A stretch of DNA of 27,444 bases from a virus, in the IMG/VR virus record IMGVR_UViG_3300025769_000663, positions 1-27,444 of that record; one strand, 5' to 3'. This document shows, piece after piece, positions 1 through 27,444 of the stretch. The notes beneath the pieces were generated by a model that was not told where the DNA came from, searched no databases, and saw only the letters and a program-made list of their open reading frames with translations. How positions within the stretch are numbered: position 1 is the stretch's first letter; the number at the start of each line of letters is the position of its first letter. The position numbers were made by a program, and so were the translations under genes.

Positions 1-38
1 CTAAACCAGAATTAGAAAACTTCTTCCGTTGCTTATGA
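1..38 (+). CDS. C-terminal end of an upstream + strand gene (partial)
   Basis: In the third forward frame the window opens inside a reading frame that gives KPELENFFRCL and stops at TGA 36-38. That stop overlaps the ATG of the next gene as ATGA, the usual sign of translational coupling between neighbouring phage genes. The other two forward frames stop at positions 2-4 and 13-15. Only eleven residues are visible, so no function can be given. Confidence 0.5.
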   Translation, partial: KPELENFFRCL

Positions 39-3000
39 AATGCGTAAACCACAATCACCCAGAATTTAAAGCTCTCGAAGAGAAGCTAGGCTTTCCTGTG
101 CCCGTACTTGCTGCTAAAGTAGGAGTATGGATGGAGAATAATAATACCGAAAATTTTCCTACTGCGACAGAGTTGTTTAAACCTAGTCCTATACCAGATA
201 TGGTAGACGCAGAAACTTCTTTAGATAATTCTAAGGTCTCAGAAGCAAAACCTAAAACTCCTACAAAAATTATAGAGCCTAGTGTTGTTCAATCTTTTGC
301 TTTAGGCGTAGAAGAAGTAGAGAAGGCTTTATTAAGAACAAAATTATTCCGTAGGTTTAATGGCCAAATAGAGCCTCACAAACATAAATATCCTGAAGCT
401 CTTAAAGTAATAGGAAGCACCAATGCTGAACTAGAATATAGGGCCCTAAGACTTAAGAAAAGACCTTACTTTGGAGGGCAAGGGAGAGAAGTTCACTATG
501 TGGAAATACTTCCTAATCCTGAAATGTTTTCTACCTCTCCTTCAAAAGTAGAAGAAGGACTCGAAAATATACTTATAGAATTCCTATCTCAATTTGGGGT
601 TACGTTTGAACAGTGGGAAAAAGTTAAAGAACATAATGGATATACTGTCTATGCAGCTGCAGACGCAGTTAGAAATGTTATAGGTTGGGCCAAGGGCTAT
701 GAGTCTGAACTTACAGAAGAAGCAGCTCACATTATATTTGAGCTTGTAGATAACAAAACTAAAGACGCTATTTTAGATAGAGTTATGCAGACTGACAGAT
801 TTAGAGATTTTAAGAAAGAGAATCCTGGATTATACGAAACTGATCTTCAATATGCTACTGAAGTAGCTGGCCAGATGCTGGCTGAAGAGTTTGATGGTCC
901 TAAATCTATATTAGACAGACTGTTAGATAAGTTTAGAAAGATAGTAGCAAAAATATTTGGAAAGGGTGAGATATCTGATCTTGACGCTGCTTTAAAGAAA
1001 GAGTTTGGAGAAATTGCTGATGCTGTTAGAAATGGAGATATAGCTAGGTTCAGTAGAGAAAATATAAGAGGAGGAACTTACTTCTCTGCTCAGAAAAGAG
1101 CAGATGAAATAAGAGCTATGTCTGATCAAATAAAAGTTAACAAGGAAGACCACACATATACATTTGAAGAACAACAACTTCAAAATGTTACTTCAGTAGC
1201 AGATACAGTACCTTTTGATAATTCTAAATTATCTGAAGAAGTTAAGCAAGTTTATGAAATAATTTCAGGGCTTGGTACTAAGTTTCATGAATATGCAGAG
1301 TCTGTTATTAATGAAACTGAACTTGACCCCTCTTTTATGACTCCAGAGGCTAAAAAACAAGCAGATAAAATTGTAGGCTCTCTTTTGAAGAGAATTAAAA
1401 GAGCTAATCCTGGTGCCGTAATCCTTACAGAAGTAGTAGTAGCTAACTTAGAAGCTAACATAGCAGGTACTATTGATATATTAGTTATTAAGGAAGATGG
1501 AACAATGGAGATTTACGATTGGAAAACTCTATCGTCTGATCCTCAAAATTATAAATTCTCTAAATATAAATATCCTAGATTCTCTAGACAGTTAGGACTC
1601 TATAAAACTATATTAGAAACTCCTTCACCAGGACTTAACTGGGGAGGAGGAGAAGTAACTTCTATTAACATTATTCCTATTTATGTTAAGATGACAGGAG
1701 AAAAAATATATAAATTTATTCCTTACCCAAAAATTGAGCTACAATCTAGAGCTGCAATTGATGTAATTGAAAAAGTATTTGGAGAAGTAGAAAATAGCTC
1801 GATCAAAAAGGTAACAGCCTCTCTTTTAGACTTATTAGAAAAGAGAATCTCAAGATTAGCAGGGGAAAAGAAAGACTTTGAAAACGAATCAGAACTTCTT
1901 AAAGAGTTAGGAGAACTAGAAGATATTAAAGTTATAACTAGAATGTTGGCTTCTCTTCAAGTAGAGCTAGCAGAATATTTTAAACCTTCTAAAAAGAATT
2001 TACAGTTGAAAGAAGATTTAAGTTCAGATGAAATTCTTGAACTTCTTAAGCTTGTAAAGATGATGAACCAAGTAAATACTTCTTTGGCCACATCTCTTGA
2101 GAAAGATTCTGAGATTTATAATACTTTTACTTCTCTCAGGCACTACACTGAAATTGCAGAAAAAGCTCTCCATTCTCAAATGCAAGAGAAAGCAGAAAGG
2201 TTCTTAAAATCTGTAGGCTCAAATCCTGATACTAAAGCATTGTTTTTAGCTGTAGAAGATATTACAGGAATTTCTTTATGGCTAGGACATAATGCTACCT
2301 CAAATAACACTTTAATTGCCCTCACAGACAGAGTTATCAAGAAGATAAACTTTACCATTGCTGAGCAATTTGAACGCGATACAGAGGCTCTAATGGAGGC
2401 CTATGAGGATATTGACTCTGTTGACTTTATGATAGACGGAGCTTCTTATGTTTCAGAGGTTAAAAGAGAGTATTATGATGCTCTAAAGGAATTTGACGAA
2501 AGATATAAAGAAGCAGGCCTAGAAGGGAACCAAGAAGCTCAAGAAAAAATACAGAAGGAAAAGTCTAAATTCATTAAAGATAATACTGTAAAAAAATATA
2601 CAGACAGATATTATAAAATGGATAGTCTATTAGACTCTCTTCCAGAAGAAGATCTTAATTCTTGGAATGAAGCTAGGGGAGCTAGAGTGGGTATTAAAAA
2701 TAGAAATAGACATATTTCTCCTGAAAACTGGAGTTCTGAAGATACTGATGAATACAACTTCTTCTCTGAAAGAATGGCAGAAGTTAGAAATAAACATAAA
2801 GAAGTTTTTAACAAATACTTTAACTTATTTAATGAGATTTTTGAAGACGATGTATCTGAAGTATTTGAAAGAATTAGAAAGGAAAAGAAAAGAGAACTTT
2901 CTTCTGCAGAATTTGATGCCTGGGAAAATGCTCAATATACTATTAACCCTCCAAAAGATTATTTTGAATGGGTGAGAAATAATAAAGAAAAAGGTTTAAA

Positions 3001-5425
3001 AGATCCTACTCTTAATGAAGCTGAAAAGAAGTTAATCAAAGAGTTAAATGATAAAAGATCTAAAATCTTACAAACTAATGTAGATTCTATAGGCAGAGTA
3101 AATGGAAAGTCTTTTACTCCGACAGAAGTTTCAGAACTTAGAGCTATAGAAGAGCAATTTGAAAGACTTAAAAAGAAATTAAAGGAAGAAAAAAGAGGTA
3201 AAGAATACCTTAAATCTCTTTCTGAATATGCTTTAATGCATAACTTCCCAGAGACTATATACTACAAAGAGGAGTTGGCTGAATTTAAAAGAAAACTTGG
3301 TAAAAATTATAGAGAAACTGAAGAATTTAAAACTTGGTTTAAAGAAAATCATGTTGAAAATTCATTTACAGGAAGGTTTGAACCTATTATGATTTGGACC
3401 ATGCCTGAATATACTGGGAAAGGAGCTACTAAAACTTTACTGCCTCATTGGAATACCTTTAAAGTTAAAGACGAATATCTTAATCCTGACTATTCTGAAG
3501 ATATATATGGACAGCCAATGCCTAATGCTAAATGGTCTACTGAAATGCAGAAGACAGAAGAAGGTTGGACTATGCCAGGTTGGACAAAAGCTCAATCTAA
3601 GTTCTATTCTGAATTTAGAAAGCTGAAAGAAAAGGGAGATGAAATGCTTCCAATGTCAAACTCTTACCGTTCTAGAAATCCTTTCTCACTGCCTAATGTA
3701 AGGAAAGATGGAAAAATAGATTTAAAGCAAGTATTAAATGTTCCAGCTTCAGAGACTATTAAAAATACTGTAGAAGCTATATCAAAGAGATATACTAAGG
3801 AAGATAATAGAGGAGTTCTCTTAGATGAGTCTGGAGAAACGATGAAAGGGGTTCCATTGTATTATACAGGAGATGCTAATCCTGATACTGTGGATACAGA
3901 TATATTTAATACTATAAGGGCATACTATAAAATGTCTTTAAATGCACATACTAAGTTATCTTATAAACCTATGATAGAAATTCTTAGAACAACTCTTGGT
4001 GACTCTAAGGTTTCAGAAGTGGGTAATACAGGCTCTCCTTTAATAGATACTATTATGAGTAATAGGCGTGGGGTTGATACCAACAAAGTAATAGATGGTA
4101 AGAGCTCTAATGTATACAAAAAGATATCTGACAATATAGACTCTAACTTTTATGGGGTAGAAGATCCTGATTTTATTATCAAGAATGTAAATGTAAACCA
4201 GATTGTAGATGACGTATTAGCTTATACTTCTATAAAAGCTCTTGGTTTTAACTTATACGCGGGTACAGCTAACGTATTACTTGGACAGTATTTATCTTTT
4301 CAAGAAGCTCTTGGAGGACAGTTCTTTACTTATAAAGACTGGGTAGCAGCAGAAAGAGAATATATTATTGACTTTGGTCGCATGATGTCTGATCTTGTCC
4401 GAGGAACTAAAACTTCTAAAGTAAATGCTCTTGAAGCACATTTTAAAACTCTTCAAGATACAGATGAACTTGAACGTAAAACAGTTTCTAAGGAAAAGAA
4501 AGCAAGATGGAGAAAGTTAATGTCCACAAATTCCCTTTTCTTTATCAATCATGGTGGGGAACATAAGATGCAAAATACTCTTTTAATGGCAGCTATGAAG
4601 GCTTATACCATAAGAAATGGTGAAGTCGAAAGAATCCAAGAAGGAGAAAAGAGTATTTATGAAATGGTAGAATTTAAGAATGGAAAAGTTGTTTCTAAGC
4701 TTACAGAAGACCAGAAGTTTGATTTTTCAAATATAGTTAAAGGTCTTTCTCAGAAGTTACACGGGGTGTACACTAAAGAAGATAGAGTTAAAGCTCAGAA
4801 AGAATGGTGGGGTAAATTACTATTCCAATTTAGAAAATGGATGATACCAGGTATGAGAGAAAGATGGGGAGAAGAATATTACGATGAAAGACTTAGAGAT
4901 CATGTTGGAGGATATTATAGAACTTCTGGAGTATTTATCTGGAGTTTAATTAAAAATCAAGATGTTACTCTTGGAGCCATTAAAGCTAGAATGTCAGAAT
5001 TAAAACCTCATCAAAGAGCCAATCTAATTAAATTTGCTTTAGAAAGTAGTGTAATAACTCTTCTCTTTGTTGTTGCAGGTTTGATGCATAATATGAGAGA
5101 CGATGATGATGATTTAAAAGATTCTCTTCTTTTCGGATTTAGTCTCTATAACATAGACAGACTCAGGTCAGAACTTAGATTTTATAGGAGTATTAATGAT
5201 TTCTATAAAATAGCAAGAAGTCCTGCTGCAGCCATGTCTACTATTGAAGATACTACAAAACTATTAGCTCAGCTTTTACACCCAGGAGAAAGGTACGAGT
5301 CTGGAAACTATAAAGGTAAATTAAAACTAGAAAAATATTCTTCTGATCTTATTCCTGTTAGAAATCAATGGAATAAAATTGTAGGAATGGATGACCTGAT
5401 AGAGTTTTACAGACCTTTTAAATAG
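35..5425 (+). CDS. Giant multidomain phage protein with a PD-(D/E)XK nuclease domain
   Basis: This 1796-aa protein is much larger than anything else in the window. I place the start at ATG 35, which overlaps the previous stop (ATGA), rather than at TTG 29. Around residues 225-237 is LTEEAAHIIFELV, which resembles a degenerate HExxH metallopeptidase helix often carried by large polyvalent phage proteins. Residues about 460-525 form a RecB/Cas4-like PD-(D/E)XK nuclease core: a conserved E in TEVVV, D in GTIDIL, then DWKT and RQLGLYKT. A long charged, helical middle follows. One hydrophobic segment lies near residues 1667-1687 (SSVITLLFVVAGLM), followed by an acidic run DDDDDL. The C-terminus (from YNIDRLRSELRFYRS to the end) resembles the C-termini of giant virion-associated proteins of Bacteroidota phages. 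I infer a late, virion-carried and possibly injected protein. The nuclease fold is well supported; its target and role are not known. It ends in TAG, just before a strong terminator. Confidence 0.88.
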   Translation: MKCVNHNHPEFKALEEKLGFPVPVLAAKVGVWMENNNTENFPTATELFKPSPIPDMVDAETSLDNSKVSEAKPKTPTKIIEPSVVQSFALGVEEVEKALLRTKLFRRFNGQIEPHKHKYPEALKVIGSTNAELEYRALRLKKRPYFGGQGREVHYVEILPNPEMFSTSPSKVEEGLENILIEFLSQFGVTFEQWEKVKEHNGYTVYAAADAVRNVIGWAKGYESELTEEAAHIIFELVDNKTKDAILDRVMQTDRFRDFKKENPGLYETDLQYATEVAGQMLAEEFDGPKSILDRLLDKFRKIVAKIFGKGEISDLDAALKKEFGEIADAVRNGDIARFSRENIRGGTYFSAQKRADEIRAMSDQIKVNKEDHTYTFEEQQLQNVTSVADTVPFDNSKLSEEVKQVYEIISGLGTKFHEYAESVINETELDPSFMTPEAKKQADKIVGSLLKRIKRANPGAVILTEVVVANLEANIAGTIDILVIKEDGTMEIYDWKTLSSDPQNYKFSKYKYPRFSRQLGLYKTILETPSPGLNWGGGEVTSINIIPIYVKMTGEKIYKFIPYPKIELQSRAAIDVIEKVFGEVENSSIKKVTASLLDLLEKRISRLAGEKKDFENESELLKELGELEDIKVITRMLASLQVELAEYFKPSKKNLQLKEDLSSDEILELLKLVKMMNQVNTSLATSLEKDSEIYNTFTSLRHYTEIAEKALHSQMQEKAERFLKSVGSNPDTKALFLAVEDITGISLWLGHNATSNNTLIALTDRVIKKINFTIAEQFERDTEALMEAYEDIDSVDFMIDGASYVSEVKREYYDALKEFDERYKEAGLEGNQEAQEKIQKEKSKFIKDNTVKKYTDRYYKMDSLLDSLPEEDLNSWNEARGARVGIKNRNRHISPENWSSEDTDEYNFFSERMAEVRNKHKEVFNKYFNLFNEIFEDDVSEVFERIRKEKKRELSSAEFDAWENAQYTINPPKDYFEWVRNNKEKGLKDPTLNEAEKKLIKELNDKRSKILQTNVDSIGRVNGKSFTPTEVSELRAIEEQFERLKKKLKEEKRGKEYLKSLSEYALMHNFPETIYYKEELAEFKRKLGKNYRETEEFKTWFKENHVENSFTGRFEPIMIWTMPEYTGKGATKTLLPHWNTFKVKDEYLNPDYSEDIYGQPMPNAKWSTEMQKTEEGWTMPGWTKAQSKFYSEFRKLKEKGDEMLPMSNSYRSRNPFSLPNVRKDGKIDLKQVLNVPASETIKNTVEAISKRYTKEDNRGVLLDESGETMKGVPLYYTGDANPDTVDTDIFNTIRAYYKMSLNAHTKLSYKPMIEILRTTLGDSKVSEVGNTGSPLIDTIMSNRRGVDTNKVIDGKSSNVYKKISDNIDSNFYGVEDPDFIIKNVNVNQIVDDVLAYTSIKALGFNLYAGTANVLLGQYLSFQEALGGQFFTYKDWVAAEREYIIDFGRMMSDLVRGTKTSKVNALEAHFKTLQDTDELERKTVSKEKKARWRKLMSTNSLFFINHGGEHKMQNTLLMAAMKAYTIRNGEVERIQEGEKSIYEMVEFKNGKVVSKLTEDQKFDFSNIVKGLSQKLHGVYTKEDRVKAQKEWWGKLLFQFRKWMIPGMRERWGEEYYDERLRDHVGGYYRTSGVFIWSLIKNQDVTLGAIKARMSELKPHQRANLIKFALESSVITLLFVVAGLMHNMRDDDDDLKDSLLFGFSLYNIDRLRSELRFYRSINDFYKIARSPAAAMSTIEDTTKLLAQLLHPGERYESGNYKGKLKLEKYSSDLIPVRNQWNKIVGMDDLIEFYRPFK

Positions 5426-5440
5426 CTCGATCAAATTTTT

Positions 5441-5473
5441 TGCGAAAGGATTTTACCCCTTTCGCTTTTTTTG
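5441..5473 (+). terminator. Intrinsic terminator after the giant gene
   Basis: A perfect 8-bp stem (GCGAAAGG paired with CCTTTCGC) with an 8-nt loop is followed by seven T on the + strand, about 20 nt after the TAG of the giant gene. On the - strand the hairpin is followed by A, not T, so it should stop only + strand transcription. It lies in the convergent junction with the leftward genes. Confidence 0.85.
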
Positions 5474-5543
5474 TTTATCTTCTTCTGATAATAGATAGAA
5501 AACTGTAAACCATATTAAAAGTGTTATTACAATATCCATATTA

Positions 5544-6317
5544 TCATAATCTTACAATTTTTTTTAATTTTTCCATTTCATCTGCATCAATTGGCATAAC
5601 TTTTCTAATATCATTAATACTTAAATCAGGTTTATTATCTAAAATATATTCGTTAGCTGCTTCTCTTGTTGAGAAAGTTTTATCTGATTGTTTAAGTTTA
5701 ATCGTTGTAGTTCTTTCTATAAGAAAAGATTTGGTTACAAAATAAAAACTATCCCCTTCAAATACCTCAACACCGTCTTCAGTTGTGAATAATGGTTTTT
5801 TAGTTTTTCTCCAATCTTGAATTCCTTGAGAATATTTACTTTTATATTTTTCTTGAGTAATTTCGAATACTACTACATTATCTTTTATCTCTATTTTGGA
5901 TAAAATTGTATTTTGGTCTTTCCAATCTCCAGGTATTAGTTGGACTTTATCTCCAACAGTAAATATTTCACCGTCAGATAATCTTTTGACTAAATGTATT
6001 GTACAATCTTGTCTTAATAGTTCACTAATAGTGAATTTTGCATATTCTGCTTTATTCACATATAATCCTGTTTCTTTATCTAAAATATAAAAAGATTGGG
6101 TAACTCCACCTAAAATAGATAATATTTCATAATCATCTTCAATAGCTTGTTCCCAATATTTAGTATCCTTTATTTCCTTTTCAGGGACATAATAATCAGA
6201 GTATTTTGAATGGCAAGGGGAGTAACTGTTAGTTGAATCACCAACCCCAACTATCATACCTTCTTCCCAATCTTTAGGAAGAGAAGGATATTTTTGGATT
6301 AATCTGTATTCTTTCAT
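5544..6317 (-). CDS. Hypothetical phage protein of a Bacteroidota phage family
   Basis: The protein has 257 aa from ATG 6317, which lies one base after the stop of the upstream gene. An in-frame ATG at 6371 would add 18 lysine-rich residues and overlap the neighbour by 53 nt, so it is less likely. It starts YRLIQKYPSLPKDW. It contains FTTEDGVEVFEGDSFYFV near residues 180-197 and STREAANEYILDNKP near residue 220. I have seen this repeat-like layout in uncharacterised proteins of Bacteroidota phages, where such modules can occur more than once in a protein. No catalytic residues or membrane segments are visible. It is the last leftward gene and converges on the giant gene. Function unknown. Confidence 0.75.
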   Translation of the reverse strand: MKEYRLIQKYPSLPKDWEEGMIVGVGDSTNSYSPCHSKYSDYYVPEKEIKDTKYWEQAIEDDYEILSILGGVTQSFYILDKETGLYVNKAEYAKFTISELLRQDCTIHLVKRLSDGEIFTVGDKVQLIPGDWKDQNTILSKIEIKDNVVVFEITQEKYKSKYSQGIQDWRKTKKPLFTTEDGVEVFEGDSFYFVTKSFLIERTTTIKLKQSDKTFSTREAANEYILDNKPDLSINDIRKVMPIDADEMEKLKKIVRL

Positions 6318-6318
6318 G

Positions 6319-6606
6319 TTATTGTTTTTTTTGCACTCTACCATACTCTTCTTTGATACGGGTAATTTCATCTTTCATTTCTTTTTCAAGTTGTTTAGAG
6401 TATTTGTTATATAAATATTCCAAGTCCTCATCATCTAGATTAATTAAATTTTCACCCATTTGAGCAAAACCTATGCATACATCAGAATAACCTGTTTCAA
6501 TATTTAACCTAAAAAGTATTTCTTTATCATCATCTTTTTTTAGTTTTTTATATTCTTGATAGTTTTGACAGAATAATTTTATTTTGTTTTTTTGTAATCT
6601 GCTCAT
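6319..6606 (-). CDS. Hypothetical protein, charged, probably helical
   Basis: This 95-aa protein starts at an ATG that overlaps the TGA of the upstream gene (ATGA) and ends one base before the next start, so the three leftmost genes look like one transcript. The C-terminal half is a charged helix rich in E, K and D (LEKEMKDEITRIKEEYGRV), possibly a short coiled coil. One or two cysteines do not form a metal-binding pattern. I do not recognise the family. Confidence 0.65.
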   Translation of the reverse strand: MSRLQKNKIKLFCQNYQEYKKLKKDDDKEILFRLNIETGYSDVCIGFAQMGENLINLDDEDLEYLYNKYSKQLEKEMKDEITRIKEEYGRVQKKQ

Positions 6607-7163
6607 ATTGAAAGTTTTTCTATTTTTTTCATAGATATAGGTTTTGGTTCTATTACAGTAAGTTTAGGTATAGCACCCCCTCCATAGGATACACTAACAT
6701 TAGAATATTCTGAAATTCCTAGTGTACTCATATTTTTAGCACATGCTCGTTTTTTTAATATGTTCAATTTTTGTTCTAAAAATATTTTTTGTAGGCTTAG
6801 ATTTAAATATTTTATTTTTTCAACTATAAATTGTATATCGTCATATTTACTTAAATCTTTATGACTCACTTGAATATATAATTTTCGTTTATAACGCGGT
6901 ACATAACTAGCGTTAGCAATTTCTCCTCTTTCTTCTGGGCTTCCTTTTCCTTTTACTATTTCTCTAGAAGTATCATAATCTTTAATTTCTATAAGATAAT
7001 CACTAAATTCTTCTAAACCTAAATAATCTATTACTTCTTTAAAATTATTTTTAATTAAATCGTAAAGTGGGAAAGGTATTGGTTTACTTATGTAATAGTT
7101 TATACCTGAACTACTTATACTTATTTTTTCAGTGTAATTAACGTTAAATTTTAATGTCCTCAT
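6603..7163 (-). CDS. Hypothetical protein downstream of the SSB gene
   Basis: The protein has 186 aa from ATG 7163. The upstream gene is the SSB, and a hairpin element at 7178-7208 lies between them, so this is the first gene of a separate leftward unit. The N-terminal part looks beta-rich (RTLKFNVNYTEKISIS). Basic residues cluster near 90-95 (PRYKRKLYIQ), a helical stretch follows, and there is a glycine patch SYGGGAIPKL near residue 165. No catalytic motif or membrane segment is seen. Its place next to the replication genes suggests a DNA-related or regulatory role, but nothing in the sequence proves it. Confidence 0.65.
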   Translation of the reverse strand: MRTLKFNVNYTEKISISSSGINYYISKPIPFPLYDLIKNNFKEVIDYLGLEEFSDYLIEIKDYDTSREIVKGKGSPEERGEIANASYVPRYKRKLYIQVSHKDLSKYDDIQFIVEKIKYLNLSLQKIFLEQKLNILKKRACAKNMSTLGISEYSNVSVSYGGGAIPKLTVIEPKPISMKKIEKLSI

Positions 7164-7177
7164 TAGTTTTATTTTTT

Positions 7178-7208
7178 TTTGTTAAAATAGAGGGGGATAC
7201 CCCCCTCT
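7178..7208 (-). terminator. Hairpin-TTAACA element, copy 1 (after SSB)
   Basis: On the - strand an 8-bp stem (AGAGGGGG with CCCCCTCT, loop GTAT) is followed by ATTTTAACA and a long A run, ending 15 nt before the start of the next gene. It lies 23 nt after the SSB stop codon and closes the replication operon. It belongs to an 18-copy family in this window. Confidence 0.8.
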
Positions 7209-7231
7209 CTTAATACATAAACTACTTATTA

Positions 7232-7789
7232 CTAAAAAGGCAAATCATCACTCTTTTCTTGAGATACAGGCATTCCTTCAGGAACAGCAACTTTTTTCAA
7301 GTCTTTGTTCACATCATAAACTAATGTAGAAGCTTCTTTAGGTACTACGGCATATTCTGCTGTAGCTTCTAAAGCTTCACAAAAGTTATTTAATGGAAGA
7401 ACTGCTCTAGTTTTGACTTCTCCGTCTTTTACGTACTGCTCACCATTAAATTTCATACGAAGAGTTTTACCCCCCATTAATGAATCTAATTGCTCACCAT
7501 ACTCCATTACAGAAGAACTTTCACAACTATCAATTTCTACCTCTTTTACAACATGCTTAGCGATATATTTAATTCTACTCATATTAAGTCTAAACGACTT
7601 AGGAGTGTGGATATATAGTCTTTGAGAACTTGTATCCTTATTATCCCCTTCTGGAAGTCTAAACTTAAATTCAATATAAGCTTTATCAGCTTCTATACCT
7701 TGGATAGAATCAATAACCACTTCATGTACACCTGGCGTAATCCATTTAGGAGTAAACGCACTTTCTTCAACATCTTTAGTTCCAAACAT
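7232..7789 (-). CDS. ssb: Single-stranded DNA-binding protein
   Basis: The protein has 185 aa. It ends in SQEKSDDLPF, matching the acidic C-terminal tip of bacterial SSB proteins (the E. coli protein ends in DDDIPF), which binds partner replication proteins. The preceding region is beta-rich (HEVVIDSI, KAYIEFKFRLP, KTLRMKFNGEQYV), compatible with an OB fold, although N-terminal similarity to cellular SSB is not obvious by eye. It is the last gene of the replication operon, 23 nt downstream of the Sak4-like ATPase. It would coat single-stranded DNA during phage replication and recombination. The call rests on the tail and the context, so the exact SSB subfamily is open. Its first five residues, MFGTK, are shared with the VWA protein. 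Confidence 0.72.
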   Translation of the reverse strand: MFGTKDVEESAFTPKWITPGVHEVVIDSIQGIEADKAYIEFKFRLPEGDNKDTSSQRLYIHTPKSFRLNMSRIKYIAKHVVKEVEIDSCESSSVMEYGEQLDSLMGGKTLRMKFNGEQYVKDGEVKTRAVLPLNNFCEALEATAEYAVVPKEASTLVYDVNKDLKKVAVPEGMPVSQEKSDDLPF

Positions 7790-7812
7790 GTAATTAAATA
7801 AATTTATTTTTT

Positions 7813-8499
7813 TTAAACATTGTATTCCTTCATTACTTTAATGACTTCATTTAAATCATTGGGTATAACATCACTTTCAAACATACCCATAGGTGATTTG
7901 GCAGTAGTTAACCCATTACTTTGAGTCATAAATATATAATTATTGCTGATCTTATTATCTTTTTTTACTTTTTCTATATCAGCATATAGTACTACACTAA
8001 ATAAGCCTTCAACTGTAATATAATTATCAATCATCTTTCCCAGTGTTTTAGCTTTCAGTGTCTTAGCACCTTCTACATCATTAGATTCTTCTATATGCAT
8101 AGTGTAAACGATACATAAATCTTCCCTAACATGCTTGTATACTTTTAATAATTCCCAAGCATCTTTTCCAATTTCGTTATATTTATCATAACCTTTTTCT
8201 AAAGCCTTTAGCATAAATTGCTCTACAAAGACATATGTAAAATCATCAATAACAATAGTTTTAATTTCTGGCCTATTATCGCTTATGTGCTTTATAGTTT
8301 TTAAAATATCTGAAGCCTTGTGTATAGTAGCTAAATTACCGCCTTCAGCAGTAAGTTTAGTATACTGTTGCTTCCATTTTGGCCAAGTAAGGTGTTTACC
8401 TTCAACATTAATAATAAAAGTCTCTTCGGGCGGAAGAGTTCTGATAGAAGTAGTTTTACCTCTACCCGGTTGCCCTAAAATCAGTAGGTTATACCCCAT
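7813..8499 (-). CDS. Sak4-like RecA-fold ATPase (AAA_24 type)
   Basis: The protein has 228 aa. It has a Walker A motif at residues 9-17 (GQPGRGKTT) and a Walker B strand at 82-87 (TIVIDD). It ends in the pattern PMGMFE...IPNDLNEVI, which is typical of phage single-domain RecA-like ATPases annotated as AAA_24 or Sak4. Sak4 proteins act with phage SSB in single-strand annealing and recombination, and here the SSB gene follows directly. The start overlaps the helicase stop by 11 nt, so the two are translationally linked. The nucleotide-binding fold is certain. The annealing role is inferred from the family and the neighbour. Confidence 0.85.
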   Translation of the reverse strand: MGYNLLILGQPGRGKTTSIRTLPPEETFIINVEGKHLTWPKWKQQYTKLTAEGGNLATIHKASDILKTIKHISDNRPEIKTIVIDDFTYVFVEQFMLKALEKGYDKYNEIGKDAWELLKVYKHVREDLCIVYTMHIEESNDVEGAKTLKAKTLGKMIDNYITVEGLFSVVLYADIEKVKKDNKISNNYIFMTQSNGLTTAKSPMGMFESDVIPNDLNEVIKVMKEYNV

Positions 8500-9598
8500 A
8501 TTTAAGTAATAAATTCGTTAATTCTTTTGTACCTATTGCTGGTAATTCCTTAAAAGCATTAACTTCTGCTAACATTAGTAAGTCTGTGCTTATAGCCGGA
8601 CCCCTTCTATTAGCTATTACTGAAAATTCCCTGTATTTGTCTCTAAAGCCTCTTCCCCCTTCATTGATAGGATAACCCTCGTAAGTAGTTATCTCGTGTC
8701 TATGGGGAGAAAATAGGCCTAATAAAAGATCATAATCCCTACCTAAAGTCTTATTTTCACCTAAGCCATCTACAGATGGTTGTAATTTGTTAGCTTTTTT
8801 ATTTTGTACACCTTCAGTTGCTTGCGCTTGTTGGTGAACATTAACTACAATATACTTCCATCTATCCCTCATTTTCATACAATATTTCCTAGAAAAAACT
8901 TCCATAGCTTTTCTAACTTCATATCCTTGACTTTTTTCTGGTGTTAACAAACTTATATGGTCTGTAATTATAAATACATATTCATTAGGATGATTAGGAG
9001 TGTAATAATCTTCTATTTGTTCTTTCTTAACTGTATTGCCTTCTTTCTTTTCTATAGTTTTATAGGTATATGTTCCATTTTGATCTGCATAAGCTCTAAC
9101 TCTAGAATATATGCCAAAAGGATTACGTATATCATCTATAAACTCTATTACTTCCTGGAATTCAGAAAAATAAGATCCAAGACTTTCTAATTTCTCAATA
9201 ATATCTTGGCTTAAAGATGGTCTATCGTTAAACTGTGAATCTAACTCATCTGGAGAAACCTTTAAACCAAATTTTTCAAATAAAGTATAAGACATTACTT
9301 CATACATCTTTTTTTCTTTAGATTCTTCTAAACAAAAATAAAATATTTTTAAAGACATCTTATCTTTATTTTTTAAATAAAACTTATACGTGTTATATAA
9401 AAATAAAAAATCAGTTATTTTAGTTTTACCTACTTTTTGATTAGCAGTTACACCTATGTATCTTCCTTTTTGAAAACCAGGTAAATATTTAGAAAGTCTA
9501 GGGAAAGGTAATGGTATATTTACTATCTCACCCCTATCCCTAGCTTCTTTATTTTCCTTTATTTGGTTTAATACCCTTGAATATAAAGTATCTGACAT
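8489..9598 (-). CDS. DnaB-like replicative helicase (RecA-fold domain)
   Basis: The protein has 369 aa. It has PFPRLSKYLPGFQKGRYIGV at residues 31-50, the entry strand of the DnaB/KaiC-type ATPase domain. Walker A at 52-59 is ANQKVGKT, with A in place of the first G. Walker B is FIITDHISLL (Asp near 213), and a glutamine-rich strand VNVHQQAQA lies near 253-260, as in the DnaB motif that senses nucleotide and DNA. There is no DnaB N-terminal domain, as in many phage helicases. It would unwind DNA at the phage fork as a ring. It overlaps the upstream gene by one base and the Sak4-like gene by 11. A large insertion between Walker A and B (about residues 95-205) is longer than in DnaB. Confidence 0.85.
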   Translation of the reverse strand: MSDTLYSRVLNQIKENKEARDRGEIVNIPLPFPRLSKYLPGFQKGRYIGVTANQKVGKTKITDFLFLYNTYKFYLKNKDKMSLKIFYFCLEESKEKKMYEVMSYTLFEKFGLKVSPDELDSQFNDRPSLSQDIIEKLESLGSYFSEFQEVIEFIDDIRNPFGIYSRVRAYADQNGTYTYKTIEKKEGNTVKKEQIEDYYTPNHPNEYVFIITDHISLLTPEKSQGYEVRKAMEVFSRKYCMKMRDRWKYIVVNVHQQAQATEGVQNKKANKLQPSVDGLGENKTLGRDYDLLLGLFSPHRHEITTYEGYPINEGGRGFRDKYREFSVIANRRGPAISTDLLMLAEVNAFKELPAIGTKELTNLLLKYGV

Positions 9599-10155
9599 TA
9601 TGCTCTATCTACCCAGTTACTAGAATAATTTGCTATTTCTGGATTTTGACATAAAGCACCTAAATTACTTATACCGTCTTTTTCTATAAAATTATGGGCT
9701 AAAGATGTGTATTTATATCCATCTTTTTTTTGCTCTTCTAAATAATATTTAGTTGCTTGTATTATTGTTTCTTTTGAAACATCATACTTTTTTAAGAAAC
9801 TTTTAAATTTCTTTTTAAGTGCTGGCAAAGTAGAGCGTAAATACACTCCATTTTGTTTTACACCTTCTGGCCATAATTTTTGCCATAATTCTACCCACTC
9901 TAATTCATCTTTAAATAAAATATCTAAATAATTACTTAGTCCTCTTTCTTCTACTTTTTTACTAACAACTTCTATATCACTTACAGGCAATTCACCTATA
10001 GGTAATTTATGATATATATAGTAACAATAAAGATATTCTTCTATTGTTATATCATAGCTGTTTAGGAATGTTAGGAATTTTGTCTGAAATTCCACTTGTG
10101 GACAATTTTTTGCGAATATTAATTTTGGTTTCTCGTATATCCCCACTTTTACCAA
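9598..10155 (-). CDS. Hypothetical replication-operon protein (possible loader or initiator)
   Basis: The protein has 185 aa. The only in-frame ATG is at 10155, so the first 104 nt overlap the 3' end of the upstream gene in another frame, the longest overlap in this operon. The protein is rich in lysine and aromatic residues (LEWVELWQKLWPEG, ALKKKFKSFLKKYD) and mainly helical by eye. Its stop overlaps the helicase ATG by one base. Small basic helical proteins next to a DnaB-like gene are often helicase loaders or initiation proteins, but I see no ATPase or winged-helix motif, so this is inferred from position only. Confidence 0.6.
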   Translation of the reverse strand: MVKVGIYEKPKLIFAKNCPQVEFQTKFLTFLNSYDITIEEYLYCYYIYHKLPIGELPVSDIEVVSKKVEERGLSNYLDILFKDELEWVELWQKLWPEGVKQNGVYLRSTLPALKKKFKSFLKKYDVSKETIIQATKYYLEEQKKDGYKYTSLAHNFIEKDGISNLGALCQNPEIANYSSNWVDRA

Positions 10156-10261
10156 TTTTTTTTAATTCTAAATATTCTAATCTTGCTTGATTATCTTTTT
10201 CGCTTGTAAGATACGCTTGTTCAACTAAATATCTTTCATAATAAAACTCTTCTTTACTCAA
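10052..10261 (-). CDS. Small charged hypothetical protein
   Basis: This 69-aa protein starts with ATG in an ATGA overlap with the upstream stop and ends 104 nt inside the next gene. The N-terminal half is acidic and helical (SKEEFYYERYLVEQAYL); the C-terminal half is basic (ETKINIRKKLS). The region read in two frames is 10052-10155. One of the two frames could be a false call, but the coupled start here and the lack of another start for the downstream gene suggest both are used. No known family. Confidence 0.5.
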   Translation of the reverse strand: MSKEEFYYERYLVEQAYLTSEKDNQARLEYLELKKIGKSGDIRETKINIRKKLSTSGISDKIPNIPKQL

Positions 10262-10623
10262 AACGCGTCATTTAATAGTTCACTACCATCAACTTTCTTA
10301 TTCCAAAAAGAAGTATCTATTTTCATTATACTAAAATTATCTTCAATTTCTGATATTTCTTCTTTCTTATTTTCATTAGCAACTTTAGTTAATGATTGTA
10401 TATATCTTATTTTAAATATTTTTTTAAATCCTTTTGGATAAACATCACTTTCAACTATTTCTACTAACCAACTTTCTGTGTTATATATAATAGGCTCTTT
10501 TAGTATAAAAGGCAGGTTAGAGCCTTTACATTCAAGTAAACGGCCCTTCCCTACACATTTTACATTTTCTTGATCTATATATAAATCAACTATTTGGCCT
10601 TTAGACATAATGTTTCTGGGCAA
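10258..10623 (-). CDS. Hypothetical protein, beta-rich
   Basis: The protein is 121 aa from ATG 10623, or 116 aa from ATG 10608 (MSKGQIVDLYID). The shorter form would cut the overlap with the upstream gene from 23 to 8 nt. Alternating hydrophobic strands (IVDLYIDQENVKCVG, RLLECKG, LPFILKEPIIY) suggest a small beta barrel or OB-like fold, followed by a charged C-terminal tail. It is coupled to the next gene by ATGA. It is part of the replication operon, but I do not recognise it. Confidence 0.6.
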   Translation of the reverse strand: MPRNIMSKGQIVDLYIDQENVKCVGKGRLLECKGSNLPFILKEPIIYNTESWLVEIVESDVYPKGFKKIFKIRYIQSLTKVANENKKEEISEIEDNFSIMKIDTSFWNKKVDGSELLNDAF

Positions 10624-10873
10624 TGTTGTAAAATTTATCTTCTATACTATTAAGATATTCCTTTCTATGAGAAAGTTTTTTATATTTACTTATATAAACG
10701 TTAGGATTAATAGATAAATCCCCAGAAAAAGATATTTTTTCTTTCTCTTTTGAAATTTTAGCTTTGTTAAAGTAAATTAATTTACCTCTGCTATCTGTAG
10801 CCCACTTTAAACCCTCCTGGGTATGGGATAAATATAGTGGCTTATTTGTTTTTTTGTCTCTAAGAACATACAT
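10601..10873 (-). CDS. Small basic hypothetical protein
   Basis: The protein has 90 aa and overlaps the upstream gene by 14 nt and the downstream gene by up to 23 nt. It is rich in K, S and Y (KAKISKEKEKISFSGDLSI, SKYKKLSHRKEY) with an N-terminal strand pattern (YVLRDKKTNKPLYLS). The net charge is strongly positive, so nucleic-acid contact is possible but not shown. No metal-binding or catalytic motif was seen. Confidence 0.55.
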   Translation of the reverse strand: MYVLRDKKTNKPLYLSHTQEGLKWATDSRGKLIYFNKAKISKEKEKISFSGDLSINPNVYISKYKKLSHRKEYLNSIEDKFYNIAQKHYV

Positions 10874-11678
10874 AATCTTTTATAATTTTATGTAACGATA
10901 AGAAATCTTTACTTATTTCTTTTTCTGGATCTTCCGCCGGAAAAGCCATACCTATTGCTCCGTATAATGTACCTACTTCTGACCTAATATAAGGTTTTGT
11001 ATGCTTAAAATCGTCTAAAACGTTTACTTTGAAATTTAAGCTATATAATTGGGTTTGTATATCATACATAAAATGTCCAAATAGTTTTGGTTTTATAGCA
11101 TCTTTAAATATTTTATTTAATGCTCTTGCCATAATAAGTTCTATAGCTCCTATTTGACCATCATTTCTTTTTTTCCCTAAAGCAGATACAACAGCTCCAA
11201 TCTCAAAGGTATCTAAAATATTTGGATTTACCAAATTATTTTCTAAAATATTTTTGGATTTTAACTTTTGTATAATATGAGGGTGATAATCAATAGAAGG
11301 AGTATATACACTTTTAATTTCCTGAATTACTGAAGAAGTTTTCTTCTCTTTGTAATTAGCATAAAATCTTAAAAGTATATCTATCACTTCTTGGCTATTG
11401 TTATACTTTGCTATTTCTTTACTTATCCGTGCTTTCGGAGCAGCATCTAAAGATTCTACATCCGAAAAAACAATATTTAGTAAAGTTTTATTAAGCCTTT
11501 TATTTTGAATAGTTTCGTCCTCAAGAATTTGTAAAGCTTCTTTAACAGAACCTTCCATAACTATTTTTTCAACTAATTGGTTAAAAAATTCAGATGAATT
11601 ATTAACATCTTTATTATTTATAATTTCTAATATAGTATTACTTAAACTATGTAAATTTCTTTCGCTAATTTCTTTCAT
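10860..11678 (-). CDS. Hypothetical helical protein downstream of the VWA gene
   Basis: The protein has 272 aa. Its ATG overlaps the TGA of the VWA gene (ATGA), so the two are probably co-translated. It looks all-helical and repeat-like in the N-terminal half (LEIINNKDVNNSSEFFNQLV, KEALQILEDETI, QEVIDILLRFYANYKEKK), as in HEAT-like or TPR-like scaffolds, though no regular repeat can be traced. The C-terminal part has an aromatic segment (PKLFGHFMYDIQTQLYSLNF). It could be a partner or substrate adaptor of the MoxR/VWA pair. That rests on coupling alone. Confidence 0.65.
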   Translation of the reverse strand: MKEISERNLHSLSNTILEIINNKDVNNSSEFFNQLVEKIVMEGSVKEALQILEDETIQNKRLNKTLLNIVFSDVESLDAAPKARISKEIAKYNNSQEVIDILLRFYANYKEKKTSSVIQEIKSVYTPSIDYHPHIIQKLKSKNILENNLVNPNILDTFEIGAVVSALGKKRNDGQIGAIELIMARALNKIFKDAIKPKLFGHFMYDIQTQLYSLNFKVNVLDDFKHTKPYIRSEVGTLYGAIGMAFPAEDPEKEISKDFLSLHKIIKDYVCS

Positions 11679-13186
11679 CTATAAATAAATTTTCCTTTAG
11701 TATATTCGCAAAATTTTTTCAATTGATCATGTTTAGTGCCAATAATTACACCATTAACTATAAATTTCATATTAGTCTCTTTACAGACTTTTTTATGAGT
11801 TTCTATAGCTTTTGTAGTATAAAAAGTATCTTGGCCATCACAAACAATAATTATGTTCACAGGAAGATCATGTGAAATCTTCTTGTGCTTTTTAAGATAT
11901 TTTTCTGCTTTTTCCATAGCCTGTGTTAGGGAGTGTTGGATGTTTGTACCTCCACCCCTAGGACTATGTTTTTTTAATTTATTAAAATATTCTTCTGGTT
12001 TAGTTGCAGAATCTTTAGTTATTACATATTCTCTATGAATATCTACTTCATAGTAATATAATAATAAATCAGACTCTCCTTCTGCAACAGAATTTAATCT
12101 GTTATGTAGAATTGTATTTCTCCATAAGAGTTTATTACTGCTAGACATAGAACCAGAATCGTCTATTAGTACAATAGATAACTGTTTCTCATCATCTACA
12201 ACATACCTATCTTTATACTTCAATTGATTAGTAACTAATTTATATTGAAATAAAGGATCTGTATGACTAATTAGAGGGACTTTACTTATCTGTTCAATAT
12301 TTGACATTTGCATAAGTCTTTTCTTTTTAGACTTATTATTTGCTGTAAATTTCCTTTTATTTTTAATATTCCATTGTTCTATAGAATCTACAGTATTTTC
12401 TACATTTAATATTTCATTAGTTTCTCTATCTAAAAGAGAATTTAAATAACTTCCAGGTACATCTTGATTAATACCCAAGGTTTTATCTGTAAAACTATTA
12501 GGTTTTATTTTTTCTAATAATTCTACATCTTCAGCCATTTGCTGTACATTTGAATGGGATAAACCCAAGTCTTCTAAAGGTGATTTAGATTTTCCTTCGC
12601 CTTCACCTTCTTCTTCACCATTTTCACCATCTTCTCCGCCTGCACCTTGGCCTTGGCCTTCCCCCTCTTCTCCTTTACCGGATGCTATAGAGTTTTTAGT
12701 AATTACAAAAGAAACCATAACTGCTTTATGCAGAGGTGTTCCTGGAAATTTATTGTAATCCACAGTCATTAAGAAATTTATAAATTCCTTATCTTCCGGA
12801 GAAAGATTTTCCATATCTATGTGTAAAGCATCTTCACGTCTTTTATCAAATAATTCGTGAGTAAATATATTATATACCTCGTTAATAAGATTAATTGGTA
12901 TAGCATTTATAATTTTTGTTACCTCGCTAGAGTTCTTTATGTGAGTGTCATAAGACATCTTACTACCATTCTTAACCTCTCTATCATAATTATACGTTTG
13001 TGCCGTAATCTTATTAAAGAAAGATCTAAGAGAATAAAGAGTATACCCTATTTTTAAAGGGTATACCGTCTCTTCTGTTTTGGTGAATAGATTACCTATG
13101 TCATCTCCATAATACTCAAACTTATACAATACATCCTCTAATTTAAAAGGAGAAGGTAATGGTTTTTTTTCTTTTGTTCCAAACAT
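11675..13186 (-). CDS. VWA-domain protein with acidic linker (CobT-like partner of MoxR ATPase)
   Basis: The protein has 503 aa in three parts: a helical N-terminal domain (1-165), a Gly/Glu-rich acidic linker near 168-203 (GEEGEGQGQGAGGEDGENG and so on), and a C-terminal von Willebrand factor A domain. The metal-binding MIDAS site is complete: DDSGS at 342-346, Thr near 414 in GGGTNI, and Asp near 450 in IIVCDGQD. The order acidic linker then VWA, directly downstream of a MoxR/CobS-type AAA+ gene, is the arrangement of CobT and of MoxR-associated VWA proteins, which form ATP-driven remodelling or metal-insertion complexes. Phage versions are often labelled cobaltochelatase subunits, but no other cobalamin gene is here. 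I favour a remodelling role on an unknown phage or host target. Its start has the same five residues, MFGTK, as the SSB. Confidence 0.82.
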   Translation of the reverse strand: MFGTKEKKPLPSPFKLEDVLYKFEYYGDDIGNLFTKTEETVYPLKIGYTLYSLRSFFNKITAQTYNYDREVKNGSKMSYDTHIKNSSEVTKIINAIPINLINEVYNIFTHELFDKRREDALHIDMENLSPEDKEFINFLMTVDYNKFPGTPLHKAVMVSFVITKNSIASGKGEEGEGQGQGAGGEDGENGEEEGEGEGKSKSPLEDLGLSHSNVQQMAEDVELLEKIKPNSFTDKTLGINQDVPGSYLNSLLDRETNEILNVENTVDSIEQWNIKNKRKFTANNKSKKKRLMQMSNIEQISKVPLISHTDPLFQYKLVTNQLKYKDRYVVDDEKQLSIVLIDDSGSMSSSNKLLWRNTILHNRLNSVAEGESDLLLYYYEVDIHREYVITKDSATKPEEYFNKLKKHSPRGGGTNIQHSLTQAMEKAEKYLKKHKKISHDLPVNIIIVCDGQDTFYTTKAIETHKKVCKETNMKFIVNGVIIGTKHDQLKKFCEYTKGKFIYR

Positions 13187-13210
13187 GAAAAGAATTTAAA
13201 TTAAAAAAAA

Positions 13211-14368
13211 TTATTCATTAGTCTTATTAGACATCTTATTAGATCTTTCCTGTAAAGATTCTAGTGTTTTATAAACATTATTCATTTTATCTACTACCTT
13301 TTTCTTGTAAACAGAATTCTGGTCTGTACAAGTTGCATGGGTAAAGATTTTTATTTGCTTTTCAAAATCTAAAAGAATAGCAGTTTGTTCTTTACTAGAT
13401 TTGCTTAAGAATTTAGCAGTATTTTCTTTAGAAGAATAATAATCTACTACTTTCTCACTTTCTTTTATGATTTCATAATCAGCTCTGATATCTTCTAAAT
13501 GCTTAATTTGAGTTTCTGCTTCTTTTATACCAGCATTGCAAAAACCTGAAAAATATTTCAAATCAGCTAAATTACCTGTATGTTGATACATTTGTCCAGC
13601 ATAAACCATAGTCCTAGGACTTATAGTTTTCTTTAGTGTTGCATTTGAGGCTACTGCCGCAATACTAACTAAATTTAAACCGGAATTAAGTAATTCATTT
13701 TGATCAAGATTAAATACTTTCTTGTATAGGCTATTATAAGCATCTTCGTTATAACCATTCCACTTAACTTCATATTCCATAGGGAATCTTTCCATTAAAG
13801 CTTGTATACTGCTATCTTCAGATACTTCTTCACGAGATCTGTTAGTAAGACATACAATAAATTTAGTTTTAATATTGAATTGCTGGCTTCCATTACGAAA
13901 TACTCCAGAAGTTAAAATATCCTTTAAACGTAAAAGAACATTAGCCGGACAATCCAATAATTCTTCAAATACAACATATTCATGATTCATGAAAGAGTTT
14001 TCTACGTTATAGTAGATTTTTCCACTTTCCTGGAATTCTTTCATATTTAAACCGCCTAGAATCAAATCTTCTGTAGATCCTTCTCCAAGAGCTTGAACAA
14101 ATGGTTCAATACCTATTGTATTAAAGAATAATTCAGTCATTTCTGACTTTCCATGACCACCAGGGCCCCACAAAATAACATTATGGCTTATATTGTAACC
14201 AATAGATAAGATATCAGCAATACTATTTGCCATAATAAACTTATCACCTAAAGCTTTTCTAATAGTTTTAGGGTTTACAACACTCTTTACTTTTGCTACT
14301 GATGTAGTAGCTTCTGCTGTTTTAGCATCTTCAACTTTTTCTACTGCTGTAGAATTTTCTGTACTCAT
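13211..14368 (-). CDS. MoxR/CobS-type AAA+ ATPase
   Basis: The protein has 385 aa. It has a lysine- and alanine-rich, probably disordered N-terminus (1-30). Walker A is GPGGHGKS at 68-75. Walker B at 131-136 reads YVVFEE, with Glu where the family has Asp before the catalytic Glu. The sensor-1 Asn is near 176 (CLTNRS) and an arginine finger lies in LMERFP near 194. A charged helical C-terminal part follows. MoxR ATPases form hexamers that, with a VWA partner, unfold or activate other proteins; CobS is the cobaltochelatase member. The VWA gene follows after 24 nt, strongly suggesting one complex. The leader before the ATG is A-rich (AAAAAAAATCAAAAAC) with no Shine-Dalgarno. Confidence 0.85.
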   Translation of the reverse strand: MSTENSTAVEKVEDAKTAEATTSVAKVKSVVNPKTIRKALGDKFIMANSIADILSIGYNISHNVILWGPGGHGKSEMTELFFNTIGIEPFVQALGEGSTEDLILGGLNMKEFQESGKIYYNVENSFMNHEYVVFEELLDCPANVLLRLKDILTSGVFRNGSQQFNIKTKFIVCLTNRSREEVSEDSSIQALMERFPMEYEVKWNGYNEDAYNSLYKKVFNLDQNELLNSGLNLVSIAAVASNATLKKTISPRTMVYAGQMYQHTGNLADLKYFSGFCNAGIKEAETQIKHLEDIRADYEIIKESEKVVDYYSSKENTAKFLSKSSKEQTAILLDFEKQIKIFTHATCTDQNSVYKKKVVDKMNNVYKTLESLQERSNKMSNKTNE

Positions 14369-14382
14369 GTTTTTGATTTTTT

Positions 14383-14736
14383 TTATAAAAGATTTGAGAG
14401 AGAATCTGCGGCATTTTCCATATCACTTTGTTCTTTTTCTATAAACAAGCTTTTAGAGTCTAATAATGCACCTGCAAGCATAAAAGTTAAGATTAACTTT
14501 TTTACCTCTTCAGGATCTGCAGAATCTTTTATTATAGTAGGTAAATCTGATGCTTCTATAATTTTTTGCATCAATACGTTATTTTGTACTAGTTTAGAAT
14601 CTTCTTTTAAAGTTTCTTTTTCAGTATCTGTTTTTCTTATGATTTTGTTAACAAAGAATTCTAAAAATTCTTTATTTTCCAAACCAAAAGCTTTGAGGAT
14701 ATCATCCTCGTATAAATCAATTTTTATTTCTTGCAT
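14383..14736 (-). CDS. Hypothetical acidic protein upstream of the MoxR gene
   Basis: I take ATG 14736 (MQEIKIDLYEDD), giving 117 aa and a 1-nt gap after the upstream stop. An earlier ATG at 14811 would add 25 hydrophobic residues but overlap the upstream gene by 74 nt, and that stretch is explained by the neighbour's coding frame. The protein is acidic and helical, with LILTFMLAGALLDSKS near residue 80 as an amphipathic or weakly hydrophobic helix. It lies 14 nt upstream of the MoxR ATPase gene and may be part of the same complex. Not recognised. Confidence 0.6.
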   Translation of the reverse strand: MQEIKIDLYEDDILKAFGLENKEFLEFFVNKIIRKTDTEKETLKEDSKLVQNNVLMQKIIEASDLPTIIKDSADPEEVKKLILTFMLAGALLDSKSLFIEKEQSDMENAADSLSNLL

Positions 14737-14737
14737 T

Positions 14738-15370
14738 TTATCTTTTTTGTTTATCAATAAATCTACCCAGTACAGCAAAAGCAAAATATAATTCAGGATA
14801 ATTATCCACAAATTCTATAACTGCTTCTATTTCTTTTGACCTACTATCATATTCTTTTTTTGTAGAACGTCTCATAGATTCTAGAAAAAGAATTATCTTT
14901 TTAGATTTTTCTTTACTTAATCCAAAGATGTTTACTAAATCTTTAAGAACTTCAGAATCCTGCACTTGTACAGAATTTTTATTTCCAAAAGATTCGTGTT
15001 TTGAATATTCTGCGTAAGTTTTATCTGAAATAGAAGTTGCTATAAATGAATTTATATCATAATTAACCTTTAGTGCGTGATATAGTGCATCACTTACAGG
15101 ATTTCTAGCTTTTTGCTCACCATAGACTTCTCTAGCTTCTATATAATCATTTAAATGCGTAAGCATGTATATAGTTTCTTGCAATGTTTCAGCCTTACCT
15201 GTTAAAGTAAGTATTTCAAATAAAATATTCGGTTGAACATTTTCATTATTGCATTGTTTTCTATATTTTAGATTATTTATTATATTGCTAATTTGGAAAT
15301 CTTTTTTAATTATACCTAATGCCCCTGATAAATTTGGATCATTATGATCAAACTCTATTTGAATTTCCAT
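14738..15370 (-). CDS. Hypothetical helical protein
   Basis: The protein has 210 aa. It begins with a short beta-like segment (EIQIEFDHNDPNLSG) and is then largely helical and charged (KKIILFLESMRRSTKKEYD, EIEAVIEFVDNYPELYFAFA). The start overlaps the upstream gene by 23 nt. No enzyme motif, zinc ligands or membrane segment was found. It sits in the operon that carries the MoxR/VWA pair and the replication proteins. Confidence 0.6.
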   Translation of the reverse strand: MEIQIEFDHNDPNLSGALGIIKKDFQISNIINNLKYRKQCNNENVQPNILFEILTLTGKAETLQETIYMLTHLNDYIEAREVYGEQKARNPVSDALYHALKVNYDINSFIATSISDKTYAEYSKHESFGNKNSVQVQDSEVLKDLVNIFGLSKEKSKKIILFLESMRRSTKKEYDSRSKEIEAVIEFVDNYPELYFAFAVLGRFIDKQKR

Positions 15371-15743
15371 GTATATGATATTTTAGTGTTTCATTTTTAA
15401 TATCTTGAGTTCTTTTATATGATACCTCTTCCATATACCGATGTACAACATTCTTTGCTACATTTACAGCACTTCTTATATTTTCTCCACTAACACGTAA
15501 TTCTATAGGACGTTTATTTATGCGTTCTTCTAAAATATTAGACACTCTTTCAATGTCTTCTCTTTTTTCATGATTGAAATTTCTTTTAGCTAAACTAAAA
15601 GCTATGTCCATTTCAACACCTTTTTCAGTCTTCTTTACATTTTTAAAACGCAATAAAGACCTTACTTTGACTTTTTTCTTGCTTTTATCAAAACAATGAC
15701 TTTTAACATCCCTTAAGACAATTTTTTCTTCAACATTTTCCAT
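15348..15743 (-). CDS. Hypothetical basic protein
   Basis: The protein has 131 aa and is very basic (DKSKKKVKVRSLLRFKNVKK; NKRPIELRVS), with a predicted strand-helix mix. The A-rich leader AAAAAAAATTAAAC precedes the ATG. It follows the helical gene at 15762 by 18 nt and overlaps the next gene by 23 nt. The positive charge would suit DNA or RNA contact. I do not recognise the fold. Confidence 0.6.
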   Translation of the reverse strand: MENVEEKIVLRDVKSHCFDKSKKKVKVRSLLRFKNVKKTEKGVEMDIAFSLAKRNFNHEKREDIERVSNILEERINKRPIELRVSGENIRSAVNVAKNVVHRYMEEVSYKRTQDIKNETLKYHIHGNSNRV

Positions 15744-15761
15744 GTTTAATTTTTTTTAAGA

Positions 15762-16454
15762 TTAAAAAATTCCACTTTGTTCCAATTTAACATACCCAAG
15801 GAAGCTTAATGCTTCTTTAAATCTGTCACTTTTTTCAACTATCTCTAATGATAAATCGTTTTTATATTTCATAACAGCCTCATAATCTAAATTGGCTGTA
15901 CTTTTTGATATAGCTTCTTGTATACTATCAAACTCACTATATTTGATACTTTCTACTTCTGGTAAATCTAATAATTTTAGAGATTCTAATAATGCATTTT
16001 TTTCTTCATCTTCAGAATATTTAGAAATTATAGATAAAAAATAGGATGTTTGACTATTATCTTTAGCAATTATGTGCTCTATATACACCGCCAATAAATA
16101 GGGATTTTTAGGTATAATTTTAAGTTCTTTAGAGCCTAAAACAGTAAAGCTTATAATCATTAAAAGCTGAGTGAACATTTCTTCTTTTTTACTATAATCT
16201 TCATCACCCTTGTATTTACTTAATTCTTCATATAGTCTTGTAACTTTCTCATCAATTAATTCTTGTACTTGATATAGTGTACTAAGTCTTTTTTCTTCAG
16301 AAGGTGTTCTACTAAGTCCTTCTAATTCATGTATACTTTCTTTTACCTTTTTTTGTATACTTTTTATTGTAGGTTTCTCTAATAAATTAGATTTATTTTC
16401 AATAATCCATTTTAAAGCTGCTAAATTTAATTTTTCAGCATCATACTTTTGCAT
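15762..16454 (-). CDS. Hypothetical helical protein, second gene of the long operon
   Basis: The protein has 230 aa, almost entirely helical and rich in E, K, L and S, with possible coiled-coil stretches (SIQKKVKESIHELEGL; TRLYEELSKYKGDEDYSKK) and a hydrophobic helix near 95-110 (FTQLLMIISFTVLGSKEL). No signal peptide or catalytic pattern is visible. It lies between the small membrane gene 16487 and the basic protein gene 15348. Not recognised. Confidence 0.6.
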   Translation of the reverse strand: MQKYDAEKLNLAALKWIIENKSNLLEKPTIKSIQKKVKESIHELEGLSRTPSEEKRLSTLYQVQELIDEKVTRLYEELSKYKGDEDYSKKEEMFTQLLMIISFTVLGSKELKIIPKNPYLLAVYIEHIIAKDNSQTSYFLSIISKYSEDEEKNALLESLKLLDLPEVESIKYSEFDSIQEAISKSTANLDYEAVMKYKNDLSLEIVEKSDRFKEALSFLGYVKLEQSGIF

Positions 16455-16486
16455 AATTTTTAAAATTTTGAGTGTAAAAAAAATGT

Positions 16487-16702
16487 TTATTTAACTGTAA
16501 TTATATATAAAGGAGGTAGTATAATATTTAAAGTATTATCTATTTCAAAAACCTCATAACTAATTATATCCGGGTAGTATACTACACCTTTTTTAAATCT
16601 ATTATATTCAAAATCATTAGCTATCATAACTATAGTAGTTGTCCAAGCTAAAGCGAATGATAATAGTACCATTATTAAAGTGTTATAATTTTCTTTGTCC
16701 AT
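16487..16702 (-). CDS. Small single-pass membrane protein
   Basis: The protein has 71 aa. It has one clear transmembrane helix at about residues 8-28 (TLIMVLLSFALAWTTTIVMI), a short charged segment (EYNRFKKG) and a second weakly hydrophobic C-terminal stretch (TLNIILPPLYIITV). It is the first gene after the hairpin element at 16712 and so the first of the long leftward operon. Small membrane proteins are common in phage early regions; the role here is unknown. Confidence 0.6.
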   Translation of the reverse strand: MDKENYNTLIMVLLSFALAWTTTIVMIANDFEYNRFKKGVVYYPDIISYEVFEIDNTLNIILPPLYIITVK

Positions 16703-16711
16703 ATATATATT

Positions 16712-16746
16712 TTATGTTAAAAATATAAGGGGAATTTCCCCCTATA
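16712..16746 (-). terminator. Hairpin-TTAACAT element, copy 2 (operon boundary)
   Basis: On the - strand the stem is TATAGGGGG with CCCCTTATA (9 bp, loop AAATT), complete only with one G-U pair. TATTTTTAACATAA follows, 9 nt before the next ATG. It lies 22 nt after the stop of gene 16769. With copy 1 it brackets the 9.5-kb replication operon, which has no copy inside. Confidence 0.78.
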
Positions 16747-16768
16747 TTAATAATGCCAGAGTAAGTAC

Positions 16769-17143
16769 TTAAGCTACTAAGTTATTAGAGCTATCAGTTC
16801 TTAGTACCCTTTGAATAGTTTCAAGATTACGTACAGCATCCTCGTAAGTAAGTTTGTAATACGTATTTTTGAAAACTAAAGGCTGCTCAGCACCATCTAA
16901 AACCTCTTTACGGCTTTTAACTTTAGACTCTAAATAATCTAAGACATTAGCCTTATTTACAGGAGTCATAGCACAAAAGTCCTGGGCAGTAATTTGATCT
17001 TCAACATCTTGATTATCCTCAGTAGGGAATGTGATGTCGTTAAATGCGCAATTCTTTAAGAATTTTGCAATTGTCATGTTTTCTGCTGGAGAAAGGTTTG
17101 AAAAGGTACTTCTTTTCTTCGTTGTTAGTTTTGTCGTAGACAT
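16769..17143 (-). CDS. Hypothetical protein
   Basis: The protein has 124 aa. It opens with a lysine/threonine tail (STTKLTTKKRST), then LSPAENMTIAKFLKNCAF and an acidic loop (TEDNQDVEDQ). Its codon use is more balanced than that of its AT-rich neighbours, suggesting a well-expressed or conserved gene. The AACAAAAAAG leader before the ATG is A-rich. It is the last gene before the element at 16712. I do not recognise it; a small DNA-associated or structural role cannot be excluded. Confidence 0.6.
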   Translation of the reverse strand: MSTTKLTTKKRSTFSNLSPAENMTIAKFLKNCAFNDITFPTEDNQDVEDQITAQDFCAMTPVNKANVLDYLESKVKSRKEVLDGAEQPLVFKNTYYKLTYEDAVRNLETIQRVLRTDSSNNLVA

Positions 17144-17168
17144 CTTTTTTGTTTTTTAAGTTATAAAA

Positions 17169-17651
17169 TTAGTAAAAAATAGTACGGAAGTAAGTTATAT
17201 ATCCTGAAACACCTAATAGAAATAATATAAATCTGGTGATCTTCGTAATTTTTATTGTTTCTAGTTTTTCCATTGATTGTAGTATAGCATTTGCGCTTTC
17301 TTTAGCTTCTGGATTATTACCATCAGAATTTTCAGATTTTATTTTATTTAGTTCTGTCACAAAATTTCTCATAGTATTTAAATCTTTTTCTGGGTCTCTA
17401 TTCCATAATAAACTTATTTTAGTTATTATAATAATTAAATATAATACACCATAAATCCAAAGATTACTTATTAGTACAAACATTAAGATTATAGCTAATA
17501 TAAATAAGTAAATTGGTAGTTCTATCCTAAAAAATTTATGTACTAGATAATTAAGTAAATTTAACATAAAAAATCTATACATTACATAGTTAAGTATGTT
17601 TAGCGTAAAAAATACAACCAGGGATACATTGATAAAATAGTCTAGTATCAT
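17169..17651 (-). CDS. Multi-pass membrane protein
   Basis: The protein has 160 aa. Hydrophobic segments lie near residues 5-24, 45-63 (PIYLFILAIILMFVLIS) and 66-82 (WIYGVLYLIIIITKI), with one near the C-terminus (RFILFLLGVSGYITYF). A charged loop of about 50 residues (NRDPEKDLNTMRNF...ESANAILQSMEKLE) separates the third and last segments. The layout is holin-like or exclusion-protein-like, but no lysis genes are next to it. It follows the gene at 17657 by 5 nt. Function unknown. Confidence 0.6.
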   Translation of the reverse strand: MILDYFINVSLVVFFTLNILNYVMYRFFMLNLLNYLVHKFFRIELPIYLFILAIILMFVLISNLWIYGVLYLIIIITKISLLWNRDPEKDLNTMRNFVTELNKIKSENSDGNNPEAKESANAILQSMEKLETIKITKITRFILFLLGVSGYITYFRTIFY

Positions 17652-17656
17652 AATAA

Positions 17657-17908
17657 TTAGTTTTTTAATAAAGTTTTGAAATCAAAATTGTTTGAAGATT
17701 TTCTTAATTCTGATAATTCTTCATCTAATTTTTTTTTATCTTCAGCATCTAATAACCATATATAGTCTTTAGGTCTTTCTACGAAAAAACTTTTTGGCCA
17801 TATTTCTAACAGTAGAGATATTGATTTTTTTTGTTTGCCACTTATTAGACTTATTTGGTGCAGCTGTGGATTTTTGCTTTGTCCCTCTTCTTTTTTTTGG
17901 TCCTTCAT
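17657..17908 (-). CDS. Small charged hypothetical protein
   Basis: The protein has 83 aa. A disordered-looking N-terminus rich in K, E and Q (KDQKKEEGQSKNPQ) precedes EIWPKSFFVERPKDYIWLL and a charged helix (AEDKKKLDEELSELRKSS). It lies 16 nt downstream of the gene at 17925 and 5 nt upstream of the membrane protein gene. No known motif. The W/F-rich central segment is probably the folded core. Confidence 0.55.
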   Translation of the reverse strand: MKDQKKEEGQSKNPQLHQISLISGKQKKSISLLLEIWPKSFFVERPKDYIWLLDAEDKKKLDEELSELRKSSNNFDFKTLLKN

Positions 17909-17924
17909 CCGGTTTTATTATTTT

Positions 17925-18473
17925 TTATTTTCCTATATTAAAATCTTTTAACGCTAATTTATCTACTTCTCTTCTCGCTTCTGATAGAATCTTTCTATTA
18001 GTAGATAATACTTGACTTTCTTCTTTTGTTAATACACAAACTCTTGAAGCTGGTGCAATAAAAGTTAAATATTCACTTTCTCTTTCATAACCGTATGGTG
18101 TATCATAATCAATACCTATTAAATTTCGTAAAGTGGTACTGTTTTTTATTTGTAGCTTAACTTTTATTGTATTAGAAATACTTTCAGAATTATAGTTACT
18201 AAATCTGTAAGTACCTAAAGTACCTACGTCTATTACTGAATCACTAAAACGAATATTAGTAAATTTAAAAATTAATCCTGGAAGTGTTAAAACATCCGTT
18301 AACATCATATAAGAACCTGTTTCTTCGTAATTAATCGAATACTCATATTCATCTAAGTTATCTACTAATAAAATACCATATTTTGATTTATCACTAAGAT
18401 CAGGTTTTTTTATAGACTTTAATAAATCAACTATTGATGCAGCTCTATCACTTGTGGTACCAATTCCTGCCAT
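17925..18473 (-). CDS. Hypothetical protein, beta-rich
   Basis: The protein has 182 aa. A helical start (DRAASIVDLLKSIKK) leads into alternating strands (YEYSINYEETGSYMML, LIFKFTNIRFSDSVIDVG, TIKVKLQIKNST), compatible with a beta sandwich, and a charged helix at the C-terminus (SEARREVDKLALKDF). The start is one base after the stop of the gene at 18475. A virion or adaptor-like beta protein is possible, but the position among early genes argues against a structural role. Confidence 0.6.
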   Translation of the reverse strand: MAGIGTTSDRAASIVDLLKSIKKPDLSDKSKYGILLVDNLDEYEYSINYEETGSYMMLTDVLTLPGLIFKFTNIRFSDSVIDVGTLGTYRFSNYNSESISNTIKVKLQIKNSTTLRNLIGIDYDTPYGYERESEYLTFIAPASRVCVLTKEESQVLSTNRKILSEARREVDKLALKDFNIGK

Positions 18474-18474
18474 A

Positions 18475-18804
18475 TTAAAAAGGTTTAAGTGTGAAAGGCT
18501 TAGATAATTTTACCAACTGAAATAGATTCTTAGGATATTCACAAATAACAATCTCTACACCAATATTTTCTCCTACTGTGAATTTTTCAGTATCATCTTT
18601 TAATAATACTGAATTCTCTGTAACTTCTGCTATAATTTCATTCTCAGCTACAAATATAATGTTATTTTGATCAAATCCTAGGAAAATAATGTCAATTAGT
18701 GTTCCTGCTCTTACAACAAAAGCATCTTTTGTGAATTCATCAATATCTTGTAATACTTTTATAGTATACTTACCTTCCTCTTTAAAGTCTTTAGTGTTTA
18801 GCAT
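18475..18804 (-). CDS. Hypothetical small beta-rich protein
   Basis: The protein has 109 aa, mostly short strands and turns (YTIKVLQDIDEF, LIDIIFLGFDQNNIIFV, ENIGVEIVICEYPKN), giving a small SH3-like or OB-like pattern. It overlaps the upstream gene by 7 nt and is followed after one base by the gene at 17925, so the three genes are tightly linked. Leader AAAAAAAA precedes the ATG. Function unknown. Confidence 0.58.
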   Translation of the reverse strand: MLNTKDFKEEGKYTIKVLQDIDEFTKDAFVVRAGTLIDIIFLGFDQNNIIFVAENEIIAEVTENSVLLKDDTEKFTVGENIGVEIVICEYPKNLFQLVKLSKPFTLKPF

Positions 18805-19154
18805 TTTTTTTTATTTAAAAGGTTATTAAAATTTCTTCTTCTTTTTTTATTGTCTGAAATTGAAAACAATAAAGGCGTAGATAGGCCAATACTATTATAA
18901 AATAATAAGACCCACTTTAAGCCTGTTAAGCTATCTCTTTGTTTAAATACTTCTTTACTATCTTTTATTGTTAAATCTTGATAACTTTTTCTTATTAAAT
19001 TATCACCAATAAAGATAGCTAAGGGCTTATCATATTCTTGTACCCAATCCTGTAATGCTTCAAAAGATTTTAACCAGAGGCAATTACGTAAACGCATGCC
19101 TTCTGCTATGGGATCTTTTTCAGCGTCTACCCATAAAATAGTGTTATTCTCCAT
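18798..19154 (-). CDS. Hypothetical protein, possibly a degenerate receiver-like domain
   Basis: The protein has 118 aa. It starts ILWVDAEKDPIAEG, then NCLWLKSFEALQDWVQE, then PLAIFIGDNLI. This order resembles the compact receiver-like (cREC) proteins of phages, which begin with a DDxRxP-type motif, have a region for an edge helix with aromatic residues, and a later DHDLG-type loop. Here the acidic residues of the last loop are partly lost (IGDN), so any phosphate or cyclic-nucleotide processing site may be inactive. The C-terminus is very basic (NKKRRRNFNNLLNKKK). I hold the fold call loosely. It is the first gene after the element at 19168. Confidence 0.5.
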   Translation of the reverse strand: MENNTILWVDAEKDPIAEGMRLRNCLWLKSFEALQDWVQEYDKPLAIFIGDNLIRKSYQDLTIKDSKEVFKQRDSLTGLKWVLLFYNSIGLSTPLLFSISDNKKRRRNFNNLLNKKKC

Positions 19155-19167
19155 TTAGTATATTTTT

Positions 19168-19199
19168 TATGTTAAGATAAAAGGGCAAATAGCCCCTTT
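19168..19199 (-). terminator. Hairpin-TTAACAT element, copy 3
   Basis: On the - strand a stem AAAGGG with CCCTTT (with further G-C contacts inside the loop) is followed by TATCTTAACATAA. It lies 4 nt after the stop of the DUF3310 gene and 13 nt before the start of the next gene. The box has C where most copies have T. Confidence 0.75.
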
Positions 19200-19203
19200 A
19201 TTA

Positions 19204-19431
19204 TTATTCTTGTAGCATTTCCATAGCTATTTTTTCATACCATTCAGCTTTTGCTAAATCTTCTTCTATAGGATTTTTTTTACCCATACGCATTCTATAT
19301 TTAAAAGCATTCATTTCACAAAAAGCTATAAATTTCTCTTTTCCCCAGACATCTATCATCATTTGATAAACTTCTTTACCACTAGTTTTGTAGTGGTCGG
19401 GGCGTACTACATTATCTATTTTTTTAGCCAA
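19204..19431 (-). CDS. DUF3310 family phage protein
   Basis: The protein has 75 aa, nearly the full usual length of DUF3310 proteins. The family signature is visible: RPDHYKTSGKEVYQM at residues 9-23, then FIAFCEMNAFKYRMRMGKK near 34-52 and EEDLAKAEWYEKIAMEML at the end, matching the pattern PxHYK..G.E, F..GNAxKYxxRxGxK, DLxKAxWY. These proteins are common in phages. They are often found near or fused to nucleotide kinase-like genes, and their reaction is not established. Here it stands alone between an element and a gene-poor stretch of 87 nt (19432-19518). Confidence 0.85.
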   Translation of the reverse strand: MAKKIDNVVRPDHYKTSGKEVYQMMIDVWGKEKFIAFCEMNAFKYRMRMGKKNPIEEDLAKAEWYEKIAMEMLQE

Positions 19432-19518
19432 TTTAGTATATTAATTAGTATAAACTATCGATATTACTTTATTACTTTATTTTTTTAATATTTAAATACT
19501 TTGAATATTTTGATAAAT

Positions 19519-19773
19519 TCATAATTTACGAATGTTATATATCCCTCTATAATAACTATAAGTTGTACTAGAACCACTATTATATTTAGTAGATTTATCT
19601 GTATTTCTATAAATAACATAAAAACGCAGTATATTTGCTCCGAAATCAGAAATCGTCCCCCCCATTAAATCAACTAATAAAACCTCTGTAGGAGTAATAT
19701 GCTGGCTAAACATTATTATCGCTTTTCTATTTAAACGATTCATTATGTGTTTATGATAAATATCTATTTGCAT
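19519..19773 (-). CDS. Hypothetical protein, beta-rich
   Basis: The protein has 84 aa. Its ATG lies 23 nt inside a small upstream frame (19751-19834), suggesting coupled translation. The middle is strand-rich (AIIMFSQHITPTEVLLVDLMGG, ANILRFYVIYRN), with a low-complexity Ser/Thr/Tyr segment (NSGSSTTYSYYRG). Similar short strand patterns occur in neighbouring small genes (20493, 20698), but no convincing alignment can be made by eye. Function unknown. Confidence 0.5.
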   Translation of the reverse strand: MQIDIYHKHIMNRLNRKAIIMFSQHITPTEVLLVDLMGGTISDFGANILRFYVIYRNTDKSTKYNSGSSTTYSYYRGIYNIRKL

Positions 19774-19834
19774 AGTTTATTGATTTTCCTTCTAATTTTC
19801 TATCTATATATTTAAGATAGGTTCGTAGTTCCAT
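19751..19834 (-). CDS. 27-aa small protein between two coupled genes
   Basis: The frame reads MELRTYLKYIDRKLEG then KSINYANRYLS. Its ATG directly abuts the TAA of the upstream gene (TAAATG), and its end overlaps the start of the next gene by 23 nt. This exact coupling on both sides supports real translation, either as a small basic helical peptide or as a leader that carries ribosomes to the next ATG. Too short for family assignment. Confidence 0.4.
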   Translation of the reverse strand: MELRTYLKYIDRKLEGKSINYANRYLS

Positions 19835-20026
19835 TTATTTCTTCTTTTTTATACATTCCTTATTTTGACATTCTTCTCCTTCTTCTAGTTTTTCTCCACA
19901 AACACAATATTCCTCTAAATATTCTTTTAGGTTCTTACTAAATAATAAAAAATGCACTACCCAGGCAACAAATACTATAAGAGCTATTATAATAGCAACC
20001 ATAATAATTTCTACAACGATTTCCAT
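19835..20026 (-). CDS. Membrane-anchored zinc-ribbon-like protein
   Basis: The protein has 63 aa. One strong transmembrane helix lies at about residues 5-28 (VEIIMVAIIIALIVFVAWVV). A short soluble tail carries four cysteines in CVCGEKLEEGEECQNKEC, the spacing of a compact zinc ribbon, and then KKKK at the end. The start overlaps the upstream gene by 16 nt. Small membrane zinc-ribbon proteins in phages may tether or block host factors at the membrane; here that is inference. Confidence 0.6.
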   Translation of the reverse strand: MEIVVEIIMVAIIIALIVFVAWVVHFLLFSKNLKEYLEEYCVCGEKLEEGEECQNKECIKKKK

Positions 20027-20256
20027 GTCTTTTCTTTTGCTTTGATTTTTTTGAATATTCTTTTAGAGGGTATATAAAAAATATAACCTCTTTTAGTTAT
20101 AAATAAAAAATTAGATTTATTTATAGATGGTTTGTTAGAAATATAACCAAATCTACAGCCTTTTCTATAAAGCTTTTTAACTAATTTTTTTAGTTCATGC
20201 TTTTTAGTAGCTTTTATCTTAAATGCTTTTTTGATAAATTCTTCTTTTTTATTCAT
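20011..20256 (-). CDS. Small, very basic hypothetical protein
   Basis: The protein has 81 aa with a very high lysine content (EFIKKAFKIKATKKHELKKL). Its ATG is part of the conserved box of element copy 4 (TTTTAACATG), so no ordinary 5' leader would remain if transcription began in the box. The central part (FGYISNKPSINKSNFLFITK) looks strand-rich. The charge suggests nucleic-acid binding. Not recognised. Confidence 0.55.
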   Translation of the reverse strand: MNKKEEFIKKAFKIKATKKHELKKLVKKLYRKGCRFGYISNKPSINKSNFLFITKRGYIFYIPSKRIFKKIKAKEKTWKSL

Positions 20257-20286
20257 GTTAAAATAAAAGGGTTAGTCCTTTTATTT
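20254..20286 (-). terminator. Hairpin-TTAACAT element, copy 4 (overlaps stop and start codons)
   Basis: This copy has a 10-bp stem (AAATAAAAGG with CCTTTTATTT, loop ACTAAC on the - strand). The upstream gene's stop codon (20285) lies inside the stem, and the downstream ATG (20254-20256) is the end of the box TTTTAACATG. There is thus no spacer on either side, which limits what the box can be doing. Confidence 0.75.
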
Positions 20287-20491
20287 ATAAGGATTTTACC
20301 CTAAATATAATATACTTATTAGATGTTCCCCATTTTTTATTATATCTAACTAAAAAATTTATTCGATGAGTTGATAAAACTTTTACTGTTTTATTTTTTT
20401 TAATTCCGTAAATAGATATATTTTCTAAATCGTCTTCTAGTAATATAGGATAATATTTGCGTATTATGCGCATTTTACGAAAGTAAAGCAT
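20285..20491 (-). CDS. Small basic hypothetical protein
   Basis: The protein has 68 aa and is basic (FRKMRIIRKYYPILLED; IKKNKTVKVLSTHRINFLV; KYIIFRVKSL), with strands in the second half. It is separated from the upstream gene by one base, and its stop lies within the stem of the element at 20254. No motif recognised. Confidence 0.5.
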   Translation of the reverse strand: MLYFRKMRIIRKYYPILLEDDLENISIYGIKKNKTVKVLSTHRINFLVRYNKKWGTSNKYIIFRVKSL

Positions 20492-20492
20492 A

Positions 20493-20723
20493 TTAATCTT
20501 TTATTTTATTACATTTGAATATCATTCCAAGGTAGGGTTTACCATTATTAGTATCTTGCCCAAAAATTATATTACCAACTAATAAACTTACATTACTAGG
20601 ATCTACAAGTAAAGCCCTAGAAGTGTATCTGGTATCATAAGCATAAATGTTACTTTTATTATAATTTAATATACGAGATTTAATTATATGATAATATTTA
20701 TTGTTTATTTCCGTTATCTTCAT
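20493..20723 (-). CDS. Hypothetical protein
   Basis: The protein has 76 aa. It begins MKITEINNKYYHIIKSRI, continues with a strand-rich core (RALLVDPSNVSLLVGNIIFGQ) and ends PYLGMIFKCNKIKD. It overlaps the end of the upstream gene by 26 nt and is one base from the next. Membership of a small beta-fold family shared with neighbours is possible but unproven. Confidence 0.5.
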   Translation of the reverse strand: MKITEINNKYYHIIKSRILNYNKSNIYAYDTRYTSRALLVDPSNVSLLVGNIIFGQDTNNGKPYLGMIFKCNKIKD

Positions 20724-21042
20724 ACTTTAGTTTTTTTACGGAGAATGTTCGATTATCTAGTATAATTTTATTTTCTTTAGTTAATTCAGTTTGATTTTCA
20801 GTATGAATTAATTTATAATGTGCGTAAATAACAAACATACGATTATCTTCTTTTTTTATAGGAGGCTTATTTTTGAAAAACCTAAATTCTGTATCTATAA
20901 TAGAGAATATAATATGCCCACGCATTTTTCCTGCATACTGAGGATCAAATAAATAGTAATATTTCTTATCGATATCTTCAAATTTAGCTCTAAAATATTC
21001 AGATAAAAAATCCCGTTGTTTTTGTGTTAAGTTAAAAATCAT
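20698..21042 (-). CDS. Hypothetical protein
   Basis: The protein has 114 aa. It opens with a helix (NLTQKQRDFLSEYFRAKFED), followed by strands (GHIIFSIIDTEFRFFKNKPP; MFVIYAHYKLIHTENQ) and a charged C-terminus. It is the first gene after element copy 5 at 21056. The leader before the ATG is AATTCAAAAACATT. No family was recognised and no membrane segment is present. Confidence 0.55.
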   Translation of the reverse strand: MIFNLTQKQRDFLSEYFRAKFEDIDKKYYYLFDPQYAGKMRGHIIFSIIDTEFRFFKNKPPIKKEDNRMFVIYAHYKLIHTENQTELTKENKIILDNRTFSVKKLKYEDNGNKQ

Positions 21043-21055
21043 AATGTTTTTGAAT

Positions 21056-21091
21056 TGTGTTAAAAAAGAAGAGCTTAAATTTGGCCCTACT
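21056..21091 (-). terminator. Hairpin-TTAACA element, copy 5
   Basis: On the - strand AGTAGGGC pairs with GCTCTTCT (8 positions, one mismatch, one G-U), followed by TTTTTTAACACAA. The stop codon of the frame at 21091 touches the stem, as in other copies. It lies 14 nt before the ATG of gene 20698. Confidence 0.6.
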
Positions 21092-21363
21092 TATGAAATT
21101 TTTTTAATTTTATAGAGCACTTGTAGCACAACTTCTACAATACTTCCTTTAGGATATATACTCTCATTATTTATCCAAATTATATTAATTTTTATAGATA
21201 TTTCATCTCTTTTAAGTATATATTTTAATAAACCACAACGGTTAGTATTAAACAAAGCTATATGTTTAGGTATTATTCGGTATTTTGCAAATTTTTTAGA
21301 CTCAGATACTTTATTATTAATAATATCTTTTTGTATAGCTTTTGATATATATTTAACTTTTAA
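21091..21363 (-). CDS. Probable coding frame without an ordinary start codon
   Basis: An open frame of about 90 codons runs from near 21363 to TAA at 21091-21093, and is open back to about 21450. It reads like protein: LELKVKYISKAIQKDI, NNKVSESKKFAKYRII, KRDEISIKINIIWINNES, PKGSIVEVVLQVLYKIKK. There is no ATG or GTG; the only usual alternative is TTG in IALFNTN, which would leave about 52 aa. Its stop touches a hairpin element, just as real genes do in this region. It follows the membrane protein gene 21366 in the -1 frame, so it may be its C-terminal half split by a frameshift, a decayed gene, or one with a rare start. Codon choice matches neighbouring genes. Confidence 0.45.
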   Translation of the reverse strand, partial: LKVKYISKAIQKDIINNKVSESKKFAKYRIIPKHIALFNTNRCGLLKYILKRDEISIKINIIWINNESIYPKGSIVEVVLQVLYKIKKIS

Positions 21364-21365
21364 TT

Positions 21366-21557
21366 CTAAAAGATTCGTTGGAATAATTGTAAAATTACTT
21401 GAATGATAAAAATTGTAAATATTAAAACTGTTAATGCTACTATCAATTTAAGATCAATACCAGCTTGTGAGTAGTCTTTTTTTCTCTTATTATAAATAAA
21501 GGAAAAACTTAATAATGATACAGAAAAAATGTAACTGCCAATTATAAAAGGTATCAT
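21366..21557 (-). CDS. Small membrane protein with two helices
   Basis: The protein has 63 aa. Transmembrane segments lie near residues 4-22 (FIIGSYIFSVSLLSFSFIY) and 38-60 (LKLIVALTVLIFTIFIIQVI), with a lysine-rich loop NKRKKDYSQ between them. Its TAG is followed directly, in the -1 frame, by an open frame without a start (21091-21363), so the natural product could be longer. It is the first gene after element copy 6 at 21569. Confidence 0.58.
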   Translation of the reverse strand: MIPFIIGSYIFSVSLLSFSFIYNKRKKDYSQAGIDLKLIVALTVLIFTIFIIQVILQLFQRIF

Positions 21558-21568
21558 AGTTTATATTT

Positions 21569-21603
21569 TTATGTTAAAATAAACCCTGAATTAACAGGGT
21601 TTA
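21569..21603 (-). terminator. Hairpin-TTAACAT element, copy 6
   Basis: A perfect 8-bp stem (AAACCCTG with CAGGGTTT, loop TTAATT) is followed by ATTTTAACATAA on the - strand. Unlike most copies, the 5' arm is C-rich and the 3' arm G-rich, so the pairing is kept while the sequence is reversed. It lies 8 nt after the lipoprotein stop and 11 nt before the next ATG. Confidence 0.8.
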
Positions 21604-21610
21604 CTTACAA

Positions 21611-21979
21611 TTATTCAACACTAACAACACTAAATTTACTATAACTATATAATCCCCAGGAAATAGTAGTATCACAAAAATCTTCGGAAATACTTATAAA
21701 ACTATTTTGTGAAAGAGAAGGACTATAATCTATGTATTCTTCTACACAAATAATATCTCCGGAAGTGTAATTATATGAGTATATATCTGTATATAGAATA
21801 CCTTTTCTACCATCCTCAAAACAAATAACTAAATTTGTTTCTCTGGGCTGATCAGAAGAATAAGTAGCAGGTTCATCATAACATAAATCTTCTACTAAAC
21901 AGTAGTTATTTGCTTGCTGATTTGAGGCATTGCAAGAAAATAGAATGGTTGCTAAAATTAACCAAAGAAATGTTTTCAT
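21611..21979 (-). CDS. Small lipoprotein A, exported
   Basis: The protein has 122 aa. It has an N-terminal signal peptide MKTFLWLILATILFSC with Cys16 as the likely lipidation site, then NASNQQANN. The mature part is acidic and tyrosine-rich. The segment FEDGRKGILYTDIYSYNY, followed by SGDIICV, matches the second lipoprotein at 23853 (YPDGKKDIIYEDYPILYQ, then DDTVFV), so the two are paralogues. Extra cysteines (CLVEDLC, FCDT) could form disulfides outside the cytoplasm. Phage-encoded lipoproteins often block entry of other phages, which would be a reasonable but unproven role here. It lies downstream of the long hairpin at 22008. Confidence 0.7.
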   Translation of the reverse strand: MKTFLWLILATILFSCNASNQQANNYCLVEDLCYDEPATYSSDQPRETNLVICFEDGRKGILYTDIYSYNYTSGDIICVEEYIDYSPSLSQNSFISISEDFCDTTISWGLYSYSKFSVVSVE

Positions 21980-22007
21980 AAAATTAATTTTTTTTTAATA
22001 ATAAAAT

Positions 22008-22079
22008 ATGTCAAAATAAAACCAAGTTCTACCGCGGCAAAATTGCCTTATATACCTGGTTAAAGGTAGAACTTAGTTT
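22008..22079 (-). terminator. Hairpin element with a long stem and structured loop, copy 7
   Basis: A 15-bp stem is formed by 22019-22033 and 22065-22079. It is unbroken only on the - strand, where the single odd pair (23 with 75) becomes G-U. The 31-nt loop contains a further small palindrome, GGCAAAATTGCC. After the stem comes TTTATTTTGACATA, one base off the usual box, 29 nt before the lipoprotein ATG. This is by far the largest copy and may carry extra function. Confidence 0.7.
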
Positions 22080-22090
22080 GTTATTGATTT

Positions 22091-22209
22091 TATATAAAGC
22101 ATGGCTAAAGAGTGGCTACTGTCGAGCTTAATGGGTATTTCAAGGTTTCAGATTTCCACTCGTTACTACAAACCTTTTTTCACGCCACGCTTCATATACA
22201 AGCCGTTGT
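22091..22209 (-). ncRNA. Candidate structured RNA or palindromic element with pseudoknot
   Basis: This non-coding segment between gene 22221 and the long hairpin has a 15-bp closing stem (22091-22105 with 22184-22198), fully paired on the - strand with two G-U pairs. Inside, 22142-22148 pairs with 22170-22176 (7 bp), and 22110-22115 pairs with 22156-22161 (6 bp). These two helices interlock, so they would form a pseudoknot. Next to the closing stem is a short hairpin (TACAACGGCTTGTA, 22196-22209). Base composition is richer in G and C than around it. It could be a small RNA whose 3' end is the hairpin at 22019-22079, a cis-acting leader of the lipoprotein gene, or a palindromic repeat acquired from a host chromosome. 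Confidence 0.4.
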
Positions 22210-22220
22210 AGGCAATTGCA

Positions 22221-22460
22221 CTATTCACAATTAGGGTACTTGCAATTGTTGTTTAATGTACAACTTTCTCCAAACCTTTTAACATATTTACAAAAGTGCA
22301 ACTGTTCGCTTCGCCCTACAACATCAGGTATAGCAAATAATTTTACTATCTCTTGTGCAAAAGCATCGTCAAAATCAATCCTCTCTTCAAATGTTAATTT
22401 GCTTATATCTTCTGTTCTGTGTGTCAGAAGTAATTGCTTCAATCTATCTATCTTATCCAT
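22221..22460 (-). CDS. Cysteine-rich small protein
   Basis: The protein has 79 aa. An acidic helical N-terminal part (DKIDRLKQLLLTHRTEDISK; FEERIDFDDAFAQEIVKLF) precedes a C-terminal cysteine cluster (HFCKYVKRFGESC, NNNCKYPNC) that may bind zinc. It is 16 nt downstream of gene 22477, and both are somewhat less AT-rich than nearby genes, suggesting a shared origin. The family was not identified. Confidence 0.6.
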   Translation of the reverse strand: MDKIDRLKQLLLTHRTEDISKLTFEERIDFDDAFAQEIVKLFAIPDVVGRSEQLHFCKYVKRFGESCTLNNNCKYPNCE

Positions 22461-22476
22461 AATTAATTTCCGTGTT

Positions 22477-22971
22477 TTAAATCCGTAAAATTACATTGCC
22501 ATACCTGTAGCCGTTAGTACAATATTTTCCACATTCAACTTCCCACTTTCCATTAGGGTTTTTAACAAACTCTTCTAAAAATGTCTGTGAAACTTGTGGT
22601 ATACATGTTCTTAAAGAAGGTGTTTTACAGCTCAGTTTATGTTCGCCATCTTCCATCCCACACATACTACATTTAGTTAGTTTAGGGTCAGTAGTTGCTA
22701 TAATTTTTCTTTGATTTTCCCACTCATTAATTTTTGGTGCCAATCCAGCTTTATAAATATAATTACTTACAACATCAATACACCAATCACCTTCCTTAAT
22801 AGGTTCTACATCTTGAGAAATTGTGATGTATATATGTTGATTCTGTACTATATCTTGATAAGGATATTTTACTGTTTTAGGCGTGTAAATAAATTTACCA
22901 TCTGATAAATTAATAGCAATATTACTTGCATCTTCTGTTGGCAGCATTACTTCATGTATTGGTTGTTTCAT
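22477..22971 (-). CDS. Uncharacterised Bacteroidota phage protein with inserted CxxC zinc motif
   Basis: The protein has 164 aa. The segments EGDWCIDVVSNYIYKAG, RKIIATTDPKL and IPQVSQTFLEEFVKNPNGKWEVEC match a layout I associate with uncharacterised proteins of Bacteroidota phages and prophages: a GDW strand, then KIIATTD, then a P-SQ-FIEEY helix ending in a glutamate. Between the last two blocks this copy carries CSMCGMEDGEHKLSC, a likely small zinc site. The biochemical role of the family is unknown to me. Confidence 0.65.
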   Translation of the reverse strand: MKQPIHEVMLPTEDASNIAINLSDGKFIYTPKTVKYPYQDIVQNQHIYITISQDVEPIKEGDWCIDVVSNYIYKAGLAPKINEWENQRKIIATTDPKLTKCSMCGMEDGEHKLSCKTPSLRTCIPQVSQTFLEEFVKNPNGKWEVECGKYCTNGYRYGNVILRI

Positions 22972-23046
22972 GGTGTTTCATTTAAAATTTAAAAATCCTC
23001 TGTCATTATAAAACCCTTATCGTTTTCATAATCCACATAAAATGTT

Positions 23047-23433
23047 TTAAAATAAAGGGGTTATTGCTTTTTCTAATCTAGTTTTAGGGGGAAATAGTTC
23101 TTCTCCAGTTTGCAGATTAAAAAATTTGAATTCTTTATCTATAAGTTGATATTTACTTTTTATTAAAAAATTAAACATAAAATCATCTTCTAGATTATAT
23201 ATTTCATGAATATCACACCAACTAACCCCTCCATTTTCTGCATCTACAGATATTATATTATCAAATAAATTTAAATTTAATTCAACTTGTGATACTTCTA
23301 CTTGCAAATAAGCTAAGAATAATAAACCTTTATAAGGCATATTAAATAATAATTCTTTAGGTTTAAATTTTTTTACTTCTTCTATTATTGAAGAGTTAAT
23401 ATATATATGGTGTTTTTCCCTGTTTGTCTCCAT
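23047..23433 (-). CDS. Tandem paralogue 1, hypothetical protein
   Basis: The protein has 128 aa and is clearly related to its neighbour at 23435. Shared blocks, in order, are I-INSSI-EEV-KF-P near residues 10-25, FLAYLQ near 37, VELNLNLFDNIISV near 50-63, then E-GG-SW-DI, and ITPLF at the end. No membrane segment or catalytic residues are visible; hydrophobic and aromatic residues dominate the second half. A single base separates the two genes. It probably arose by gene duplication. Confidence 0.62.
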   Translation of the reverse strand: METNREKHHIYINSSIIEEVKKFKPKELLFNMPYKGLLFLAYLQVEVSQVELNLNLFDNIISVDAENGGVSWCDIHEIYNLEDDFMFNFLIKSKYQLIDKEFKFFNLQTGEELFPPKTRLEKAITPLF

Positions 23434-23434
23434 T

Positions 23435-23797
23435 TTAAAAAAGTGGTTTAATTTTTTGTAATTTAGCAGGAGGTTCTCTTTCTATAGATATATAATCAAA
23501 GAAAATCCAAAACTTGTCATAAATTAATATATATGCTAAAAAATCAAAAGGTAATTCTCTTATTAAAGATTCTCTAATATATATATCTATCTTTGCCCAA
23601 TCTAATCCGCCTTCCTCTTGTAATAAAGCTATATTTTTGTCTAGTAATTCCAAATTAACATTATTAGTTTGTTTTTTTTGGAAAAAAGCTAAAAACATTA
23701 TTATATCTCTAGGATAATCAGTTAAAGCTTTTTCAGGTCTAAATTTTATCACTTCTTCCCATATACTAGACGGTATTATTATTTTGCATTTCTCCAT
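23435..23797 (-). CDS. Tandem paralogue 2, hypothetical protein
   Basis: The protein has 120 aa and is the partner of gene 23047. It has the same order of motifs: IIIPSSIWEEVIKFRPEK, FLAFFQKKQTNN, VNLELLDKNIALL, EEGGLDWAKIDIYI and the ending IKPLF. Its C-terminal half is more aromatic (YDKFWIFFDYISIE). The E/D-GG-x-x-W motif is the best-conserved point and may mark the active or binding surface. It starts 17 nt after element copy 8. Confidence 0.62.
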   Translation of the reverse strand: MEKCKIIIPSSIWEEVIKFRPEKALTDYPRDIIMFLAFFQKKQTNNVNLELLDKNIALLQEEGGLDWAKIDIYIRESLIRELPFDFLAYILIYDKFWIFFDYISIEREPPAKLQKIKPLF

Positions 23798-23814
23798 GAA
23801 TTTATTAATTTAGT

Positions 23815-23846
23815 TATGTGAAAAAAAAGCAGGAATTACCCTGCTT
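23815..23846 (-). terminator. Hairpin-CACATAA element, copy 8
   Basis: A 7-bp stem (AAGCAGG with CCTGCTT) is followed by TTTTTT and then TTCACATAA. It is the most classical intrinsic terminator of the set, with C in place of A in the box. It lies 6 nt after the stop of lipoprotein B. Confidence 0.8.
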
Positions 23847-23852
23847 AATAAA

Positions 23853-24227
23853 TCAAAATTTTATATCGTCATAACCCAAAACCACAGCTTTTTTGTAAAC
23901 ATCTAAACAACTTCCATCATTATCATCCAAAGAAGTATAAATTATAGTATCTTTCCAATAAGAAGAGGATATGTTTTTAAAGAAGTGACTTTTTGTATTA
24001 TCTTTATTGTCTTTATACAAATATTGGGAAGTATGTACAAAAACTGTATCATCTATTTGATACAAAATAGGATAATCTTCGTAAATTATATCTTTTTTAC
24101 CATCCGGGTATTCAACAATATAAGAGAACTTGTCATCAAGTAGTTTTCCAGATTTAGAACCGCAAGATGTAGCAATTAACATTATTGTTGTAAATAGACA
24201 TAAGATAAGTGATAAATAGTTTTTCAT
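23853..24227 (-). CDS. Small lipoprotein B, exported
   Basis: The protein has 124 aa. It has a signal peptide of about 22 residues ending IATSC, then GSKSGK; Cys22 is the likely lipidated residue. The mature part is acidic and aromatic. VEYPDGKKDIIYEDYPILY and DDTVFVH parallel lipoprotein A (21611), indicating paralogy despite low identity elsewhere. No Asp-rich export signal follows the cysteine. It is likely anchored on the periplasmic face of the inner or outer membrane. Element copies 8 and 9 flank it, so it may be transcribed or processed alone. Confidence 0.68.
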   Translation of the reverse strand: MKNYLSLILCLFTTIMLIATSCGSKSGKLLDDKFSYIVEYPDGKKDIIYEDYPILYQIDDTVFVHTSQYLYKDNKDNTKSHFFKNISSSYWKDTIIYTSLDDNDGSCLDVYKKAVVLGYDDIKF

Positions 24228-24250
24228 AGCTTTATATTTTAATTATTAAT

Positions 24251-24283
24251 TAATGTTAAGATAAAAGGGTGTATAAACACCCT
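24251..24283 (-). terminator. Hairpin-TTAACAT element, copy 9
   Basis: A perfect 7-bp stem (AGGGTGT with ACACCCT, loop TTAT) is followed by TTTATCTTAACATTAA on the - strand, 9 nt after the stop of gene 24293 and 23 nt before the lipoprotein B start. Confidence 0.8.
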
Positions 24284-24292
24284 AATATCCTA

Positions 24293-24532
24293 CTATAAAA
24301 CCCGAACCAGCAAATTTTTAATTCTCTTATCCTCTCTACTTAAGGTAGTTTCATCTCTTTTTGCAAGATTATTATAAAGATCTTTTTTCAAAGTCTTTAA
24401 TTTATCTTTACTTCTTAAAGCTGAGGAGTGTGCATTTCTGCATTTTGTACTGCAAAACTTTTTATCTGGCCTTGAGTCACCTAATGAGTTGTTGCAATTT
24501 TTAAGCATACATTGTGTTCTTTTCCTTCCCAT
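24293..24532 (-). CDS. Zinc-finger protein of the FCS type
   Basis: The protein has 79 aa. Near the N-terminus it has C8 and C13 in CMLKNCNNSL, then RPDKKFCSTKCRNAH. The pattern CxxxxC...RxDKKFCSxxCRNAH is that of small zinc fingers seen in many Bacteroidota and phage proteins, similar to the FCS or MYM fingers. The remainder is a basic helix (LKTLKKDLYNNLAKRDE), so DNA or RNA binding is plausible. It is flanked by element copies 9 and 10. Confidence 0.75.
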   Translation of the reverse strand: MGRKRTQCMLKNCNNSLGDSRPDKKFCSTKCRNAHSSALRSKDKLKTLKKDLYNNLAKRDETTLSREDKRIKNLLVRVL

Positions 24533-24549
24533 AGTTATTATATTTTGGT

Positions 24550-24581
24550 TTATGTTAAAATAGAAGGGCGTAAGCCCCTCT
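24550..24581 (-). terminator. Hairpin-TTAACAT element, copy 10
   Basis: On the - strand AGAGGGGC pairs with GCCCTTCT through one G-U pair (8 bp, loop TTAC), followed by ATTTTAACATAAA, 17 nt before the zinc-finger gene start. Only about 30 nt separate it from copy 11, with no convincing gene in between. Confidence 0.78.
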
Positions 24582-24611
24582 ACCCCACTAAATCAATAAC
24601 ATATAATACAC

Positions 24612-24643
24612 TATGTTAAAATAAAACAGTATTTCTACTGTTT
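24612..24643 (-). terminator. Hairpin-TTAACAT element, copy 11
   Basis: A perfect 8-bp stem (AAACAGTA with TACTGTTT) is capped by GAAA on the - strand, followed by TATTTTAACATAG. The same loop caps copy 12 with different paired bases, a clear case of compensatory change. The stop of gene 24635 lies inside the stem. Confidence 0.8.
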
Positions 24644-24844
24644 ATTTATTAATTGTACTTTAGTAATTTTAAAATTACATATAGTTTCACCTGCTTCGTC
24701 CTCTACATAATTTTCAATATCATCTTGATTAATACCGCTACCTTTCCAGAAACAAGAACCCTTAAGTTTTTGTCCGGATTTCTTTTTTTTAAGTGAAAAA
24801 TGTATTTTATACAATTTTTTTGGACCAAATAACCAGTCTAGCAT
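24635..24844 (-). CDS. Small basic hypothetical protein
   Basis: The protein has 69 aa. It starts MLDWLFGPKKLYKIHFSLKK, with GSCFWKGSGINQDDIENYVE in the middle and ETICNFKITKVQLINKQ at the end, suggesting a compact alpha/beta fold. It lies 6 nt downstream of membrane gene 24851, and its stop is inside the stem of copy 11. Not recognised. Confidence 0.55.
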   Translation of the reverse strand: MLDWLFGPKKLYKIHFSLKKKKSGQKLKGSCFWKGSGINQDDIENYVEDEAGETICNFKITKVQLINKQ

Positions 24845-24850
24845 AATTAT

Positions 24851-25054
24851 TTATTTTAAATTAAGTAATAAAGACCCCCAAAGTATAAGATGATAAGTTA
24901 TTATAATTACTAAAGATAGCCAAAGAATACTAATTATAATTATAGACCCTCTAGGGTCTTCCGTATCTTTAGCAAATACTCTGACTATCCAATTGTGTAA
25001 ATGAGTTATTCCTATTAAGAAAATAACTAATACTACTACTGTAAATGTTACCAT
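24851..25054 (-). CDS. Small membrane protein with two helices
   Basis: The protein has 67 aa. Transmembrane segments lie at about residues 3-18 (TFTVVVLVIFLIGITH) and 38-62 (IIIISILWLSLVIIITYHLI), with a charged turn FAKDTEDPRG between them, so both ends face the same side. It is 6 nt upstream of gene 24635 and 16 nt downstream of the box of copy 12. Same general size and layout as the membrane protein at 21366, but not clearly related. Confidence 0.58.
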   Translation of the reverse strand: MVTFTVVVLVIFLIGITHLHNWIVRVFAKDTEDPRGSIIIISILWLSLVIIITYHLILWGSLLLNLK

Positions 25055-25070
25055 AATTTATAATTTTGAT

Positions 25071-25103
25071 TTATGTTAAAATAAAAGGGTATTTCTACCC
25101 TTT
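25071..25103 (-). terminator. Hairpin-TTAACAT element, copy 12
   Basis: A perfect 8-bp stem (AAAGGGTA with TACCCTTT) is capped by a GAAA tetraloop on the - strand, followed by TATTTTAACATAAA. It is the best match to the family consensus. A 16-codon frame (25102-25152) ends at its base. Confidence 0.82.
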
Positions 25104-25261
25104 ATATTACACCTTCGAGGGCCCATTTCAAACAATAAATATAGTTTTTCATTTCAGTTAAAAAATTAATTTAATCATTTAAACCTCTTAGATGTATATC
25201 TTTAAATACTTATTATGATACATCATCAAATAATTTTGGTTTATTCTTCATTTTACAAGAT

Positions 25262-25302
25262 TTATGTTAAAATGCAAGGGCAACCATCTCTTGGGCCACC
25301 CT
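25262..25302 (-). terminator. Hairpin-TTAACAT element, copy 13 (G-U rich stem)
   Basis: On the - strand AGGGTGGCC pairs with GGTTGCCCT using three consecutive G-U pairs; on the + strand these would be A-C mismatches. The box GCATTTTAACATAAA is well conserved. A 44-codon frame (25267-25401) runs through the stem and stops inside the box. Confidence 0.55.
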
Positions 25303-25401
25303 AGCACTTGATTTTTTATTTAAAACAGCTAATGATATGTATACGCTCTCCTGCGTACGTTGGATAATTGAAACTAAAAAAGGTTTCTTGCAAAAAACCA
25401 A
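25267..25401 (-). CDS. Possible 44-aa protein with TTG start ending in an element box
   Basis: The frame reads (TTG)VFCKKPFLVSIIQRTQ, ESVYISLAVLNKKSSARV, AQEMVALAF and ends at the TAA of TTTTAACAT. Codon choice is protein-like and the frame is open back to about 25425, but there is no ATG before residue 38. A terminator-like hairpin with six T (25376-25399) lies at its beginning and may be only the coding sequence of KKPF. Either a small protein with an unusual start or the remains of a longer one. Confidence 0.3.
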   Translation of the reverse strand: MVFCKKPFLVSIIQRTQESVYISLAVLNKKSSARVAQEMVALAF

Positions 25402-25432
25402 TTTAATTACAATAATCTGATTATTTTATATA

Positions 25433-25648
25433 TCAGCTGCGTGTAAAGCCATTTTTTTTAAGCAATACACCACTGGTAGAGCAATACCAGCTTACCTGTT
25501 TCCTTCCTTTTGCTCTGAAGTTATCAGGTTCTATAATATTAAGATAATTGTCTGGAGATACTAAAATTCACAGTTTCCTTCGCTTTCTTTGGGCAATAGT
25601 TAGCCCATCACAGCAAACTCCAACATGATTATTCTTTCTCTTCTTCAC
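25433..25648 (-). pseudogene. 71-codon gene interrupted by an in-frame TGA
   Basis: From GTG 25648 the frame gives MKKRKNNHVGVCCDGLTIAQ, then RKRRKL, then TGA at 25568-25570 (codon 27). It continues in the same frame as ILVSPDNYLNIIEPDNFRAK, GRKQVSWYCSTSGVLLKK, NGFTRS and TGA at 25433. Both halves look like protein: basic patches, W and C residues, and no third stop in 70 codons of this AT-rich sequence. The start lies 11 nt after the box of element copy 14, the normal spacing for a gene here. A nonsense mutation (from CGA, AGA or TGG) is the simplest reading. Read-through of TGA is possible but nothing else supports it. No family recognised. Confidence 0.45.
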
Positions 25649-25653
25649 AATAC

Positions 25654-25686
25654 TTATGTTAAAATAGTAAGGCCTAAACCTTACTA
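25654..25686 (-). terminator. Hairpin-TTAACAT element, copy 14
   Basis: A perfect 8-bp stem (TAGTAAGG with CCTTACTA, loop TTTAGG) is followed by TTTTAACATAAG on the - strand, 7 nt after the stop of gene 25694 and just upstream of the interrupted frame 25433-25648. Confidence 0.8.
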
Positions 25687-25693
25687 AATTTAA

Positions 25694-25954
25694 TTATGGT
25701 GCGTAACAGTCATCATCATTAAAATCATACAAAGCTGCACTTATAGGTATAACCTTTAATACTTTCCAAGAAGTATGCCACACACCATCAGTTTCTTTTG
25801 ATGATTTCACTGCCATTATAAGCAGTGTTGTGGATCTTAATAAATACATAGAACCGTCTAATTGATCTATTACTTCAAAAGATAAAAGTATGGGCCCTCT
25901 GCGAGTGCTTATGTTTATCATAAAAGGTCCTTTTTCATGTGTAATTGCTGGCAT
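25694..25954 (-). CDS. Hypothetical protein
   Basis: The protein has 86 aa, predominantly strands (GPFMINISTRRGPILLSFEV; MYLLRSTTLLIMAV; GVWHTSWKVLKVIPISAA) with an acidic end (DFNDDDCYAP). The composition fits a small beta barrel. No signal peptide or metal site was seen. It is flanked by element copies 14 and 15, so it appears to be a single-gene unit. Not recognised. Confidence 0.55.
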   Translation of the reverse strand: MPAITHEKGPFMINISTRRGPILLSFEVIDQLDGSMYLLRSTTLLIMAVKSSKETDGVWHTSWKVLKVIPISAALYDFNDDDCYAP

Positions 25955-25970
25955 AGTTGTAATATTTAAT

Positions 25971-26004
25971 TAATGTTAAGCTAAAAGGGTTATTACCCTC
26001 TAGC
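25971..26004 (-). terminator. Hairpin-TTAACAT element, copy 15
   Basis: On the - strand GCTAGAGGGT pairs with ACCCTTTTAGC (ten pairs, one bulged T, one G-U, loop AATA), then TTAACATTAA. Here the T-run normally found after the stem is replaced by TTTTAGC, and the change is matched by GCTA in the other arm, so the stem has grown into the box. Confidence 0.75.
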
Positions 26005-26011
26005 TTGTACT

Positions 26012-26221
26012 TTATACATTTTCAATTGCTATGATATCTTCAACATCGCACATTATACCTTGAGAATATAATATCCTCTTAGTTCCTTTACCTTTAAAAT
26101 CACGATACACAAATCTTAGTGGTAGATCCACCTCTTTTGTAGTAATTACACGTTCACCATTTAAAGTGGTAGGATTATCTCCGTTAAAACTCAATTCGTA
26201 GTAAATTACAGTTACTTTCAT
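26012..26221 (-). CDS. Hypothetical protein
   Basis: The protein has 69 aa from ATG 26221 (MKVTVIYYELSFNGD). A TTG nine codons upstream lies inside the box of element copy 16 and is unlikely to be the start. It is strand-rich with a basic centre (LPLRFVYRDFKGKGTKRILY), and DVEDIIAIENV at the end. Flanked by element copies 15 and 16. No family recognised. Confidence 0.55.
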   Translation of the reverse strand: MKVTVIYYELSFNGDNPTTLNGERVITTKEVDLPLRFVYRDFKGKGTKRILYSQGIMCDVEDIIAIENV

Positions 26222-26233
26222 TTTAATTAATTT

Positions 26234-26267
26234 TAGTGTTAAAATCAAAAGGCTTAGCTGCCCTTTG
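26234..26267 (-). terminator. Hairpin-TTAACA element, copy 16
   Basis: On the - strand CAAAGGGC pairs with GCCTTTTG through one G-U pair (8 bp, loop AGCTAA), followed by ATTTTAACACTAA. It lies 9 nt after the stop of gene 26277 and 13 nt before the ATG of gene 26012. Confidence 0.75.
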
Positions 26268-26276
26268 AATATTTTA

Positions 26277-26561
26277 TTATTCTCCTCTTATTGGAGATTC
26301 ATTTAATCTTTTTAAGTGTTCACTATATTCTTTTATAGCCCACGCTTTAATATCTTTACAGTTATTAAACTTCTCAGGCAAACCTATTATAGGTTTTGAC
26401 TTTCCTTCTTCCCTTAAATTGTCATAGAAAGTTTTTATTCTTTCCCCAATAAGACTCATTCTTAGGTAGAATTCGACTAATTCTTCTTCTCTTTCAAAGG
26501 TTATTTCTAATGTAACAGGCTTGAATTTGGATTCTTTTGCGTTAATTCCGTTAATTTTCAT
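26277..26561 (-). CDS. Hypothetical helical protein
   Basis: The protein has 94 aa. A strand (KPVTLEITFEREEELVEFYL) leads into helices (MSLIGERIKTFYDNLREEG; DIKAWAIKEYSEHLKRLNE). The acidic and basic residues are evenly mixed, as in small soluble adaptor proteins. It starts 12 nt after the small frame 26574-26711. No motif recognised. Confidence 0.58.
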   Translation of the reverse strand: MKINGINAKESKFKPVTLEITFEREEELVEFYLRMSLIGERIKTFYDNLREEGKSKPIIGLPEKFNNCKDIKAWAIKEYSEHLKRLNESPIRGE

Positions 26562-26573
26562 AATGTATTAATT

Positions 26574-26711
26574 TTAGTGAATATGATGCTTGCAGACGCA
26601 AGCTTGTATAAATCGTATATATAAATCGACAAAAGTATTTGTGAGTAGTGTAAAATATTGTATATATGGGTGTGAGATTGCTCTAAAATATACATACATT
26701 ACTACACACAT
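26574..26711 (-). CDS. Possible 45-aa protein
   Basis: The frame runs from ATG 26711 to TAA 26574. It reads MCVVMYVYFRAISHPYIQ, YFTLLTNTFVDLYIRFIQ, ACVCKHHIH, hydrophobic and aromatic with cysteines at both ends. It begins 5 nt after the box of element copy 17 and ends 12 nt before the next gene, the spacing seen for genes in this array. Its codons (CTA, CTC, CAC) are less typical than the neighbours', so it may be chance. Confidence 0.35.
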   Translation of the reverse strand: MCVVMYVYFRAISHPYIQYFTLLTNTFVDLYIRFIQACVCKHHIH

Positions 26712-26714
26712 TAC

Positions 26715-26745
26715 TAATGTTAAGATAAAAGAGCTGTAGAGCCCT
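26715..26745 (-). terminator. Hairpin-TTAACAT element, copy 17
   Basis: On the - strand AGGGCT pairs with AGCTCT through one G-U pair (6 bp, loop CTAC), followed by TTTATCTTAACATTAG. The shortest stem of the set. A frame without a start codon (26744-26839) ends at its base. Confidence 0.68.
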
Positions 26746-26843
26746 AATATCCAACATAAATAACGTATAAATACACACTAAATAAAAGAAATAAACCAAT
26801 AATCTCAGAGTCGAAGTGCCCGTAGGATCGTATAAATGATTAT

Positions 26844-26876
26844 TTAATGTTAAAATAAAGGGGATTACTCCCCTTT
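26844..26876 (-). terminator. Hairpin-TTAACAT element, copy 18
   Basis: A perfect 8-bp stem (AAAGGGGA with TCCCCTTT, loop GTAA) is followed by ATTTTAACATTAA on the - strand, 5 nt after the stop of gene 26882. No clear gene follows it before copy 17. Confidence 0.82.
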
Positions 26877-26881
26877 AGTAG

Positions 26882-27313
26882 TTACTTCTCTGCCTTTTGC
26901 ACTCTGTCTATACGTGCAAATTCGATTGTCTTGTCGCCTTGTTGAAAACTATCCTCCACAATAGTTACACTTAAATTGGTTGCACCAACTTCAAATCCTG
27001 CAAATTGACTTGGCGCAACTTCAGCGATCCCTCCACCATTAAGCTGAATAACAGCCCTCTCACGTACTAGGTTTTTAATACTGCTATTACCTTTAAGTTC
27101 GTTTAACTTAGATTGTAACTGCTTAGTATCGTAACTGCAAATCTCGTTTGCTAGTGAATTTGTCCTATTTTCATAAGTAGGACGCAACTTGTAACCTTTT
27201 AAGGTACAATCCACTTGCGTTTCACCTTTGCCTTGATATAGGGACTTAGGTAATACAGGAATAGCCTCGTTAAGGTTCAATTCAGTTGTGAATGACTTCG
27301 TTAAATAATCCAT
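26882..27313 (-). CDS. Hypothetical protein, first gene of the visible leftward array
   Basis: The protein has 143 aa. Strands and turns dominate (ELNLNEAIPVLPKSLYQGKG; ERAVIQLNGGGIAEVAPSQF; TNLSVTIVEDSFQQGDKTIE), with a helical centre (TKQLQSKLNELKGNSSIKN). Codon use is less AT-biased than in nearby genes, suggesting either high expression or more recent arrival. The leader before the ATG is A-rich (AACAAAAACAAA). I do not recognise the family. Confidence 0.62.
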   Translation of the reverse strand: MDYLTKSFTTELNLNEAIPVLPKSLYQGKGETQVDCTLKGYKLRPTYENRTNSLANEICSYDTKQLQSKLNELKGNSSIKNLVRERAVIQLNGGGIAEVAPSQFAGFEVGATNLSVTIVEDSFQQGDKTIEFARIDRVQKAEK

Positions 27314-27444
27314 TTTGTTTTTGTTTATATGTTTGAAAATAATATCTATTTGAGAAACCCAGTTGGGTACCCCAAATTTGCAATTTCAAATAGGGGTTAA
27401 TTGCTTAGGTGGACACTCCTTACGATATATATCTAAATTTAAAA
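27314..27444 (-). promoter_or_regulatory. Leader or operator region rich in palindromes
   Basis: Upstream of gene 26882 there are adjacent perfect palindromes GGGTACCC (27365-27372) and CAAATTTG (27373-27380), a hairpin ACCC-AGTT-GGGT (27357-27368), and an 8-bp inverted repeat CTATTTGA/TCAAATAG (27346-27353 and 27386-27393) enclosing them. This cluster is dense enough to suggest a protein-binding operator or structured 5' leader. No promoter with the Bacteroidota -33/-7 consensus can be placed with confidence, and the window ends before the next gene. Confidence 0.3.

Follow-up and report, generated by a model that had tools for sequence, protein, structure and literature searches.

HDV-like ribozymes are built around a local P3 hairpin that lies within a double pseudoknot. 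Among them, the theta ribozymes are found mostly in phages, on the sense strand and beside the 3' end of phage tRNAs, and 77% of those associated with tRNAs abut the tRNA within 1 nt (PMC10879173). Circular permutations occur naturally among hammerhead and twister ribozymes, 5S rRNA and group II introns, special cases being the genes for tmRNA, rRNA, tRNA and SRP RNA (PMC10085705). Phage RNAs of unknown function are, as such, a known kind. The RNA that we describe here lies at positions 22109-22185, on the minus strand of a 27,444-nt stretch of viral DNA (IMG/VR record IMGVR_UViG_3300025769_000663), referred to below as the window.

The window is probably part of the genome of a Bacteroidota phage, since its helicase-like protein matches crAss-like, Bacteroides and Flavobacterium phages: crAss-like phages share 36-38% identity with it among the best ten matches listed, and the 83 phage records matched include 29 Bacteroides and 29 Flavobacterium phages. 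Elsewhere in the window, genes for a vWA-domain protein and a MoxR-type AAA protein are neighbours at 11675-13186 and 13211-14368 (both on the minus strand), and a protein of 1,798 aa, whose residues 424-533 form a PD-(D/E)XK nuclease domain, is encoded at 29-5425 on the plus strand, opposite to most of the longer ORFs of the window. Two ORFs on its own strand enclose the RNA. The upstream one (79 aa, 22221-22460) matches PHROG 34806, of unknown function, with residues 57-78 and has no Pfam match; the downstream one (122 aa, 21611-21979), which is presumably the lipoprotein of a preliminary description of this DNA, gave neither PHROG nor Pfam matches.

That description had presented 22008-22209 as a non-coding palindromic segment, richer in G and C than its surroundings, with two 15-bp stems unbroken only on the minus strand and further helices that would interlock. 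Most of this holds. Both stems are present (22091-22105/22184-22198 and 22019-22033/22065-22079), with two G-U pairs in the first and one in the second on the minus strand and mismatches at the same positions on the plus strand. No closed ORF of at least 60 aa overlaps 22008-22209, and its GC content is 0.37, against 0.29 for the window and 0.26-0.31 for the flanks, the value for 22109-22185 being 0.42. The palindromic segment did not stand as one unit, however: the conserved unit is 22109-22185 only, the first stem is an outer helix around it, and the hairpin at 22019-22079 is a separate feature. When 22008-22209 was shuffled 500 times with its dinucleotides preserved, an uninterrupted stem of at least 15 bp appeared twice, and since stems that long occur at three other places in the window (near 16901-17200 on the plus strand, and 9245-9444 and 6145-6344 on the minus strand), stem length alone is not decisive. 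RNA folding of 22008-22215 gave z-scores of -5.74 for the minus strand and -2.79 for the plus strand. The separate hairpin (15 bp, 31-nt loop, minus strand) lies downstream of the conserved RNA and is followed by a T-rich tail; it is possibly the end of the transcript, outside the conserved RNA, and among the sources compared it was seen only in the window and in the near-identical relatives L292 and L306. A promoter and terminator scan of the window returned promoters at chance level and no terminator at a loop limit of 8, by which a hairpin with a 31-nt loop is not called.

The window holds what we call a type I copy, which matches the covariance model R1 in full (71.1 bits, E 9.6e-14, model positions 1-88) and is absent from A2, the alignment used to train R1. 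Read along the minus strand, the outer stem Pout pairs 22184-22198 with 22091-22105 over 15 bp, and similar outer stems were noticed by eye in the clade copies. Within it, P0 pairs CGT (22182-22184) with ACG (22161-22163); its third pair competes with Pout and P2, position 22161 being common to P0 and P2, and R1 includes two P0 pairs only. The 5' strand of P0 is followed by GAAAAA (22176-22181) and, beyond the 5' strand of the pseudoknot helix P1 (AGGTTT, 22170-22175), by GTAGTA (22164-22169), both of which are unpaired and conserved in the alignments. P2 is formed by GAGTGG (22156-22161) and CCACTC (22110-22115, P2'), and P3 by CTG (22149-22151) and CAG (22119-22121, P3'), whereas P1 is closed by AAACCT (22143-22148, P1'). 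The joining stretch TGAAATACCCATTAAGCTCGA (22122-22142) occupies the site of an optional P4 hairpin in other copies. P1 crosses P2 and P3, and the relatives show covariation in this arrangement, in agreement with the interlocking helices first suspected. The P3 strands flank P1' and the junction, so that P3 is not a local hairpin. The GAA/AGUA of the conserved RNA may be a bulged-G (loop E) motif, and CCUUGAAAUACC may resemble 23S rRNA.

The preliminary description had suggested a BLASTN search of phages, and this search showed that the RNA is not confined to the window: copies are carried by many unrelated phages, whose hosts include Vibrio, Cellulophaga, Listeria, Bacillus, Pectobacterium, Erwinia and Klebsiella, and by numerous IMG/VR contigs. 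The window copy matched unannotated stretches of KVP40-like Vibrio phages (82-84% over 65-67 nt, E to 5e-10) and, at values that are individually non-significant, Vibrio phage 2.275.O (E 0.1-0.2), Cellulophaga phages (0.3-0.8), KZY1 (1) and Listeria phages (4). With other copies as blastn queries, KZY1 was matched at 6e-15, together with Vibrio phage Va1 and its relatives, Bacillus phage Eldridge and Pectobacterium phage PM2, and further queries retrieved nine Klebsiella records and Erwinia phage Hena1 (E 9e-3). R1 gave E-values of 4.7e-20 for Va1, 9.3e-12 for 2.275.O, 1e-11 for KVP40, 2.3e-11 for Eldridge, 1.4e-10 for Listeria phage P100, 5.6e-9 for phi19:1, 4.6e-7 for PM2, 1.7e-6 for Hena1 and 4.3e-4 for RaK2; RaK2 is the one Klebsiella record scored by R1, and KZY1 belongs to the training set of the model. 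Pattern scans of IMG/VR, one of them for skipping-rope RNA, yielded at least 313 loci. Many of the at least 120 loci from the first scan were chance matches in coding DNA, and these were left out of the copy set, which comprises at least 158 copies that have the head motif and full P1 pairing and are distinct in their first 70 nt (one of them, L210, is probably a coding false positive). The GC-rich copy L152 had no match when searched against named phages. One copy (L321:281-373, minus strand) is in a contig binned as Candidatus Pacebacteria, perhaps from a phage of that group.

The picture in host genomes is different. A pattern for the 3' core, which excludes the AGCTCG variant of the window, occurred in 6 stretches among 84,980 genomes; R1, which covers that variant, found 2 of 349 Flavobacteriaceae genomes under strict filters, and one of these two was the search centre, chosen for having a copy. 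A plasmid search gave a single match, in Acetobacter (E 1). The RNA thus appears to be rare in the host genomes searched and to reside mainly in phages.

The fold is supported by covariation. From 74 parsed type I rows, 52 were kept after near-duplicates and 11 named rows with a large or misparsed P4 were dropped; A2 comprises 19 sequences from the 74, selected for one linker type, in which 99.2% of 353 cells are paired and both sides change in 15 of 20 pairs. In A3, which consists of 81 R1 matches and for which P0, P1 (as pseudoknot), P2, P3 and the optional P4 were counted, 96.4% of 1,441 cells are paired, with both-side changes in 18 of 20 pairs. The covariation score of A3 was 0.608 as compared with 0.148 in shuffles, none of 500 reaching it, and slid controls were paired in at most 50.8%. 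P0 covaries, with 91.9% of its cells paired, and both sides change in all six pairs of P2; the middle pair of P3 flips between A-U (43 of 81 rows) and U-A (34 of 81). It must be taken into account that A3 was aligned to R1, which introduces a bias toward the nested helices of the model, that rows L171, L223 and L302, split by a P4 insert, count twice each, and that some rows are close relatives. P1 is absent from the R1 helices, and therefore its 98.3% pairing, with both-side changes in five of six pairs, is not due to the R1-guided alignment, although its letters belonged to some of the search patterns. The unpaired GAA-AA and UAGUA and the ACCC junction are near invariant. Since the sequences were collected by patterns, the stretches covered by these patterns are in part conserved by design of the search, and the same applies to the invariance of AATACCCATT-AG-TCG, which was a search seed. 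Covariation in P0, P1, P2, P3 and P4 answers the doubt, raised when the segment was first described, that it might show none.

Some copies lack the 3' half downstream and have it upstream. Their order is the 5' strand of P5, AGUGAAG, CUG (P3'), UA, P2' and a loop with P0, followed by GAAAAA, P1, GUAGUA, P2, CAG (P3), P1', GAAAGACCCGAA and the 3' strand of P5. Of 24 permuted copies listed, 20 were aligned (A4), and 92.9% of 637 cells are paired, with both-side changes in 21 of 34 pairs; the covariation score reached 0.357, compared with 0.178 in shuffles, none of 500 equalling it, and sliding the alignment left no more than 55.8% of cells paired. The weak points of A4 are the helix within the P2 loop, paired in 80.5%, and the invariance of five of the six P1 pairs. 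By reading of the sequences, P5 is a closed hairpin in type II and an open stem in the permuted copies, where it is P2 that is closed by a loop. Also by reading, the permuted order is that of PM2 (P2 GTCATC/GATGAC, P5 ATTAAC/GTTAAT) and of Hena1 and RaK2 (P3 CTC/GAG in both), and R1, which has the unpermuted order, found these three copies nevertheless. One core is thus strung in two circular orders. As the fold is permuted, neither an RNA end nor a seed located at an end is likely to be essential. That it keeps the core but not the ends speaks against an antisense seed placed at an end, and also against a cis switch that depends on a fixed expression platform; the varied downstream genes point the same way. 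Permutation is easier to reconcile with a binding or decoy surface, or with catalysis, than with the action of an antisense sRNA or of a cis switch.

The genomic context was examined for the 158 gathered copies. A tRNA or tmRNA is near 61 of them (tRNA in 59, tmRNA alone in two), counted up to 600 nt before and 700 nt beyond the head, and in all 61 the nearest one is on the same strand. The remaining 97 have no nearby tRNA or tmRNA, some loci being too short to tell. In 19 of 40 cases the upstream tRNA ends 3-16 nt before GAAAAA; the Hena1 copy sits between tRNA-Gly and tRNA-Glu, and that of PM2 is at the tRNA cluster of the phage. In the locus of Listeria phage P100 (L006, DQ004855.1 126589-131384), the tRNA strands given in GenBank are opposite to those called by ARAGORN. 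With ORFs of at least 75 aa taken as genes and the 16 of 158 copies inside called ORFs set aside, both neighbours are on the strand of the RNA in 75 of 142 copies and both are opposite in one, the rest being mixed (18 and 13) or having one neighbour or none (35).

This near-constant sense orientation where both neighbours agree (75 versus 1) is what would be expected of a cis-acting element, that is, a leader, riboswitch, antitermination or RNA-stability element controlling the neighbouring genes or tRNAs. Moreover, 22 copies are followed by an ORF of at least 70 aa with a ribosome-binding-like site and a start codon located 67-171 nt beyond the point where P1' starts. The ORFs themselves speak against it. 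Only one similar pair is found among the 22, and the Pfam matches of ten are as varied as thymidylate synthase (ThyX), UvsX/RecA, D12 methylase, DUF2460, an HTH protein, an AAA kinase-like protein and deoxyribosyltransferase, with three having no match. Many copies lie between tRNAs, and no enrichment of terminator-like hairpins is seen behind the RNA (4 of 81, against 2/77, 0/73, 2/65, 4/65 and 3/77 in controls). We consider control in cis improbable. The variety of the downstream genes makes a leader unlikely, and the suggestion that the segment is a regulatory leader of the lipoprotein fails on the same 22 unrelated ORFs and on the copies between tRNAs.

The RNA-like pairing could also be the by-product of a mobile or structural DNA element, such as an integron-type attC hairpin or a palindromic repeat. 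In the clade of the window, the copies L293, L295, L297, L309, L310 and L311 are near-identical, with palindromic flanks and differing surroundings, an arrangement, noted by eye, that suggests an element able to move in one piece; similar palindromes stand beside L309 and L311, again by eye, and the flanks in the window may have an attC-like look. Nevertheless, both the G-U pairing and the strand bias indicate RNA, phages without such outer flanks still conserve the core, and copies are rare in host genomes. Copy number was counted with R1 in 18 records selected for holding the RNA: there was a single match in 13 and two matches in five, four of which have one copy in pieces around a P4 insert and one, the record of L221, has two copies, so that 17 of 18 are single-copy. 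An origin of the pairing in such a DNA element is very improbable in our estimate, and the idea of a host-derived palindromic repeat finds no support in the single-copy records and in the few host genomes with any copy. The guess of a phage small RNA has fared better and agrees, as far as sequence can tell, with an element that is conserved, covarying, on the sense strand and mainly in phages.

An Rfam check, also proposed at the outset, gave no Rfam 15 match at the gathering score in the window, and at E<=10 the sole matches of the region 21980-22260 were to a miRNA model (4.8) and to a snoRNA model (7.5), both well short of the cut-off. The core is modelled by no Rfam 15 family in sets of 17, 7 and 8 loci; in relatives, the Rfam overlaps are those of tmRNA on three copies (L154, L041 and L139) and of skipping-rope RNA on four P4 inserts. 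There were no HDV-like Rfam matches, though theta ribozymes may lack an Rfam model of their own, and neither GOLLD nor ROOL is matched by the RNA. Two candidate identities were rejected. Skipping-rope RNA (RF02924) is not the parent family, being nested in only 2 of 10 loci and not matched in the window, and identity with RNA C or RNA D of phage T4 was discarded because R1 matched nothing in the T4 tRNA region (L010) at E<=10. No description of the RNA came up in open-licence literature searched by titles and abstract starts. As no Rfam 15 family matches, the RNA would be a new class; an unnamed earlier sighting is possible, for instance in a large candidate list such as that of PMC8040213.

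Such a class could, as the main rival to the reading that we prefer, be one of small self-cleaving ribozymes, in which the core would cut during transcription and separate tRNAs, tmRNA or cistrons, and in which the open peripheral stem may differ from copy to copy, as in hammerhead types I-III or in P1, P3 and P5 of twister. The compact pseudoknot with its many conserved unpaired bases is in line with this, as is the setting, which resembles that of phage theta ribozymes (tRNA 3' end, sense strand, mostly phages; PMC10879173). Natural circular permutation is a trait of hammerhead and twister (PMC10085705), and the fold tolerates it, although it is not required of ribozymes. Against catalysis, the P1'-P3' junction takes several distinct forms (types I, II and IV), which is much for a catalytic core, and in the 19 copies closest behind a tRNA the distance from the tRNA to GAAAAA is 3-16 nt, whereas 77% of the tRNA-associated theta ribozymes are within 1 nt of their tRNA (PMC10879173). 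We hold self-cleavage to be a tentative reading, and a rather unlikely one; equally tentative is its broader form, a ribozyme class spread over phages of Bacteroidota, Pseudomonadota and Bacillota in at least two permutations, which would cut stable-RNA and operon transcripts.

The variable P1'-P3' junction and the variable distance to the tRNA end lead us to favour, not strongly, a trans-acting RNA over self-cleavage. The explanation that we prefer, and to which we give about an even chance, is a phage-encoded structured RNA of ~77-100 nt that is embedded in longer transcription units and acts in trans through its three-dimensional core. In the window it would be transcribed from the minus strand, as other copies would be within tRNA/tmRNA arrays or ordinary phage operons, and it may be released or stabilised by the same host processing that frees the neighbouring tRNAs. 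The core, GAAAAA-P1-GUAGUA with the ACCC/UUAG junction, would then bind, or serve as a decoy for, a conserved component of the host's translation or RNA-processing machinery, to the benefit of the phage. Counting against this explanation are the lack of any terminator enrichment that would mark a discrete 3' end and the 97 of 158 copies with no tRNA or tmRNA close by. A covarying fold common to phages of Gram-negative bacteria, Gram-positive bacteria and Bacteroidota, and rare in the bacteria searched, points to a job that many phages need, to be done against or with machinery common to bacteria. Since natural circular permutation is known for few RNAs, several of them catalytic, a cleavage assay could reveal or exclude a new ribozyme class. 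Carriers that can be grown, such as Eldridge, the KVP40-like phages of V. natriegens and the Cellulophaga phages, make these unexplained RNAs of phage tRNA arrays directly testable.

Several copies keep company with other stable RNAs. In L154, the R1 match (270-359, minus strand) is inside a tmRNA-model match (106-588, minus strand), in its pseudoknot region; that match scores 51.4 bits, just over the cut-off of 47, its alignment passes over 201 nt, and ARAGORN called no tmRNA on this locus. Permuted-tmRNA matches at L041:9113-9394 and L139:2271-2611 (both minus strand) start 15 nt after the R1 match, and a second tmRNA model overlaps the copy in both loci. Skipping-rope RNA is found in P4 at L171:7299-7415, L302:9291-9407, L223:3112-3203 and L234:1077-1166, where it appears as an RNA domain hosted by another RNA; L171, L223 and L302 are above the cut-off and L234 is below it, the alignment being seen for L302. 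A pattern scan for skipping-rope loci, which missed the nested L171 and L234, gave 2 of 10 nested in the conserved RNA and no trace of it around the other 8, among which L330 offers just 36 nt of upstream sequence. None of 345 Bacteroidota genomes had a skipping-rope match over the cut-off, and the one weak match, L327, has a tRNA at its locus.

Compared with known systems, the conserved RNA is close to the theta ribozymes in being small, pseudoknotted, mostly found in phages, on the sense strand and often at the 3' end of phage tRNAs; it departs from them in that P3 is not a local hairpin, permuted forms exist and the named hosts are mainly not gut bacteria. Skipping-rope RNA is likewise a small pseudoknotted RNA of phage contigs, and is nested in the P4 of four copies, but differs in sequence and fold. 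GOLLD and ROOL are structured RNAs without a known function, and a 463-nt GOLLD match (L280:926-1388) is in the same tRNA array as a copy of the conserved RNA; both are linked to phage tRNA arrays and are several times longer. RNA C and RNA D (species 1 and 2) are annotated in T4, a Tevenvirinae phage, as small stable RNAs of its tRNA cluster, and PM2, a member of the same subfamily, carries the conserved RNA at its own tRNA cluster. Hammerhead and twister are unlike it in that the conserved RNA has no Rfam match and its catalysis is a candidate only, and they share with it the natural circular permutations of one fold.
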